Assembly (NCBI RefSeq): GCF_000269605.1
Contig: NZ_AKCI01000001.1
Coordinates: 434,001 to 498,000, forward strand
Direction: 5' to 3'
From: Scardovia wiggsiae F0424
Lineage (GTDB): Bacteria; Actinomycetota; Actinomycetes; Actinomycetales; Bifidobacteriaceae
DNA: 64,000 nucleotides
Within the stretch, counting starts at the first letter, position 1, and each line of letters starts with the position of its first letter. Shown here piece after piece: positions 1 to 64,000 of the stretch. The notes beneath the pieces are model-generated. The model was given only the letters and a program-made list of their open reading frames with translations. It searched no databases and was not told the origin of the DNA. The position numbers and the translations under genes are program-made.

Positions 1-602
1 ACCCAGGGATCGACTTTCAGCTTTTTTGCGCCGTTGTAAGCGATCATAAGGGGAAGGAAGTAGAAGACGCCTTTCCACATGGCCTGGATGAAAACGAGTG
101 TCGGGTTGGCGGTGTCATTGGGGATGACTTTGCATGCTATCAGTACATTGACTATTGCAATGATGAGTGAAGCGCCGAGCAGTACTCCGATGATGGGGCG
201 GAAGGAATCTGAGAGGAAATCGAAAAAGGCGTCCACATAACGGTTCTTCCCCTTCACCTTTGCGCGTTCCTGTGCTTTAACGTCCGCATTGGACAGCCCG
301 GCATCACTGTCTGTGCCGACGGCATCATCATCTTCCCCCATCTTGACGGAAGCCATGGAAGGCAGGGATTCGATATCGTTGTAAACAGACTCGACGCCCC
401 CTCCTATAACGACCTGGTAATTATGCGCACCCTGGGATACTCCGGCGAGCACGCCGTCAATAGCTTCAATCTTATCTGTGTCAACGCGGGAAGCATCTTT
501 CAGAGTGAACCTCAGCCTTGTTGCACAGTGGGTCAGGGATGTGATATTGCCTGGGCCGCCTATCTCATCGATTATAGCCTGGGCGGTTTCTTTGTTACCC
601 AT
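1..602 (-). CDS. PTS sugar permease, beta-glucoside-type EIIBC (5' part)
   Basis: Membrane component of a phosphoenolpyruvate-dependent sugar phosphotransferase system, which imports and phosphorylates a sugar. About 200 N-terminal residues are visible and the gene runs off the left edge. Residues 1-80 form an EIIB domain with the phosphocysteine motif HCATRLRF near residue 26. An acidic linker (about 95-120) follows, then the first membrane helices of EIIC (FFDFLSDSFRPIIGVLLG). The B-then-C order is that of the Bgl/Glc family. The ATG at 602 is preceded by GAAAGG. The leader carries an antiterminator site and terminator (separate entries), so substrate induction by a BglG/LicT protein is expected. 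The sugar cannot be told from this part; beta-glucoside and glucose are both possible. Confidence 0.93.
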   Translation of the reverse strand, partial: MGNKETAQAIIDEIGGPGNITSLTHCATRLRFTLKDASRVDTDKIEAIDGVLAGVSQGAHNYQVVIGGGVESVYNDIESLPSMASVKMGEDDDAVGTDSDAGLSNADVKAQERAKVKGKNRYVDAFFDFLSDSFRPIIGVLLGASLIIAIVNVLIACKVIPNDTANPTLVFIQAMWKGVFYFLPLMIAYNGAKKLKVDPW

Positions 603-682
603 ATGGTACCTTTCTCGTCAACGAGTGGTCATTGGTATAGATGCCGGGATGCCGCCCTGCGGTGCCTGCCACTGCAGTGTGC

Positions 683-732
683 AATAAAAAAGACCTGGGA
701 ACGCATGTTAAACAGCATGCGTTCCCAGGTCT
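683..732 (-). terminator. Leader terminator of the PTS gene
   Basis: A perfect 17-bp stem (691-707 with 716-732) and 8-nt loop are followed, on the minus strand, by TTTTTTATT. It lies in the PTS leader upstream of the start codon, so it works as an attenuator, not a gene-end terminator. Confidence 0.93.
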
Positions 733-755
733 TGCCTCGTCAGAGTAACAACCCT
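727..755 (-). promoter_or_regulatory. Ribonucleic antiterminator (RAT) site, BglG/LicT type
   Basis: Read on the minus strand, the 29-nt element has the halves GGGTTGTTACT and AGGCAAGACC separated by a short loop. These match the RAT consensus bound by BglG/LicT/SacY proteins. Its 3' six bases (727-732) are part of the terminator stem, so RNA folding into RAT excludes the terminator. No gene for the binding protein is in the window. Confidence 0.88.
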
Positions 756-770
756 GTCATCAATGCTTTC

Positions 771-799
771 ATACTATTGGGTTTTTATGAAAATGGCAA
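771..799 (-). promoter_or_regulatory. Promoter of the PTS gene
   Basis: Minus-strand TTGCCA (794-799), a 17-nt spacer and TAGTAT (771-776). Transcription would begin just before the RAT element, as the attenuation model requires. The match is by eye only. Confidence 0.65.
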
Positions 800-870
800 A
801 TTACCCGTATATTTACGGCGATTCTTTCTTATGTCTGCAGCGTAGATAACTTCCTTCCCTTTCCGTGATT

Positions 871-908
871 GCCGCCCACAGGCGTAAGCTCGTAAGCTTA
901 TGGGCGGC
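871..908. promoter_or_regulatory. Large inverted repeat between divergent PTS and response-regulator genes
   Basis: Outer arms GCCGCCCA (871-878) and TGGGCGGC (901-908) enclose a second palindrome, TAAGCT (885-890) and AGCTTA (895-900). The unit CGTAAGCT is also directly repeated at 883-890 and 891-898. It sits just upstream of the -10 of the response-regulator gene (TATAAT, 929-934), so an operator is more likely than a terminator. The protein that binds is unknown. Confidence 0.5.
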
Positions 909-928
909 AACCGCATGCAGGCCAGCGG

Positions 929-934
929 TATAAT
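929..934 (+). promoter_or_regulatory. -10 element before the two-component operon
   Basis: A perfect TATAAT lies 46 nt before the response-regulator ATG. No good -35 hexamer is seen at 16-18 nt, so activation from the upstream inverted repeat is plausible. Confidence 0.5.
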
Positions 935-980
935 TGTAGAAAAGGGCCGTATTGGACCGAGCAGGATCAAGGAGGTGCTG

Positions 981-1694
981 ATGCTGACTGTTGCTGTCGT
1001 TGAAGATGACACTGCTGCTGCTGAGCGGCTTGAAGCGTGCCTGGATGAATACAGCCAGTCCCGTGGTATCCAGTTCAATACTGTCCTGTTCCAGGATCCG
1101 GTCCGCTTCCTTAACCCATACTCGGCACAGTATGACATCGTATTCATGGATATTGAGATGCCGTCCATGGACGGGCTGGAGGCAGCAAAACAGCTGCGCC
1201 GGCTGGACCAGGGCGTGGTGCTGGTTTTTGTAACCAACCTTGCACAGTACGCTTCCCGTGGTTACGAAGTAAATGCATTGGATTATATTATCAAGCCGTT
1301 TACGTATTCGGATTTTGCGCGCAAGATAAGCCGTGCGGTCAAAGTATGTGAGCAGGATTCGCGCAGCGTGGTCATTTCCCAGCGCGGACGGGCGCAGCGG
1401 GTACTTCTGCGCAATATCATGTATGTTGAAGTCCGTGGGCATGATCTCCAGTATCATCTGGAAAACCGTACAGTAAATTCTGTGGGCACTATGCAGGAAG
1501 CGGAGGAGAGGCTTACCGGATCAGGTTTTATCCGCTCCGGAAGGAAATTCCTGGTCAATTCACGGCATATCAGTGCTGTTGAAAATAATACGGTTGTTTT
1601 GTCTGACGGGCACAGGCTTCCTGTGGGCAGGGCTTACAGAAAGAGTTTTGTTGCCCAGCTCGCAAAAATTTTAGGTACCGGCTATGGCTCCTGA
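981..1694 (+). CDS. LytTR-family response regulator (AgrA/LytR-like)
   Basis: Cytoplasmic transcription factor of a two-component system, 237 aa. The receiver domain (about 1-120) has the acidic pair E8-D9-D10, the phospho-acceptor Asp57 in FMDIEMP and Lys105 in the IIKPF motif. A LytTR DNA-binding domain follows (about 135-235, beginning SQRGRAQRVLL). The open frame extends upstream to 900, but AAGGAGG at 969-975 places the start at the ATG at 981. It overlaps the histidine-kinase gene by 11 nt, so the two are translationally coupled. LytTR regulators usually control secretion, competence or bacteriocin genes; no target is evident here. Confidence 0.93.
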   Translation: MLTVAVVEDDTAAAERLEACLDEYSQSRGIQFNTVLFQDPVRFLNPYSAQYDIVFMDIEMPSMDGLEAAKQLRRLDQGVVLVFVTNLAQYASRGYEVNALDYIIKPFTYSDFARKISRAVKVCEQDSRSVVISQRGRAQRVLLRNIMYVEVRGHDLQYHLENRTVNSVGTMQEAEERLTGSGFIRSGRKFLVNSRHISAVENNTVVLSDGHRLPVGRAYRKSFVAQLAKILGTGYGS

Positions 1695-3057
1695 TCTGCT
1701 CCTGGCATTTTTCAACTCTTCAGGGTTTGTTTTTGAGCTCCTGTTTTCCATAGCGCTGTTCACATCGCAGGTAAGGCGCAGGCGGTATTTTGCTGTAAAA
1801 GCCCTGCTTTGTGTAATTGTTATGGTGGCTGTCGCCATAATGTGGGATATTGCAGTCCCCGATGCTTCATGGGCAGCAGTGGCCAGGTGCCTTGTTTTCT
1901 ATCTCTGCTTCTATGCAGGTATCCGGATATGCCTGTATTCGGATCTCAGGAAAACCTTGCTTTATCTGGTCGCCGGTGTCACCGCCCAGCATCTGGTTTA
2001 CTGCGGAGCCCAGCTGCTGGCTTTCTGTATCGTGCACGGTGCAGGGGGCAGACCGTCACTGGCCCGATATTCCAGTGTTATCTATGCAGCAGCATTGATT
2101 CCGTTTTTTATCTGTGTATATTTTCTGTTTGCGCGCAGGATACGGAGGATGCCTTTTGATGATATTGAAGTGAGCGCCCGCATCCTGCTCCTTGTAATCG
2201 GCGTTTTTCTCAGTGTTACTGTATTCGCGAGCATTTATAACGGGTATACATCCGGTGAGGGCATACCGGGGCCGGTTTTCGTTACTTTTATTATGACCCG
2301 CATGATTACCTGTATTTTCCTTCTTGAGCTTTTGGCTCAAATGGTGGACCGTTTTGCTGCCGTACGGCAGAGTGCTGTTCTCCAGCAGCTGCTCAGCCAG
2401 CAGAAAAAACGGCTTGCTGCTGACAGGGAGACAATCGATCTTATCAATATCAAGACCCATGATCTGAAAAAGCAGCTGAGCATGCTCAACGGCAGGATTC
2501 CCGGTGATGAGATCAATGGGCTCAGGGATCTTGTAACGATTTACGATTCAACTATCCGTACGGGCAATGATGCGCTGGATGTGCTGCTGACGAACAAGTC
2601 CCTGATATGCAGGGAACGTTCCATCCAGCTGGAGCGTATGATCGACGGGTCCCAGCTATCTTTTATGAAACCGCAGGACATATACTCGCTGTTTGGGAAT
2701 GCTGTGGATAATGCGATCGAAGCGGTGACGCAGATCAGGGATGTATCCCTGCGATATATCCGCATGACTGTCCGGGAGAGTAAAGGCATGGTTATTTTCC
2801 ATATTGAGAATCCCTATACGCAGGAACTGGAGTATGAGGATAGCGGCGGGCATGCTTCGCAGCTGACGGGCGGCAATCCTGAGAAAAGCCGGGGGCTTTG
2901 TGCCGGCAGCCTTGTGACGAGCAAGGCGGATAAGCAGTATCATGGGTTTGGTGTCAAATCTATTGGCCTTGTTGCCCAGCAGTATGGAGGTACAGTTTCC
3001 ATTGATGCTGACGGAGGGATTTTTTCTCTGGATGTTATGATCCCCTCCCGCCATTAG
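1684..3057 (+). CDS. AgrC-like sensor histidine kinase (GHKL)
   Basis: Membrane sensor of 457 aa, partner of the preceding regulator. About six hydrophobic helices span residues 1-220. A coiled linker leads to the phospho-accepting His259 in the motif KTHDLKKQL. The ATP-binding domain has GNAVDNAIEAV near 338 and the G-box GFGVKSIGLV near 421. This is the layout of peptide-sensing AgrC/FsrC/VirS kinases, whose ligand is often a small exported peptide. No agrB/agrD-type peptide or processing gene was recognised nearby, so the signal is unknown. The start overlaps the 3' end of the regulator gene. Confidence 0.9.
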   Translation: MAPDLLLAFFNSSGFVFELLFSIALFTSQVRRRRYFAVKALLCVIVMVAVAIMWDIAVPDASWAAVARCLVFYLCFYAGIRICLYSDLRKTLLYLVAGVTAQHLVYCGAQLLAFCIVHGAGGRPSLARYSSVIYAAALIPFFICVYFLFARRIRRMPFDDIEVSARILLLVIGVFLSVTVFASIYNGYTSGEGIPGPVFVTFIMTRMITCIFLLELLAQMVDRFAAVRQSAVLQQLLSQQKKRLAADRETIDLINIKTHDLKKQLSMLNGRIPGDEINGLRDLVTIYDSTIRTGNDALDVLLTNKSLICRERSIQLERMIDGSQLSFMKPQDIYSLFGNAVDNAIEAVTQIRDVSLRYIRMTVRESKGMVIFHIENPYTQELEYEDSGGHASQLTGGNPEKSRGLCAGSLVTSKADKQYHGFGVKSIGLVAQQYGGTVSIDADGGIFSLDVMIPSRH

Positions 3058-3098
3058 CCGGTACTGAAGCTCACGGATCAGGGATGCAGTGAACAGGC

Positions 3099-3482
3099 AT
3101 GGCAAAGGGTACGTATGCTGTATGCTTGCGTAGTATGAGCGATACAGCAAAAAACCGGTTATATGCATTGACCTGTATAGCCTGCATAGCATGGCTGGTG
3201 CAAAGCATCCATGAGTATGTGAAGCATGGGACTCTCATCAGCTATGGAAGCATTATCTTTATCGTCTGTCTTCTTACCGTTATCATATATACGGGCATCA
3301 ATGCCCTGCGTGGCTTTGTAAGGGGTACTGCCCGGACGGGAAGCGGTACTGATGCTGAAGAAAGGCCTGTGGAAGACAGCGCCGGCAAGGCTGATGAGAG
3401 CTTTGCGGATTCTTCTTCGGATACTGGTGATACCTTTGCAGAAGGTGCCTCTTCCGCTGCTGATGCATCAGCAGCCGGATAA
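3099..3482 (+). CDS. Small membrane protein with acidic Ser/Ala-rich tail
   Basis: A 127-aa protein not recognised as any known family. It has two hydrophobic stretches (about residues 20-35 and 48-67) and then a tail of about 50 residues rich in Ser, Ala, Asp and Glu. It follows the histidine kinase by 41 nt on the same strand and is probably co-transcribed. The start is uncertain: the ATG at 3099 and an internal ATG at 3135 both lack a strong ribosome site. An accessory membrane partner of the sensor is possible but is inference from position only. Confidence 0.6.
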   Translation: MAKGTYAVCLRSMSDTAKNRLYALTCIACIAWLVQSIHEYVKHGTLISYGSIIFIVCLLTVIIYTGINALRGFVRGTARTGSGTDAEERPVEDSAGKADESFADSSSDTGDTFAEGASSAADASAAG

Positions 3483-3569
3483 TAACAGACCTCCCTATGG
3501 GCCCGTACAGCAGAAGGGTATCATCAGTCTCTGCTGCTGTCTGCGGTTCCTGCAGGCCGGTACCCCTGT

Positions 3570-3902
3570 TTATTTGTTTTTTCGCGGCCTGCGCACAGGC
3601 TGATGTTCTTCCTGAGGCTGGAAGTAGGGGAACCGCTTGACAGCCCGGGAATGGATTGCAGGGATAGCGCCTATGATGAACCCTGCAAGGAGCGCCCCAA
3701 TCAGTACCCATGAAGCGATATTCTGATTGGTGAAAATAAGGATGATCACGCCGCCCATTGACACAGTCCCCAGGATAGTGGACAGACGCTGATGGCTTTG
3801 TGTCATCTTCCTGGTATCCATCGGCAGGAAACCGAAGACAAGGCCGGCAGACAGGCCGACAACCCCCAGGATAACGCTGATGATAATAGTTGTGGTACTC
3901 AT
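3570..3902 (-). CDS. Small conserved-type membrane protein
   Basis: A 110-aa protein with an N-terminal hydrophobic helix (about 5-27), two more helices (about 43-60 and 66-85) and a basic, Arg/Lys-rich C-terminus (RRPRKNK). Three membrane segments and a positive cytoplasmic tail are the only features seen. The function is unknown. It is convergent with the two-component operon and divergent from nothing obvious upstream. Coding potential is supported by a start codon and a consistent hydrophobic pattern, not by a recognised domain. Confidence 0.65.
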   Translation of the reverse strand: MSTTTIIISVILGVVGLSAGLVFGFLPMDTRKMTQSHQRLSTILGTVSMGGVIILIFTNQNIASWVLIGALLAGFIIGAIPAIHSRAVKRFPYFQPQEEHQPVRRPRKNK

Positions 3903-3995
3903 AATGTGTCACACTTTCTGTTTCTATATTATATGCTGCAGTATCTTTCCGGGCTCGGGTGCCTGCCCTTGCGCGATAAAAGATATGCCGGGCAT

Positions 3996-4832
3996 CTAAC
4001 CCTGTACTGAGGCTTCGGCATATCTGTCTATCAGTTTCCGGCTAACAGGTGCCTGCCCTTTAAGCCCGTCTTTCTGCTCTGCAGTAAGGCCATTGAAGTC
4101 GCTGACGCCGGCTATTCTGGCAATCACTTCCTGATAGGTGGTTTCTGAAGTTTTATAAACACCTGTTATGCGTCCGTGCCTCATAATTGCTATACGGTCG
4201 GAAACCGCAAAGACATCCGGAAGCGTATGGCATATAAAAACGACTGATTTCCCTCCGGCCCTCAGGCTCCTGATGTGATTGAGAGTTTCGGCCGTTTGTA
4301 TAACACTCAGGGATGCGGTAGGTTCATCCAGGAGGACGAGCGACGGGTCATTCAGCAGCATCCTCGCCAGTGCCACAGTCTGCCGCTGTCCGGCGGACAG
4401 GGCGGAAATAGGGGAGTAGACAGATATTGAGGAGTTCATGGCATTGAGTACCTTCCTTGCTTCCAGGTGCATCCGCTCATCCTGGCGGATGTTCATCTGT
4501 GCTGATATTTCAGTGCCAAGGAATATATTTGCAGCCACATCAAGGTTATCGCAGAATTCTACGTCCTGGAACATGGAAGCTATACCCATGTCTATGGCAT
4601 CGTGGATGGAGGGTATACGCGCTGCTTCGCCTTTCCATATAATAGTCCCGCTGTCCGGCTGAACCAGCCCGGACAGCACTTTGATCAGCGTTGATTTGCC
4701 CGCGCCATTGTCTCCGACGATGGCAAGCACTTCATGTTTTTCAATGGTAAATGAAACATCTTTCAGCGCCTGCGAAAACCCCAGGGTAACATTCAGATGC
4801 CGGACATCTGCCAACGGTGTCTTATCTATCAT
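3996..4832 (-). CDS. Single-domain sugar ABC transporter ATP-binding protein (CUT2 type)
   Basis: A 278-aa ATPase for ribose/fructose-type sugar uptake. It has Walker A GDNGAGKST near residue 44, the signature region ALSAGQRQ, and Walker B VLLLDEPTASL. Most CUT2 ATPases have two such domains in about 500 aa; this has one, like FrcA. Translation is taken from the ATG at 4832, with AAGAAGG before it, which overlaps the ROK stop by 11 nt. The open frame extends further upstream inside the ROK gene. No cognate permease or binding protein lies beside it on this strand. It may energise a transporter encoded elsewhere or share the neighbouring one. Confidence 0.88.
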   Translation of the reverse strand: MIDKTPLADVRHLNVTLGFSQALKDVSFTIEKHEVLAIVGDNGAGKSTLIKVLSGLVQPDSGTIIWKGEAARIPSIHDAIDMGIASMFQDVEFCDNLDVAANIFLGTEISAQMNIRQDERMHLEARKVLNAMNSSISVYSPISALSAGQRQTVALARMLLNDPSLVLLDEPTASLSVIQTAETLNHIRSLRAGGKSVVFICHTLPDVFAVSDRIAIMRHGRITGVYKTSETTYQEVIARIAGVSDFNGLTAEQKDGLKGQAPVSRKLIDRYAEASVQG

Positions 4833-6063
4833 GCGGGCCTTCTTTCCTAGCTGTGCCGGTATCGACGTCCTGGGCGGCGATCGAATCAAGTTTTATCCGG
4901 GAAATGCTGCTGGCAGATTCCAGCCCTAAAAGTGCTGCACCGCGCTCAGGCCGGGTAAGTGAAGGGTCTGCCAGGATGATTTTTATGGGCGTCAATACTT
5001 CAGGGAAAAGCAGCCGCTGGACAGACTCCTGGAATGAATCAAAAAATGAATCGCGTGCTGCGGCGAGCTTCCCTCCAAGTATGATAACTTCCGGATCTAC
5101 GCTTATGCACAGATCGGCTACTGCAGTACCGATGCGTAACGCAGCATCCGATATGACCCTCCTGCATCCGGCATCCCCGCTGTTTGCCTGCTCTATGAGA
5201 TCGTCAAGTGTTGTGATATTCCCATGTGTGACAGCCAGCAGTGATACGAGCCGCTGTTCATTGACGACAGTGTTCAGGCATCCCCGGTTGCCGCAGCTGC
5301 ATACACCCCCAAGGGGATCAACCTGTATATGCCCGATCTCGCCGGCCATACCTGTTGCCCCGCGCATGATCTGGCCGTTCACAACTATTCCCGAACCGAT
5401 GCCGTCGCCTGCATTGATAAAGACAAAATCTGCTTCCCTTTCTTCAGGGCTGCTCAGCCGCAGCTGCGCCAGGGCTGCAAGGTTAGCGTCATTGTCGATT
5501 GTTGTTTTTACATGGAATATTGAGGAGTAATATCCATGGATATCTACATCTTCCCAGCCGGGGAGGATCCCTGAAACGCTTATTCTCTGGAGTTTATAAT
5601 CAACCGGGGCTGATAAGCCTACACCGATGCCTATGAGTTCATCTGCTGAAGCATCAATTGATGTCAGGGTTTCTTTAAGCAGGACAGCGGAACGCTCAAG
5701 GGTAGAATCAGCCTGATGGCGGGCGCCAAGGGGCAGGGAATGCTGGGCCAGAAGGGTATTGGCAGAATCGGTTATACACAGGTCCAGTGAGCGTACGCCT
5801 ATGCAGAACCCGGCTGTTATGCCTTCGCGCCGGCTGATGCTTACTAAAGATGCCCTCCGGCCTGACCTTATTGATGATGAGGTTTCAAAAACACCGTCAT
5901 CAACAAGCTGGCGGACGAGGTTTGATACTGTTGCTGTTGACAGCCCTGTATTTTCAGCCAGTTCAACTTGCGTAAGGGATCCGAACTTCTGGATGGTATC
6001 GAAAAGCAGCGCCTTATTGGCTTCACGAAGTGAAGACTGCGAGCCGGTAAACGGATTCCTCAT
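4822..6063 (-). CDS. ROK-family transcriptional repressor (XylR/NagC-like)
   Basis: A 413-aa sugar-responsive regulator. Residues 15-65 form a winged helix-turn-helix (LTQVELAENTGLSTATVSNLV). The ROK domain follows, with the zinc-binding cysteine cluster CSCGNRGC near 255. The ATP-binding glycine motif is degenerate (NAGDGIGSG), which fits a regulator and not a kinase. It is the first gene of a two-gene minus-strand operon and is divergent from the ChvE-type sugar operon, which it probably controls through the shared 303-bp region. No Shine-Dalgarno sequence precedes the ATG; TATACT ends 6 nt upstream, so the mRNA may be leaderless. Confidence 0.93.
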   Translation of the reverse strand: MRNPFTGSQSSLREANKALLFDTIQKFGSLTQVELAENTGLSTATVSNLVRQLVDDGVFETSSSIRSGRRASLVSISRREGITAGFCIGVRSLDLCITDSANTLLAQHSLPLGARHQADSTLERSAVLLKETLTSIDASADELIGIGVGLSAPVDYKLQRISVSGILPGWEDVDIHGYYSSIFHVKTTIDNDANLAALAQLRLSSPEEREADFVFINAGDGIGSGIVVNGQIMRGATGMAGEIGHIQVDPLGGVCSCGNRGCLNTVVNEQRLVSLLAVTHGNITTLDDLIEQANSGDAGCRRVISDAALRIGTAVADLCISVDPEVIILGGKLAAARDSFFDSFQESVQRLLFPEVLTPIKIILADPSLTRPERGAALLGLESASSISRIKLDSIAAQDVDTGTARKEGPHDR

Positions 6064-6069
6064 AACACC

Positions 6070-6075
6070 AGTATA
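6070..6075 (-). promoter_or_regulatory. -10 element for leaderless ROK mRNA
   Basis: Minus-strand TATACT is followed by exactly six bases and then the ROK ATG, which has no ribosome-binding site. This spacing would place the transcription start at or next to the A of ATG. Confidence 0.55.
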
Positions 6076-6252
6076 ATGCAGATTGCAGAAGTATGCACCG
6101 TGTCCATATAGAAAGCAGCATGATCGGTTAAGAATATAAATAGTGCAGGGATGCGCTGCTGAGCTGTCATTATTTCCTAAAACTGCGGTTTCAGAAAGAC
6201 TTCAGTAAACGTTAAGAATTTATGATAAAAAGAAAAACGACACGAAACTTGA

Positions 6253-6289
6253 TTATTGAATTGACTTCTTAAACTCAATAAATTAGGAT
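6253..6289 (+). promoter_or_regulatory. Promoter and overlapping inverted repeat of the sugar uptake operon
   Basis: TTGACT (6261-6266), a 17-nt spacer and TAGGAT (6284-6289) form a good promoter. Arms TTATTGA (6253-6259) and TCAATAA (6275-6281) flank and enter it, as in ROK operators. The 303-bp gap 6064-6366 holds this, the -10 of the ROK gene and a second palindrome. Confidence 0.65.
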
Positions 6290-6311
6290 AGTGGCAGCAG
6301 AAAATTTCTGC

Positions 6312-6334
6312 ATCTATGGATCGTATCCATAGAT
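6312..6334 (+). promoter_or_regulatory. 23-bp palindrome in the 5' untranslated region
   Basis: Perfect 10-bp arms ATCTATGGAT and ATCCATAGAT are separated by CGT. The site lies downstream of the -10 and 32 nt before the binding-protein ATG. It may be a roadblock operator or an mRNA hairpin. Confidence 0.6.
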
Positions 6335-6366
6335 AACCTGGTATTCCTCAAAGGAGAAGGATAACC

Positions 6367-7524
6367 ATGAAAATTACAAAGAAGCTGGTTGCGCTTATTG
6401 CAGGTGTAGCAATGCTTGGGGCTATGGGGGCCTGCGGAGGTTCCCGCAGCGGCGCCGGCGCCGGCAGCACAACGAAACTCGAAAAAGGCGCTACTATCGG
6501 TATCTCAATGCCGACTAAAAGCGAGGAAAGATGGAATAAGGACGGTAACGGGCTTAAAGCAAAGCTTGAAAAAGCAGGTTACAAAGTCATCCTTTCTTTT
6601 GCAGATGATAAGCCTGCCCAGCAGAATGCCGATATTGAGAATATGGTCAACAACAATGCCAAGATTGTTGTTGTTGCGTCGAAAGACGGCACTGCAGTCG
6701 GCCCGGCCGTCGAAAAGGCCAAGGATGCAGGTGCTACAGTTATTGCTTATGACCGCCTGATCATGAATACCAACGCTGTCGATTACTATGCAACTTTCCA
6801 GCTCGAACAGGTAGGCGTCCTGGAAGCCAGATATATCATCGATAAGCTCGGGCTTGAAAAGGGAGCTACAGGTCCTTTTAATGTGGAGCTTTTCACGGGT
6901 TCTCCCGATGACAATAATGCCAAGTATTTCTTCAAAGGTGCGTGGGATCTGCTGAAACCGTATTTTGAAAAGGGGATACTTGTTTCCCCGTCAAAGCACG
7001 GAGGCGGCGTGACCAGCAAATTCACGGTCGGTGACTGGCAGAAGATCTCCGTACAGAGCTGGAAAGCGGAACAGGCGCAGAAAGATATGGAATCGATCCT
7101 TGACTCAACGTATTCCCATGGGGAGAAGCTTTCCGCAGTTCTTTCCCCCTATGACGGGATCAGCCAGGGCATTATCAATGCAATAGAATCGAAGCGGCCG
7201 GATATGGTGCCGGGCACTGATACTTGGCCGGTTATTACAGGCCAGGATGCTATGGAGCTGGCAATTTCGAATATCGCAAAACAGAAGCAGGCCGAAACGG
7301 TGTTCAAGAATGTCAATAAGCTTTCTGATGCCGTATATGACATGATCCTGCAGATCGCAGACGGCAAGGAAGTTACCGGGCTGAACGGCAAGTTCAATAA
7401 CGGCAAGAAAGATGTACAGTCCAAGCTCCTTGACCCGCAGAATATCACTAAGGATAATCTCAGTGATCTTGTCAAGGCAGGATATGTTACCCAGTCGAAG
7501 TTTGACCAGCTGACAGGCAAATGA
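6367..7524 (+). CDS. chvE: ChvE-type multiple-monosaccharide binding lipoprotein
   Basis: Substrate-binding component of a CUT2 sugar ABC transporter, 385 aa, anchored outside the membrane. The signal peptide ends in a lipobox (GAMGAC) with Cys23. The mature part is a type I periplasmic-binding fold close to ChvE: motifs GISMPTKSEERW, VIAYDRLI, FTGSPDDNNAKYFF and VLSPYDGIS are easily recognised. ChvE proteins bind glucose, galactose, xylose, arabinose and related sugars, so the exact substrate is open. GGAGAAGG precedes the ATG. It heads an operon with the ATPase and permease genes and is expected to be repressed by the divergent ROK protein. Confidence 0.93.
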   Translation: MKITKKLVALIAGVAMLGAMGACGGSRSGAGAGSTTKLEKGATIGISMPTKSEERWNKDGNGLKAKLEKAGYKVILSFADDKPAQQNADIENMVNNNAKIVVVASKDGTAVGPAVEKAKDAGATVIAYDRLIMNTNAVDYYATFQLEQVGVLEARYIIDKLGLEKGATGPFNVELFTGSPDDNNAKYFFKGAWDLLKPYFEKGILVSPSKHGGGVTSKFTVGDWQKISVQSWKAEQAQKDMESILDSTYSHGEKLSAVLSPYDGISQGIINAIESKRPDMVPGTDTWPVITGQDAMELAISNIAKQKQAETVFKNVNKLSDAVYDMILQIADGKEVTGLNGKFNNGKKDVQSKLLDPQNITKDNLSDLVKAGYVTQSKFDQLTGK

Positions 7525-7544
7525 CCTTACCGGTGCAGGGGCAG

Positions 7545-7583
7545 GGGCTGCGGAGTCTTCTGCAGCCCGGGCTTCTGCCCGGG
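7545..7583 (+). promoter_or_regulatory. Two overlapping hairpins between binding-protein and ATPase genes
   Basis: GGGCTGC (7545-7551) pairs with GCAGCCC (7562-7568); CCCGGGC (7566-7572) pairs with GCCCGGG (7577-7583). They share 7566-7568 and so compete. No U-tract follows. Such hairpins often protect the abundant binding-protein mRNA and lower downstream expression. Confidence 0.55.
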
Positions 7584-7717
7584 TCATCTAAACCGTATAA
7601 ATAGAAAAAATACGACTATATAAGAAGCCAGGCAGCATGGCATATGCCGCGATGCGCATGTACCGCTGCACTTCAGATAATGGGGGATTATTATGGCTAA
7701 TTGTGGGGAAGTGTGAT

Positions 7718-9277
7718 ATGTCTGGAACAGATACCCTCCTTCAGATGAAAAATATCACCAAAACATTCGGTCCGGTGAAGGCGCTGACTGATGTCAATCT
7801 TGATGTCAAACGCGGCGAGATACATGCTGTCTGCGGAGAAAACGGTGCCGGGAAATCGACCCTTATGAATGTGCTGTCAGGCGTATATCCTCACGGTACT
7901 TATTCAGGCGACATCATTTTTGACGGACAGGCCTGCGAGTTCAGGAATATCAAGGCATCTGAAGAGCTTGGGATAGTAATAATACATCAGGAGCTTGCAT
8001 TAAGCCCGTTCCTGTCGATTGCAGAAAATATCTTTATGGGCAATGAACAGGGTTCTCGCGGTGTGGTCGACTGGAATGCGACACGTTCGCGTGCGCAGGC
8101 CCTGCTTAGCCGCGTTGGGCTTGATGAAGACCCTTCACGGCTGATAATGGATATCGGCGTTGGCAAGCAGCAGCTGGTAGAGATCGCTAAAGCACTGTCC
8201 AAAGATGTCAAGCTCCTGATCCTTGACGAACCGACTGCGGCGCTTAATGATGAGGACTCGGCGCACCTTCTTCAGCTTATGCGGGAACTGCGCGATGACC
8301 ATGGCGTAACGAGCATCATTATTACACATAAGCTTAATGAGATCGCTGCGATTGCCGATAATGTCACCGTTATCCGTGATGGGTCCACGGTGGGCAGCAT
8401 GCATGTAACCGCTGATAATCCTCTCGACCAGGATGAGCTGATCAGGCTTATGGTGGGCCGTCCGCTGCACAACCTGTATCCCAGGCATGAACCGCATATC
8501 GGACAGGAAGTGCTGGCTGTAAAAGACTGGACAGTCCATCATGCGCTTGATACCGGCCGCATTGTTGTAGACCATGCCAATATCAGCGTCCGTAAAGGTG
8601 AGATTGTTGGGCTTGCAGGGCTTATGGGTGCGGGGAGGACTGAGTTTGCCATGAGCGTATTCGGCCATTCCTATGGCTCGGGGATATCCGGGGAAGTGTT
8701 TATCCACGGCAGGCCGGTAACGATGAAAACTCCGGAAAGCGCTATCAGTGCGGGGCTGGCATATGCTACGGAAGACAGGAAAGCCTATGGGCTTAACCTT
8801 CTTCAGAACATACGCGAGAATGCATCGCTGGCGTCCCTGCGCGAACTGTCAAAATTCGGTGTGATCGACTCCAATGTGGAACGCAAGGAAGTAGAACATT
8901 ACAGAGGTGCTTTCAATATCAAATCAACAAGTATTGAAGTCCCTGTATCAACGCTTTCCGGCGGGAACCAGCAGAAAGTCGTTCTGTCGAAATGGGTCCT
9001 TTCAGACCCGGATATCCTTATCCTGGATGAACCGACACGCGGCATAGATGTTGGCGCTAAGTTTGAAATATATGAGATCATTGAAGGCCTTGCTGATTCA
9101 GGGAAGGCGATCATATTCATTTCTTCAGAGCTTCCTGAGCTTATTGGCGTGTGCGACAGGATATACACAGTAAGCCAGGGGGTAGTCACTGCAAATATTG
9201 AGAGGAAAGATTTCTCTCAGGAATACCTTATGAAATTTATGACAAAAGAAAAGGAAAGGAAAGGGGTTTCCCAATGA
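7718..9277 (+). CDS. mmsA: Multiple-monosaccharide ABC transporter ATP-binding protein (MmsA/GguA)
   Basis: Cytoplasmic ATPase of 519 aa that powers the ChvE-type importer. It has two ABC domains in one chain, the usual CUT2 form. The first has Walker A GENGAGKST near residue 39 and Walker B LLILDEPTAAL. The second has the signature TLSGGNQQKV near 415 and LILDEPTRGIDVG near 436. The second domain has the degenerate Walker A (GLMGAGRTE) normal for this family. The open frame begins at 7637, but the ATG at 7718 is preceded by GGGGAAG and fits the family N-terminus (LLQMKNITKTFG). Its stop overlaps the permease start by 4 nt. Confidence 0.93.
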   Translation: MSGTDTLLQMKNITKTFGPVKALTDVNLDVKRGEIHAVCGENGAGKSTLMNVLSGVYPHGTYSGDIIFDGQACEFRNIKASEELGIVIIHQELALSPFLSIAENIFMGNEQGSRGVVDWNATRSRAQALLSRVGLDEDPSRLIMDIGVGKQQLVEIAKALSKDVKLLILDEPTAALNDEDSAHLLQLMRELRDDHGVTSIIITHKLNEIAAIADNVTVIRDGSTVGSMHVTADNPLDQDELIRLMVGRPLHNLYPRHEPHIGQEVLAVKDWTVHHALDTGRIVVDHANISVRKGEIVGLAGLMGAGRTEFAMSVFGHSYGSGISGEVFIHGRPVTMKTPESAISAGLAYATEDRKAYGLNLLQNIRENASLASLRELSKFGVIDSNVERKEVEHYRGAFNIKSTSIEVPVSTLSGGNQQKVVLSKWVLSDPDILILDEPTRGIDVGAKFEIYEIIEGLADSGKAIIFISSELPELIGVCDRIYTVSQGVVTANIERKDFSQEYLMKFMTKEKERKGVSQ

Positions 9278-10536
9278 GCTCCGCAAATGTCAGTGTGGAA
9301 AAGAAGGGCAATGCATCGCAGCCCGATAGGGGAGGCCGGAAGCATCCGCAGAGAAGGCAGGAGTCGCTTGTAGCATCGATTACAGGCAATCTGCGCCAGT
9401 ACGGTATTGTCGGCGCCCTTGTTGTTATTGTCATTGCCTTCCAGATCCTTACGGGAGGCGTACTCCTCAAGCCTAACTCGTTCGTATCCCTTATCCAGCA
9501 GAATGCTTATGTGATCATACTTGCTATCGGCATGGTGATGGTTATTATTGCCACGCAGATCGATCTGAGCGTGGGGTCGCTTGTTGCCTTTATCGGCGGG
9601 GTGTGTGCCATCCTGATGCAGCATATGGGTATGAACTGGATCCTCGCGATTATCATAAGCCTTCTCGTGGGACTGGTAATCGGTGTCTGGCAGGGGTTCT
9701 GGGTAGCCTTCGTGGGGATCCCGGGATTCATCACGACGCTGGCCGGCATGCTCATGTTCCGCGGCCTGGCAACGGTGATCGTTGGCGAGTCTGTGCCTAT
9801 TACATCAGACTCTTTCCGTGGGATCGCACGGAACTATCTGCCGAATATCCTCGGGTTCTGGGGCGGGTTCGATGGGCTTACTATCGTCCTGGGGATCCTG
9901 TGCTTCGCCCTGTTCGTGTGGAGCCAGCTGCGCAACCGTAAGAAAGTTATCAAAGTGGGGCTTATCCCTGAAGCGATGAGCCTGACGGTCATCAAAATCG
10001 TCGTCGCTGCCCTGGTGATAGGGTTCGTAACATATCTGCTGGCATCCTCGGGCAACAGCACTGAAGGCGGGACGCCGATCATGCTTGTTATCGTTGCTGT
10101 CCTTGTAGTGGTATACCAGTTCATCCTGAGCAGGACGGTTTTCGGCCGGCATGTCTATGCCCGGGGCGGGAACCGCAGGGCTGCGGAACTGTCCGGTGTT
10201 AACACCAAGATGGTTGATTTTATCCTGTATATCCATATGGGCTTCCTTTCTGCCGTAGCCGCTATTGCGATGCTGTCCCGCCTGGCGTCTGCTACTGCGC
10301 AGGCAGGTATGGAGTTTGAGATGGATGCTATTGCGGCATGCTTCATCGGCGGTACGGCTGTTACCGGCGGTATCGGCACTATACCCGGTGCCGTGATTGG
10401 TGCGCTGGTTATGGGTGTTATCAACCAGGGCCTGTCGATCATGGGTGTTGATACGGCTATTGTAAAAACGATCAAAGGCCTTGTCCTGCTCCTCGCAGTT
10501 GCCTTCGATCTGCTGAGCAAGAGGAAGAAGGCATAA
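9274..10536 (+). CDS. mmsB: Multiple-monosaccharide ABC transporter permease (MmsB/GguB)
   Basis: Integral membrane permease of 420 aa, the last gene of the sugar operon. A polar N-terminus of about 45 residues precedes roughly ten hydrophobic helices. CUT2 permease landmarks are present: IDLSVGSLVAF near 91, the loop PGFITTLAGML, and the GGTAVTGGIGTIPGAVIGA segment near 363. Length is as expected for GguB. Start and preceding stop share ATGA, so it is coupled to the ATPase gene. A strong terminator follows at 10627. Confidence 0.93.
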   Translation: MSSANVSVEKKGNASQPDRGGRKHPQRRQESLVASITGNLRQYGIVGALVVIVIAFQILTGGVLLKPNSFVSLIQQNAYVIILAIGMVMVIIATQIDLSVGSLVAFIGGVCAILMQHMGMNWILAIIISLLVGLVIGVWQGFWVAFVGIPGFITTLAGMLMFRGLATVIVGESVPITSDSFRGIARNYLPNILGFWGGFDGLTIVLGILCFALFVWSQLRNRKKVIKVGLIPEAMSLTVIKIVVAALVIGFVTYLLASSGNSTEGGTPIMLVIVAVLVVVYQFILSRTVFGRHVYARGGNRRAAELSGVNTKMVDFILYIHMGFLSAVAAIAMLSRLASATAQAGMEFEMDAIAACFIGGTAVTGGIGTIPGAVIGALVMGVINQGLSIMGVDTAIVKTIKGLVLLLAVAFDLLSKRKKA

Positions 10537-10626
10537 ACAGATAACAGATAAAATTAAAGACTCTCCTTGAATAAGATTCCGCAATAGGCACAGGTGCGCT
10601 TCCTTCTGCAGGATGTGCTTGTGCAG

Positions 10627-10659
10627 GGGCTGCTGTCGGCTGACAGCAGCCCTTTTTTT
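10627..10659 (+). terminator. Terminator of the sugar uptake operon
   Basis: Perfect 11-bp stem GGGCTGCTGTC/GACAGCAGCCC with a GGCT loop and seven T residues. The 341-bp gap 10537-10877 contains this and the palindromic element that follows; nothing else was recognised. Confidence 0.95.
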
Positions 10660-10718
10660 GATGAGAGGAAGCGGCGGAAAAGGGTATTGTGCGTACGTGA
10701 GGGTCGGGCCATCGATCG

Positions 10719-10801
10719 CTGGTGGTAAAACACGCAGATACAAAAAATAAAATGTGGAAAACCGCCGAAAATAATTTTGTATCTGCGTGTTTTACCACCA
10801 G
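10719..10801 (+). repeat. Palindromic repeat element, copy 1
   Basis: Perfect 27-bp inverted repeats (10719-10745 and 10775-10801), containing TGGTAAAACACGCAGATAC, flank a 29-bp core. A second copy lies at 18519-18598. The core resembles the second copy only when that copy is inverted (shared blocks AAAA, TGT, GGAAA, CCG, AAAA in order). This marks a true element with an orientation and not two independent hairpins. It is intergenic, between the sugar operon terminator and the 3' end of thiN. No target-site duplication was evident. Confidence 0.9.
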
Positions 10802-10877
10802 ACTGGGAAATGCAGCAAAATATAGCTGCGAAAATTGCCGGCACTGGGCGAGGTATGGATGTGATTCTCGAAAAATG

Positions 10878-11681
10878 CTAATGAGCCAGATGGCTGGAAA
10901 CAGCTGTACTCATGGCGCCCAGCGATTTTGCAGGGTCACGCTGTGTAACAACAGTCGGATAGGGGGCTTCGCTGGGATATGTAATAAGCAGCGTCCCGGA
11001 AGAAACCTCTATAGAAGACTTAGTATCGCCGACAAATTCGTTACGGGATCCGAAATCGTTGATGCTCTTCACAGTTGCATGGTCCAGCCCGTATTTCAGG
11101 CCGGTTACAGATACGTCTGTGCATACATCGCTGTATGCGAAAATAGAAACCATCCTGCGGGGGGCCACATAGCCGTGAGGGAATTCCATCCTGGCATCGC
11201 ATATTGCTGTTACTATCGTATGGTCGCCATGGAGGAAAGCGATACCGCCGGACTGTGCAATCAGCGCAAGTATAGTCATGCTGGATATTGTATGGTCGAT
11301 CTGCCTGCCGAGTGCCCCATAAATATCAAACTGGTGCAGGCCTTTATCCCATGCATATTTTACTGCTGCTGAGAGGTCTGTATCATCTTTCTGCGACGGC
11401 AGGGTAATAATATCTGTATCCTCTGCCAGTGACCCCGCTGCCGCCGGATCTGCCAGGGAATCATTATCGCCGATAAGGGCATGGGGGGTGGCTCCTGCCG
11501 CCAGCGCATAATCAAGCCCTCCGTCTGCAGCTATAACATACGAAGTTTTGTCGAGATAAGGTATTTCCTCGTAGTATTCGCCTGCCGCGAAAATCGCACA
11601 GCGCGTGAACACCGGGGAAGATATCCCGCGATATCCGTGCGGACCACCTGCAGTGGACGGAGAACCGGTCAGTTGTGCCAT
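10878..11681 (-). CDS. thiN: Thiamine pyrophosphokinase
   Basis: Transfers pyrophosphate from ATP to thiamine to make the cofactor thiamine diphosphate; cytoplasmic, 267 aa from the chosen start. Family motifs are AAGEYY near the N-terminus, AADGGLDYALAAG, the metal-binding GDNDSLAD, QKDDTDLSAA and the substrate region GALGRQIDHT. The open frame reaches 11762, overlapping the divergent gene. The ATG at 11681 has TATACT ending six bases upstream and no ribosome site, so a leaderless start is favoured; the ATG at 11714 is an alternative. No riboswitch was seen. Confidence 0.88.
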   Translation of the reverse strand: MAQLTGSPSTAGGPHGYRGISSPVFTRCAIFAAGEYYEEIPYLDKTSYVIAADGGLDYALAAGATPHALIGDNDSLADPAAAGSLAEDTDIITLPSQKDDTDLSAAVKYAWDKGLHQFDIYGALGRQIDHTISSMTILALIAQSGGIAFLHGDHTIVTAICDARMEFPHGYVAPRRMVSIFAYSDVCTDVSVTGLKYGLDHATVKSINDFGSRNEFVGDTKSSIEVSSGTLLITYPSEAPYPTVVTQRDPAKSLGAMSTAVSSHLAH

Positions 11682-11687
11682 ATGTTC

Positions 11688-11693
11688 AGTATA
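11688..11693 (-). promoter_or_regulatory. -10 element for leaderless thiN mRNA
   Basis: Minus-strand TATACT with six bases before the thiN ATG at 11681 and no Shine-Dalgarno sequence. The spacing is identical to that at the ROK gene. Confidence 0.5.
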
Positions 11694-11740
11694 AAAGGCT
11701 TTCAGTATATTCATATAATTATGATCTGCCGCCGATGCTG

Positions 11741-11746
11741 TACAGT
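11741..11746 (+). promoter_or_regulatory. -10 element for leaderless HAD-gene mRNA
   Basis: TACAGT is followed by six bases and the ATG at 11753, which lacks a ribosome site. It is divergent from the thiN promoter inside a 71-bp gap. Confidence 0.45.
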
Positions 11747-11752
11747 TATACC

Positions 11753-12547
11753 ATGCGCACAATTACTTCAGTATTCTTTGATATTGACGGGACCCTGACA
11801 AGCTTTGCAACGAATGATGTCCCGCGGTCTGCCCGTGATGCAGTTGAGATATGCAGGCAGAAGGGTATCAAAACAGCGCTTGCAACAGGGCGTTCGCCTC
11901 AGGAGCTCCAGGCAGTGCAGCGTACGCTTGATATGGATTTTGACGGCTGTGTCTGCATGACAGGCCAGATAGCATACGACGGGAAAGGCACTTACAGGGA
12001 TGAATATCTGAAACACGAAGAAATAGAGCTGTTCATCAGCTATCTCCAGGACCATCCTGATATCAGCGTACATTTTTCTGAAAGGGATTACGGATATTTT
12101 AACCGTATCGGTGCCGAGGTTACGAAGCTGTACAAGGATCTTGGAGGAACTGTTGATAAGGCGGTAATTGATGATCCGATGCGTGCCCTGGATCACAATA
12201 TATACCAGTTCAGCATGTTTGTCCCGCTTGATGTCGAAAGGGAGCTGGATACGATGTTTACCCATATCCGTCCTGTTCGGTGGCATCCTGATTTTGCTGA
12301 TTTTATCCCTGCGGACGGCGGCAAAGATAAGGGGATACAGGCCATGCTTGATGCATGGGGCCTCAGCCGGGAAGGCTGCGTCGTATTTGGGGATGGCGGC
12401 AATGATATTGACATGCTTGATTACGCAGGTATCGGTGTAGCGATGGGGAATGCGCATCTGTCCGTTAAATCACATGCTGATTATGTCACCCAGAGTGTCG
12501 ATGATGACGGGGTGTACAAGGCACTTGAACATTTCGGCATAGTGTAG
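11753..12547 (+). CDS. HAD-superfamily phosphatase, Cof/YbiV-like
   Basis: A 264-aa cytoplasmic phosphatase of the Cof subfamily, whose members dephosphorylate sugar phosphates, FMN or similar small molecules. Motif I is FDIDGTLTSF with the nucleophile Asp10; motif II lies in ALATGRS; motif IV is FGDGGNDIDML near residue 211. A cap domain occupies the middle, as in Cof proteins. The frame is open from 11675, but ATG 11753 places motif I at the normal distance from the N-terminus. The gene is divergent from thiN; the true substrate is not deducible. Confidence 0.88.
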   Translation: MRTITSVFFDIDGTLTSFATNDVPRSARDAVEICRQKGIKTALATGRSPQELQAVQRTLDMDFDGCVCMTGQIAYDGKGTYRDEYLKHEEIELFISYLQDHPDISVHFSERDYGYFNRIGAEVTKLYKDLGGTVDKAVIDDPMRALDHNIYQFSMFVPLDVERELDTMFTHIRPVRWHPDFADFIPADGGKDKGIQAMLDAWGLSREGCVVFGDGGNDIDMLDYAGIGVAMGNAHLSVKSHADYVTQSVDDDGVYKALEHFGIV

Positions 12548-12754
12548 GCTGTCTTTGCCCAGGTTGCGCGGGGTTTTGCCTGTGTGCTATACCTGTATGG
12601 TATTATTTTTGTGGTAAGTAGGATTCAGGTCCCATTGACGGTTATGCGGGCAGTTTCGCCCACCCGTCTGAGACGACGGGGATACGTAAAAACGGAAGTA
12701 AGCAATAACAGGGTGCCGGGATATGTTCCCGCACAGGATTTCAGGAGGTGTGTG

Positions 12755-13621
12755 ATGGCCGAGGCACAGAGCACTCAGGATCGGGCAGGCAATGCAGGGT
12801 CAGGCAGCGGGGGCCAGACTGATGCGCTGCAGCCGGATACGCACAGTATGCGGGAGGTGTGGCGGAGCGATAAAAAGGACCCTTCCCGCACGCTTGTTGA
12901 ACTGCAGCACGTGGAAAAACATTACGGTTCACTGCATGTCCTGAAAGATATCAATCTTAAAGTCACTAAAGGCGAGGTGCTTGTGGTCCTCGGCCCGTCA
13001 GGCTCCGGTAAATCTACTATGTGCCGTACCATTAACAGGCTTGAAACTGTTGATTCCGGTTCCATCCTTATTGACGGTGAGCCGCTTCCGCAGGAGGGCA
13101 AGGCCCTCGCTGACCTGCGTGCTGAAGTCGGTATGGTTTTCCAGCAGTTCAACCTGTTTGCGAATAAGACCATCCTTGATAATGTAACGCTCGCCCCTAT
13201 CAAAGTGCGCCATATGAAGAAAGGCGAGGCGCAGGATGAGGCGATGGAGCTTCTGGCGCGTGTAGGTGTTGATTCGCAGGCCGCTAAAATGCCTTCTCAG
13301 CTGTCCGGTGGGCAGCAGCAGCGCGTGGCTATCGCCCGTGCCCTTGCCATGCATCCGAAAGTCATGCTGTTTGATGAACCGACTTCAGCGCTTGACCCTG
13401 AAATGGTCAATGAAGTCCTGGATGTTATGGTAAGCCTTGCTTCTGAAGGGATGACCATGATCTGCGTTACCCATGAGATGGGTTTTGCCCGTAAAGCTGC
13501 AGACCGTATTATTTTTATGGCTGATGGGAAGATCCTCGAATCCGGGACCCCCGACCAGTTCTTCGGCAATCCTCAGACAGCCCGTGCACAGGACTTTCTG
13601 TCTAAGATCCTTGAGCATTAA
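12755..13621 (+). CDS. gluA: Polar amino-acid ABC transporter ATP-binding protein (GluA/GlnQ-like)
   Basis: ATPase of 288 aa powering uptake of glutamate/glutamine-type amino acids. After about 40 variable residues come Walker [10 protein letters not shown] near residue 76, the Q-loop VFQQFNLF, the signature [16 protein letters not shown] and Walker [16 protein letters not shown]. The start at 12755 has a perfect AGGAGG; the open frame begins earlier at 12584 but that part is not conserved in type. First of four co-directional genes with short gaps. The 207-bp upstream region has a TTGACG but no convincing full promoter. Confidence 0.93.
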
Positions 13622-13640
13622 GCAGGAAGAAGGTAGTTTT

Positions 13641-14567
13641 ATGATGTGTGGGAATACGGTTTTCCCTGGTACCGGTGCCGGGCACGGTATACGCCGCAGC
13701 CCGGGGCGCGGTAACGGGGCCGGCGGCGGCAGTACCCGCCGCAGGCGGATCGCAGCGCAGATTGCAGCACTGTTTATTGCCATGGCGAGCATAGTATCCT
13801 TGGCTGCGTGCGGCAGCACGTCCAGCAGCAGCCATGTGATAAAGATCGGTATCAAGTTCGACCAGCCCGGGGTCGGATACAAGAAAAGGGATTCATACTC
13901 CGGTTTTGATGTTGAGGTAGGCCGCTATATAGCGCACAAGCTCGGATATAAGGATTACGAGATTGTATGGGTTGAAGCGCCTTCAAAACAGCGCGAGACT
14001 ATGCTCCAGAACGGTGATGTCGATATGATCATAGCGTCTTATTCCATTACCTCTGACCGTAAAAAGACTATTGATTTCGCCGGCCCGTATCTGGTTGCCG
14101 GGCAGGATCTCCTTGTCCGCAAGGACAATACATCTATCCATGGTCCTCAGGACCTTAACGGGAAGCGCCTGTGCTCTGTGACCGGTTCGACATCCGCAAC
14201 TGTGATCAAGAAACGCTACGCGAGCAAAGTCCAGCTTATGGAGCAGCCAAGCTATGCCGAATGCGCTACAGCCCTGTTTTCAGGCATCGTGGATGCAGTC
14301 ACAACAGATGACATTATCCTCGCCGGGCTGGCTTCCAATGCCCGGGGAAGGCTGAAACTGGTCGGGAAGCCATTTACCCAGGAATACTACGGCATCGGTA
14401 TACAGAAGAATAAGAACTCCAAAGTTTTCGCGCAAAAGATAGATGCTGCGGTCAATGATATGGTCAAAACCGGTACATGGATGCGGGCAATCAAAAATTC
14501 CACTGCAGGTTCAGGATATTCGCCGGACCCTCAGTATAACCCGCCGGTCGCGAGGGAAGGGGAATAG
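13641..14567 (+). CDS. gluB: Amino-acid-binding lipoprotein (GluB-like)
   Basis: Extracellular binding protein of the amino-acid importer, 308 aa. The N-terminus is unusually long, with about 36 Gly/Arg-rich residues before the hydrophobic stretch, and ends in the lipobox SLAAC (Cys57). The mature part is a type II periplasmic-binding fold: KIGIKFDQPGVGYK, YSGFDVEVGRYIA, DMIIASYSITSDRKKTIDFAGPY (quoted in parts), and DAVTTDDIILAG. AAGAAGG precedes the ATG at 13641. The gene lies 19 nt after the ATPase gene and 3 nt before the first permease gene. Glutamate is the likely ligand by family resemblance. Confidence 0.92.
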   Translation: MMCGNTVFPGTGAGHGIRRSPGRGNGAGGGSTRRRRIAAQIAALFIAMASIVSLAACGSTSSSSHVIKIGIKFDQPGVGYKKRDSYSGFDVEVGRYIAHKLGYKDYEIVWVEAPSKQRETMLQNGDVDMIIASYSITSDRKKTIDFAGPYLVAGQDLLVRKDNTSIHGPQDLNGKRLCSVTGSTSATVIKKRYASKVQLMEQPSYAECATALFSGIVDAVTTDDIILAGLASNARGRLKLVGKPFTQEYYGIGIQKNKNSKVFAQKIDAAVNDMVKTGTWMRAIKNSTAGSGYSPDPQYNPPVAREGE

Positions 14568-14570
14568 CAG

Positions 14571-15260
14571 ATGAGGGATTTTTTCACGGGATTTGTCCAG
14601 CTTTTCCAGGAATATAATATTCCCGCGGCGTTCTGGGTCAATATCCAGATCACGCTGTGGTCAGCGCTTTTCTCAATGGTTGTCGGAGTGATACTCGTTA
14701 TGATGCGCATCAGCCCGATATCGTCGTTGAGAGGGCTGTCTGCGGCATACACTGAATTCTTCAAAAATATGCCGCTCACTATCATTATGGTGTTCATGGT
14801 CCTGGGTTTCTTCGGCCAGCTGAAGCTGAAGTTTTCTGATGACTTTACTGTCAATTTCTTCTGGCTTGCAGTCGTCGGGCTGAGTGCGTATACGGCTGCA
14901 TTCGTTTCAGAGTCGTTAAGGAGCGGCATCAATACCGTCCCTCTGGGGCAGGCTGAAGCTTCCCGTGCTTTGGGGCTCACTTTTATGCAGTCTGCTTCCT
15001 CGGTCATCCTTCCGCAGGCCCTGCGCGGATCGGTAGCACCTCTGGGCAATACGCTTATTGCCCTTCTCAAGAATTCAACGGTTGCGGCGGCGGCATCAGT
15101 GACAACGGAAACATCATCGCTGATGAGTGAAATGCTTGAGTTCCATCCCAGCCGGATACTCCAGATATTCCTTGTTTTCGCTGTCGGATACCTTATCCTT
15201 ATCATTCCGATAGGCCTGGTTACAACATACCTGTCCAACAGATTGGCGGTGCGCCGATGA
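14571..15260 (+). CDS. gluC: Polar amino-acid ABC transporter permease (GluC-like)
   Basis: Membrane permease of 229 aa with about five hydrophobic helices. The conserved inner loop for ATPase contact is LRSGINTVPLGQAEASRALG, near residues 116-135. The length is standard for HisMQ/GluC permeases. It begins three bases after the binding-protein stop and overlaps the next permease by ATGA, showing a coupled operon. It would pair with the following gene to form a heterodimeric channel. Confidence 0.93.
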   Translation: MRDFFTGFVQLFQEYNIPAAFWVNIQITLWSALFSMVVGVILVMMRISPISSLRGLSAAYTEFFKNMPLTIIMVFMVLGFFGQLKLKFSDDFTVNFFWLAVVGLSAYTAAFVSESLRSGINTVPLGQAEASRALGLTFMQSASSVILPQALRGSVAPLGNTLIALLKNSTVAAAASVTTETSSLMSEMLEFHPSRILQIFLVFAVGYLILIIPIGLVTTYLSNRLAVRR

Positions 15261-16624
15261 ACAATTCCCAGAATTCCCGCGATACATCATCGCAGCTCCT
15301 TTTTGATACCCCGGGGCCTAAGGGGCGCCGCAGGATCCGCATTATCAATGCTATCGGTGCGGTACTCATAGCAGCCCTTATTGTGTTTATCCTTATGAGG
15401 CTCCACAATCCTCCTGACGGGGAAAACCAGCTTAGCTGGGAGCTGTGGAAGCCTGCATTGGATGGAGAGGCATGGGCCGATTTCTATCTGCCCGGGCTTG
15501 TGCAGACGCTGAGCGCATCAGCGGTAGCAATTGTAGGGTCTGTGGTTTTCGGCCTTATTTTTGGGGTAGGCAGGCTTATCCCTAATATGCTTGTACGCGC
15601 AGTATCGGGGATCGTGGTGGAGTTCTGCCGGGCTGTGCCTGTCCTCCTGATGATGATTTTCATGTGGCGCTGGTTCGCAGCTGCTAATATCCCATCATCA
15701 AGCTACTGGGCTGTGACGCTTTCCCTGGTGCTGTATAACGGCTCCGTTGTTGCTGAGCTTGTACGTTCGGGCGTCGGCAGCCTTCCGGGAGGGCAGCGCG
15801 AAGCGGCTCTGGCGCTGGGGCTTACCAGGACGCGGTCCCTTATGACTATTGAAGTCCCGCAGGCGTTATATGCAATGCTCCCTGCGGCGATTACCCAGCT
15901 TGTTGTTGTCCTTAAGGATACGGCATTGGGTTCTATCATCCTGTATACGGACCTGCTTCAGCAGTCCAGGCGCCTGGGTTCTATGTATTTCAATATCCTC
16001 CAGGCATTGACTATTGCTGCGGTCCTGTATTTCATCATGTGCTTCATCGTTTCTAGGATCTCCGAATGGCTGCCCGCGCATATTGCAAGCCGTACATCGG
16101 GTTCAACGATCCCTGACCCTACAGCGCCTATTGCTATCAATGACCCTTCTAACGTTGTGCGCGTTAAAGTTGCGCGTACTCCTCGCCCGTTTGGCGGTGC
16201 GCAGCCGGAGCTTCCGGACAGCTACGGTGCTTCAGGTGTCACTCCACACGGTTGGCGGGGCGATTACCGCGGTTATCTCCATGATGATGAGGAACAGTAC
16301 CTCCACGGGCGCGGGCGTTACGGCGACCCTTCGTCGGTGGAAAAGCTGGCTGATATGATCACACAGGAGATTCGCGTACATACTCCGAAGAAAAAGAGGC
16401 CGGTAAGCAAAAAGAGGCCGTCCCGGAAACATCGCTGGCTTCGCAGTTCCATGCGTCGGGTAGATGAATCCCGCTATATCGGGCCTCTTCCTGAGCAGGG
16501 TACCGCACCGAATGATATGCAAAGTACCAGAGATGCAGATGCCGGGGATGCCGGCGGTACTAAAGGCACCACAGGCACACATAGCCCGGACGGCACCAAT
16601 ACTCCAGGAACGGGCGGCGAGTAA
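15257..16624 (+). CDS. gluD: Polar amino-acid ABC transporter permease with long C-terminal tail (GluD-like)
   Basis: Second permease of the amino-acid importer, 455 aa. Residues 30-275 hold the helices and the loop VRSGVGSLPGGQREAALALG typical of the family. About 180 extra residues follow, predicted cytoplasmic, with a KKKRPVSKKRPSRKHR basic cluster and a Gly/Thr-rich end. GluD proteins are usually below 300 aa, so the tail is a clear extension. It begins in the ATGA shared with gluC. No strong terminator was found between it and infC. Confidence 0.9.
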   Translation: MNNSQNSRDTSSQLLFDTPGPKGRRRIRIINAIGAVLIAALIVFILMRLHNPPDGENQLSWELWKPALDGEAWADFYLPGLVQTLSASAVAIVGSVVFGLIFGVGRLIPNMLVRAVSGIVVEFCRAVPVLLMMIFMWRWFAAANIPSSSYWAVTLSLVLYNGSVVAELVRSGVGSLPGGQREAALALGLTRTRSLMTIEVPQALYAMLPAAITQLVVVLKDTALGSIILYTDLLQQSRRLGSMYFNILQALTIAAVLYFIMCFIVSRISEWLPAHIASRTSGSTIPDPTAPIAINDPSNVVRVKVARTPRPFGGAQPELPDSYGASGVTPHGWRGDYRGYLHDDEEQYLHGRGRYGDPSSVEKLADMITQEIRVHTPKKKRPVSKKRPSRKHRWLRSSMRRVDESRYIGPLPEQGTAPNDMQSTRDADAGDAGGTKGTTGTHSPDGTNTPGTGGE

Positions 16625-16838
16625 AGCAAACAGTCTGTATATGCATATGTCAAGGGGCATGGTAATCTGTTTAAGGCTTGAGGAATCAAGAAAGTGGATC
16701 TCCCACCTGGAAGCTTTCCGCAGCTTCGGGTAAGGCTTATGCCTTATGGCAGTAATGTGCCATATATATGTTGCGTAGATCGCAGCAGTTTGCGTATGCT
16801 TGGGTGATTCATACGGAACAATATGAAATGGAGTCATC

Positions 16839-17765
16839 ATCAGCGAACAGCGTATAAATGATGAGATTCGTGCTTCTGAAGTGCGTCTCATTGGACCGCA
16901 GGGTGAACAGGTCGGTATTGTTAAAACAACGATAGCGCTCAATCTTGCCCGCGAAGCAAACCTTGACCTTGTCGAGGTTTCTCCGCATGCCAAACCGCCG
17001 GTAGCAAAGCTTATTGATTACGGCAAATTCAAATATAACGAGAAGATCAAGGCTCGTGAGGCCCGCCGCAACCAGAGCACAGCTGAGGTAAAAGAAACAC
17101 GTTTCCGTCTGAAAATTGATGATCATGATTTCGAAGTGAAAAAAAACCAGGTCGCCCGCTTCCTTGAGGGGGGCGATAAGGTCAAAGTCAGTATTATGCT
17201 GCGCGGACGCGAGCAGTCGCGCCCTGTTGGCGGTATTGAACTGATGCAGCGCCTTGCGGGCGAGGTAGAGGAAACAGGCACAGTTGAATCTGCTCCCCGC
17301 CGTGATGGACGGAATATCATTATGGTGCTTGCGCCTAAAGGTAAGAAAGTCCATAAGCAGTCTGAACAGCGCCGCCGCGGTGCCGGTTTGCGTGAAGAAC
17401 GCCAGGCCCGCCAGCAGGCCCGTCTGACTGCTAAAAAGGAGGCCCAGAAGGCTGCGGCTGAAGAAGCCCATAAAACCCTTGAGTCTTTGGGCATTGAACC
17501 GGTACAGGTGCATACTTCCTCATCCGGCAGGGCAGCATCAGGCGGCAGCAAGCCGCGTGGGACTGGCAGGGCTAAGGCTTCCAGAGAGGGCAGGTCTACG
17601 GCAGGTTCTTCGAAAACTGCCGGGGAAAACGCTTCCAGGAAGACAGCTTCGAAATCATCTGCAACAGCAAAAGCTTCCGGGAAGAAGACCTCTTCCCGCA
17701 CTGCAGTGAAGGCAGCGAAGAAGGCATCACCTAAGGAGGGCAATAATGCCAAAGATGAAAAGTAA
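16839..17765 (+). CDS. infC: Translation initiation factor IF-3 with extended C-terminus
   Basis: Binds the 30S subunit and checks initiator tRNA and start codons. The N-domain begins at [10 protein letters not shown] and the C-domain ends near residue 175. About 120 further residues rich in Lys, Ala and Ser follow, so the protein is 308 aa against a usual 180. No ATG or GTG fits the conserved N-terminus. The frame closes upstream at 16824, and tandem ATC codons at 16836 and 16839 follow GGAG at 16830-16833. An ATC start, as in infC autoregulation elsewhere, is therefore inferred; 16839 has the better spacing. A GTG at 16881 would cut the domain. The gene overlaps rpmI by 20 nt. Confidence 0.9.
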
Positions 17766-17940
17766 TTCCGCGCTTTCCAAACGTGTCCGCAGGACGCGCA
17801 CAGGCAAGCTCGTGCATAATGGCAGTGCTATGCGCCATAATCTGGAAAACAAGTCTGCCCGCAGACGCCGCCGTATGTCTGATAATAAGGTACTTGCCAA
17901 GGCGCAGACCAAGAAGCTCAGTGCCATGCTCAACCGGTAG
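17746..17940 (+). CDS. rpmI: Ribosomal protein bL35
   Basis: A 64-aa basic protein of the large ribosomal subunit. The start [17 protein letters not shown] and the segment [12 protein letters not shown] match the bL35 family, and the length is exact. AAGGAGG lies before the ATG, inside the 3' end of infC, which it overlaps by 20 nt. Order infC-rpmI-rplT is conserved across bacteria. Confidence 0.96.
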
Positions 17941-18017
17941 CGGGCAGCTGCAAGATTTAAACAGGCATAACAGGGAAAATATAATAATCTAGACGTCAGG
18001 AAAGACGAGGAAATAAT

Positions 18018-18398
18018 ATGGCACGTGTAAAACGCGCAGTGAATGCACATAAGAAGCGTCGTACAGTACTTGAACGCGCATCCGGCTATCGCGGCCAGCG
18101 CTCACGCCTTTACCGCAAGGCTAAGGAACAGCTCCTGCACTCCTTTAACTACAACTTCCGTGACCGCAAGGCGCGCAAAGGGGATTTCCGCAAACTGTGG
18201 ATCACCCGTATCAATGTAGCTGTCCGTGCAGAAGGAATGACATATAACCGTTTTATCCAGGGGCTTCACCTGGCAGGTATTGAGCTTGACCGCCGAGCCC
18301 TGGCCGATATAGCTGTCAATGACCACGATACTTTTGTGGCCATTGTCAAAGAGGCCAAAAAAGCGCTTCCGAAAGATGTCAATGCTCCAGTAAAGTAG
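18018..18398 (+). CDS. rplT: Ribosomal protein bL20
   Basis: A 126-aa RNA-binding protein needed for early assembly of the 50S subunit and, in many bacteria, a repressor of its own operon. The family pattern is clear: [14 protein letters not shown] at the N-terminus, [30 protein letters not shown] and YNRFIQGL. It is the last gene of the infC operon, 77 nt after rpmI, with GACGAGGA before the ATG and a terminator 26 nt downstream. Confidence 0.97.
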
Positions 18399-18423
18399 GG
18401 CGTCTCGGTAATTTTAGATGATC

Positions 18424-18458
18424 AATGGGGGAACAGCACTTATGCTGTTCCCCCATTT
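18424..18458 (+). terminator. Terminator of infC-rpmI-rplT
   Basis: A 15-bp perfect stem (18424-18438 with 18443-18457) and a CTTA loop, with a short T-rich end. The 438-bp gap 18399-18836 contains this, palindromic element copy 2 and a 14-bp palindrome. Confidence 0.85.
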
Positions 18459-18518
18459 CATATGCGGCAGCATCCATTCCCCGTGAAATAGTTCCCTTTT
18501 ATTTTTGTATTTGTTCCT

Positions 18519-18598
18519 GGTGGTAAAACACGCAGATACAAAAAATGTTTTGCCGGTTTCCTACAGTTTTCATTTTTGTATCTGCGTGTTTTACCACC
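18519..18598 (-). repeat. Palindromic repeat element, copy 2
   Basis: 26-bp perfect arms (18519-18544 and 18573-18598) with the same sequence as copy 1, and a 28-bp core. The core aligns to copy 1 after inversion, so this copy is reversed. It is intergenic, after the rplT terminator and before the fructokinase gene. Confidence 0.9.
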
Positions 18599-18680
18599 GG
18601 AGGGTGTACACAGTACGGACATCATTGGTTAAAAATAGGGTGGGGGATGACCAGCCAGCTGTTCCTTTCATAAAAACCTA

Positions 18681-18694
18681 CACAAATATTTGTG
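18681..18694. promoter_or_regulatory. 14-bp palindrome upstream of the fructokinase gene
   Basis: Perfect palindrome CACAAATATTTGTG, about 140 bp before the fructokinase ATG. The form suits a dimeric repressor site. No clear promoter hexamers were identified around it. Confidence 0.4.
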
Positions 18695-18836
18695 CAGATT
18701 TATCATAACCGAGCTGATTCAGGAGTACCATGGGAAGTACAGTATGCTAGAGCCGGCAGGCTTAGTGGCATGAAAGTCTCATTGAATGGCGGCATGCCTC
18801 AATGGCGGTTCGCCTTCAAAAATAGAAAGGAAACCG

Positions 18837-19754
18837 ATGAGTGATCCGGTTCAGTCAGATAATAAACACGTTGTTGTAGCTTTGGGCGAGCTCTTGTGGG
18901 ATATGCTTCCCAGCGGCAAGCGGGCAGGCGGCGCCCCTACTAATTTTTGTTACCATGCGATGAAAAACGGTGCTGATGGGTACGCTGTAAGTGCGCTTGG
19001 TGAGGATTCCCTTGGCGACGAGCTCGAAGGCGAGATCAAAAAGGCCGGGATCAAGCATGTTATCAAGCGTAACGCATACCCGACAGGTACTGTGGAAGTC
19101 CATCTCAACGAGGGGATCCCGACGTATGACATCGTTAAAGATGTTGCCTGGGACCATATCCCCTTCACTAAGGATATGGTCGATCTGATCAGGCAGGCTG
19201 ATGCAGTGTGCTATGGCACGCTGGCATGCCGCGGGCAGGAGTCCCATGATACTATTATGCGCCTTCTTGACCGTGTGAGGCCAGGCACGATGAAGTATTT
19301 TGACATTAATCTCCGCGGGGATTTCTATTCAAAGATACTTATTGAAGAGCAGCTTGAATCTGCAACGGTTTTCAAGATCAACGACGAAGAGATATCACAG
19401 CTGCAGACGATGTTCAGCATCCCCGGGACGGTTGAGGAAGTTGCGAAATGGTTCCTCAAGGAATATGACCTGGATTACGTTATCCTCACTGCAGGAGGCG
19501 AATATTCCCAGGTATTTGCGGCTGACGGGAGGGAATCAAAAGTTGCGACCCCTCATGTGGAAGTCGCTGATACCGTTGGTGCAGGGGATTCTTTCTCCGG
19601 AGTGTTCTGTATTGAGATGCTCAAAGGTACCCCGCTTCATGAAGCGCATAAGCGTGCTGTTAATGTGGCTGCTTTTGTCTGCACTAAGGCCGGCGCATGG
19701 CCAGAATACCCGGAGGAGTTACCTGATTACGTCGTTGAGCAGGGGCTTGAGTAG
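18837..19754 (+). CDS. PfkB-family carbohydrate kinase, probable fructokinase
   Basis: Cytoplasmic sugar kinase of 305 aa. The PfkB signature near the start (GGAPTNFCYHAMKNGADG) and the catalytic motif DTVGAGDSFSGVF near residue 246 are intact. The pattern LGELLWDMLPSGKRAGGAP is that of bacterial ScrK-type fructokinases, which make fructose 6-phosphate. The ATG at 18837 has GAAAGG before it; the open frame starts earlier at 18786. A sugar transporter of the MFS family follows by 60 nt, so the pair forms a small uptake-and-phosphorylation unit. The substrate is inferred. Confidence 0.9.
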   Translation: MSDPVQSDNKHVVVALGELLWDMLPSGKRAGGAPTNFCYHAMKNGADGYAVSALGEDSLGDELEGEIKKAGIKHVIKRNAYPTGTVEVHLNEGIPTYDIVKDVAWDHIPFTKDMVDLIRQADAVCYGTLACRGQESHDTIMRLLDRVRPGTMKYFDINLRGDFYSKILIEEQLESATVFKINDEEISQLQTMFSIPGTVEEVAKWFLKEYDLDYVILTAGGEYSQVFAADGRESKVATPHVEVADTVGAGDSFSGVFCIEMLKGTPLHEAHKRAVNVAAFVCTKAGAWPEYPEELPDYVVEQGLE

Positions 19755-19814
19755 CCATCGCGCCGAAGAGTTCCAGAAACAGTAATAATATACTTTTTTA
19801 GAGGAAGGTTTCTT

Positions 19815-21044
19815 ATGACAGAAACGCAGAAAAGAACAACTGCAGCAGTAGTTATCCCTATTTTTATCACGTTCTTTACTATGGGGTTCGTGGATTTTGT
19901 GGGGACTGCCGCAAACCAGCTGAAAGATGACCTTGGGCTGTCAGCAGGCCAGGTGAGCCTGTTCACAACTATGGTGTTCTTCTGGTTCTTCATTTTTGCT
20001 ATCCCCAGCAGCTATTGCATGAACCGTTATGGACGGCGCGCTACGGTACTTCTTTCCGTTGCAGTTACTATTGCTGCCTGTATTTTCCCCATTATCGCGT
20101 ATGCTATCCCGGAGGTCTCTTCAGCGGTCAAGCTGATACTGATGGTTATTTCCTTTATCCTTCTGGGGATCGGGAACGCTATTATGCAGGTTTCCCTCAA
20201 CCCGCTGATCGCAAACCTGGTTTCTCCAGACAGATATTCCAGCACGCTTACATCAGGCCAGTTCGTCAAGGCGATCGCATCCTTCTCAGCACCGCTGATT
20301 GCATCATGGCTCGGCAGTGCCCTCCATATGTGGTGGCTGACATATGTCCTGTTCCTGGTAATCTCCGTTATTGCTTATCTTTCATTGCTGGCGGATAAAG
20401 TTGAGGAGAAAAAAACTGATGCGCCGAATATGTCTTTCGGGAAAGTCCTGGGGCTTCTTAAAGACAAGATCATCCTCCTATGTTTCATTGGTATCATGTG
20501 CCATGGCGGTATGGATGCCGGCGTCAACACCTATGCCCCCCGGTTCCTGATCGGTGCGCATGCAGGTATGGGAGCAAACCAGGCAGCGTACACAACGAGC
20601 CTGTATTTTGTTTTCCGTACCATCGGCCTTGCCGCGGGGATGTATGCTCTGACAAAGCTGTCCAACAGGATCTCTATCATAATCTGCTCCAGTATTGTCG
20701 GGCTTTCTGTAGTGGCATTCATTGCATATACGGTTATCCCGGGTGCAGGCGACTGGATCCTCTGGGCAGCCCTTGCGCTGATCGGGTTTGGCAATTCCAA
20801 TATGTTCGCGATAATGTATTCGATCGCAGGGCTCCATATGCCGGAACGCCAGAACGAGATATCGGGGCTTATGATCATGGGCCTGATTGGCGGCGCGATC
20901 CTTCCTCCGATTATGGGCGGCGTCTCTGACGCTATAGGAGGGCAGCTTGGTTCTGCGCTTGTCCTTATAGTCCCGGCATGCTACTTCATTTTCCTGGCGT
21001 GCAGGCCAAAGCTCCTGTCAGCACAGGGGAAGGCAGCTGCTTAA
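19815..21044 (+). CDS. MFS sugar permease (FHS/FucP-like)
   Basis: A 409-aa transporter with twelve predicted membrane helices. The N-terminal region (FTMGFVDFVGTAANQLKDDLG) and the MNRYGRRATV loop fit the fucose/glucose/galactose:proton symporter group. AGGAAGG lies before the ATG. It directly follows the fructokinase gene and probably brings in that enzyme's substrate, so a fructose permease is a reasonable guess. A long-stem terminator follows. Confidence 0.88.
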   Translation: MTETQKRTTAAVVIPIFITFFTMGFVDFVGTAANQLKDDLGLSAGQVSLFTTMVFFWFFIFAIPSSYCMNRYGRRATVLLSVAVTIAACIFPIIAYAIPEVSSAVKLILMVISFILLGIGNAIMQVSLNPLIANLVSPDRYSSTLTSGQFVKAIASFSAPLIASWLGSALHMWWLTYVLFLVISVIAYLSLLADKVEEKKTDAPNMSFGKVLGLLKDKIILLCFIGIMCHGGMDAGVNTYAPRFLIGAHAGMGANQAAYTTSLYFVFRTIGLAAGMYALTKLSNRISIIICSSIVGLSVVAFIAYTVIPGAGDWILWAALALIGFGNSNMFAIMYSIAGLHMPERQNEISGLMIMGLIGGAILPPIMGGVSDAIGGQLGSALVLIVPACYFIFLACRPKLLSAQGKAAA

Positions 21045-21127
21045 CCACAGTGGGACAGCCAGGGCAGGCTTGTTGAGTGCTTATTGCAGAGTTTATAAGT
21101 TATAGGCTGCTGTTGGCAGTATAAGCT

Positions 21128-21211
21128 AAAAACCGCATTGCAGGACGGTTTCTGTCCCCGCAGGATTAGCTGCTGGGGGGGGGGTAGCCTGTCGCCTGCA
21201 GTGCGGTTTTT
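21128..21211 (+). terminator. Long-loop terminator with G10 tract
   Basis: Arms 21128-21144 and 21195-21211 form a 17-bp stem with one G-T wobble. A-run and T-run ends make it usable in both directions. The 50-nt loop contains ten consecutive G residues (21175-21184). It closes the fructokinase/MFS unit just before xerD. Confidence 0.7.
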
Positions 21212-21249
21212 GCGTGTTTTGGCACAGTACAGCATACAATATAACTATT

Positions 21250-22203
21250 ATGACTGCAGGCATCACTACAGACATGGATTTTCCGGAAGGTTTCGCGGAT
21301 ACAGTCGGACTGTTCCTTGGGTATATCTCTATTGAGCGTGGCCTTGCAGCGGCCACCGTCAAGGCTTATGAATCTGATCTCAGGCGTTACACGGTATGGC
21401 TGGGGGAGAAGGGGATACTGTCTCCGCAGAAAATATCGGAGAAGAATGTTGAACAGTTTGTCGCACAGCTTTCGCAGGAGGGGGAATCCCAGCGTTCAAT
21501 AGCACGCCGGCTGGCTTCCATCCATGAATATCACCGGTACCTGGTATCCAGAGGTGAGGTGCCGGCCGATGTGTCTCAGGGGATCAGGCCTCCCAAGGCA
21601 GCATCATTGCTGCCGGACGTCCTCACTGTTGATGAAGTCGCACGTATGCTTGAGAAAACGGGAAATGACAGGGATACGGATCCTGTTGTCCTGCGTGACA
21701 GGGCCCTCCTGGAATTCCTCTATGCTACAGGTGCCCGTGTTTCTGAGGCCGTTGGTGCCGATATCACTGACCTCGACCTTGAATCACGGTATGCAAGGCT
21801 GACGGGAAAAGGCTCCAAGCAACGTATAGTCCCTGTGGGGTCATTTGCCTGCAGGGCTTTGCAGCGTTACCTTAACGGCCCGAGAGCCCAGCTGCAGGCG
21901 AAAGCGAAGAAAAAACAGGAGATGCGCGCACTATTCCTCAATAAACGGGGCGCACGCCTGTCACGCCAGTCTGTGTGGGAAATAGTCCAGTCTGCTGCAC
22001 AGCGTGCCCATATTACTAAAGAAGTCCACCCGCATACGCTCAGGCATTCGTGTGCTACACATCTTATCCAGGGCGGGGCCGATGTCCGTACTGTGCAGGA
22101 GCTTCTGGGCCATGCTTCTGTCACGACGACCCAGCTGTATACGCATATTTCCCCCCAGGCCCTTATTGAAAGCTATATCAGCGCCCATCCCCGCGCACGG
22201 TAG
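21250..22203 (+). CDS. xerD: Tyrosine recombinase XerD
   Basis: Site-specific recombinase of 317 aa that, with XerC, resolves chromosome dimers at dif. The N-terminal SAM-like domain covers residues 17-105. The catalytic domain carries Arg163 (GARVSEA), Lys187 in the LTGKGSKQR turn, His262 and Arg265 (HTLRH), His288 (LGH) and the nucleophile Tyr297. The length is normal and no insertions are seen, unlike the second recombinase at 36944. The chosen ATG has no ribosome site; TACAAT lies nine bases upstream. In actinobacteria this gene often precedes parA-scpA-scpB, but here an opp cluster intervenes. Confidence 0.92.
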   Translation: MTAGITTDMDFPEGFADTVGLFLGYISIERGLAAATVKAYESDLRRYTVWLGEKGILSPQKISEKNVEQFVAQLSQEGESQRSIARRLASIHEYHRYLVSRGEVPADVSQGIRPPKAASLLPDVLTVDEVARMLEKTGNDRDTDPVVLRDRALLEFLYATGARVSEAVGADITDLDLESRYARLTGKGSKQRIVPVGSFACRALQRYLNGPRAQLQAKAKKKQEMRALFLNKRGARLSRQSVWEIVQSAAQRAHITKEVHPHTLRHSCATHLIQGGADVRTVQELLGHASVTTTQLYTHISPQALIESYISAHPRAR

Positions 22204-22274
22204 TGTATGAATAATGGCCAATCCCCACAGCTGCATATAAGCCTGGATTCCGTTAACTGCAGCTGTATCCGCAT

Positions 22275-22311
22275 AAAAAATGGGGTAATAAGCCATTAAG
22301 CTTATTACCCC
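22275..22311 (-). terminator. Terminator of the downstream oppA
   Basis: Perfect 12-bp stem GGGGTAATAAGC/GCTTATTACCCC (22282-22293, 22300-22311) with a six-base loop. On the minus strand it is followed by ATTTTTTAT. Confidence 0.9.
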
Positions 22312-22354
22312 TGTCCAGGCTATCTGTACCCTTCCTGAAGCTGTACTTCCTGTT

Positions 22355-24085
22355 TTACTTCTCCCAACCTATGTTCTCTACGAGGGTGGTCTGGTATCCG
22401 GCAGGGCCGTAATTAGCCAGGCCCTTGCTGTAGACACCCATAACAGGGCCATTAGCATACGGGAACTGCCCATAGAGCGCCAGCGCTTTCTTTTCGGCCT
22501 TGTTGGCCTGCTTGATCTGGTCGGAGACTTTATCAAGTGATGTAGTCTTCTTGAGTTCTTCATCGACTGACTTCTCGCCTACGAAGGAGTAATTGGACTC
22601 AGAATCAGACCCGAAAAGCTGGTATCCGCTGTTGAAGCCATCGGGGGTTGTGCTTGACCAGCCCATTCCCACGATATCCCAGCTTCCGCTGGTAATAGTC
22701 TTGGAGAAGTCGGAAGAAGGCTTGTTGTCAATGGACACTTTTAGCCCCGATGCCTTTGCCATTTTCTGGACAGCAAGGCCAAGGGCCTTTGTTTTAGGAT
22801 CATCGCCAAAAGTAGTGTAGCTGAATGCAAGAGCCTTTCCATCCTTAGCATAATAGCCGTCGGATCCCAGCTTATAGCCGGCCTTTTCGAGTGTTGCCTT
22901 AGCGTTCTTCACATTGAATGCAGATTCCTTCGGCATATTGTCCTCGTAGCCCGCCTGGTTCTGATACACAAGCTCTGACCCGGGGACAGTCTCATCCCAG
23001 TCCACACCGGAGAATGCAATCTTCGCAAGCTCCTTGCGGTTGATGCTCTGGACGAATGCTTTGCGCACTGCTATATCCTTCAGGGTAGCGTTCTTCGTAT
23101 TGATTTCAAAAACGCGCACCCGGGAAGCCCAGCCGCGGCGGATTGTCGCACCTGCAACACTTTTCACAGTACGGATATCATCTGCAGAACTCAGCCCTGC
23201 CGCGTTGATTTCCCCATTCTTGAAGGCATTGATCTCAGCCTGGTCGGAGAGCACTTTGTAGGTGACCGTCGTCATCTTCGGTTTGTCTCCCCACCACTTC
23301 GGGTTTGGAGTGAAAGTTATCTGCGAATCACTTCTGGATTTAATAATGTAGGGGCCGGCGCCGAAATCGGTGTCATGAGGGTTGTTTACCCAGCCGTTTG
23401 TATACGTAGCTACATTTGCAGCCTTCGGGTGGAGGATATCAATGAATGAATAGGCGGGATAGTAGGGGGTCTTCATGGTGATTACGACCTGCTTTGCCGA
23501 GGTGCCCTGTCTGACGCTTTCCACCTGTTCCCAGCCTGTTGTAGACGCGGGCGTATAATCCGAATTCTGCCCGCTCTGGACGGTGTAATATGCCTGGACG
23601 GCAGTCCAGTCGATATCAGTGCCGTCGTTCCACTTTGCCTTAGGGTTGAAGTTCAGCGTGATGGTCTGTTTTCCGTTGACTGTTGCCACGTTGTAATCGG
23701 TAAGGTAATTCTTGTTCGGGGTTACTTTTGAGCCATCCGCATTGTATATCCACAGCTTAGGCATGTAGTAGCTCCACATAGTCTGCATATATGAGGTATT
23801 CCCGTTAACGCTCAGATTGTTCCAGTCCGGACCAAGCTCAACAGTGGAGTAGGTGACTGTCCCATTATCTTTAAGCTGGTCGCGGGATTTGGGATTATTA
23901 TAGATGCCTGTCTTATCCGGCATTGGGAGCTTACCGGAATAGGTGACCGGTATACCTGATGCAGGCTGGGTCTTGTATTGCCCGGAATTAGTGCCGCCTG
24001 AATTCCCGCACGCAGCCAGAGCAAGTATGGCTGCTGCTGATGCTGCGACAGCACCGCATTTGACGAGTACAGATGTTTTCCTCAT
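22355..24085 (-). CDS. Oligopeptide-binding lipoprotein (OppA), paralogue 1
   Basis: Extracellular substrate-binding protein of 576 aa for peptide uptake (SBP family 5). The signal peptide ends in LALAAC with Cys26. Family regions include KAKWNDGTDIDWTAVQAYY, FGAGPYIIKSRSDSQITF and VRKAFVQSINRKELAK. AAGGAACGGGC before ATG 24085 decides the start over the upstream ATG. It is strongly similar to the next oppA (24682-26400), for example the shared SGKLPMPD/TGKLPMPD and LWSYYMPKLWI-type segments, so a tandem duplication is likely. It has its own leader and terminator and so may be expressed independently. Confidence 0.92.
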   Translation of the reverse strand: MRKTSVLVKCGAVAASAAAILALAACGNSGGTNSGQYKTQPASGIPVTYSGKLPMPDKTGIYNNPKSRDQLKDNGTVTYSTVELGPDWNNLSVNGNTSYMQTMWSYYMPKLWIYNADGSKVTPNKNYLTDYNVATVNGKQTITLNFNPKAKWNDGTDIDWTAVQAYYTVQSGQNSDYTPASTTGWEQVESVRQGTSAKQVVITMKTPYYPAYSFIDILHPKAANVATYTNGWVNNPHDTDFGAGPYIIKSRSDSQITFTPNPKWWGDKPKMTTVTYKVLSDQAEINAFKNGEINAAGLSSADDIRTVKSVAGATIRRGWASRVRVFEINTKNATLKDIAVRKAFVQSINRKELAKIAFSGVDWDETVPGSELVYQNQAGYEDNMPKESAFNVKNAKATLEKAGYKLGSDGYYAKDGKALAFSYTTFGDDPKTKALGLAVQKMAKASGLKVSIDNKPSSDFSKTITSGSWDIVGMGWSSTTPDGFNSGYQLFGSDSESNYSFVGEKSVDEELKKTTSLDKVSDQIKQANKAEKKALALYGQFPYANGPVMGVYSKGLANYGPAGYQTTLVENIGWEK

Positions 24086-24681
24086 TGCCCGTTCCTTCCA
24101 TTTTGTATAACATTTATGCATACGTATTACTACGGATAAGCGTATCGTTATCCTTTAGTCAACGTCGCAGTAGTTGGTATTCTATATATAAGAACGAATT
24201 TGTAAATATCAAAATATAGATTTCGGTTATTTCCTTGTATAAAAATCAGATAAATATTAATCTATTTTGTATATAAATCGATATTATTTCTGAGACTTTC
24301 GCATATGATCTGTGTGACCTGGGCGGGACAGAGCAAACCGTACATTGCTTTAATAGATTGGAAAATAAGGGGAAAGCGGTTTCTGAAGAGATGATATGGA
24401 TGACAATAGCTGATCAATGAATAATTTTAATGATGTTATAAATTGTACTTATAAAGAGTTATAGTATTTGCACGAAATATAATTCCATATTTTGAGACAA
24501 TGTATAAAGCAGTATGCCGAAACGGGTTGAGATTGATACTCTGATCCCGTCAGCCAGTGGGAAATTCCCGGGACCGAAACTTGACAGAAGAAGAAATAAA
24601 AAGGCGGGCAGCATAGATTGCTGCCCACCTTAAAGCCGGAACAGTCTTATAGCAAAAAACTGTCCTTTAACTTATGGGAAA
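24086..24681 (-). other. AT-rich 596-bp intergenic region between oppA paralogues
   Basis: No gene was supported. On the minus strand TTGACT (24157-24162) lies 17 nt before a weak TTATCC, and an imperfect inverted repeat GGATAA/TTATCC spans 24134-24153. The middle is strongly AT-rich and holds no recognised element. The terminator of the upstream oppA lies at its right end. Confidence 0.6.
24590..24630 (-). terminator. Terminator of oppA paralogue 2
   Basis: Stem GGGCAGCA/TGCTGCCC (24606-24613, 24619-24626), extended past one mismatch. On the minus strand a TTTTTATTTC tract follows. Confidence 0.88.
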
Positions 24682-26400
24682 TTACTTCATCCAGCCCACA
24701 TCTTCACGGAGGACTGTCAGGTAACGTGCAGGGCCTACGTTAGCAAGCCCTTTCTTATACACACCCATGGTCGGGCCGCTCCATATGGGGAGCTGCCCGT
24801 ACAGTGCAAGAGCCTTTTTCTCAGCTTTATTGAAAGCACTGAGCTGTTTGCTTGGATCGCTAATAGTAGGCACCTCTTCAAAAGCTGAGTCGATAGAAGC
24901 ATTACCGGCATGGGAAACATTGCTTTCCGACTGGCTCCCGTAAATCTGCTTGCCTCCCACGTACCCGTAAGGGCTTTCCGACTGCCATCTCATGGCTATG
25001 ATTTCCCAGTTGCCGCTGTTGAGGACAGTGGAAAACTCTGAAGAGCCTTTGATATCAATATTCAGCTTGATACCCGCGTTCTTCATCATCTTCTGAACAG
25101 CTAGGGCAACTGCTTTTGTTGTCGCAGAATCAGAGAAATCGGTATACGTAATGGACAGGTCTTTACCGTTCTTCTGATAATACCCGTTGGATCCCATTGT
25201 GTATCCGGCACCTTCAAGTGTTTTCTTAGCGTTTGCGGTGCTGAAACCGGAATCTTTAGGCATATTGTTTTCGTAGCCCTTTCGGTAGGGGGCTACAAGC
25301 AGGGACCCCGGAGTGTTTTCAGTCCAGTCAAGTCCTGCATAAACGATCTTCACAAGCTGGCTGCGGTCCAGTGCCTGGTTGAATGCCTTGCGTACAGCGA
25401 TATCCTTAAGGCTGTCTTTTGTGGTATTCATCTGGTATGTAGCTGTAGAAGCTCCAAAACCTCTGCGGATCTGTGCATCTTTGATAGTGTGGACTGTAGC
25501 AAGCTTATCCTTAGACCCTACACTGGCGGCATCGATCTCGCCGTTTTTGAATGCATTGATTTCAGCCTGGTTTTCCAGTATCTTGTAAGTTACTGTTGTC
25601 AGTTTAGGTTTGTTGCCCCACCACTTTGGATTGGGCTTGAAAACTACCTGGGAATCAGAACGCGAATCGACAACATAAGGCCCTGCACCCCACTCGTTAT
25701 GGGGGTTATCGATCCAGCCCTTGGTGAAAGTATCCACATTTGCAGCCTTCGGGTGGTAGATGTCAACAAAAGTATTAGCCGGATAATATGGCTTAGCCAT
25801 CGTGATCACAGCCTGTTTTGCCGAGGTGCCCTGCTTGACGCTTTCGACCCGATCCCATCCCTCTGTGCTTGATGGAGTATAGCCGTTCTCAGTGCGTACT
25901 TTCCATGCAGCCTCTACTGCAGTCCAGTCGATATCTGTGCCATCATTCCATTTTGCTTTAGGGCTGAACGTTACGGTGATGGTCTGCTTGCCGTCTACGG
26001 TCTTTTCATCGTATGAAGTGATATAGTTCGGGTTTGGCGTCAGCTTTGAACCATCGGCATTCGATATCCACAGCTTAGGCATGTAGTAGCTCCACAGGGT
26101 ATCTATATATGTCGTATTGCCGTTGACGCCGAAATAGTTCCAGTCCGGTCCCGCCGAGGAAAGGGAGAAAGTTGCTGAACCGCCGTCCTTCAGTTTTTCA
26201 CGGGGCTGCGGGTTGTTGTAAATACCATTGGCATCAGGCATAGGGAGCTTGCCTGTGTAAGTGCTTGGAGTTCCGTCAGCAGGCTGAGTTGTATACGAAC
26301 CGGTACCTGAATTGCTGTTCCCGCATGCAGCCAGAGCAGCAATCATAACTACAGAAGTAGCAACAGCACCTATCCGTGAGATTATTAAATTTTTCTTCAT
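24682..26400 (-). CDS. Oligopeptide-binding lipoprotein (OppA), paralogue 2
   Basis: Second SBP family 5 lipoprotein, 572 aa. The signal peptide ends in AALAAC (Cys26). It follows the same plan as paralogue 1 (PKAKWNDGTDIDWTAVEAAW, WGAGPYVVDSRSDSQVVF, VRKAFNQALDRSQLVK). AAGGAA lies ten bases before ATG 26400, which is preferred to the ATG three codons upstream because that one abuts the ribosome site. It sits downstream of oppB-oppC-oppDF but after a stem-loop, with a candidate -10 TATACT at 26493-26498, so it can be expressed separately. Two binding proteins for one transporter suggest a broader or switchable peptide range. Confidence 0.92.
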   Translation of the reverse strand: MKKNLIISRIGAVATSVVMIAALAACGNSNSGTGSYTTQPADGTPSTYTGKLPMPDANGIYNNPQPREKLKDGGSATFSLSSAGPDWNYFGVNGNTTYIDTLWSYYMPKLWISNADGSKLTPNPNYITSYDEKTVDGKQTITVTFSPKAKWNDGTDIDWTAVEAAWKVRTENGYTPSSTEGWDRVESVKQGTSAKQAVITMAKPYYPANTFVDIYHPKAANVDTFTKGWIDNPHNEWGAGPYVVDSRSDSQVVFKPNPKWWGNKPKLTTVTYKILENQAEINAFKNGEIDAASVGSKDKLATVHTIKDAQIRRGFGASTATYQMNTTKDSLKDIAVRKAFNQALDRSQLVKIVYAGLDWTENTPGSLLVAPYRKGYENNMPKDSGFSTANAKKTLEGAGYTMGSNGYYQKNGKDLSITYTDFSDSATTKAVALAVQKMMKNAGIKLNIDIKGSSEFSTVLNSGNWEIIAMRWQSESPYGYVGGKQIYGSQSESNVSHAGNASIDSAFEEVPTISDPSKQLSAFNKAEKKALALYGQLPIWSGPTMGVYKKGLANVGPARYLTVLREDVGWMK

Positions 26401-26762
26401 ATAATTCATTCCTTCTAGAAAATGATATTACGTCTGAAACATGGTGCAAAAACAGATGGAACTGCAATTGCTGCATGAGACTTGACCTCTTAAGTATACA
26501 TAAGCAATACAACAACATGGAATGCAGGATATATTAAAAAATATAATTATTCGGCATGAAAATTATAAGGATCGATTATAAGATCGTTGATATCCTTAGG
26601 TTCTCCGTTCCCCGCCCGCACGAGTCAATCAGTTAAATTTATAACGATATGACGGATAAATGTATAACAAGTATTTATAAGGCAGCGCTGGCGCATCCCC
26701 GGGCAGGGAATGCGCCAGCTTCTGCAGATATTTGATGAATCGAGCCTGCCCTGCTGTGGGGA
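26401..26762 (-). other. 362-bp intergenic region between oppDF and oppA paralogue 2
   Basis: It holds a stem-loop just after oppDF (separate entry) and a candidate minus-strand TATACT (26493-26498) without a good -35. The direct repeat GATCG near 26570-26590 was noted. No gene was seen. Confidence 0.55.
26687..26719 (-). terminator. Stem-loop after oppDF
   Basis: Perfect 10-bp stem GCTGGCGCAT/ATGCGCCAGC with a 13-nt loop. The T-tract on the minus strand is poor, so it may be a weak terminator or an mRNA-stabilising hairpin. Confidence 0.6.
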
Positions 26763-28874
26763 CTACGCCTCCGTATGCTTTTGTGCCAGCCCCAGAGTAC
26801 TGCTGAAAGATTCAACTTTACGGAGGTTGCCGTCCTCGAAAACATACCGTTCGCGGCTGCGTTCAATAACAGGGTCCGGGATAGGGATGGCCGACAGGAG
26901 GGCTTTGGTATACGGATGCTGAGGGTTGCTGAATACATCCTCTGTTTCGCCCTGTTCAACGATCACACCATGGTACATAACAGCAACCCTGTCCGAGATG
27001 TGGCGGATGACTGCCAGGTCATGGGCAACGAAAAGGTAAGCGATCTTCAGCTGTGCCTGCAGATCCTCAAGAAGGTTGATAACACCTGCCTGGATGGATA
27101 CATCAAGCGAGGCGATCGGTTCATCAAGCAGCAGCAGCTTTGGGTTTGTTGCCAGGGCACGGGCAATAGCGATGCGCTGGCGCTGCCCGCCAGAGAACTG
27201 GGTAGGGAACCGGTCCACATAGTCAGGGTTGATCCCTACCATAGTCATCAGCTCGCCGATACGGCTGTTAATATCCTTCTTATTCCAGTGCTGCGCGTTA
27301 AGCGGTTCTGCAAGGACATCGTATACAGTCATACGTGAGTCAAGCGAACTCAGCGGATCCTGGAAAATTACCTGCACCTCTTTACGAAGGTCTTTGCGTT
27401 CTTTGCGCTTAAGGGTAGAAATATCCTTGCCCATAATAGTTATAGAGCCCTCTTCAGGCTTCTTCAGCTCTACGATCTGGGTAAGTGTGGTAGATTTTCC
27501 CGATCCTGATTCGCCGACAAGCGCAAGGGTCTCACCCTCATGAATGTCAAAAGTGGAGTGGTCAACTGCGGCGAGTTTGCCGATGACCCGTCCGAAAGAC
27601 CCTCCGCTGGTAATGGGGAACGTCTTGGTAAGGTCTTTGACAGACAGGACTACAGGGCGTTCGCTGCGCGGGACATCTGCCCATTTCGCCGGAAGGTCTT
27701 CGGGCGCGGGGAACACCTCTTTATATGTAAGATGCTCATTATGGATCTTTTCGATCTTGTGGCATGAAACGAGGTGTCCGGTACCCTCCTCGGCAAGCCT
27801 GAGTTCAGGCTCGGTCTGATGGCACTCTTCTGTTGCCAGCGGGCAGCGGGGGGAGAAGGGGCATCCCGCAGGTATGGCTACAAGTGAAGGAGGGTTCCCG
27901 TTAATAGGTACAAGACGCTGGCTGGCCGGCATATGCGGTTTGGGGACCGCGCCCAGAAGGCCCATGGTGTATGGCATCGTAGGGTTGGCGAAAATCTTGT
28001 CAACGCTTGCACGTTCAACAGCCTTGCCTGCATACATAACGAGGATATCATCTGCAGTGCCGGCAACAACACCAAGATCATGGGTTATAAGGACAACTGC
28101 TGCATTGGTTTCACGCTGCGCAACAGCAAGCAGGTCCAGCACCTGCGCCTGGATGGTCACATCAAGGGCTGTAGTAGGTTCATCGGCAATGATCACATCG
28201 GGGTTATTGGCAATAGCGATAGCAATCATAACGCGCTGGCGCATACCCCCTGAAAATTCATGCGGGAACGACAGCATGCGTTTCTCCTGGTCATCAATGC
28301 CGACAAGCCCGAGGAGTTCTATACAGCGGTCATGCACGGCTTCCTTCGGCATGTCAGGATGATGGATGAGCAAAGCTTCTGCAAGCTGGTCGCCAATAGA
28401 AAACATAGGGCTCAGTGCGCTCAGGGGATCCTGGAATATCATGGAAATACGTTCGCCGCGGATCTCCGACATCTCCTGGTCAGTCCTGCCGACCAGCTCT
28501 TCCCCGTCAAGCGTTATGGATCCGCTGATGCTGGCATTTTCATCCAGAAGGCCTATAAGGGAAAGGGCTGTGACAGACTTTCCTGAACCGGATTCACCTA
28601 CGATGCCAAGCGTGCGTCCGCGCCATAAGTCAAAATTAAGTCCCCGTACGGCCCTTACAGCCCCAGCTTCGGAAGCAAAGGATACATTGAGATCGCGTAT
28701 CTGCATAACAGGGTCACCCTGGGGCGCACCTTTAGGGCCTTCAGCCTCGCGGTACTCGTATTCGAGGGTATCATCGCGGACTATTTCGATCTCATCCGTT
28801 TTGCGGAACCCTTCATTGTCAGTCTCCGCATCGATTCCTGAGGGATCCGGATTTATCTCAGTTGCATGTGTCAT
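26763..28874 (-). CDS. oppDF: Fused oligopeptide ABC transporter ATPase (OppD-OppF)
   Basis: Cytoplasmic ATPase of 703 aa holding both ABC domains of the peptide transporter in one chain. Domain one (about 50-370) has Walker A GESGSGKSV, signature FSGGMRQRV, Walker B IIADEPTTALD, and an OppD-type C-terminal segment with CPFSPRCPLA cysteines. Domain two (about 400-690) has GESGSGKST, FSGGQRQRI and LLLDEPIASLD. Separate oppD and oppF genes are common elsewhere, while fused forms occur in actinobacteria. AGGAGTG precedes ATG 28874. It follows oppC by 39 nt. Confidence 0.93.
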   Translation of the reverse strand: MTHATEINPDPSGIDAETDNEGFRKTDEIEIVRDDTLEYEYREAEGPKGAPQGDPVMQIRDLNVSFASEAGAVRAVRGLNFDLWRGRTLGIVGESGSGKSVTALSLIGLLDENASISGSITLDGEELVGRTDQEMSEIRGERISMIFQDPLSALSPMFSIGDQLAEALLIHHPDMPKEAVHDRCIELLGLVGIDDQEKRMLSFPHEFSGGMRQRVMIAIAIANNPDVIIADEPTTALDVTIQAQVLDLLAVAQRETNAAVVLITHDLGVVAGTADDILVMYAGKAVERASVDKIFANPTMPYTMGLLGAVPKPHMPASQRLVPINGNPPSLVAIPAGCPFSPRCPLATEECHQTEPELRLAEEGTGHLVSCHKIEKIHNEHLTYKEVFPAPEDLPAKWADVPRSERPVVLSVKDLTKTFPITSGGSFGRVIGKLAAVDHSTFDIHEGETLALVGESGSGKSTTLTQIVELKKPEEGSITIMGKDISTLKRKERKDLRKEVQVIFQDPLSSLDSRMTVYDVLAEPLNAQHWNKKDINSRIGELMTMVGINPDYVDRFPTQFSGGQRQRIAIARALATNPKLLLLDEPIASLDVSIQAGVINLLEDLQAQLKIAYLFVAHDLAVIRHISDRVAVMYHGVIVEQGETEDVFSNPQHPYTKALLSAIPIPDPVIERSRERYVFEDGNLRKVESFSSTLGLAQKHTEA

Positions 28875-28913
28875 TGGTATTCACTCCTAAGCCTTAATTA
28901 CTTTATTTCAATT

Positions 28914-29957
28914 TCAGACCGATACCTGTCCGGAAGCACCAGAGCGGGGGTCTACCGCATCGCGCAGGGCATCCGAGATCATCATCAGGGTAACGCACAA
29001 TACTATCAGTGTTAACGATGGGAAACCGACGATCCATGGGGATGTCTGGATAGTCGCCTGTCCGCCTGAAAGAAGGGTACCCAGCGACGTATCAGGCAGC
29101 TTGATACCCAGGCCAAGGAAGCTTAAGCCTGTTTCAGACCCGATGGAGCTGATGATCCCCAGGATAAAATTGAGGATAATGATAGAGGCAAGGTTAGGGA
29201 TAAGATGCCGGATAATAACCGTGAAGGAATTGACCCCCATATACTTCGCCGCCTTGACGTAGTCGCGTTCGCGGAGGGACAGGGCAACGGTCCGTATAGT
29301 ACGGGCGAGCCCGATCCAGCCAAAAGCCGACATGCCGACAACAAGCCACAGCCAGCCTGCAGACGCATTTGCAGCGCGGACGATAAGGGCGATCAGGAGG
29401 AAGCTTGGGATGACCATAAGCGTATCCAGTATCCACATGCCGATTTTTTCAAAGGCACCTTGGAAATATGCGATAGCACAGCCAAAAATAGCAGCAATAA
29501 CAGTGGTGGCAAGGGCAGACAGCACACCGATAGTCAGTGACCGTCCCAGGCCATGGCACAGCGCAGCAAACATGTCGACACCCGTGGAATCGGTACCGAG
29601 CCAGTGGTCAGCGCTCGGAGGCGAAGCTAATGCTGCAAAGTCAGGATCATCATAGGCATATCTGGCGATTTTGTTTCCAAAAAGGGCGAGGAGGATAAGA
29701 AGCACGAAAACTGTAACACCAATAATAGCCCGGGGCTGCCGGAAGAACCGGCGGGCAATAAGTCGCCAGTATCCAATGTGTTTGACTGTACTGCCGCCGT
29801 TTTCTGCTTCAATGGCCTGCTCAGCCTTGATCTCTTCGAGGGCATTGACTACCTGCCGGTTGTCGGCTACTTCATCCAGAGAAGCCTGTGCTTCCTGGCC
29901 GGAAGGCTGGGTATTCTCAGCCATGGGTTCGTTCCCATCTTTTATAGTATCTGCCAT
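28914..29957 (-). CDS. oppC: Oligopeptide ABC transporter permease OppC
   Basis: Membrane permease of 347 aa. About 60 polar acidic residues form a cytoplasmic N-terminus. Six helices follow, with an OppC N-domain (WRLIARRFFRQPRAIIG) and the conserved loop RERDYVKAAKYMGVN near 232. The end IMISDALRDAVDPR is typical of the DppC/OppC family. A strong AGGAGG precedes the ATG. It lies 15 nt after oppB in the same operon. Confidence 0.93.
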   Translation of the reverse strand: MADTIKDGNEPMAENTQPSGQEAQASLDEVADNRQVVNALEEIKAEQAIEAENGGSTVKHIGYWRLIARRFFRQPRAIIGVTVFVLLILLALFGNKIARYAYDDPDFAALASPPSADHWLGTDSTGVDMFAALCHGLGRSLTIGVLSALATTVIAAIFGCAIAYFQGAFEKIGMWILDTLMVIPSFLLIALIVRAANASAGWLWLVVGMSAFGWIGLARTIRTVALSLRERDYVKAAKYMGVNSFTVIIRHLIPNLASIIILNFILGIISSIGSETGLSFLGLGIKLPDTSLGTLLSGGQATIQTSPWIVGFPSLTLIVLCVTLMMISDALRDAVDPRSGASGQVSV

Positions 29958-29972
29958 AATTCCTCCTGTCGC

Positions 29973-30956
29973 CTAGCTCATCTGTATCCGGGGGTCGAGA
30001 AGCGCAGCCACGATATCCGCAAGGAGTGCCCCGGCCAGTGTGGTTACACCGGCAAAAGCCATATATGCTACCGAGCCGTAGATATCGTTGTTATTCAGCG
30101 CATTGATAAAATATTTGCCCATACCTTCTATGCCGAACATCGTTTCAGTAAGTGTAGCCCCTGTAAACACGCCTGCAATAGAGTATGCGATACCCATTGC
30201 CGTGGGGATGAATGAAGCCCTCAGTGCATGCTTGCGGATAGCCTGCTTGCGTGTTAGGCCCTTCATACGTGCAGTACGCACGTAATCGGCCCTGATCTCA
30301 TCAAGGAGATAGGTACGTTGGGAGACGTGGTATCCCACAGAACCGACGATTGTGAGCACCAGCGTCGGGATAAAGATATGCTGGCAGAAGTCTATGAACC
30401 ATTCGAACGGGTTGTTGCCTGTGTAGGAGGACAGCCCGGTCACGTAAAAAAGGGTATGGCCAGCCCACGTATTGATATTGATGAAGAAAAAGATAAGGAG
30501 CAGCGCAAGGACAGGGACGGGGATGCACATCAGCACAGATGCAAGGCCGGTAAATACTGTGTCCTGCCATTTATACTGCCGCATTGCAGTATAGACGCCT
30601 ATTGCAATACCGATAATAATACTGAGCACTGTTGCGAGGGTGACCAGCTCGACGGAAGCAAGGATACGGGGGGCCATAATGCTGTTGATCCGCTGCCCGC
30701 TTGGGCTCTGCCCCCAGTCCCAGCGGGTAATGACACCTGTCAGCCAGCGCCAGTACCGTACAAAGATATTGGTCTTGTCGTTAAGGTTTGCATTGTTGAG
30801 GGAGGTTTCAATGGATTGCTGGGGAGGGCGCGGTGTACGGCTTTCATAATTGGACCGCGGGTGCATAAACCAGCTTGCAAGGAAAAAGGTCATGGATACA
30901 GCTACAAAAAGCATGACGATGTATCTGCCCAGCCTTTTCACAATAAACTTGAACAT
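29973..30956 (-). CDS. oppB: Oligopeptide ABC transporter permease OppB
   Basis: Membrane permease of 327 aa and first gene of the minus-strand opp operon. It starts with the family pattern KFIVKRLGRYIVMLF, has about six helices and the loop IRADYVRTARMKGLTRKQAIRKHALR in parts near 225-250, and ends VAALLDPRIQMS as OppB/DppB proteins do. GAGGAA precedes ATG 30956. Its 343-bp upstream region is shared with the divergent parA and is AT-rich. Confidence 0.93.
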   Translation of the reverse strand: MFKFIVKRLGRYIVMLFVAVSMTFFLASWFMHPRSNYESRTPRPPQQSIETSLNNANLNDKTNIFVRYWRWLTGVITRWDWGQSPSGQRINSIMAPRILASVELVTLATVLSIIIGIAIGVYTAMRQYKWQDTVFTGLASVLMCIPVPVLALLLIFFFININTWAGHTLFYVTGLSSYTGNNPFEWFIDFCQHIFIPTLVLTIVGSVGYHVSQRTYLLDEIRADYVRTARMKGLTRKQAIRKHALRASFIPTAMGIAYSIAGVFTGATLTETMFGIEGMGKYFINALNNNDIYGSVAYMAFAGVTTLAGALLADIVAALLDPRIQMS

Positions 30957-31338
30957 ATTCCATTCCTCAATTTCAAAGACCCCGCAGTAGTGTTCCGCCG
31001 GCCGTCCGCCGGTCAGAATACCTGAAAAAAAGCGTCACAGGGCCTTTTAACCTATCTGAGTTTTTAAAGTATGTTCATAATACAATGACCGTGAGTCTTA
31101 AAACGGTGAAAATATACAATGATAATGAATATCTTATGCTATGATGATGTATAAACCGCTAAATATCAGTAATTCAATGTATAAAATTAATAAATAATTG
31201 ATAGAATAAGGCAAGCGTGTCGGAAAACGGCAGCAGCCTTAGCCACTGCTGGACTGACAGTATCCATGTATACAGCTCAGAAAACTATGTGAACAGACAG
31301 TGAAAACAAAAGACAAGAGTTATTGGTACAGTTACAGT
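30957..31338. other. Divergent intergenic region between oppB and parA
   Basis: AT-rich, especially 31060-31210, with several TATAAT-like strings on both strands. No single promoter stands out for oppB, and no gene or stable hairpin was recognised. Confidence 0.5.
31327..31332 (+). promoter_or_regulatory. -10 element for leaderless parA mRNA
   Basis: TACAGT is directly repeated (31327-31332 and 31333-31338), and the ATG follows at once. The first copy lies six bases before the ATG, the spacing seen at other genes lacking ribosome sites. Confidence 0.4.
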
Positions 31339-32178
31339 ATGCCTATAGATATGCTTGGACGCGACTACAACACTTTTCCCGCGCCTGACAGCTTGAAACA
31401 GCACGGGCCTGCAAGGGTCGTGGCTATGTGCAATCAGAAAGGCGGAGTAGGCAAAACGACCAGCTCTGTTAATATTGCCGGCGCGCTTAGCCAGTATGGG
31501 CGCAAAGTCCTTATTGTAGATTTTGACCCTCAGGGGGCAGCAACGGTCGCGTTGGGGATCAACGCGAACCAGATTGAAAATACAATATATACGGCACTGT
31601 TTGATCCGGATATGGATGTCCATGACGTAGTAGTCAGTACCCGTTTCCCCAACCTCGATATTATCCCTGCCAATATTGACCTGTCTGCTGCCGAGGTGCA
31701 GCTGGTGACCGAAGTCGGACGCGAACAGGTGCTGGCGGGGACTTTGCGGAAACTGAAGAATGAATACGACGCGATCATCATTGACTGCCAGCCGTCGCTG
31801 GGGCTGCTTACAGTCAATGCCCTGACGGCAGCAGATGGTGTTATTATCCCCGTGGCTGCTGAGTTCTTTGCACTGCGCGGGGTAGCCCTGCTGATGCAGT
31901 CTATAGAGAAAGTACGCAGCAGGATCAATCCCGACCTGGAGATCTATGGTGTGCTCATAACGATGTATACCAATACTATCCATTCGCAGGAAGTCGTACA
32001 GCGTATCTATGAAGCATTCCAGGAAAAAGTTTTCCATTCCGTTGTGTCGCGGTCAATCAAACTGCCTGATGCGACTGTAGCTGCTGCACCTATTACCATA
32101 TTCGCCCCTGAGCATCGGACAGCGAAAGAGTACCGTGAAGTTGCCCGTGAGATAATTGCTGAGGGGATCGTTGCATAA
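31339..32178 (+). CDS. parA: ParA/Soj-family ATPase
   Basis: Deviant Walker ATPase of 279 aa, of the chromosome-partition type, placed before scpA-scpB as in many actinobacteria. The deviant Walker A is NQKGGVGKTTSS near residue 31; DFDPQGAAT and IIIDCQPSLG follow. The open frame extends to a GTG at 31300, and another ATG lies at 31351. None of the three has a ribosome site, and 31339 is chosen for its -10 spacing. No parB is adjacent, so it may be an orphan ParA acting with ScpAB and not the main segregation system. Confidence 0.85.
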   Translation: MPIDMLGRDYNTFPAPDSLKQHGPARVVAMCNQKGGVGKTTSSVNIAGALSQYGRKVLIVDFDPQGAATVALGINANQIENTIYTALFDPDMDVHDVVVSTRFPNLDIIPANIDLSAAEVQLVTEVGREQVLAGTLRKLKNEYDAIIIDCQPSLGLLTVNALTAADGVIIPVAAEFFALRGVALLMQSIEKVRSRINPDLEIYGVLITMYTNTIHSQEVVQRIYEAFQEKVFHSVVSRSIKLPDATVAAAPITIFAPEHRTAKEYREVAREIIAEGIVA

Positions 32179-32309
32179 CCTGCATTTGCATAACTGTTTG
32201 GAAATATACGTATCTTCCGGGATCCGTCTCATATTTTGAGATAACCTCTGGGCGGATATGAGCTGTTGAAACTGCCGGGCAGGCATGATTATTTTAGCGT
32301 TGGAGGACC

Positions 32310-33137
32310 GTGGCCTTAGAAGAAACTGGGATATCTTCCGGATTTACTGTAAGCCTTGATGCCTATCAGGGGCCGTTCGATGCGCTGCTGAGCCTGCTTG
32401 CACAGAAAAAGCTGGAGCTGTCAGAAATATCGCTTGCATTGATAACGGAGGATTTCCTTTCCTACGTTTCCAAACTTGATATGGCCTCAGATGCTGACCA
32501 GGTAAGCTCATTCATTGATATAGCTTCGATCCTTGTGGAGGCCAAAAGCGCAAGCCTTCTGCCGAGAAGCAGTGATAGCGGCCCGTTTGACCAGAGCATG
32601 GAAGCCCTGCGTGAAAGGGATCTGCTGTTTGCCAGGCTTCTCCAGTACAGGGCTTTTAAGCAGGCCGGTGAAGATTTCCGTGTCTCTATCGCAGCAAATT
32701 CAGGGCGTTTTATGCATCCTGGATATGTGGACAGTACGATCGCCGCAATGCTTCCGCAGCTTGCATGGTCTGTGACGCCCCAGGCGCTGGCGCAGATTGC
32801 TGCTGAGGCGATTGCCAATGCCCCGCTCAAAGAAGTGCGCGTTGACCAGCTGCATGTGCCGATGGTCTCCTTAAGGGCCCAGGCTGCCATAGTCCGCGAC
32901 AGACTGCGTTCTGCAGGGGATAAAACAGATGTGACTTTTGATGAGCTTATCGCCGATGCACAGGAAACAATAGAAATAGTTGCGCGGTTCCTGGCCCTTC
33001 TCGCCTTCTTCAAGCAGGGGGTACTGCAGTTCAGGCAGTCAGGTCCATTTGAGAGCCTGCACGTGCGATGGATCGCCGATAACGATACGGAAACAAATGT
33101 GAATGCTGTTGCCATGAGCGAGGAGGACTTTGCATGA
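32310..33137 (+). CDS. scpA: Segregation and condensation protein A
   Basis: Kleisin subunit of the bacterial condensin complex Smc-ScpA-ScpB, 275 aa. The ScpA N-terminus is evident (LDAYQGPFDALLSLLAQKKLELSEISLA in parts), followed by the helical middle and a C-terminal winged-helix region (VTFDELIADAQETIEIVARFLALLA in parts). The start is GTG, fixed by GGAGG at 32302. It overlaps scpB by ATGA. The gap to parA is 131 bp. Confidence 0.93.
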   Translation: MALEETGISSGFTVSLDAYQGPFDALLSLLAQKKLELSEISLALITEDFLSYVSKLDMASDADQVSSFIDIASILVEAKSASLLPRSSDSGPFDQSMEALRERDLLFARLLQYRAFKQAGEDFRVSIAANSGRFMHPGYVDSTIAAMLPQLAWSVTPQALAQIAAEAIANAPLKEVRVDQLHVPMVSLRAQAAIVRDRLRSAGDKTDVTFDELIADAQETIEIVARFLALLAFFKQGVLQFRQSGPFESLHVRWIADNDTETNVNAVAMSEEDFA

Positions 33138-33733
33138 GCGATGCAGATATGCCTGCGGCAGGCGCTGCACCAGGTTCCCTTAGGCCCTGTATGGAGGCCA
33201 TACTGATGGTTGCAGATAACCCGGTCAGTTCTGAGCAGATGGCGCGCGCCCTTGACATTTCTGAGGCGCGTGCTGACGAGATACTGCGCGGCCTCGCGCA
33301 GAGCTACGATGACGAAGGCAGGGGATTCGAGCTGCATATGACGTCCCGGGGATGGCAGCTGGCGAACCGACCGGAGTTTGAGAATGCAGTTTCAGCTTTC
33401 GTCACAGACGGGCAGACGGCACGGCTGTCGCAGGCTGCGCTGGAAACGCTTGCTATAGTTGCTTATAAACAGCCCATAACAAGGGCTCAGATAACAGCAA
33501 TACGCGGGGTCAGCTCCGACGGGGTGATCCGTTCCCTTACCGTGCGCGGGCTTATCCGGGAACACGGGGAAGATGGGGAATCACATGCAGCCCTGCTCGT
33601 TACATCGGGGCTTTTCCTTGATAAAATGGGTATCCGGTCCCTTTCCGAACTGCCTTCACTGGCACCTTTCCTTCCGCAGACGGTCAGCGAATCAGTAAGT
33701 GCAGCCGAACAGGAGAGGGGCAGTTCAGTTTAG
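33134..33733 (+). CDS. scpB: Segregation and condensation protein B
   Basis: Winged-helix partner of ScpA, 199 aa, forming dimers that regulate the Smc ATPase. Characteristic segments are EAILMVADNPVSSEQMARAL near residue 17, LSQAALETLAIVAYKQPITRAQI in parts near 95, and the RGVSSDGVIRSLTVRGLI wing. The start codon overlaps the scpA stop, so translation is coupled. No terminator was recognised before typA. Confidence 0.94.
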   Translation: MSDADMPAAGAAPGSLRPCMEAILMVADNPVSSEQMARALDISEARADEILRGLAQSYDDEGRGFELHMTSRGWQLANRPEFENAVSAFVTDGQTARLSQAALETLAIVAYKQPITRAQITAIRGVSSDGVIRSLTVRGLIREHGEDGESHAALLVTSGLFLDKMGIRSLSELPSLAPFLPQTVSESVSAAEQERGSSV

Positions 33734-33869
33734 GAGGGAAGCCCCTGCCTGTCAGGTGCCGACTGTATCCTTTTCTTTGGTTTTGAGCTTGGCGCATGCC
33801 ATACAGAATACACCAGATAACTGTAAGCACGATATAGGAATAAACAGGTAAGTAGCAGGTAAGGGAAAT

Positions 33870-35798
33870 ATGGTAACTCGTTCTGATATCCGTAATGTTG
33901 CAATCGTTGCCCACGTTGACCATGGCAAAACGACTCTCGTTAATGCCATGCTTCAGCAGGCGCACGTTTTTTCAGAACGGGAGGAAGTCCCCGACCGGGT
34001 TATGGATTCCGGTGATATTGAGCGTGAAAAGGGGATCACCATTTTGGCCAAGAACACGGCCATCAGATACACAGGGCCCCTGGCGGCAAAAGTGGGGCAG
34101 CCTGGCGGCATCACTATCAACGTTGTTGATACTCCAGGGCATGCGGATTTCGGCGGGGAAGTGGAACGCGGCATCTCCATGGTAGATGGCGTCCTCCTGC
34201 TTGTAGATGCTTCTGAAGGCCCCCTGCCCCAGACCCGCTTCGTCCTCCGCAAGGCGCTGGAAGCTAAGCTCCCCGTGATCCTGGTCATCAATAAGACCGA
34301 CAGGCCCGACTCGAGGATATCCGAAGTTGTCAGCGAGACTACGGACCTCCTGCTTGGCCTCGCCCAGGACGTTGTAGAAGAAGGCGTAGACCTTGATATC
34401 GATTCCCTGCTTGATCTGCCTGTCCTGTACTGTGCGGCTAAGGCGGGCATTGCGTCCGGCGAACAGCCTGCAGACGGCAGCATCCCTGCCGGTGACAGCC
34501 TGGAACCGTTATTCGAGTCGGTTATTGAAAATATACCTGCGCCTGAATATACCGAAGGCGCGCCTTTACAGGCACATGTGACCAATATAGATTCATCAGA
34601 TTACCTGGGACGCCTTGGGCTGGTACGCATATACAATGGGACTCTTGAAAAAGGCAGGAGCTATGGGCTTTCCCGTGTTGACGGTTCTGTAGAGAACTTC
34701 CGTTTAACCGAAATCCTGCGCACGAACGGGCTTGACCGCGAGCCTGCCGAAGAAGCAGGGCCGGGGGATATCGTTGCTGTCGCGGGCGTAACAGATATCA
34801 TGATCGGCGAAACTATAGTCGATCCGGAAAACCCTCAGCCAATGCCCCTTATCCACGTAGATGAGCCTGCTATCTCCATGACATTTGGGACGAATAATTC
34901 GCCTCTTGCCGGGACTGAGGGCAAAGACCATAAACTGACAGCGCGTATGATCAAAGACCGGCTTGACCGCGAGCTTATCGGAAACGTATCCATCCAGGTA
35001 TGCCCTACAGACCGCCCGGATGCGTGGGAAGTGCGCGGACGCGGTGAACTGGCGCTTGCAGTACTTGCTGAAGAGATGCGCCGTGAAGGGTATGAACTTA
35101 CTGTCGGGCGTCCGCAGGTCGTCACGAAAACGGTTGACGGCAAAGTCAATGAGCCGTTCGAGAATACGACTATTGATGTGCCTGAAGAGTATATGGGGGC
35201 TGTAACGCAGCTTATGGCGTCACGCAAAGGGCGTATGGAAGCTATGTCGAACCATGGCTCCGGATGGGTGCGCATGCAGTTCACAGTCCCGTCACGCGGG
35301 CTTATCGGGTTCCGTACGCAGCTGCTGTCCAATACGCGCGGGACCGGTATCGCTTCTTCAATCTCAGCGGGATACCAGCCATGGGCAGGCGAGATCAGTA
35401 TCCGCCAGAACGGCTCTATGGTCTCAGACAGGCAGGGCAAGGCAAGCCCTTATGCAATGCAGCGCCTGCAGGCACGCGGCAATTTCTTCGTTGAACCGCA
35501 GAGCCCCGTGTATGAGGGACAGGTAGTAGGAGTGTGCAGCAAGCCCGGTGATATGGATATCAATGTTACCCTGGAAAAGCACATGACGAATATGCGTTCT
35601 GCAACGGCAGATGTCCTGGAGACTTTGACCCCTCCGATCCAGATGAGCCTTGAAGAATCTCTGGATTTTGCGAATGAAGACGAATGCGTTGAAGTGACCC
35701 CTGAATCTGTCCGTGTGCGCAAAATTATCCTTGACCGCGAGCAGTGGTATAAGTGGAATGCGCAGAAGCGCCGCCAGTCTAAAAACAGCAGCAACTGA
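33870..35798 (+). CDS. typA: Ribosome-associated GTPase TypA/BipA
   Basis: Translational GTPase of 642 aa that helps ribosome assembly and stress adaptation. G1 AHVDHGKTTL near residue 15, the switch EREKGITI near 52, G3 DTPGHADFGGE near 88 and G4 NKTDRPD near 142 are intact. EF-G-like domains and the BipA-specific C-terminal domain (SRGLIGFRTQLLSNTRGTG region near 475) follow. AGGTAAGGG lies before the ATG. Length and motifs are standard. Confidence 0.96.
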   Translation: MVTRSDIRNVAIVAHVDHGKTTLVNAMLQQAHVFSEREEVPDRVMDSGDIEREKGITILAKNTAIRYTGPLAAKVGQPGGITINVVDTPGHADFGGEVERGISMVDGVLLLVDASEGPLPQTRFVLRKALEAKLPVILVINKTDRPDSRISEVVSETTDLLLGLAQDVVEEGVDLDIDSLLDLPVLYCAAKAGIASGEQPADGSIPAGDSLEPLFESVIENIPAPEYTEGAPLQAHVTNIDSSDYLGRLGLVRIYNGTLEKGRSYGLSRVDGSVENFRLTEILRTNGLDREPAEEAGPGDIVAVAGVTDIMIGETIVDPENPQPMPLIHVDEPAISMTFGTNNSPLAGTEGKDHKLTARMIKDRLDRELIGNVSIQVCPTDRPDAWEVRGRGELALAVLAEEMRREGYELTVGRPQVVTKTVDGKVNEPFENTTIDVPEEYMGAVTQLMASRKGRMEAMSNHGSGWVRMQFTVPSRGLIGFRTQLLSNTRGTGIASSISAGYQPWAGEISIRQNGSMVSDRQGKASPYAMQRLQARGNFFVEPQSPVYEGQVVGVCSKPGDMDINVTLEKHMTNMRSATADVLETLTPPIQMSLEESLDFANEDECVEVTPESVRVRKIILDREQWYKWNAQKRRQSKNSSN

Positions 35799-35862
35799 TA
35801 AAATAGAATAACTGACAGGCCGGCAGTAAAAGAGCCGGCATCGGGAAGTATTGGAATACCAG

Positions 35863-36426
35863 ATGGAACGTCTTACAGGACCTGTAATGCCAGAGCCTGA
35901 GGGCAAGCCCTCAGAGCAGGGACGGTATGCTGTTTTGCCGGATGGTACTGTTACTGCTGCCGGCCATGACCTTCCGATGACCTATCAGTGGCCGGCATGG
36001 CTGCGGCTTCTCGCAGCATGCGTTACCGGTGCTGCCGTTGCATGTATCGGCACGGTATCGCACCGCATGGGTGCCGCAAACAATATCCCTTATGGTGCTG
36101 TGCTGTCCCTTCTTATAGTTACAGCTTCGGCATGGTCAGCGCGTGCGCGCTCGGGGTATGCCGGGCTTATCCTCCATTTCATATTCGCCTGCGGTACAGC
36201 ATGGGGGCTTGCGATCCTGGAGAAAACATCTTCTGCACTGGTTGCCGTAGCCAGCCCTGCGTTTGTTACATATGCGTCCCAGCACGTGTGGCAATGGTGG
36301 CTGTACGGGATCATTATTGTACAGGTTATCCTTGCGTTTTTCCCCGCACGCTGGTTTACTGTCGGGGTATCCCGGGCTGTTCGCCGGGGGATACAGGGAT
36401 CAGGGCCTTCCCGGGGCAGCCGCTGA
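35863..36426 (+). CDS. Actinobacterial-type membrane protein of unknown function
   Basis: A 187-aa protein not assigned to a function. A polar N-terminus of about 40 residues carries an LPDGTVTAAGHD segment. About four or five hydrophobic helices follow between residues 45 and 165, then a basic tail. It follows typA by 64 nt. ATG 35863 is chosen over an in-frame TTG at 35851. Its last 27 nt overlap the convergent gene at 36400. Confidence 0.7.
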   Translation: MERLTGPVMPEPEGKPSEQGRYAVLPDGTVTAAGHDLPMTYQWPAWLRLLAACVTGAAVACIGTVSHRMGAANNIPYGAVLSLLIVTASAWSARARSGYAGLILHFIFACGTAWGLAILEKTSSALVAVASPAFVTYASQHVWQWWLYGIIIVQVILAFFPARWFTVGVSRAVRRGIQGSGPSRGSR

Positions 36427-36690
36427 CAGATGCTGCCTCTCAGGTACAGGCTTCATACGCACTATTATCCGCGCCGGTATAACGATATCTTCAGCAGGCC
36501 TGCTCCCATTCGCTGAAGCATCGCGATGCAGGTTCAGCTCAGTTCCGTCCCAGCTGACGGCATGCCCGATGAAATCCCTGTATTGCCGGCGGCCGCTGCG
36601 TTCATCGATACCGTCAGCAATGCGTACAACGATCCTGGAGCCGGAAGGTATATGGGAAGGAAGCATATCCTTATTGTATAGTGCCGCCAT
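36400..36690 (-). CDS. SH3-like domain protein, like the N-domain of actinobacterial GNAT acetyltransferases
   Basis: A 96-aa protein. The pattern GSRIVVRIADG, YRDFIGHAVSWD and the ending PARIIVRMKPVPER resembles the small beta-barrel domain found before the GNAT domain in some actinobacterial acetyltransferases. Here it stands alone. It converges with the preceding membrane-protein gene and overlaps it by 27 nt. There is no strong ribosome site. The reading is supported mainly by this resemblance, recalled and not searched. Confidence 0.65.
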   Translation of the reverse strand: MAALYNKDMLPSHIPSGSRIVVRIADGIDERSGRRQYRDFIGHAVSWDGTELNLHRDASANGSRPAEDIVIPARIIVRMKPVPERQHLSAAAPGRP

Positions 36691-36943
36691 GCGGAATTCA
36701 ATAATCGATAAGCTGGACTCGCTTATATCAGTTTAGAGCCGTACACGCTTCCGCCCGTTGATATCTGCACCGCACTGCCAGTTGTTTTATCCGAAGCGCT
36801 CAGCGTATCTGTCCGGGATCAACGCAGGTACCGCAATTGGGAGCATTTGCAAATTAATATGCTATGGGAGTCAGAGCATTTACAGGCCGCGGTAAAATCA
36901 GCACAAAGGATATGATGCGCGGACCGCAGGCAGGGGGACTGGT

Positions 36944-38002
36944 ATGTGGTATGAGCCGATACTGGGCAAATATACAGACTATCTGGTCAGGAACAGGGGG
37001 CTGAGTGCTAATACTATCAAATCGTACCGCAAGGATACTGAACAGTGCCTCCATTTCCTTTTCCTCCATGGGATAACGGATATAAAGGCTGTCAGCAGCG
37101 ATGGGCTGCGTATGTGGATGGCATATGAATCAAGGAATGTTGCCAGATCATCCCTGGCGCGCAAAATAGTTTCTGTACGCGGGTTTTTTGAGTACCTTTA
37201 TACCCATGGGCTGCTGCAGTCAAACCCTGCACAGGACCTGGGGACTCCTAAACTTCCGAAAACGCTTCCCGCAGTATTGACGAAGAAACAGGCTGATGAG
37301 CTTATGAAAGTATCGGGGGAGGAACCGTCTGCAGGCCGCGCAGGGAACAGCCAGGCGCAGGCGGCCGGCAGCGGCCGCAGCAGGGAGGGGGAAAGTCCGA
37401 GCAGAGCTGATGATCCGAAAGCCGAGGCGCTTTTCCTTCGCAATGATGCCATTATCGAACTCCTGTATGCCACAGGGATCCGGGTCGCAGAACTTGCAGG
37501 CCTTGATCTGACTGATATTGATTTCTCTTCCCGTACCCTCCGCGTCACAGGCAAGGGGAACAAGCAGCGGGTGGTTCCTTTCGGAGTGCCTGCCTGCAGG
37601 GCCCTGGACAGATGGCTCGCTGAAGGGCGCAGGCTGCTTGCAGCACGCCGTCAGGCAGGGAACGCACGATCTGCCGGATCCGGGGACAGGCATAAAGCCG
37701 ACGGCAAGAGTTCTGTCCAGGATGCCGGTGAAGCTGTATTCCTCGGCGAACGGGGCGGGAGGATCAATCAGCGTCAGGTAAGGGATATAGTCCATAAGCT
37801 TGCGCATCAGGCCGGTGTCCCTGATATCAGCCCGCATGCCCTGCGCCATTCAGCTGCAACACATCTTCTCGACGGCGGGGCTGACCTGCGTGAAGTCCAG
37901 GAAATGCTGGGCCATTCTTCTCTTGCGACTACACAGCGTTATACCCATGTTTCCATGGAACAGCTGACACGCAAATACGAACAGGCATTCCCGCGGGCAT
38001 AA
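36944..38002 (+). CDS. xerC: Tyrosine recombinase XerC with two inserted segments
   Basis: Partner of XerD in dimer resolution, 352 aa against a usual 300. Catalytic residues are complete: Arg180 (GIRVAEL), Lys204 (VTGKGNKQR), His298 and Arg301 (HALRH), His324 (LGH) and Tyr333. Two low-complexity, Gly/Ser/Ala/Arg-rich inserts interrupt it at about 121-158 and 232-262. Both are in frame and lie between core elements, so the enzyme is probably active. AGGGGG precedes the ATG at 36944. It is transcribed alone after a 253-bp gap in which no element was clear. Confidence 0.92.
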   Translation: MWYEPILGKYTDYLVRNRGLSANTIKSYRKDTEQCLHFLFLHGITDIKAVSSDGLRMWMAYESRNVARSSLARKIVSVRGFFEYLYTHGLLQSNPAQDLGTPKLPKTLPAVLTKKQADELMKVSGEEPSAGRAGNSQAQAAGSGRSREGESPSRADDPKAEALFLRNDAIIELLYATGIRVAELAGLDLTDIDFSSRTLRVTGKGNKQRVVPFGVPACRALDRWLAEGRRLLAARRQAGNARSAGSGDRHKADGKSSVQDAGEAVFLGERGGRINQRQVRDIVHKLAHQAGVPDISPHALRHSAATHLLDGGADLREVQEMLGHSSLATTQRYTHVSMEQLTRKYEQAFPRA

Positions 38003-38124
38003 TCATGATAAAAGGCCATTGGGCGGCACGGTGCAGCCCCCTTTGTTGGAGCAGGCCTATATCCTTGTAGGGTATAGGAATGGAGTCATTACAGGTACAG
38101 GCGAAACTGCAGGGGGCATATCAG

Positions 38125-39831
38125 ATGGCTGTTCACGGGCGTATAAAACGTTGGCATGCGGGCATTGCATCCTTATGCGCAGCGGTTTTATGCATTGGCC
38201 TGGGCGGATGCGGGAACAGTACCGCTGCAGTGCCGTCATCGTCAGGAGGCTCCCGGAATACTGATCTTTCTAAAATTATCACTGCTTATAATACATGGCC
38301 TGTAGACGCCATAACTCCGGGCAAGGCGCAAGGCGGCTCAAGCACCCGGATAACAGATCTCCTGTTCGCCGGCCTTGTATCCAATGACAGCAGCGGGAAG
38401 TGGCATTATGATGCCGCAGTATCTATTGAGCCTAACGACGATTATACGCAGTTTACAGTCACCCTCCGTCCGGATATGGCTTTCAGCGACGGCACGAATG
38501 TGACCTCTGAATCTTTTACAAAAGCATGGAGCTACGAGGCGAATATCCGCCACCATCAGCCTAACGCAGGGTATCTGTCGCTGATCAGCGGGTATGATGA
38601 TTTGAGGAGAAGCGATATTGCTGATGACGCGCAGCTTTCCGGCCTGAATATTATCGATGATACGACTTTTACTATTGAACTCAGCAAACCCTGCCTGACT
38701 TTTATCAGCATGCTTGCGAACAGGGCTTTCTATCCGCTTCCGCAGTCGTTCTATGCCGATCCGTCAGGCTTCGAAAAGGCCCCTGTCGGTAACGGCCCCT
38801 ATCGGCTGTGGCATTGGGATCCGTTGGGGCACCCTCAGAGTATGACGCTTATCCCTCATCTGAACTATCATTCTGTAAATTCTGCGCGGAATGACGGCAT
38901 CAGGTTCGTTTTCTATTCAGACAGCCGGAGGGCGTATAAGGATCTGCAGGACGGGAAGCTTGATGTCCTTGATACTGTCCCCGGAAACAAATACAAGACG
39001 TTTGCGTCTGATAAAAACGCCATCGCGGTTAACGGGTCAGGCTCACGTATCCAGATGCTTATGGTCTCGCAGGATTATCCCCATTTCGGATTCGATGATG
39101 AAGGGCTTATGCGCAGGCAGGCTATATCGCGCGCATTGAAGCGTACATCACTGATCTCCGACACTATGCCGAACCTGGCTTTGCCTGCAACAGACTTCCT
39201 GAGCCCGGGGATTGCAGCGTATACCGATAGCTTAAGCGGCGGCGAGGTTTTTACATACAGTAAGGCTCAGGCCAGGGCTTTATGGGCTAAGGCGGACAGC
39301 ATCAGGCCGTGGGGCAGCGATGATGCTATACGCATCTCGTATGATGCGCAGGCAGATAATAAGGCTCTGTATGATTCCATCGCCCGGCAGCTTGAGGACG
39401 TGCTCGGCGTAAAAGTGGAGCTTGCCGCTGTCCCCTCAACAGGGGAGTTTTATGGGAAAATCAAGAGGAGGGAAATATCAGGGTTTGCAGGGATAACATG
39501 GAGCCCCAGCTTCCTTACCCCCTGGGAATATCTTAAACCGCTGTACTCAACGGACAGCGCCAATGCTGACGGCAGCTTCAATTTAAGCGGTTATGCTGAT
39601 GACGATTTCACAGCGATGCTGTCGAAGGCACTTACTGCTGCCACGGCAAGCTCTTCTTCCGGCCTTTACCAGAGCGCGGAAGAAACCCTTCTCCAGCAGC
39701 TTCCGGGGATCCCCCTGGTGTATAAAAATTCTTTCGGTGTGAGTTCGGCCACAACCAGCGGTTTTTCCCTTAACTCAAACGGCGTGCCCAGGTATTATCA
39801 GATAAGAAGGGACAGCCGGTATCTGCTCTAG
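38125..39831 (+). CDS. Oligopeptide-binding lipoprotein (SBP family 5), third paralogue
   Basis: Extracellular solute-binding protein of 568 aa. The signal peptide ends in LGGC with Cys29. The family 5 fold is shown by RITDLLFAGLVSND, LRPDMAFSDGTNVTSESF, VGNGPYRLWHW and RQAISRALKRTSL. It is more distant from the two oppA genes at 22-26 kb than they are from each other. No transporter genes lie beside it, so it may feed the opp system or another peptide transporter. The frame opens at 38080; ATG 38125 with GGGGG upstream gives a proper signal peptide. Confidence 0.88.
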   Translation: MAVHGRIKRWHAGIASLCAAVLCIGLGGCGNSTAAVPSSSGGSRNTDLSKIITAYNTWPVDAITPGKAQGGSSTRITDLLFAGLVSNDSSGKWHYDAAVSIEPNDDYTQFTVTLRPDMAFSDGTNVTSESFTKAWSYEANIRHHQPNAGYLSLISGYDDLRRSDIADDAQLSGLNIIDDTTFTIELSKPCLTFISMLANRAFYPLPQSFYADPSGFEKAPVGNGPYRLWHWDPLGHPQSMTLIPHLNYHSVNSARNDGIRFVFYSDSRRAYKDLQDGKLDVLDTVPGNKYKTFASDKNAIAVNGSGSRIQMLMVSQDYPHFGFDDEGLMRRQAISRALKRTSLISDTMPNLALPATDFLSPGIAAYTDSLSGGEVFTYSKAQARALWAKADSIRPWGSDDAIRISYDAQADNKALYDSIARQLEDVLGVKVELAAVPSTGEFYGKIKRREISGFAGITWSPSFLTPWEYLKPLYSTDSANADGSFNLSGYADDDFTAMLSKALTAATASSSSGLYQSAEETLLQQLPGIPLVYKNSFGVSSATTSGFSLNSNGVPRYYQIRRDSRYLL

Positions 39832-39885
39832 GCAAAAGTACCGGACGGCATACGGCAGGTATTGGAAAACAGGAAAGGACAGCAT

Positions 39886-40743
39886 ATGGCGATTACAGTT
39901 GCAACATCGAATGTTAACGGTATCCGCGCTGCGTATCGGAAAAATATGGAGGCGTGGGTAAGCGAGCATAAGCCTGATGTGCTGTGCATGCAGGAAGTCC
40001 GTGCCCCGCAGAAAGATACAGATGCGATCCTTGCGAGCTTCGCCCGGCACTATGCCGGTGACAAGCTGCGCGCCGCAGGCAGTGTCGGTTGCCTTAATGA
40101 GGTATGTAAGATCCCGGGGCGTGCCGGTGTAGCCCTTATCAGCGATCTTGCGATCACCGATAAACGGTATGGGCTTGCAGGGCTGAGCGAAGATGTTGAT
40201 ACAGGGCGATGGATAGAGGCTGATATCACAACACCTTCGGGGTATGGACTCACTGTTGTGGATGTCTATATGCACGCGGGCAACGTTGATGATCCCGCTA
40301 AAATGGAGCAGAAATTCCGGTTCCTGGACCATATGATGGAACGGGCGCAGGAGCTGGCAGAAACTGCTGAAAATGGCGGCAGGCAGGCGGTTATGTGCGG
40401 CGATTTCAATATTGCGCATACGCCTGCGGATATCAAGAATGCCAAGGCAAATGAAAAGAATTCGGGTTTCCTTCCTGAGGAACGTGCCTATCTGGACAGG
40501 CTCCTTGGGGATACAGGTTTTACTGATGTGATGCGGAGCCTTGCCGGGGATATCCAGGGGCCGTACACATGGTGGAGCCAGCGCGGACGGGCCTTCGACA
40601 ACAATACCGGCTGGCGTCTTGATTACCAGTTCGCTACTCCGGGGCTTGCCAGGAGAGCCCTCAGTTTTACGATCGACCGGGCGGACAGCTATGACACGCG
40701 GTGGTCCGACCATGCGCCTCTGACAGTTGCTTATGATATATGA
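39886..40743 (+). CDS. xthA: Exodeoxyribonuclease III
   Basis: Apurinic/apyrimidinic endonuclease and 3'-5' exonuclease of base-excision repair, 285 aa. The EEP nuclease motifs are present: SNVNGIRAA near residue 8, the catalytic Glu in MQEVRAPQKD, GDFNIAHTPADIKNA near 167, WRLDYQFA and the final SDHAPLTV. GGAAAGGA lies before ATG 39886, which is the correct start; the frame opens eight codons earlier. The length is usual. Confidence 0.94.
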   Translation: MAITVATSNVNGIRAAYRKNMEAWVSEHKPDVLCMQEVRAPQKDTDAILASFARHYAGDKLRAAGSVGCLNEVCKIPGRAGVALISDLAITDKRYGLAGLSEDVDTGRWIEADITTPSGYGLTVVDVYMHAGNVDDPAKMEQKFRFLDHMMERAQELAETAENGGRQAVMCGDFNIAHTPADIKNAKANEKNSGFLPEERAYLDRLLGDTGFTDVMRSLAGDIQGPYTWWSQRGRAFDNNTGWRLDYQFATPGLARRALSFTIDRADSYDTRWSDHAPLTVAYDI

Positions 40744-40828
40744 TCATGCCTGTAGAGCTATAGGGGTGGAACTATAGTTATGGAGTGTATACGCAGCAGT
40801 AGCAGATACTTATAGTGATAGGAATATA

Positions 40829-41593
40829 ATGTTTGGTTTTGGAAAAAAATCGAAAAAAGGGCATGCTTCGCAGCTTGAAACTGAGTCAGAAGAAAGCGCG
40901 AAAGATCCTGAAACAGCCCCTGTTCCTGAGGATAGTGGCGAAAAGACAGCCGGGCCATGGGACATTAACGATGAGGATGCGCCCGATTTCGATGCAATGA
41001 TCAATATCGGCGCTATGTATCTGCCTGCGCTTGACGACGCCCAGTTACGGCTGAAAGCGCAGAATACAGGGGATACCCAGATCATTATCGGCGCGACCCT
41101 CACCGTTGGCGATTCGAGCCTTGAGCTTGAAGCTTTTGCTGCGCCTAAAACGATGGGCCTGTGGGATGATATCCGTTCTGAACTTATTGAATCGAATGCC
41201 AAGGCTGAGGAAGTTGACGGCACTTTCGGCGCTGAAGTACTCCTCCCGGTCAAAGTCAAAGATAAGGAATTTGTGTCCCGAATTGTAGGGATAGACGGGC
41301 CGCACTGGATGCTCAGGGGTATTTTTACAGGCCCTGCTGCCCGGGAAGGCAGTGACGAAAAAACTGTCTTCGATGACTTTTTCTCTGAGATAGTTGTTGA
41401 CCGGGGCAGTGAGCCGCTGGCCCCGCGCGACCTCATCCCTATGACTGTGCCCCATGCGCCGCAGCAGGATGATGACAGCGACGGCCCTCTGGAGGATAAG
41501 GCTAAACGCCCTGCACAGCCTGACGGCTATGATGTTCAGACAACTGTACAGACCTCCCTGACACGCGGACCACTGTTCTCTGAACTGCGGTAA
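40829..41593 (+). CDS. DUF3710 protein
   Basis: A 254-aa cytoplasmic protein of the actinobacterial DUF3710 family; its role is not established. The N-terminus MFGFGKKSKKGH and an acidic stretch of about 45 residues precede the domain (MINIGAMYLP, LWDDIRSELIESN, GIDGPHWMLRGIFTG). In actinobacteria such genes lie near dut, DUF3159 and an RNA methyltransferase; DUF3159 and the methyltransferase follow here. It is probably the first gene of that three-gene run. Confidence 0.85.
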   Translation: MFGFGKKSKKGHASQLETESEESAKDPETAPVPEDSGEKTAGPWDINDEDAPDFDAMINIGAMYLPALDDAQLRLKAQNTGDTQIIIGATLTVGDSSLELEAFAAPKTMGLWDDIRSELIESNAKAEEVDGTFGAEVLLPVKVKDKEFVSRIVGIDGPHWMLRGIFTGPAAREGSDEKTVFDDFFSEIVVDRGSEPLAPRDLIPMTVPHAPQQDDDSDGPLEDKAKRPAQPDGYDVQTTVQTSLTRGPLFSELR

Positions 41594-41612
41594 TGGCCGG
41601 TATCGTATAAAC

Positions 41613-42368
41613 ATGGATAATGGTACGTCACGTCGGGGCCGGTATCCCCGAAAAGGCATAAGCTCGCTGGCATCAGATGATTTTTCTGTGATCGCTGCTA
41701 TTGGGGGCATCCGTGGAATGGTCGAATCAGTCCTTCCCGGGCTTGTTTTTCTGGCCCTTTTTGTAACAACACACTCCTTGCTGTGGACTGTCCTGGTATC
41801 TGTTGCTATAGCGGTTGCGGAGCTCGCCGCACGCCTGCTGCAGCGGCAGCCCATAACAGGCGCTCTGTCAGGTATAGGTGCTGTTGCCATATGCCTTGTC
41901 TGGGCATGGCTGAGCAGGGATGCACGTAATTATTACCTTCCGGGTTTTATTATCAATGCAGTACTTGTTGTGATCCTCGGTGTATCCCTTGCAGCCCGCA
42001 TACCGGGGATCGGCTGCGTAGTGGAGTTTGCGAGGGACGCATCCGTTGATAGGCCTTCGCAGTGGCTGCACAGATGGAATGATGACCCCGGCCTGCACCG
42101 TGCATACACCTATATCACGTGGATATGGGTCGCAGTGCTTATATCAAGGCTTGCCGTCCAGGTACCCCTGTATTACACGAACCAGATAGGCTTACTCGGC
42201 ACAGCGCGCCTTCTTATGGGGCTGCCGCTGTATGCCCTTGTTATCTGGGTCTCGTGGCTTATTGCAGCTGACCATATACATCGCAATAAGCTTGCCAGGC
42301 AGCAGGAAGCTTCTGATAGGCAGGAGGATCCTTCTGATCTTTCTCCTGAAATGCCTGCCGAAAAGTAG
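41613..42368 (+). CDS. DUF3159 membrane protein
   Basis: A 251-aa integral membrane protein of the DUF3159 family, with about six hydrophobic helices. The family opening AAIGGIRGMVESVLPGLVF near residue 27 and RQPITGALSGIGAV near 86 are recognisable. It follows the DUF3710 gene by 19 nt and precedes the methyltransferase by 30 nt. This order recurs in actinobacteria, but no function is known to me. The C-terminus is polar and glutamate-rich. Confidence 0.85.
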   Translation: MDNGTSRRGRYPRKGISSLASDDFSVIAAIGGIRGMVESVLPGLVFLALFVTTHSLLWTVLVSVAIAVAELAARLLQRQPITGALSGIGAVAICLVWAWLSRDARNYYLPGFIINAVLVVILGVSLAARIPGIGCVVEFARDASVDRPSQWLHRWNDDPGLHRAYTYITWIWVAVLISRLAVQVPLYYTNQIGLLGTARLLMGLPLYALVIWVSWLIAADHIHRNKLARQQEASDRQEDPSDLSPEMPAEK

Positions 42369-42398
42369 CAGGCTTTTTCATCAGCATATGGAAACTTT

Positions 42399-43754
42399 AT
42401 GGATAGTACTGTGACTGCATCAGATGCGGCAGGCGCCCCCGGCAACGGCGCGGAGGCGGCAGGCAGCCGTATTGAGGCTGAAGCTGAGATAGAGCGTTAT
42501 GCAGATCAGGGCAGGTGTGTGGCCCATATAGACGGAAGGGTGGTATTTGTGCGTTTCGCCCTGCCGGGAGAGCGGGTGAGGATCCTTATTGATGAGCCAC
42601 ATAACCGGAAAGACCGGTTCTGGACAGGCGAAGTCATAGAAGTCATAACAGCCAGCCCCGACCGTGTGGAACCCGTATGGCCCTTAGCCGGGCCGCTTGC
42701 ATGGGGCGGCGGTGTCGGCGGGGCCGACCTGGTCCATGTGTCCCGTCAGGGACAGCTTGCATGGAAACAGGCAGTTATCAGTGAGCAGATGAAACGTCTG
42801 GGGCATATCGATATCAGCGTTCCTGTGCATCCGACGCCTGGAGACGAGGAGGCGGGAGGGCTCCACTGGAGGACCCGTCTGGATCTCGTCGCAGATGGGA
42901 ATGGGCGCCTTTCTATGCGCAGGCGCGAGTCGCATACGCGTGTTGCCTTAGACGGGATGCCCCTGGCGTCGCAGCAGTTGTGCAGTATCGCGGAGCATCA
43001 CGGGTTATGGTCCCATCCGTTTGACCTTGATGACCATATCCGCATCAGCGCCCCCGAACCCCGGCCTGGCGATCCCGGCCTTATAGAAAGCGGCAATTAT
43101 GCTGTCCTTGTTAACGGGGAAGTGCTGTATGGCAGACGTGAACTGACAGAGAGGGTTATCCTCAATAATAGGGCTGATTTTACTTATCATGTTGATGCAG
43201 GGGGCTTCTGGCAGATGCACCGCATGGCCCCTGCAGTGCTGGCCGGTACCGCCATGAAGGAAATGGCTGATACCGGTGCCGACAAAGCGCGCGTTATCTG
43301 GGACTTATATTCAGGCTCCGGCCTGTTCACCCTTCCGATAGCTGCCCTGTACCCTCATGCGGAAATACTCAGTGTTGAAGGCGCACCCGCCGCTGTCAGG
43401 AGTGCCCGGAGAAATCTGAAAGAGGCGGGGGCAGATAATGTGACAGTACTTGAGGGCGATGTGGTGAAGGTTCTCCGCTCACTGGGGAACACAGCTCGCT
43501 CCCGGCTTACCCATCCTGATATTATCCTCCTTGATCCTCCGCGGTCTGGTGCCGGCCGCAGGGCCTGCGAACAGATCAGCAAGACAGGGGCGCACAGCAT
43601 TATTTATATTTCATGCAATCCTGCCAGCCTTGCCCGTGACACCGCGTATCTGCTGGACAGCGGGTACACCCTTGGCTCCATATATGCCCACGATATTTAT
43701 CCAATGACGCATCACGTTGAGACGGTAGCAGTGTTGTCACGGCTAAGGGATTGA
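42399..43754 (+). CDS. TRAM-domain RNA m5U methyltransferase (TrmA/RlmC-like)
   Basis: SAM-dependent methyltransferase of 451 aa that modifies uridine in rRNA or tRNA. A TRAM RNA-binding domain lies at about residues 22-85 (GRCVAHIDGRVVFVRFALPGERV in parts). The catalytic domain has the SAM motif DLYSGSGLFTLPIAAL near 304, DPPRSGAG near 378 and the nucleophile Cys in ISCNPASLARD near 405. The iron-sulphur cysteines of RumA are not evident. It closes the DUF3710-DUF3159 run. Which RNA position it methylates is not deducible. Confidence 0.88.
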   Translation: MDSTVTASDAAGAPGNGAEAAGSRIEAEAEIERYADQGRCVAHIDGRVVFVRFALPGERVRILIDEPHNRKDRFWTGEVIEVITASPDRVEPVWPLAGPLAWGGGVGGADLVHVSRQGQLAWKQAVISEQMKRLGHIDISVPVHPTPGDEEAGGLHWRTRLDLVADGNGRLSMRRRESHTRVALDGMPLASQQLCSIAEHHGLWSHPFDLDDHIRISAPEPRPGDPGLIESGNYAVLVNGEVLYGRRELTERVILNNRADFTYHVDAGGFWQMHRMAPAVLAGTAMKEMADTGADKARVIWDLYSGSGLFTLPIAALYPHAEILSVEGAPAAVRSARRNLKEAGADNVTVLEGDVVKVLRSLGNTARSRLTHPDIILLDPPRSGAGRRACEQISKTGAHSIIYISCNPASLARDTAYLLDSGYTLGSIYAHDIYPMTHHVETVAVLSRLRD

Positions 43755-43909
43755 CCGCCGGAGAAGTGATGCACTACTGGACTTTTCGGGTATTTTTCCG
43801 TCAGCAGCGGAACCCGGAACTGATTGCAAAAACAGCTCTGTTAACAATCAATCATATTGGTCGGAGGACTAAAGCTATAATTTAGAAGTCAAATCTGATT
43901 GGAGATTGA

Positions 43910-43975
43910 ATGCGGGTAGAATTAAGAACACTCAGGAAATGGGGAGGGGATGAAGCCTTTAAAGAACTTTCCTAA
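43910..43975 (+). other. Short ORF with ribosome site (possible gene remnant or leader peptide)
   Basis: A 21-aa ORF starting MRVELRTLRKWGG, with GGAG five bases before the ATG and a TATAAT at 43876-43881. It ends just before the coding frame shifts into the ORF at 43950. It may be the start of a broken gene or a leader peptide. Not recognised. Confidence 0.3.
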
Positions 43976-44102
43976 TGGAGATAACTGCCTTGTCGCTGTT
44001 GTCGATAAAGAACGTAGGTGTGAAGGTTTTCTGAAGGAACTCTTCGTTCCGTCAGGCGCTGTCGCTCTACTCGTCATTAGTAGAGGAAAATTTTCGAATT
44101 GA
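43950..44102 (+). other. 50-residue ORF overlapping the mini-ORF (possible frameshifted remnant)
   Basis: ORF of 50 codons ending 59 nt before the DUF262 gene. It contains a plausible protein-like run (LVAVVDKERRCEGFLKELF). Together with the mini-ORF one frame away it could represent a single frameshifted gene. No family was recognised and the start has only GGGGAGGGG upstream. Confidence 0.3.
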
Positions 44103-44161
44103 AACAGCCTTTTTCGAGTCAGTACAGGGTGGAGAGAAAGATTGATTCTTGGAGGTAGAAT

Positions 44162-46231
44162 ATGGACGCACGTAAAGGTAACATCTACGAGATATTGAAC
44201 GGCAATAGGCAGTTTCTGACACCAGTTTATCAGCGGTATTACGGCTGGGATATCGAACAATGCACACGCCTTTGGAATGACATTGTCGAGATGCAGAAGA
44301 AAGGCAGAGCGGGTCACTTCGTTGGTTCCATAGTGAACATTGCGGAGCAGGTAATGCCGACTGGGATCCAGAAATATATGATTATAGACGGTCAGCAGCG
44401 GATGACTACGCTGTCATTGCTTCTGCTTGCCCTGCGTGATTACGCAATAAAAGATCCGGATGACGCCACCATCAATGCCCGCCGTATTGACAGCATGCTA
44501 TTGAACAACGAGTATGAAAGCGGCAACGAGCGCTATAAGCTGCTTCTGACAGAGACTGATCGGGATATTCTGATACGGCTTGTGGAAAAAATGCCTATCC
44601 CTGTCGATACACGTTCAAAGTTGTTAGATAATTATAAATTCTTTGCCGGAAAGATTGCAGACAAAGAATTGCAGCCTGCCGAAGTATACGAGTCTATTGG
44701 TAAGCTGCAGATCGTCAATATAACACTGGACCGCTCAATTGATGATGCGCAGGCCATTTTCGAGAGCCTGAATTCCACAGGTAAAGAGCTGTCTGAATCT
44801 GACCTGATCAGGAATTATGTTCTTATGGGGTTGGAGCCTACTGAACAAACCTATGTTTATGAACACTTTTGGCGTCCTATGGAATTGCTGTTTGTCTATG
44901 GGGTGCAGGATTCCGTCATGGATAAATTCTTCAGAGACTACCTGACCATGAAGATAGCGCGCATTCCTAAGAAGGACCGCGTGTATGAGGAATTCAAACT
45001 CTACCATCTGAATTGCGAGTTCAGCACCATTCGGGAGCTGTGTCAGGACCTGCTTACCTACGCTAAGTATTATACCGACATGGTATTCAAAAGGAGCAGC
45101 AACCCCGCGTTCAAATCCTTATACGAAGACATCAATGACCTTCGTATGGCGGTATCCTATCCCTTCCTGCTTAAAGTGCATAATGATTATGCTGATGGCA
45201 TCATTTCTGAAGATGATTTGAAGCTGATTATCAGGCTGTGCATCAGCTATGTTTTCCGGCGCAGCATCTGTGATATACCGACGAACTCTCTGGATAAGAC
45301 ATTCGCTATGCTGAGGAATGAAGTCAAGCCTGATGATTACGTCAATTCTATCAAGGCTTTCTTCGTTATGCGTGATGATTATAAAGAGTTCCCGAACGAT
45401 GAAAAATTCGCGGCGGCTTTTGTCCAGAGAGATATTTACTCCATGCGTACCCGGAACTTTATCCTCAGTCAACTGGAGAACTATGGCAACAAGGCGCCAA
45501 TCGTCATTGAGAATTATACAATTGAACATATTATGCCGCAGAACAGCAGTTTGAGCCCTGAATGGCAGCAGATGCTTGGAGCAAATTGGCGCGAGGTTCA
45601 GAAAACTTATTTACATACTATCGGCAATCTAACTCTCACGGCTTACAATTCGGAGATGAGCGATCATCCATTTAAGGTCAAGATGGATATGGAAGGCGGA
45701 TTCAAGGGAAGCGCACTCCGCCTGAATGCTTATGTCGTTAAGCTCACGGAATGGAACGAACAAAGGATAAAAGAACGTGCTGCACTGCTGGCGGATAAGG
45801 CAAAGCAGATCTGGCCCTTCCCTGATATGACAGCAGCAGAGCTGGCTCCTTACCAGACAGTCGAGAAGTTGGCGGAGCGATACAGTATTGAGTCTTATGA
45901 CACGAATGTTTTTACAAAGACACTGTTTGAAGCTCTGGACCGTAGAATCCAGAATCTATCTCCTGATGTGAAATGTGAATTCAAGAAGCTGTATGTCGCT
46001 TATAAGCTGGACACCAATTTTGTGGATATCGTATTCCAGAAACAGAGGCTCCGTATTTCTTTGAACATGAAGTTCTCGGAAGTAATTGACCCGAATGGTA
46101 TCTGCCATGACATAACTGGTCTTGGCAGATGGGGCAATGGCGATGTAGAACTATACATGGAGCACGCATCGGACGTCGATCAAATCATGGAAGTAGTAGA
46201 ACAGGCCTATCGTCTCAAGGCAGATGAATGA
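44162..46231 (+). CDS. DUF262/DUF1524 restriction-type protein (GmrSD-like)
   Basis: A 689-aa protein with the fused layout of GmrSD/BrxU-type type IV restriction enzymes, which cleave modified phage DNA using NTP. The DUF262 domain (about 5-240) has PVYQRYYGWD near 19 and the nucleotide-binding DGQQRMTTL at 76-84. The DUF1524 HNH-like nuclease has IEHIMPQ with His456 and HTIGNLTLT near 485. A C-terminal DUF5655-like domain (about 580-689) follows. GGAGG precedes ATG 44162. No partner gene is required for the fused form. Flanking decayed genes mark an accessory site. Family assignment is firm; the defence role is inferred. Confidence 0.85.
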   Translation: MDARKGNIYEILNGNRQFLTPVYQRYYGWDIEQCTRLWNDIVEMQKKGRAGHFVGSIVNIAEQVMPTGIQKYMIIDGQQRMTTLSLLLLALRDYAIKDPDDATINARRIDSMLLNNEYESGNERYKLLLTETDRDILIRLVEKMPIPVDTRSKLLDNYKFFAGKIADKELQPAEVYESIGKLQIVNITLDRSIDDAQAIFESLNSTGKELSESDLIRNYVLMGLEPTEQTYVYEHFWRPMELLFVYGVQDSVMDKFFRDYLTMKIARIPKKDRVYEEFKLYHLNCEFSTIRELCQDLLTYAKYYTDMVFKRSSNPAFKSLYEDINDLRMAVSYPFLLKVHNDYADGIISEDDLKLIIRLCISYVFRRSICDIPTNSLDKTFAMLRNEVKPDDYVNSIKAFFVMRDDYKEFPNDEKFAAAFVQRDIYSMRTRNFILSQLENYGNKAPIVIENYTIEHIMPQNSSLSPEWQQMLGANWREVQKTYLHTIGNLTLTAYNSEMSDHPFKVKMDMEGGFKGSALRLNAYVVKLTEWNEQRIKERAALLADKAKQIWPFPDMTAAELAPYQTVEKLAERYSIESYDTNVFTKTLFEALDRRIQNLSPDVKCEFKKLYVAYKLDTNFVDIVFQKQRLRISLNMKFSEVIDPNGICHDITGLGRWGNGDVELYMEHASDVDQIMEVVEQAYRLKADE

Positions 46232-46367
46232 CGGATTATAGGGTTAAAACGATGGGATCAACTCTATTTGAGGAAGTCCCATTTCGTACTGTAAAATGGA
46301 TATGTTTCCAGAGGCATTGATTATTGGATTTTTAGGAAGATAAATTCAAATTTAGGAGGATAAAAGT

Positions 46368-46850
46368 ATGCTTAGATTGGAAAAAGTCAATGGAAAAAAT
46401 GTATGGGACATTGTGAAACTTGAAGTATCTAACGACCAGAAAAACTTCGTTGCAGCCAATGATATAAGTATCATTGAAGCTTACACGGCGATTACCGGAA
46501 ATGGCTATGCTTTCCCTTTTGGCATATACGAAGATGATGTGCCCGTTGGATTTCTGATGATAGGATTTGATGCCGATAATTACTGGGAAAATGCACCTAA
46601 GATAGCCAAGGGGAATTATAACCTGTGGCGGCCTATGATAGATAGGAATTATCAGGGTAAAGGGCTTGGTAGGAAAGCAGTCAGGCTTGCCTTGGATTTT
46701 ATAAATACTTTTCCTTGCGGAGCAGCAGAGTATTGTTGGCTATCGTATGAACCTGAAAATGATGTTGCCCGCCAGCTATACAGTTCGTTCGGCTTTGCTG
46801 AAACAGACGAAAAGGACGGGGAAGAACTCATTGCCGTTCTGAAGCTATAA
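46368..46850 (+). CDS. GNAT-family N-acetyltransferase (polyamine type)
   Basis: A 160-aa acetyltransferase. The acetyl-CoA site is in RNYQGKGLGRKAVRLALDF near residue 103. LSYEPENDVARQLYSSFGFAE near 130 (in parts) is typical of the diamine/spermidine acetyltransferases PaiA and BltD. The substrate is inferred only. TTAGGAGGATAAAAG is a very strong ribosome site. The gene is AT-richer than core genes nearby and its style suggests Firmicute origin. It follows the DUF262 gene by 136 bp on the same strand. Confidence 0.85.
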   Translation: MLRLEKVNGKNVWDIVKLEVSNDQKNFVAANDISIIEAYTAITGNGYAFPFGIYEDDVPVGFLMIGFDADNYWENAPKIAKGNYNLWRPMIDRNYQGKGLGRKAVRLALDFINTFPCGAAEYCWLSYEPENDVARQLYSSFGFAETDEKDGEELIAVLKL

Positions 46851-46923
46851 CGCAAATCCCAGTTTGTATAATTAATATACTCAATCCAGGCGATAGCAGC
46901 ACCGTCTTTTTCTATACCCAAAT

Positions 46924-47754
46924 TTAAGAGAGAGGAACAGCTGCCCCTATATCTGTAAGAAGCCTGGCACCGTTTTCTCCATATATTTTTGGCAGTATGC
47001 TTTCCCACTTTTTGCTGTGCTCAAGGTCCCGTTTTTTCATCTCAATAATTTTCGCCGGCGAGTGCGGGAAATCTGATCCGTATACAATATGATCATCGTT
47101 GGTTATTGAAAGGAGCATATCCAGCTGGTTGGGTTCAGGGTCCCCTGCAATATCGAAATAAAGGGAACGGATATTATCGTCGACATTGGTTTCGTCCATA
47201 AGCCCGTTCATGGCGAGAATTTTTGAGACGCCTTTCATACGCTGGTACATAAAGGGCAGGAACGATCCTGTGTGCGGGATAACAAAGCGGATATCGGGGA
47301 ACCGTACCATAATATTGTGTGCGATCATATTAAGAAGGGCCCTGGTCGTATCCGCGGGATACTCGAAAAGCGCAGCAACCTTGCCTGTGATAACATCTTT
47401 CGGAGCCTGGTGCGCCCGGTTGGGGTGGATAATGACCAGCGCCTTGCGTCTGTTGAGCTCTTCCATAACAGGATCAAGCTTCGGATCCCCCGGGTATACA
47501 CCATTGGCATTGGTGGGGAATTTGACACCTAATGCGCCCAGCGTATCCATGGAATACGTGATCTCATCCAAAGACCCCTCGGTATAGGGGAGCGGAAGGC
47601 AGGCTATAAAGCCGAAGTGTCTGGGATCATCACGGACTGCTGCTCCCAGCTCTTCGTTGATCTTCCGGGCAGCTGCCGCCGATTTGGCATCATTACCGTT
47701 ATGGATATGCGGTGAGGGCAGGGAAAAAATAGAATAGTTGATTCCGGCCTCAAT
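46924..47754 (-). pseudogene. Amidohydrolase (ACMSD-like), 5'-truncated
   Basis: Metal-dependent amidohydrolase of the 2-amino-3-carboxymuconate-semialdehyde decarboxylase type. Preserved segments include VIIHPNRAH, FVIPHTGSFLPFM, YFDIAG and the metal-site HIVYGSDFPHSP. In the coding frame the sequence stays protein-like upstream of the first ATG (47571), through AGINYSIFSLPSPH and RHFGFIACLPLPYTEG, until a stop at 47755-47757. The N-terminal strand with the HxH metal motif is missing, and there is no proper start. An internal start at 47571 would lack still more of the barrel. The gene is therefore taken as decayed. Confidence 0.8.
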
Positions 47755-47854
47755 TTAAGCTGCCAGGCATACGCTTAGTTACACACGGCAGGATAGACTG
47801 TTGATATTGTAGTTAAAAAGCCGTGTAGGATACGGACCCTATGAAGGAGAAAAA

Positions 47855-48211
47855 ATGAATATGGCGCTGCAGATTTTCTGCTGCCTGATAGCAGCCGAAT
47901 TTGCGTATATTTTCTATCTGGAAACTGTGATCCCGGATTCGGGGACAACAGCAAAAGTTTTCGGGATGGACGTCAAGGACCTGAAAATGCCCGCCATGAG
48001 AACTGCGATGAAGAACCAGGGGGTCTATAACCTCGGTATTGCAGTCCTGCTTGTCCTCGCAGTATTTGTACTCCACAGCAGGGATGCGGTTATCGGGCTG
48101 CTCGCTTACATTATCTGTGTTGCCCTTTATGGAAGCTTTACTGTCAGCAAAACCATCATCCTCAAGCAGGGCGGGCTCGCTATTATTGCGCTTATCCTGT
48201 GCTTTTTTTAG
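47855..48211 (+). CDS. DUF1304 membrane protein
   Basis: A 118-aa protein with four hydrophobic helices, matching the DUF1304 family of small membrane proteins. Characteristic segments are FYLETVIPDSGTTAKVFG and MKNQGVYNLGIAVLLV, with YGSFTVSK near the third helix. The function is unknown. GAAGGAGAAAAA gives a good ribosome site before ATG 47855. It stands alone between the decayed amidohydrolase and the lipoprotein gene. Confidence 0.88.
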   Translation: MNMALQIFCCLIAAEFAYIFYLETVIPDSGTTAKVFGMDVKDLKMPAMRTAMKNQGVYNLGIAVLLVLAVFVLHSRDAVIGLLAYIICVALYGSFTVSKTIILKQGGLAIIALILCFF

Positions 48212-48288
48212 GGCAGTATACTGCGGCTGGTGCGCAACAATTCGGATATATAGCAGGATATATAGAAGATAAAAGGTAGAATACCTGT

Positions 48289-49032
48289 ATGACCGGAAAG
48301 CCCCTAGTATACAGGCAGCGCATCAGCAGCACGGTATTTTTGCGCGCGGCTGTTTTCTTCATGTGTATGTGCATTATGCTGTCTGCCTGTTCGAAGATTT
48401 CGGGAGGGCAGTCTTCACGTGCTATCGGGCATTCTTATTTTCCCGGTGATCCCGGCTATACACTGGCTGATGGCGTTGATGATACCGATATGCGTATTGG
48501 CCTTGTGGGGGCCTGCGGTGCCCATGGGGCCGGAGACAATATGATGCAGGCATTGAGCCGCGAGCTGTCCCAGACATATGCCGTTGCTTCGTACTCGCCT
48601 ATTGCGTGCACTGAAAACACATCATCATCAGAAAGCGTCAGGGCGCAGGTGGCAGAGATCGATTCATATCTTGAGCGCCATGTCCATGTGATCGTTGTAC
48701 ATCCGCAGGCAGCCACAGATCCGCGGTGTTCCCGGGCCGATAAGGCTGCTTTTGCCCGGGCCCTCGAGAAGGTGCGCACACACAGGACTGCAGCCATACT
48801 GGTCAATACTTCTGAGCAGCAGGCAAAAAACATGGGTATAGGGTCTGAATATTATGCAGCATTATGGGATATCTCAGTTGAGCAGACGCCCCAGTCCGGC
48901 AGCTCTCAACCGGGCACAGAACAAAGGCCGGCGCCAGCAATGAGGCCATTGGATGTTATCAGGGCTGTTATTGATGATACCCCTCATGCTACCGTACTGA
49001 GAAGTGTGATCAATAAACATAAAACAGAGTAG
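48289..49032 (+). CDS. Lipoprotein resembling one lobe of a sugar-binding protein
   Basis: A 247-aa exported protein. The signal sequence ends in the lipobox LSAC (Cys34). The mature part (RIGLVGACGAHGAGDNMMQALS in parts, then HVHVIVVHPQAA) resembles the first lobe of type I sugar-binding proteins. A matching second lobe is not seen, and the C-terminus is Ser/Pro/Gln-rich and then helical. It lies 12 nt before the P-type ATPase gene, so co-transcription is likely, which is odd for a sugar-binding protein. The function is unknown. Confidence 0.7.
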   Translation: MTGKPLVYRQRISSTVFLRAAVFFMCMCIMLSACSKISGGQSSRAIGHSYFPGDPGYTLADGVDDTDMRIGLVGACGAHGAGDNMMQALSRELSQTYAVASYSPIACTENTSSSESVRAQVAEIDSYLERHVHVIVVHPQAATDPRCSRADKAAFARALEKVRTHRTAAILVNTSEQQAKNMGIGSEYYAALWDISVEQTPQSGSSQPGTEQRPAPAMRPLDVIRAVIDDTPHATVLRSVINKHKTE

Positions 49033-49044
49033 GAACAGAAATAT

Positions 49045-51627
49045 ATGGCACAGGCTTCACAGGTAATCTCACAGGCAGATCAGCAGAAACCGGCTTCCGC
49101 CTTGCCTGAAGTGGCGATGCCTGGACTGGGCACTGCCGAAGTGCAGCAGAGGATAAGCTCCGGCCAGACTAACGCGCTTAAAGAAAAAACATCACGCTCA
49201 ATATGGCAGATCATCCGCGCCAATGTTTTCACCCTTTTCAATGCGATAATCTTTACCGCTATGATACTGGTACTTATCACAGGCCGCTGGCGTGACGCCC
49301 TGTTCGGATTCGTGCTCATCATCAATACAGGGATTGGCATTTTCAGCGAAGTCAGGTCAAAACGTACCCTTGACCGGCTGTCCATACTGGTAGAGGCATC
49401 ATATGCAGTCCGGCGGAATGGGACTAACACGGAGATCACCCGCGATAAGATCGTACTTGACGATCTTCTGTGGATACGCGCAGGTGAACAGGTCCCTGCA
49501 GACGGGCAGGTCCTGGCGAGCTATGGCCTGGAGCTTGATGAGTCGATGCTTACCGGGGAATCCCGAACCGTGAAAAAAAGCGAAGGGGATTCCGTGCAGT
49601 CGGGGAGTACAGCTACAGCAGGCATGGCGCTTGTAAAGGTGACTGCTGTGGGCGCCAACAGTTACGCGGCAAAGATTACCTCACAGGTCAAAAAATTTAC
49701 AAAAACACATTCCGACTTAAATGATGGCATCAATAAGATACTTAAAGTCATGACGATTATCGGCATCCCTATGGTCGTCCTCCTTGCATGGAGCCAGATA
49801 CGTGTAGTTGGAGGTTTTGAGGCCGCATTTACTTCTGACCTGTGGAAGGATGCCGATATATCTGCTGTTTCCGGAGTCGTAGGCATGATACCGGAAGGCC
49901 TGGTGCTGCTGACATCGCTCAATTTTGCCATAGCAGCCATGCGGCTTGCACGTCAGAATACCCTTGTCCAGGAGCTGGATGCTGTAGAGACCCTGGCACG
50001 TGTGGATGCCCTGAACCTTGATAAAACAGGGACTATCACTGATGGCGGGATAGTCTTTGACAGCATTGAAAACCTTGGGGATAGCAATGATGCTGATACC
50101 GGCAGCCCCAGATATCCTGATGAGAAAACGGTCAGGCGTGCACTCTCCGATATCTGCAATGAAGAATCCCCGAATGCAACAGCCCGCGCAGTCCTGGAAG
50201 GGCTGAAAAGCAAGACAGGTACGCCATCTGACAGCAAACCGGGAAGCATACAGTCGCGCACCCCCTTCTCATCTGCCCGGAAATGGAGCTCCATTACGTA
50301 TGCAGACGGTTCCCAGTGGTTCTTTGGCGCTCCGGAAGTACTCCTTTCCGGTTCCCAGGCCGCGATTAATGCTGATACCAATGATCCCGGAAGCCTGTAT
50401 CCTGATGTTTTTAAACGCATAGAAGCCTTTGCCGAGAAGGGGTCCCGCGTCCTTCTCCTGGCATATGCGCCGAAAACAAATGCGCAGGGGAGCGATCCTG
50501 CTGAAACGGTAAACCCCGGGATCGTACCGGTATCGCTTATTATCTGTTCTGAGTCTATCCGCGACGATGCCCGTGAAACTTTAGCATGGTTCCGTGAACA
50601 GGGCGTGAGGTGCCGCGTGATTTCCGGGGACAATCCGGGGACAGTGGCAGCGATAGCCGGGAAAGTCGGTCTGACAGGCGATAGCATGCCTCGGTATATG
50701 GATGCCCGCAATCTTCCCGATGACGTTGAAGAACTTGCAGAAGCCCTGGAGGATATAGATGTCCTCGGCCGCGTGCTCCCCGAGCAGAAAAAAGCAATAG
50801 TGCAGGCCCTGCACAGTAAAGGCCATACCGTAGCTATGACAGGTGATGGCGTTAATGATGCCCTGGCGCTCAAAGAGGCTGACCTTGGCATTGCGATGGG
50901 CAACGCGGCGCCTGCCACAAAAGCTGTTGCCCAGATAGTGCTTGTGGACTCGAAATTCTCCCATCTGCCCAGTGTGGTCGCACGCGGCCGGCAGGTGATG
51001 GCTAACATGGAACGTGTGGCAAGCCTGTTCCTGGTAAAAACCGTATATTCCGTGCTTATTTCGCTTGGCGTAGTGCTGAGCTTCATGCCTTTCCCATATT
51101 TGCCAAGACATATTACATATATCGGTTTCCTTACTATCGGTACCCCGGCGTTCATCCTGGCGCTTGCGCCTAATACACGCCGGTATATACCGGGTTTCCT
51201 GAAACGGGTAGTTGCTTTTGCTTTCCCCGGAGGCATGGCTGCAGGGCTGTCCGTCCTGCTGACAGCATGGATAGTGCCGCCGCTGATGCACTGGAGCTAT
51301 AGCGGTTCGGATCTTGCACAGCTGCGGACCGTGTGCAGCATTGTGCTTTTTATAGTTGGCATTGCAGTCCTTGCAAGGGTTGCACGCCCTCTGAGATCGT
51401 GGCGCGGTATTTTAGTCCTGTTTTTCTTCGCAGCAGGGGTCATTGGCGCATTCATACCGTTTATCGCAAGGTTCTTTGAGATATATCTTCCTGCCGGGCG
51501 GAGCCTGGTTATCACGGCAGTAGCCGTGTGTGCCGCTGTGGTGCTTTTCTTCGCCTGCTACGGTGTACAGGGCATTATTTCGCGGTATACGGACCGTTCC
51601 GGACGTCGTCCGGTCCGGTCCCGGTAG
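49045..51627 (+). CDS. P-type cation-transporting ATPase (CtpE/MgtA-like)
   Basis: Membrane cation pump of 860 aa. The actuator motif MLTGES is near residue 168; the phosphorylation motif DKTGTITDGG has Asp326; the nucleotide-binding domain has KGSRVLLLAY; the hinge motif is TGDGVNDALALKEADLG near 599. About ten helices are predicted, including a long C-terminal set. The absence of N-terminal CxxC metal domains and the overall form point to the calcium/magnesium-like group related to mycobacterial CtpE. The ion is not certain. The 3' end overlaps the convergent EamA gene by 53 nt. Confidence 0.9.
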   Translation: MAQASQVISQADQQKPASALPEVAMPGLGTAEVQQRISSGQTNALKEKTSRSIWQIIRANVFTLFNAIIFTAMILVLITGRWRDALFGFVLIINTGIGIFSEVRSKRTLDRLSILVEASYAVRRNGTNTEITRDKIVLDDLLWIRAGEQVPADGQVLASYGLELDESMLTGESRTVKKSEGDSVQSGSTATAGMALVKVTAVGANSYAAKITSQVKKFTKTHSDLNDGINKILKVMTIIGIPMVVLLAWSQIRVVGGFEAAFTSDLWKDADISAVSGVVGMIPEGLVLLTSLNFAIAAMRLARQNTLVQELDAVETLARVDALNLDKTGTITDGGIVFDSIENLGDSNDADTGSPRYPDEKTVRRALSDICNEESPNATARAVLEGLKSKTGTPSDSKPGSIQSRTPFSSARKWSSITYADGSQWFFGAPEVLLSGSQAAINADTNDPGSLYPDVFKRIEAFAEKGSRVLLLAYAPKTNAQGSDPAETVNPGIVPVSLIICSESIRDDARETLAWFREQGVRCRVISGDNPGTVAAIAGKVGLTGDSMPRYMDARNLPDDVEELAEALEDIDVLGRVLPEQKKAIVQALHSKGHTVAMTGDGVNDALALKEADLGIAMGNAAPATKAVAQIVLVDSKFSHLPSVVARGRQVMANMERVASLFLVKTVYSVLISLGVVLSFMPFPYLPRHITYIGFLTIGTPAFILALAPNTRRYIPGFLKRVVAFAFPGGMAAGLSVLLTAWIVPPLMHWSYSGSDLAQLRTVCSIVLFIVGIAVLARVARPLRSWRGILVLFFFAAGVIGAFIPFIARFFEIYLPAGRSLVITAVAVCAAVVLFFACYGVQGIISRYTDRSGRRPVRSR

Positions 51628-52792
51628 CGGCCGACCCCTCCTGCCCCCGGGGCTCCTTAAACTCTTCTATTGCAGGGACGGTATCTCTGTTCCTGTGGAG
51701 GCGAATATTTTCAAAGGGTATCTGTGACAGGACCGTGCCGCAGAAAATCAGGATACTTCCGAAAATAGCAGGTCCCGTCATAGTCTCATGGAGGATGAAG
51801 ACCCCGCCTACGGCTGAGAATAATGATTCAAGGGACATCAGGATAGAAGCCTGCGCGGGCTGTACGTACATCTGCCCAACTATCTGGAGCGTATAAGCAA
51901 CACCAACGGCGACAATACCTGTATAGGCTATGGAGACCCATCCGTGTAAGGCCGCCTGCATATTGATGGACCCGTCCCATGCAGCAGCAATCCAGCTGAG
52001 GACAGCAACAATAAGGCTTTGGACGAAAGAAAGCATCATAGTGTCAACATGGCGTATGTTGGCATCGATAATAATGATATGCGCACCGAAAAGCGTGGCG
52101 GAGGCAAGAAAAATAAGGTCTGAAAAGTCTATTCCGGCCAGGCCGCTTTTACCGTAGATACTGAGGAAATAGAAGCCGATGATTGCAACAATGATCCCTG
52201 TTATAGCCGTCACTGAGGTTTTTTTCTTCAGGAAGATGCGGGCAAGTATAGGCACTGCAATAATATAAAGCGCTGCGATGAACCCCGCATGCGCAGCCTG
52301 CTTTGAGATTTCGACCCCAAGCTGCTGAACGGTGCTTGCGCTGAAGAGGAATACGCCGCAAATGCAGTAGATAAGTATCCGGTAGAGGAAGGAACCCGGT
52401 TTTTTGATATCCGACAGGGCAATGACCGGTATTCTCAGGGATGCAGTATGCCTGTGCGCCCTTCCTGTTTTGCTCAGCCCCCCGTTCCTCCGTACGCCTT
52501 TTCCTGATGGTTTTTCTTTTCCTGCGGTACCGGCAGCCTGGCCAAGGGACTGGAGGATCTTTTCTGCCCGCTCATGCCGCCTTGCTAGAAGATTATGGCG
52601 TCTGATAAAGCTCCATATCGCGAAAGGCAGAAGGCTCAGTGAAGCCAGCGTGAAGCGCGTTGCATTGAAGAACCAGAACGACATAGTGTCTGAGCCTTCA
52701 ACGGAAAAGACGAATGCGAAACCCCAGCATGCTGCAGCCATAACTAATGCAAAGGAGCCTTCAATGGTATGGAGCTGCGAAATGTTGCGCAT
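51575..52792 (-). CDS. EamA-family (DMT) metabolite exporter
   Basis: A 405-aa transporter with two EamA repeats and about ten helices. The first helix is FALVMAAACWGFAFVFS. The second repeat holds PAQASILMSLESLFSAVGG and HETMTGPAIFGSILIFCG. A polar segment of about 75 residues (about 65-135) interrupts the first repeat, and the C-terminus has a further polar tail, so the protein is longer than the usual 300. GGGAGGG precedes ATG 52792. The gene is convergent with the P-type ATPase and its end overlaps it. The substrate is unknown. Confidence 0.88.
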   Translation of the reverse strand: MRNISQLHTIEGSFALVMAAACWGFAFVFSVEGSDTMSFWFFNATRFTLASLSLLPFAIWSFIRRHNLLARRHERAEKILQSLGQAAGTAGKEKPSGKGVRRNGGLSKTGRAHRHTASLRIPVIALSDIKKPGSFLYRILIYCICGVFLFSASTVQQLGVEISKQAAHAGFIAALYIIAVPILARIFLKKKTSVTAITGIIVAIIGFYFLSIYGKSGLAGIDFSDLIFLASATLFGAHIIIIDANIRHVDTMMLSFVQSLIVAVLSWIAAAWDGSINMQAALHGWVSIAYTGIVAVGVAYTLQIVGQMYVQPAQASILMSLESLFSAVGGVFILHETMTGPAIFGSILIFCGTVLSQIPFENIRLHRNRDTVPAIEEFKEPRGQEGSAATGTGPDDVRNGPYTAK

Positions 52793-52920
52793 GGTATCCC
52801 TCCCTGGTGCTGGCCGTGCCGCTGCAGCGGGCTGATAATTATTACATCATATAATCCTAAGGGTATACCACGGTTATAACCATGACACTCTTATGCGCTA
52901 TATACGTGCCGGGCATACAG

Positions 52921-52957
52921 AAAGGGGCCTGAAACCTGTTACGGTACCAGACCCCTG
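52921..52957 (-). terminator. Possible terminator of the Bax-inhibitor-1 gene
   Basis: Imperfect 9-bp stem AGGGGCCTG/CAGACCCCT (one mismatch) with a 16-nt loop. The minus strand continues TTTCTGTAT. Weak evidence. Confidence 0.4.
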
Positions 52958-53032
52958 TTTGAATATGCTCTTAGGATTACCGGGATGGCCTGGCCATCTG
53001 CCGGGTATCTATTACCTATTTGCCTGTTATCA

Positions 53033-53875
53033 TCAGTTCCGGCTGCCGCCTCCGAGGAGGGTCAGCAGGTTGACGAAGAAGTTGATAAAGTCGAGATAAA
53101 GGTTCAGGGCGCATACGATTGATACCCGCTTGATCATTTCCGGCTGTCCCTGGTAATGGTTCAGGATAGCCCGTGTAGCCTGGGCATCATACATGGTGAA
53201 CCCGGCGAAAAGCAGCAGGCTGATGCCGCTGATAATCATAGTGCCGCTGGATACGCGGAAAATAAGCAGGAGGACTTCAACAACTATAAGGGTTATCAGA
53301 GCTGCAGTAAGGATGGTGCCGAACTTGAGGAGGTTCCGTTTAGTTGTCAGGCCGATCATGGAAAGGACAAAGAAGAAGAGGGATGACATCCCGAGGGCCA
53401 GGCCGATAGTCTCCAAGGTGTAGACATAAAAAACGGTAGACAGGGTAAATCCCATGGATGCAGCGTACAGATAAAATATGACACGTGCGACAGCAGGGGG
53501 CATTTTCATTACCTGGGAGCTGAGGACAACAACAATAATAAGCTGCGCTATAAGCAGGCCCCAGAAACCAAGCCGGCCTGTAGCAGCTGTGTATGCTTCA
53601 AGCCATCCCTGGCTCGCTGCAAGCCCTGCGACAGCTGCGGTAACAAGGATCCCCAGGAACATCTCGAAATAGACACGTGTTACCGATGTATGCTGCGCCT
53701 GCTCATCCTGCGCATAGGCAGCTGTAGCATCCATATATGGCTGCTGTGTGAAAGCCCTCTGGGCGCCGGCAGCATTCTGGGTGTACTGCGGGTATGGCTG
53801 CTGGCCGTAAGGCGCCTGGGCCTGGTCCTGCTGGTAGCCGTTGCCGGCTCCGTACTGTGGCTGATCGTTTGTCAT
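53033..53875 (-). CDS. Bax inhibitor-1/YccA-family membrane protein
   Basis: A 280-aa protein with a Gln/Tyr/Ala-rich cytoplasmic N-terminus (about 1-65) and seven helices of the BI-1 family. Typical segments are YLYAASMGFTLSTVFYVY near residue 131, GLTTKRNLLKFG near 175 and SIVCALNLYLDFINFFVNLL near 254. Bacterial members act as pH-sensitive calcium leak channels or interact with FtsH; which applies here is not known. AAGGAGTGGGG precedes the ATG. It is a single-gene unit. Confidence 0.92.
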   Translation of the reverse strand: MTNDQPQYGAGNGYQQDQAQAPYGQQPYPQYTQNAAGAQRAFTQQPYMDATAAYAQDEQAQHTSVTRVYFEMFLGILVTAAVAGLAASQGWLEAYTAATGRLGFWGLLIAQLIIVVVLSSQVMKMPPAVARVIFYLYAASMGFTLSTVFYVYTLETIGLALGMSSLFFFVLSMIGLTTKRNLLKFGTILTAALITLIVVEVLLLIFRVSSGTMIISGISLLLFAGFTMYDAQATRAILNHYQGQPEMIKRVSIVCALNLYLDFINFFVNLLTLLGGGSRN

Positions 53876-54062
53876 AACCCCACTCCTTGATTGATATGAT
53901 TAGCGCGGCAATCAGGCGGTATCCGGATTATCCGCATATGTGTCTTATTTCTATTCTACAGTATTATTCTAAAACACGTGATTGACCATATGGAGGCATC
54001 AGGCTATGCCTGCACGTTAACGCGGCAGCGAAGAAACGGATACATCAATTATTGATTTTCGG

Positions 54063-54860
54063 TTAATCTTCGTCACGGATCACAGTGTAGCTGCGCGGTG
54101 TCAGATCAATGTCGTCATCCTCAGAAACATGGGAATCAATAATGTCACGATGGATGAACTGCATGGTGCCCTCAACTTGGGCTAGGGTAGAAGCACACTC
54201 CTGGAGCGTCCCTGAGTGGCGCGCGATCTGGTCGTCACTGAGATTACCCTTGTAGCGCAGCTTATGTTCAAGGCTTGCCCAGTAATCCATAGCGATAGTG
54301 CGGAACTGCACTTCAACAGGGGTGATGCGCGGGCCGGTAGTGAGGAAAACAGGGACCTGGTAGATCATATGGAGGCTCCGGTAGCCGCTTTCCTTGGGGT
54401 GGGATATATAATCCTTGACTTCCATGATTTCAATGTCTGACTGTCCGGAAAGCATATTCGCCACGGCATAGACATCATCGATATAGTTGCATATCACACG
54501 GATACCCGCAATATCGTATATGTTATTCTGCATCGCTTCAATGGTCTGCGGGAGATGGCGCTTCTTAAGTTTGCCGAAAATAGACTTCGCGCTTTTGATG
54601 CGGCGCTCCATATGGTGGATAGGGTTGTGCTCGTAGCGTACGTGGTATTCATCATCAAGGATTTCAAGCTTCGTGCTGACCTCGTGCATAGCGCCGCGGT
54701 AGACCTGCATGGAATCAACGAACTGAGAAACGTAATCACTGAAATCGTCAATGTCAAGGTCCGACAGGTCGATCGGGATATCCTGCTGTCCAAGCGCAAG
54801 GTTCTGGAGTTCATTGCGCAGCTCCGCAGTGTTCAGTGTCGGCTGTTCATCTAAAATCAT
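54063..54860 (-). CDS. Small alarmone synthetase (RelQ/RelP-like GTP pyrophosphokinase)
   Basis: Cytoplasmic enzyme of 265 aa that makes (p)ppGpp by moving pyrophosphate from ATP to GTP or GDP. Only the synthetase domain is present, without the hydrolase, TGS or ACT domains of long Rel proteins. Motifs are IKSAKSIFGKLKKR near residue 90, NIYDIAGIRVICNY near 112, ESGYRSLHMIY near 155 and VEVQFRTIAMDYWASLEHKL in parts near 185. GGGGGAACC precedes ATG 54860; the frame opens earlier. It is divergent from miaB. Confidence 0.92.
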   Translation of the reverse strand: MILDEQPTLNTAELRNELQNLALGQQDIPIDLSDLDIDDFSDYVSQFVDSMQVYRGAMHEVSTKLEILDDEYHVRYEHNPIHHMERRIKSAKSIFGKLKKRHLPQTIEAMQNNIYDIAGIRVICNYIDDVYAVANMLSGQSDIEIMEVKDYISHPKESGYRSLHMIYQVPVFLTTGPRITPVEVQFRTIAMDYWASLEHKLRYKGNLSDDQIARHSGTLQECASTLAQVEGTMQFIHRDIIDSHVSEDDDIDLTPRSYTVIRDED

Positions 54861-54952
54861 GGTTCCCCCGCATAAAGAAGTCAGCATATATAATACAGGG
54901 AACACGCCACCAAGTAAAGGAGTAGTTGGAGTCATTGGGTAATATCACTTAT

Positions 54953-56422
54953 ATGAATGAAGATATGATGACGGCTGAAGAACGTTCTGGGGCAGTCAGT
55001 ACTGCGGTAGACGGGGCAGCTGCGCAGACAGCCCTCCGGCACGGCAGGGGGAAAGGCATCTACTATGTCCATACGCTGGGGTGCCAGATGAATGTGCATG
55101 ATTCTGAACGTATCGCAGGTGTCCTGGAAGCTGACGGGTATGTTAAGGCAGACCAGGAACAGATCGATAATAACGATGTCGACCTGATTGTTATGAATAC
55201 CTGCGCGGTCAGGGAGAACGCTTCGAACCGCATGTACGGTACGCTGGGGCAATGGGCGGAGTTGAAACGCGAGCATCCGCAGCTTCAGATAGCTGTAGGC
55301 GGGTGCATGGCCCAGAAAGACAGGCAGCGCATCACGCAAAGGGCGCCATGGGTCGATGCCGTATTCGGGACGAAAAATATAGGTTCGCTTACCGGGCTTC
55401 TGGATAAAGCCCGTATGTACAATACGTCCCAGGTAGAAGTAGCAGCGGACCTGGAATACTTCCCCAGCCAGCTTCCGGCAGCCCGGGTATCGCGGATATC
55501 GTCATGGGTCGCGATTTCCGTAGGCTGCAACAATACGTGCACCTTCTGTATAGTCCCGTCGGTACGTGGGCGTGAGCGTGACCGCAGGCCGGGGGATATC
55601 CTTGACGAGATACAGCGCTGTGTAGATTCAGGTGCTAAAGAGGTGACCCTGCTCGGGCAGAATGTCAATTCGTACGGATACTCCATGGGGGACCGTTATG
55701 CGTTTTCCAGGCTCCTGAGAGCCTGCGGCGATATCAAAGGGCTGGAAAGGGTCCGTTTCACTTCGCCCCATCCCGCAGCCTTCACAGATGATGTTATTGC
55801 TGCCATGGCAGAAACGCCTAATGTTATGCATCAGCTCCATATGCCCCTGCAGTCCGGTTCGGACAGGATATTGCGCGCGATGCGAAGGTCGTACCGGACA
55901 TCAAAATTTATGGGGATAGTGGACCGCGTCCGCGAAGCGATGCCTGATGCCCAGATCACAACGGATATTATTGTAGGTTTCCCCGGCGAGACAGAGGAGG
56001 ATTTCCAGCAGACACTGGATATCCTTGGGCGTGCACGGTTTGCGGGCGCTTATACTTTTGAATATTCCCCCCGCCCGGGGACCCCTGCCGCGCTTATGGA
56101 GCAGATCCCCGCGGATGTTATGCGCGAAAGGTATACGCGGCTTCATGATATGCAGGAATCAATAACCCTTGAAGAAATGGGAAAGTTTGTAGGACGCGAT
56201 GTTGAAGTGCTCATTTCCGGGACTGGGCGGAAAGATTCCAGTACGCACCGTGTTACAGGCCGCGAACGCACCGGGACACTGGTGCACATTGGCGTCCCAG
56301 AGGGGGAGCAGATGCCGCAGGTAGGAGACTTTGTCACCTGTACGGTAACAGGGTCTGCCAGGCATTATATTATTTCTGATCCTGATGTCCGTTCCGGGCA
56401 CACGTACAGTGTCCGCAGATAA
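54953..56422 (+). CDS. miaB: tRNA (2-methylthio-N6-dimethylallyladenosine) synthase MiaB
   Basis: Radical-SAM enzyme of 489 aa that adds the methylthio group to A37 of tRNA. The N-terminal cluster cysteines are in [16 protein letters not shown] and GGCMAQ. The radical-SAM triad is in GCNNTCTFC, followed by [18 protein letters not shown] domain ends the protein ([11 protein letters not shown] to GSARHYI). TAATAT lies seven bases before ATG 54953, suggesting leaderless translation. A TTG at 54926 with AAAGGAG just before it is the alternative start. It is followed after 24 nt by miaA, whose product makes the substrate. Confidence 0.94.
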
Positions 56423-56446
56423 GGCCTTGCAAGGTTTGCTTCAGGA

Positions 56447-57496
56447 ATGCAGAAAAATAACGGCAGCGCAGCAGATATGCCATATAAAGTGATTTCGGTC
56501 ATAGGACCTACAGCTTCGGGGAAAACTGCTCTGGCAATTTCGCTGGTGCATGCCCTGGAAGAAGAAGGGCGTGCTGCCGAGATCATCAACGCTGATGCTT
56601 ATCAGATGTACCGCGGCATGGATATTGGTACTGCAAAAGCTTCGGTGCAGGAACGGGCAGAAGTAAAACATCATCTTATTGATATCATCAGCCCGCAGGA
56701 AACGATGACTGCTGCACGGTTCCAGAAGCTTGCAAGATGCTGTATCGCTGATATCCAGGCCCGGGGGGCAACGCCTGTGCTGGTCGGCGGCTCGGGGCTG
56801 TATGCAAGGGCAGCGATCGATGATATCTCTTTCCCCGGAACTGACCCTCAGATACGGTCCGATATTGAACAGCGTGGCAGGGATATCGGTGCAGAGGCGC
56901 TTTTTGCTGAGCTTGAGCAGAAAGACCCCGTCGCTGCTTCCCGTATGGACTGGCACAATATCCGCAGGACCGTCCGTGCGCTGGAAGTCATCGCCCTTAC
57001 GGGGAAACCGTATTCGGCTGCGCTGCCCCATTACAGGTATATTATCCCGGCTGTCCAGATAGGCCTTGACCTTACCAGGGAAAACCTTGATGAGCGTATA
57101 AACCTGCGGACCCGCAGGATGAGGGAAGCCGGTTTCACCAATGAAGTGCGTCAGTTACGGGACCGTCTCGGCGCTACCGCCATAAAAGCCTTGGGATATC
57201 GGCAGATCATAGATTACTGCGACGGGCTGATAGATGAGGATGAAGCCTATGAGCGTATTGCACACGATACCAGGCGCCTGGCCCGTAAACAGATGGGATG
57301 GTTTGGCAGGGATCCGCGTATCCACTGGTTGGATGCGACGGCACCTGACCTGCCTGGACTGGCGATGGATATCGTGCACCATGCCGATTCCGGCGATTAT
57401 GACCGTGATGACAGGGTTGCTGATACTTATGCTCAGCATCATTTAGGCGGGCTTGGACAGCAGGCATCTGTGGGCAAAGTGATATCAGGGATTTAA
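56447..57496 (+). CDS. miaA: tRNA dimethylallyltransferase
   Basis: Transfers a dimethylallyl group to N6 of A37 in tRNAs that read UNN codons, the step before MiaB. The protein is 349 aa. The P-loop is [10 protein letters not shown] near residue 20; the DMAPP-binding region contains [29 protein letters not shown] near 107 and [10 protein letters not shown] near the end are also characteristic. miaB and miaA adjoin in many actinobacteria. There is only a modest ribosome site before ATG 56447. No terminator was found after it. Confidence 0.95.
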
Positions 57497-57569
57497 GACT
57501 TGATATTTTTGTGGATTTTATGCGCTTGCCTCTCTCTGAACTGAGTTTTACGTTATCCTTAAAACCGTT

Positions 57570-60500
57570 ATGGTACGAGGAAATTCATCATCACGCAGGC
57601 CCGGCGATTTACAGAATAACGGAAGCGGCAGGGCTTCGCCACGTTCACAGCAGGAACAGCATGGGCAGCGGGCGGCAGCAGGTGCAGATGCGGCCCAGCG
57701 GCAGGAGCCATGGTGGAAAAAGGCCCTGCTTTTCTTCCCGCGCGCCCTGGGGAAACTGATACGTTCCGTCACGGGGGCTGGGGTTGATGATAATGAGGCT
57801 ACGCGCGATGGCCTGTGTTTTGTACTGATTATTTTTGCCATCCTTTTTGTTGCGAGCGAATGGTTCCGTGTACACGGCTTTTTTGCCCAGGGGCTGCATA
57901 TCCTGGCATCCAGCCTTTTTGGTGTTATGAGTGTGGCACTGCCGGTATTGCTGATAGTTATCGCTTTCAGGCTGCTGCGCAATGTAGGGGAGCGGTCGGA
58001 TTACGATAATTCGCGCGTAGTGTCAGGATGGTTCCTGCTGATGTGGTCCGTCTGCTCCATTATTGATGCTGTGAGATCCGCTCCGCTGCATAAATTCATG
58101 TGGGATTCTGTACAGTCCGCCGGTGGCCTTTTCGGCTTTGTCCTGGGATCCCCCTTGTCCTGGGGCTTATCGATCCCCTTTGCCATAGCGGTTTTTGTTG
58201 TTATAGCCCTTTTCTCGCTTCTGCTGATCACACGCACACATCTGACTGATATACCGAAAATTTTTGCAGGGCTGGGGCGCAGAGGAAGCGGCGACACCGG
58301 CTCGGAAGAGTTCCCTAATGAAGTCCGCATAGGTGACGGGACCATGCAGTTCGCTGATGGTGTATCGGCCCATGACGGCAGTGACGAGGGCTCCGGCAAG
58401 CCTTCGTTCCTGAACAGGTTTATGGGCATGTTCCGACGCAGGAAGGCCGATACCCCGCTGGATGAGTATGAGGGGGACACGGCATTCGACAAAGCCCATA
58501 ACCGTGAAGAATTTGGGTCTGACAACCCCACCCGGGCGCTGTCAGTCGATCCGGGCAGCCCCGGTGCAACTGTAAACATACCGACTGGTATATCTGATGT
58601 CCCCCAGCCTCCTGCCCCTTCTGCGCATCAGGCTGCGCAGGGCGACAGTGCCACTGTGGCAGTCCCGCAGGGCCGTCCGGCCCAGGATGCTGTAGCTGCT
58701 GCAGATCCATCCGGTGACGCTGATGAATTCACGGTTGCCGATGACGGACGTACTGCGCCTGGTGATGAGATGCCGTACCAGCTTCCTGTATTGGATATGC
58801 TTGTCCGCGGCAAGCCCCACGCAACTAAAACACCGGAAAATGAACGTGTGATGATGTCGCTTCAGGCAACTTTCAAACAGTTCGGTGTTGATGCGCGGGT
58901 GATCGGTTTCCTTCGGGGGCCTTCAGTGACACAGTATGAGGTGGAGCTTGGCCCGGGGGTAAAAGTTGAGAAGGTTACCAATCTCCAGAAAAATATTGCT
59001 TATGCAGTGGCTAGTTCTGATGTCCGCATCCTTTCGCCTATCCCGGGAAAATCTGCCATAGGTATCGAGATACCGAATGTTGACCGTGAGATCGTGCATC
59101 TGGGGGATGTCCTGCGTTCAGAAGTGGCGCTTAAGGATGTTAACCCGATGGTTGCCGGCCTCGGCAAGGATGTAGAAGGGCATGTTATCACTGCAGACCT
59201 TACTAAAATGCCGCATCTGCTGGTTGCCGGCGCTACAGGTTCCGGTAAATCGAGTTTTATCAACTCAATGCTTATGTCAATAGTGATGCGTGCGACCCCT
59301 GAACAGGTGCGCCTGATCATGGTCGATCCCAAACGTGTAGAGCTTACTGCTTATGCAGGGATACCTCACCTCCTTACCCCTATTATTACTGATCCCAAAC
59401 GTGCTGCCCAGGCATTGGAGTGGGTCGTCAAGGAAATGGACTCCCGGTATGATGACCTGCAATATTTCGGGTTCAAGCATGTCAAAGATTTCAATAAGGC
59501 TGTGCGTGAAGGCAAGGTGCATGCCCCCCAGGGGTCTGGCCGTAAAGTTGCGCCGTATCCCTATCTGCTTGTAGTCGTTGATGAGATGGCTGATATGATG
59601 ATGGTCGCCAAGAATGATGTGGAAAGCTCTATCCAGCGTATTACGCAGCTGGCCCGGGCAGCAGGGATCCACCTTATCCTCGCCACGCAGCGCCCGTCTG
59701 TTGATGTTGTCACAGGCCTTATTAAGGCGAATATCCCTTCACGCCTGGCGTTTGCGACGTCCTCGGCTACGGATTCGCGGGTGATCCTTGATTCGACGGG
59801 TGCAGAGACCCTTATCGGACAGGGCGACGCACTGTTCCTGCCGATGGGTCAGGCAAAGCCGATCCGTGTGCAGGGCGCGTGGGTCGGCGAGTCGGAGATA
59901 CATCAGGCTGTCGAATATGTGAAGACACAGCGTAAGCCCAAATACCGCCAGGATATCGAACAGATGGCACAGCAGCAGGATGCCAGGAAAGCTGTGGATG
60001 AAGAGATCGGCGATGATATGGATGAGCTGCTTCAGGCCGCTGAGCTGGTGGTTACCGCACAGTTTGGTTCCACATCCATGCTCCAGCGCAAGCTCCGTAT
60101 CGGTTTCGCCAAGGCAGGGCGCCTTATGGACCTGCTTGAATCCCGGGGGGTGGTCGGGCCTTCTGAAGGTTCCAAGGCAAGGGAAGTGCTTGTGCAGCCT
60201 GAACAGCTCCCTGAAGTCCTCGCCTTCATCAGAGGGGATGCGCCTGAGATCAGCCAGGAACCTCCTGATACTGCGCGGCAGCAGCCCCCTTTGCCGGCAG
60301 ATATTCCGTTGGCGGATGATGGCGCGCAGCCTTCTCAAACGCCTTCCTTTGCTTCTCCAGAGGCGCAGGAAGATGCGGGGAACGGTCCGCATCGGCAGCA
60401 GCCGCAATCCTCTGAAGGATATCCGGGATATACCCCTTCCGAAGATTCCGAGGCATACTATCCTTCAGCGGGGGCTATCGCGCATATGGAGCTTAATGAT

Positions 60501-60572
60501 TTCAACACCCCGCCGCATGTGGATAATAATACGGTCCAGTCGGATAATGACTACGGCAGATATTATTCATAA
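57570..60572 (+). CDS. ftsK: DNA translocase FtsK/SpoIIIE
   Basis: Septum-bound DNA pump of 1000 aa that moves chromosome ends and activates XerCD at dif. About four N-terminal helices lie between residues 85 and 225. A Pro/Ala/acidic linker extends to about 400. The motor has an alpha domain ([14 protein letters not shown] region), Walker [10 protein letters not shown] near 554 and Walker [12 protein letters not shown] near 666. The gamma DNA-reading domain is at about 810-880 ([20 protein letters not shown] in parts). An acidic Pro/Ser/Gln-rich tail of over 100 residues follows. Both XerC and XerD are in the same window. Confidence 0.95.
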
Positions 60573-60737
60573 ACCTGCACAGGCGGCAGTATAACAGCAT
60601 ATGCCTCTGGCACCTGTCCCCGTTTGACCCGCTGCCTGTACTGCGGGAATTGCCTTTGTGCGGTATAGGGGATACTCTTGTATGTAAAGAATACGGCTGA
60701 CTGCACAGGCCGGCGGTATTACAACGGGTGGTAAATT

Positions 60738-61367
60738 ATGGAAGACAGCAGCTCAACACGGAAAATGCCATTGCTCAAAGGCTGGAATGCTGTGCCGAAC
60801 CTTATAACATATGTGCGCATTGTTATGGTCATAGTATTCATCACCCTTGCTGCCCAGGCAGGATCGCTCGGTGTGTCTGATTATGCCAAACGGTGGACGG
60901 CTGCTGTGCTGTTTATTGTTGCTGCCAGTACAGATAAGCTGGATGGCTATTTTGCCCGCAAGTATCATCAGGTCACTGAGCTTGGGAAGCTTATGGACCC
61001 GATTGCTGATAAGCTGCTTATCTGTTCTGCCCTCATTACCCTGTCTGCTTTCGGTGAACTGTGGTGGTGGGTAACGGCCCTTTTCCTAATCCGGGAGATC
61101 GGTATTACGGTAATGAGGTTTTTTATTATTGACAATGGTGGGAAAGTCATTGCCGCAAACAGGGCAGGCAAGTATAAGACTGTCGCTGAGTGCATTGGCA
61201 TAGGGATGCTCCTTCTACCGGTATGGCTTGTGCCGGGCATTCCGTCTGCGGCCGCGAAAGCATACCGCATTACTGGCCTTGTGATTACGCTTATTGCCCT
61301 CGCCCTGTGCCTGTACTCAGGCGTTATGTATGTTATCGGTGTCTTCCGTCCGCGCAGCCGGCAATAG
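60738..61367 (+). CDS. pgsA: CDP-alcohol phosphatidyltransferase, PgsA-type
   Basis: Membrane enzyme of 209 aa that joins CDP-diacylglycerol and glycerol 3-phosphate to give phosphatidylglycerophosphate. The CDP-alcohol signature is intact: TDKLDGYFAR then GKLMDPIADK, with the expected Asp spacing. About five helices are predicted, starting with PNLITYVRIVMVIVFI. The location between ftsK and cinA is the usual one in actinobacteria. The ATG at 60738 has GGTGG upstream, a modest site. Confidence 0.93.
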   Translation: MEDSSSTRKMPLLKGWNAVPNLITYVRIVMVIVFITLAAQAGSLGVSDYAKRWTAAVLFIVAASTDKLDGYFARKYHQVTELGKLMDPIADKLLICSALITLSAFGELWWWVTALFLIREIGITVMRFFIIDNGGKVIAANRAGKYKTVAECIGIGMLLLPVWLVPGIPSAAAKAYRITGLVITLIALALCLYSGVMYVIGVFRPRSRQ

Positions 61368-61421
61368 TATGTTTATGGCTGCCCGCGCATACAGGCAGAT
61401 AGGAGCATAGGCTTTATAATT

Positions 61422-62000
61422 ATGGACAGCGTCGCTCCAGACAGTATTCTCCCTGTTTTAAGTACTGCACAGGTTACCCGGGATGATAAAGCAGCCCGGG
61501 CTCTGGAAATATGCCGCGGCAGAGGCTTTTTTATTGCCTGCGCGGAATCATTGACTGCCGGGCTGCTCGCAGATTCTTTTGTGCGTATCCCCGGTGCATC
61601 AGATGTATTCCTGGGGTCAGCCGTCACGTATACGAATGAGGAAAAGCATCATATCCTGGGCGTCAGCAGCACGCTTCTGAGGGCACAGGGGGCTGTTGCT
61701 TCCGAAACGGCATGCCAGATGGCTTCCGGTGTAAGGGATCTGTATGCTTCAGCGGACAAAAACTATTTGCATAACGTTATCGGCCTTTCTACTACAGGGG
61801 TCGCCGGTCCCGGGCCGAGTGAGGGGAAGCCGGAGGGGCTGGTATATGTTGCCTGCACTGTGCCGGCAAAACCAGTTTTCCCGGGGGTCCCTGTACGCGT
61901 GCGGCAGCTGCAGTGCAGCGGCGGCAGGGAAACTGTCAGACGGGAAAGTGTTGAAGGGGCGCTGGACCTGCTGCTTGCGGTATTGGGGGAAAAGCCCTGA
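61422..62000 (+). CDS. pncC: CinA C-terminal-type nicotinamide-nucleotide amidase
   Basis: A 192-aa enzyme consisting only of the CinA C-terminal domain, which deamidates nicotinamide mononucleotide to recycle NAD breakdown products. Motifs are FFIACAESLTAGLLADSF in parts near residue 34, FLGSAVTYTNEEK near 65, and STTGVAGPGPSEGKPEGLVYVA in parts near 125. The length is standard. It sits between pgsA and clgR, as in other actinobacteria, where it was often annotated as competence-related. Confidence 0.93.
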   Translation: MDSVAPDSILPVLSTAQVTRDDKAARALEICRGRGFFIACAESLTAGLLADSFVRIPGASDVFLGSAVTYTNEEKHHILGVSSTLLRAQGAVASETACQMASGVRDLYASADKNYLHNVIGLSTTGVAGPGPSEGKPEGLVYVACTVPAKPVFPGVPVRVRQLQCSGGRETVRRESVEGALDLLLAVLGEKP

Positions 62001-62134
62001 CATACAGTACCTGGGCGGTGCGGACGTCAAGATGTGTATATGATGTGTGCTGTATGGCGCGCCGGGAATAAATCGTGTGCGGCGGTGTTGACACTTTCAA
62101 TAGATCATAACTTGGACACGCGGAAGGATGTGCT

Positions 62135-62698
62135 ATGGCAGAAACGGCTATGCAGCTTACATCAAATCTTGAGACCCGTCGGGCGAGGCCTGTGATAATG
62201 GAACATACTGAAGCCATGAATAAGAACCTTACTCCGGCACAGCGCAGGGCTGTTGAACTGGCGCGCCAGCAGATCATAAAGGCGAAGCAGGCCAGGGCTG
62301 CAATAGATGAAAAACAGAATTCCAGATACAGCCGCTGGGTACATTCTGAAAGCCGTGAGGATAGCGGTACGAAGCAGGGGAACATCCAGGACCCTGCTGC
62401 AGAAGGCGAGATATCCCTGCGCAAAGTGCAGGGAGGCATACTGAGGTCTTTGCGTACGCGCGACCATAAAACGCTTCGTGAGATCAGTGAAAAAGCGGGG
62501 GTATCTCTGGGCTATCTTTCAGAGGTCGAGCGTGGGCAGAAGGAAGCCAGCTCTGAATTGCTTATGTCTATCACTGAAGCACTCGGGGTACGGCTTTCAG
62601 ATATGCTTGTTATGGTAGCTGACCAGATACGTGTTGCCGAAAATAAGGCAGCAGCCCCCGGTATCACAGATATCGCCGATGAGGCTGCAGCTGTTTAA
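62135..62698 (+). CDS. clgR: XRE-family regulator ClgR
   Basis: A 187-aa transcription factor. The helix-turn-helix is at about residues 95-155 (LRSLRTRDHKTLREISEKAG, then VSLGYLSEVERGQKEASSELL in parts). In actinobacteria this protein activates clpP and clpC genes and is itself degraded by Clp. The N-terminal 90 residues are Lys/Arg/Gln-rich and polar. GGAAGGA before ATG 62135 decides the start over internal ATGs. It lies upstream of DUF3046 and recA, as in other actinobacteria. Confidence 0.9.
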   Translation: MAETAMQLTSNLETRRARPVIMEHTEAMNKNLTPAQRRAVELARQQIIKAKQARAAIDEKQNSRYSRWVHSESREDSGTKQGNIQDPAAEGEISLRKVQGGILRSLRTRDHKTLREISEKAGVSLGYLSEVERGQKEASSELLMSITEALGVRLSDMLVMVADQIRVAENKAAAPGITDIADEAAAV

Positions 62699-62709
62699 TA
62701 ACAGTACAT

Positions 62710-62949
62710 ATGTCAATGCGTGAACGTGAGTTTTGGGAACTGCTTGAAGAAGTATTCGGAAGGGTCTACGGCCGCAGTATCGCCAGAGACCAGAGGCTGG
62801 CGCGGCTGCAGTCGATGACAGTATATGAAGCGCTTGATGCGGGGATTGAGCCGCGTGTCGTATGGAATGTGCTCTGCGACCAGATGGATGTGCCCGATTC
62901 CTCCCGATGGGGGAAGGATCATAACGCGCCTCCTATGCCGGCACCCTGA
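62710..62949 (+). CDS. DUF3046 protein
   Basis: A 79-aa protein of the actinobacterial DUF3046 family, function unknown. The family pattern is clear: MREREFWELLEEVFG at the start, SMTVYEALDAGIEPRVVW in the middle and a final WGKD. It lies 11 nt after clgR and ahead of recA, its normal place. The start may be ATG 62710 or the ATG two codons later. Confidence 0.9.
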   Translation: MSMREREFWELLEEVFGRVYGRSIARDQRLARLQSMTVYEALDAGIEPRVVWNVLCDQMDVPDSSRWGKDHNAPPMPAP

Positions 62950-62965
62950 TTCGCGGCAGTGCATT

Positions 62966-62979
62966 CGAACACATGTTCG
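62966..62979 (+). promoter_or_regulatory. LexA (SOS) box of recA
   Basis: Perfect CGAAC-ACAT-GTTCG, the Gram-positive LexA operator form. It lies 10 nt before a -10 candidate TAGAAT (62990-62995), where it would block the -35 region. recA starts 143 nt downstream. Confidence 0.92.
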
Positions 62980-63122
62980 ACCATTATTGTAGAATGGGAT
63001 AAGCAAAAGTAAAGATGGATATGGGGCGTGTTATCCACATCTGACCACATAAGAGTAAAGATATATACACTTGTGTCCGTACAGGTATAGTGGATAGCAC
63101 GAACTCATGAACAGGAGAACAG

Positions 63123-64000
63123 ATGCCACGTACAAAAGATACTGCGAACGCCCAGGATGCACGCCGCCAGGCTGCATTGGATACTGCTCTCGCACAAGTT
63201 GAGAAGGCCTTCGGCAAAGGTTCCGCAATGCGCCTGGGGGATAAGCCCGTCAACCAGGTAGAAGTTATCCCTACAGGATCCATTGCCCTTGATCTTGCCT
63301 TGGGAATAGGCGGTTTGCCGCGTGGCAGGATCATCGAGATATTCGGCCCCGAATCGTCAGGTAAAACGACTATTGCCCTGCATGCAGTCGCCAATGCCCA
63401 GAAGAATGGCGGTGTTGCAGCATTCATAGATGCTGAGCATGCGCTTGACCCTGATTATGCGCGCAAGCTGGGCGTTGATACCGATTCCCTGATCATCTCC
63501 CAGCCTGATAATGGCGAGCAGGCGCTGGAAATAGCCGATATGCTTATCCGCTCGGGCGCGCTTGACATTATCGTTGTTGATTCGGTAGCAGCCCTGGTGC
63601 CGAAAGCGGAAATTGACGGCGAAATGGGGGACAGCCATGTTGGTCTCCAGGCACGCCTGATGAGCCAGGCACTGCGCAAAATGACAGGTGCCCTGTCCCA
63701 GTCTAACACTACAGCTATTTTTATTAACCAGCTGCGCGAAAAGATTGGTGTTATGTTTGGCAACCCTGAAACGACAACAGGCGGCAAGGCCCTTAAATTC
63801 TATTCTTCAGTCCGTCTTGATATCCGCCGTATACAGACACTGAAGAATGGTGATGAAGCTGTAGGGAACCGGACACGTATAAAAGTCGTTAAAAATAAAA
63901 TGGCACCCCCTTTCAAATCAGCAGAATTCGATATCCTTTACGGTGAAGGCGTATCAAGGGAAGGCTCGCTTATCGACATGGCGCTTAGCGCCGGGATCGT
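63123..64000 (+). CDS. recA: Recombinase RecA (3' end beyond the window)
   Basis: Strand-exchange protein of homologous recombination and co-protease for LexA. 292 residues are visible and the gene continues past the right edge. Walker [10 protein letters not shown] lies near residue 75, [11 protein letters not shown] near 104, Walker [13 protein letters not shown] near 148, and the L2 loop region [15 protein letters not shown] near 213. ACAGGAGAACAG gives a clear ribosome site before ATG 63123. Control by LexA is indicated by the SOS box upstream. Confidence 0.97.

Follow-up and report, generated by a model that had tools for sequence, protein, structure and literature searches.

Correia-like and ERIC-like MITEs are short, palindromic, intergenic and dispersed, as are the elements described here, and we are not aware that either has been described as bracketing a Vsr-type gene. 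Three further systems come close to what we observed.

REPINs, as set out in PMC3116915, are doublets of REP sequences that form hairpins and are accompanied by a REP-associated tyrosine transposase (RAYT), and release or copying of the hairpin has been proposed for this pair. REP sequences themselves are defined in PMC3733652 as short palindromes tagged with GTAG or CGTC. AbiEi, the antitoxin of the type IV toxin-antitoxin system AbiE, and Rv2827c autoregulate through inverted repeats in their own promoters, according to PMC7319586. The third is the Vsr-like homing endonuclease I-Bth0305I. In literature searches on DUF559, MTES_1575, AbiEi, Vsr, RAYT and REPIN, and on repeats of Bifidobacterium and Microbacterium, we recognized no paper linking a Vsr/DUF559-type gene to such palindromes.

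The window, i.e., the whole analysed stretch of 64,000 nucleotides, comes from the 1.55 Mb genome of Scardovia wiggsiae F0424 (hereafter G000). It carries two intergenic palindromes that a preliminary description had singled out for their perfect terminal inverted repeats of 26–27 bp, and both repeats are indeed fully complementary. Copy 1 (10719..10801, + strand; defined as forward, with a purine-rich core on this strand) was resolved by an inverted-repeat scan into a left arm (10719..10745, +), an oriented core (10746..10774, +) and a right arm (10775..10801, −) that is a perfect inverted repeat of the left one; the arms are 27 nt long, 100% complementary and separated by 29 nt. Copy 2 (18517..18600, −) lies in the opposite orientation. 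Its arms (18519–18544 and 18573–18598) are 26 nt long, 100% complementary and 28 nt apart, with a mismatch at the next outer pair. The core of copy 2 (18545..18572, −) aligns with that of copy 1 once it is inverted: the two are then 63% identical, as opposed to 37% without inversion, which agrees with the oriented core claimed previously. The window has four arm matches, where shuffled sequence would give 0.02.

Copy 1 is situated between a multiple-monosaccharide ABC permease gene (GguB; 9274..10536, +) and a convergent thiamine diphosphokinase gene (10878..11762, −), and copy 2 between the gene of ribosomal protein L20 (rplT; 18018..18398, +) and that of a PfkB-family sugar kinase (18786..19754, +; all matches under curated cut-offs). 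The setting reported earlier is confirmed in part. Both copies are preceded by a terminator-like inverted repeat: the one between the permease gene and copy 1 (10627..10659, +), read from the sequence, has a T run behind it, and the one between rplT and copy 2 (18424..18457, +) was located by the inverted-repeat scan. Two other palindromes were seen in the window: an 84 bp inverted repeat of different sequence at 21128–21211 (arms of 17 nt with 94% complementarity around a 50 nt loop) and a perfect hairpin at 690–733 with an 18 nt stem and an 8 nt loop.

When the left arm was searched for in the whole genome with up to 3 mismatches, it returned 23 forward and 23 reverse matches; the reversed pattern gave 0. 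Altogether, 42 of the 46 matches form 21 two-armed elements of 83–85 bp, and the remaining four are one solo arm (1176521) and three unpaired matches with 3 mismatches. Arm identity over all copy pairs is 94%. For the cores of all 21 elements, identity equals 0.66 when they are oriented, compared with 0.37 when anti-oriented and 0.50 ± 0.005 when shuffled. The preliminary description had derived both copies from one oriented sequence of about 80 bp and had allowed that further copies or core conservation might be lacking; the genome holds 21 copies with conserved, oriented cores, in line with a single family.

In this unannotated genome the elements appear dispersed and intergenic. Most of them are overlapped by open frames of 55–369 aa, which for the greater part are short or are open 5′ ends and which, apart from the linked gene described below, are not established genes. 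Their orientation relative to neighbouring frames is mixed, and inspection by eye of the 21 pairs of flanks revealed no evident direct repeat at the element ends. The solo arm (L036, about 1522–1540; G000:C1:1176521) has one mismatch and is followed by a strong unrelated hairpin; its intergenic region is orthologous to one that holds an element in another species of the genus.

The exact arm was absent from named genomes and from collections of viral contigs, plasmids and phages, from which the closest records were possibly excluded. Among 59 genomes (the source genome and 58 relatives), it was present only in G000 and G001. Long-hairpin scans over 200 kb each of the other two genomes of the genus, G001 and G002, revealed that both have their own palindrome families with the same layout as in G000 and with unrelated arm sequences. 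Thus, the search in relatives suggested in the preliminary description recovered the layout in both sister species, but with different arms. Whole-genome searches yielded 9 forward and 9 reverse matches in each of them, and 10 (G001) and 9 (G002) two-armed elements were extracted. Neither arm was found in the other two genomes of the genus (at 3 and 2 mismatches, respectively). The G001 arm ends in CTAC/GTAG.

Apart from its own family, G001 has one element of the G000 type. It lies within a 1,597 bp segment (L031 1–1597; L042) that is 95.3% identical to G000, as against 66–82% for the longer matches in another compared region of these otherwise distant species. Judging by this identity, the segment is apparently a recent transfer that carried one element along. 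It also contains a pyridine-nucleotide oxidoreductase-like gene, named by eye. The G000-type element has not multiplied in G001, as would be expected if a cognate protein were needed for its spread.

To compare sites, we aligned with tblastx the stretches around 20 elements of G000, 10 of G001 and 8 of G002, mostly 1.5 kb on each side. One intergenic region, upstream of a Vsr/DUF559-type gene, is occupied by an element in G000 as well as in G001, and the solo arm of G000 stands opposite an element of G002. In two further cases, elements of two species are close to the same gene but in different gaps; these are copy 1 of the window with the element of G001 at 1057 kb, and the elements of G000 at 1395 kb and of G002 at 352 kb. 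At the site of copy 2, the flanking DNA of G001 and G002 was too divergent to align as an empty site.

The Vsr/DUF559-type gene turned out to be the common neighbour. In 3 of 3 species, an element is located just upstream of a homologous gene of this type (G000, L202; G001, L201; G002, L200), in G000 and G001 no more than about 80 bp from the start codon (assigned by eye). The G000 gene lies outside the window, at about 951.2–952.2 kb. An element was detected on one side only of the G000 gene; the G002 gene has elements on both sides. The homologous proteins of G001 and G002 are 49% and 37% identical to that of G000. The ends of these proteins resemble DUF559/REase_MTES_1575, with E 6.6e-6 for G002 and a weak match, below the cut-off, for G000 (E 0.006). 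PF04480 matches 68 of 151 genomes of the family and misses the linked G000 gene, which scores under the threshold.

Two paralogues of G002 have different arms, TATACGAAACGAGGTTA (9 two-armed elements) and AAGTGGCACTCAACGCA (5), and two paralogues of G116 likewise have two different arms beside them. Hairpins with gene-specific arms occur near many of these genes, and on both sides of the gene at L186, L193, L199, L200, L204 and L205; one hairpin at L186 overlaps with the gene's stop-to-stop frame. No hairpin was found at other copies, among them L196 (the second G000 paralogue), L198 (the third of G002), L214 and L215. The RAYT-type transposase Y1_Tnp (PF01797) has 0 matches in G000, G001 and G002. 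It matches 8 of the 151 family genomes, and 2 of 13 Y1_Tnp loci (L216–L228) are accompanied by a hairpin, in each case with a 10 nt loop.

The fold of the linked protein was predicted for a B. subtile relative rather than for the G000 protein itself (pLDDT 89.7, with residues 1–19 under 50) and compared with a set of listed fold families. Residues 34–193 of the model match AbiEi 6y8q (Z 10.0 over 128 residues, rmsd 3.6), and residues 196–302 match I-Bth0305I (Z 11.3), 3hrl (Z 10.8) and Vsr 1cw0 (Z 8.9). The same C-terminal part is also matched by two mitoribosomal proteins, with Z 10.1 and 9.7. A sequence-profile search also retrieved 3hrl (E 2.4e-5), and the alignment of linked proteins has conserved D, E, H and D columns; with Foldseek alone nothing reached E 0.001, the best match being PvuRts1I at 0.02. 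The model thus predicts an AbiEi-antitoxin-like domain followed by a Vsr-fold (Vsr/PD-(D/E)XK) nuclease domain. Seven neighbouring ORFs were scanned, taken from G000, G001, G002 and a single Microbacterium locus; none was a DUF1814 toxin, and two of the seven had no Pfam match.

We then asked how far the pairing of gene and palindrome extends. The first protein alignment was too divergent for searching, and a profile was built from a closer set; against named genomes it recovered 163 relatives, from which 79 loci were kept (29 from Bifidobacteriaceae and 50 from other actinobacteria). A hairpin with a score of at least 13 was present within 500 bp either side of the matched stretch at 18 of the 29 Bifidobacteriaceae loci, whereas 2000 draws of random positions from the same loci gave a mean of 2.68 and a maximum of 9. 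For the other actinobacteria, the count was 15 of 50 (random mean 2.25, maximum 8). Accordingly, 11 and 35 loci, respectively, had no such hairpin within that distance. The 1 kb immediately downstream contained a hairpin with a score of at least 15 at 17 of the 29 Bifidobacteriaceae loci, and the other 1 kb bins at 0 to 6.

Hairpins sharing an arm often enclose the gene. Among 30 same-arm pairs within 3 kb, 19 bracket it, and these are spread over 17 of the 79 loci. The 11 other pairs include three that make up one tandem array, one poly-C match and two that are one-sided beside the gene. Both hairpins are near the open frame at 11 of the 17 bracketed loci; at the other six (L229, L230, L231, L239, L242 and L282), the upstream partner is 1.3–1.8 kb away from it. 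A shared 10-mer was required for bracketing, which omits L234, though similar hairpins flank its gene. Since many of the Bifidobacterium loci are orthologues of one another, their counts are not independent, and by our own grouping the bracketed loci represent about eleven independent arm types.

The gene-adjacent arms are also multicopy. Bracketing arms of three Microbacterium genomes have 14, 64 and 32 forward matches (reversed control 0–2), and the same counting in six further Microbacteriaceae genomes gave 15, 6, 54, 53, 1 and 1. The Arsenicicoccus arm has 9 forward and 8 reverse matches in its genome and 0, 0, 0 and 2 matches in four others. In three close Bifidobacterium genomes, the gene-adjacent arm has 34–42 matches each versus 3–4 for controls. 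A larger relative occurs in g13, a genus of the same family as that of G000 which includes Bifidobacterium, and has doubled arms 42 bp apart; at least 7 matches to it were found in 13 of 151 genomes, all of them g13, and 1–3 matches in 15 more. Only one of these 13 carriers (G085) has Y1_Tnp. At L120, L138, L149, L165 and other g13 loci, there are two tandem arms per side with this 42 bp offset, and the inner spacings are mostly 92 or 103, near whole helical turns. Homology between the G000 and g13 arms through a common TATCTGCGT was considered and dropped, since the stretch points the opposite way relative to the element centre.

Short stand-alone DUF559 genes (L166–L182) have hairpins at 7 of 17 loci, several of them alike (GCTCCCCTC or TTCCCCTC type); this group is therefore no clean negative control and was not used as support. 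Two similar hairpins flank such a gene at L170 (1268–1351 and 1939–2072), and hairpins of the TTCCCCTC or GCTCCCCTC type are also present at L167 (1875–1960) and L171 (1278–1353).

Close Bifidobacterium genomes provided one clean presence/absence difference, a segment of 331 bp that has a 10 bp direct repeat and is missing from G127 and present in G104 (flanks 96.6% identical) and in the more distant G159 (about 90%). Given that the more distant genome has the element too, a deletion in G127 is simpler than an insertion, and loss is the preferred reading. New insertions were not seen in any of the comparisons. DNA facing the G159 element at 89 kb was unalignable in the other two, and at marmoset-type Bifidobacterium loci two aligned intergenic regions were too divergent for an empty-site comparison. 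Palindromes of other families were seen in these genomes as well. At L361 (2009–2340), an element of the ATATGTGGCAG type is seemingly nested in remnants of another palindromic family (GCTTAT..GGCGG type). Palindromes of the TGTCCGATTC type differ in presence between close Bifidobacterium genomes, with indels of 51, 317 and 75 bp, each containing such a hairpin, at L385 12301–12352, L384 13839–14156 and L359 8463–8538, and the hairpin is also found at L356 2678–2803.

How, then, should the palindromes be explained? They might be operators: the AbiEi-like domain would repress its own gene, and the dispersed copies would form a regulon that does not move. The predicted N-terminal fold, the autoregulation of AbiEi and Rv2827c through promoter repeats (PMC7319586), and the element in the upstream gap of the linked gene in all three genomes of the genus (G000, G001 and G002) fit this reading, as do the two further cases in which elements of two species occupy different gaps around the same gene. 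Elements downstream of the linked gene fit it less well, and within about 1.5 kb just one element-bearing intergenic region is common to G000 and G001, plus the solo arm opposite the G002 element. An operator has no need of a long oriented core either, and turnover of the arms and their dispersal to other sites are explained less well. We consider operators an unlikely explanation. Rather less probable still is a MITE family that depended on a conventional transposase, one since lost or with too few end bases in common for detection. The preliminary description suggested a miniature mobile element, and this was the better half of its guess: the terminal inverted repeats, the length of about 80 bp and the many dispersed copies agree with it, but they show no mark of an ordinary MITE. 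Neither G000 nor 58 relatives yielded a full-length element bearing such ends: in G000 the arm matches the palindromes themselves, apart from a solo arm and three weak matches, and the relatives add only the single copy of G001. Moreover, target duplication is not evident by eye in the G000 flanks, no Y1 transposase was found in the three genomes of the genus, and the same layout recurs with unrelated arms beside one gene family.

The other half of that guess, a conserved structured RNA, here a repeated transcribed hairpin acting on neighbouring transcripts, found no consistent support, and we regard it as the most improbable of the three. The proposed covariation check did yield a strand-specific pairing signal in the G000 family: five arm positions are changed in both arms with pairing kept, against 0.55 expected, and G-U outnumbers A-C by 17 to 3 on the oriented strand. 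The sister families disagree, with G-U to A-C ratios of 1 to 7 in G001 and 3 to 3 in G002. The mixed orientation to neighbouring frames also speaks against an RNA, as do the wholesale differences in arms between species, and an Rfam search of the window matched no family.

We consider it probable, on balance, that the elements are REPIN-like repeats with a linked AbiEi-like/Vsr-fold nuclease in place of a RAYT. The multicopy family and its species-specific arms were observed, as was, in several actinobacterial genera, the pairing of arm and nuclease-like gene. Linkage of gene and element does not in itself show catalysis, and we infer from these patterns that the elements are mobile and copied to new sites, and that the linked protein binds and cleaves their arms. 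The palindrome, with its conserved inverted ends and its oriented, more variable core, can form a long hairpin. AbiEi proteins bind inverted repeats of their own promoters (PMC7319586); the AbiEi-like part would be the one to recognize the arms, and the Vsr-like part could nick the element as a hairpin or cruciform. Nicking might release or copy the hairpin, so that copies would reach new intergenic sites, and arms and linked protein would change together. We put forward more tentatively, at slightly less than an even chance, that Actinobacteria have a second, independently evolved REPIN-like mobile class, with a domesticated AbiEi-Vsr nuclease, fast co-evolution of arm and protein, and species-specific sequences.

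If this is true, the dispersed palindromes and the large unexplained DUF559/AbiEi-like family of Actinobacteria explain each other, and genome parasites of the REPIN type have arisen a second time, with an unrelated enzyme. There would also be many natural protein/target pairs, two of them in one genome, for testing how repeats spread and are restrained.

In comparison with the REPIN-RAYT system as described in PMC3116915, the elements share conserved inverted ends, a variable spacer, extragenic location, multiple copies, lineage-specific arms and an adjoining gene. With regard to the REPIN hairpin, the G000 arms and cores are 94% and 66% identical, and the stems in the window are perfect over 26–27 bp. 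They differ from REPINs in that the linked protein is predicted to be AbiEi-like plus Vsr-fold rather than a Y1 HUH transposase, that the G000 consensus arm, read by eye, is without GTAG or CGTC on either strand, and that copies number about 5 to 70 where counted here, not hundreds. AbiE systems resemble them in the AbiEi-like N-terminal fold and the inverted repeats near the gene; here, in contrast, a nuclease-like domain is fused, and the scanned neighbours include no DUF1814 toxin. Finally, although the sites here are dispersed palindromes and the N-terminal domain is AbiEi-like, the linked gene resembles that of I-Bth0305I in the predicted fold of its catalytic domain (the Z of 11.3 given above) and in being tied to a particular DNA sequence.
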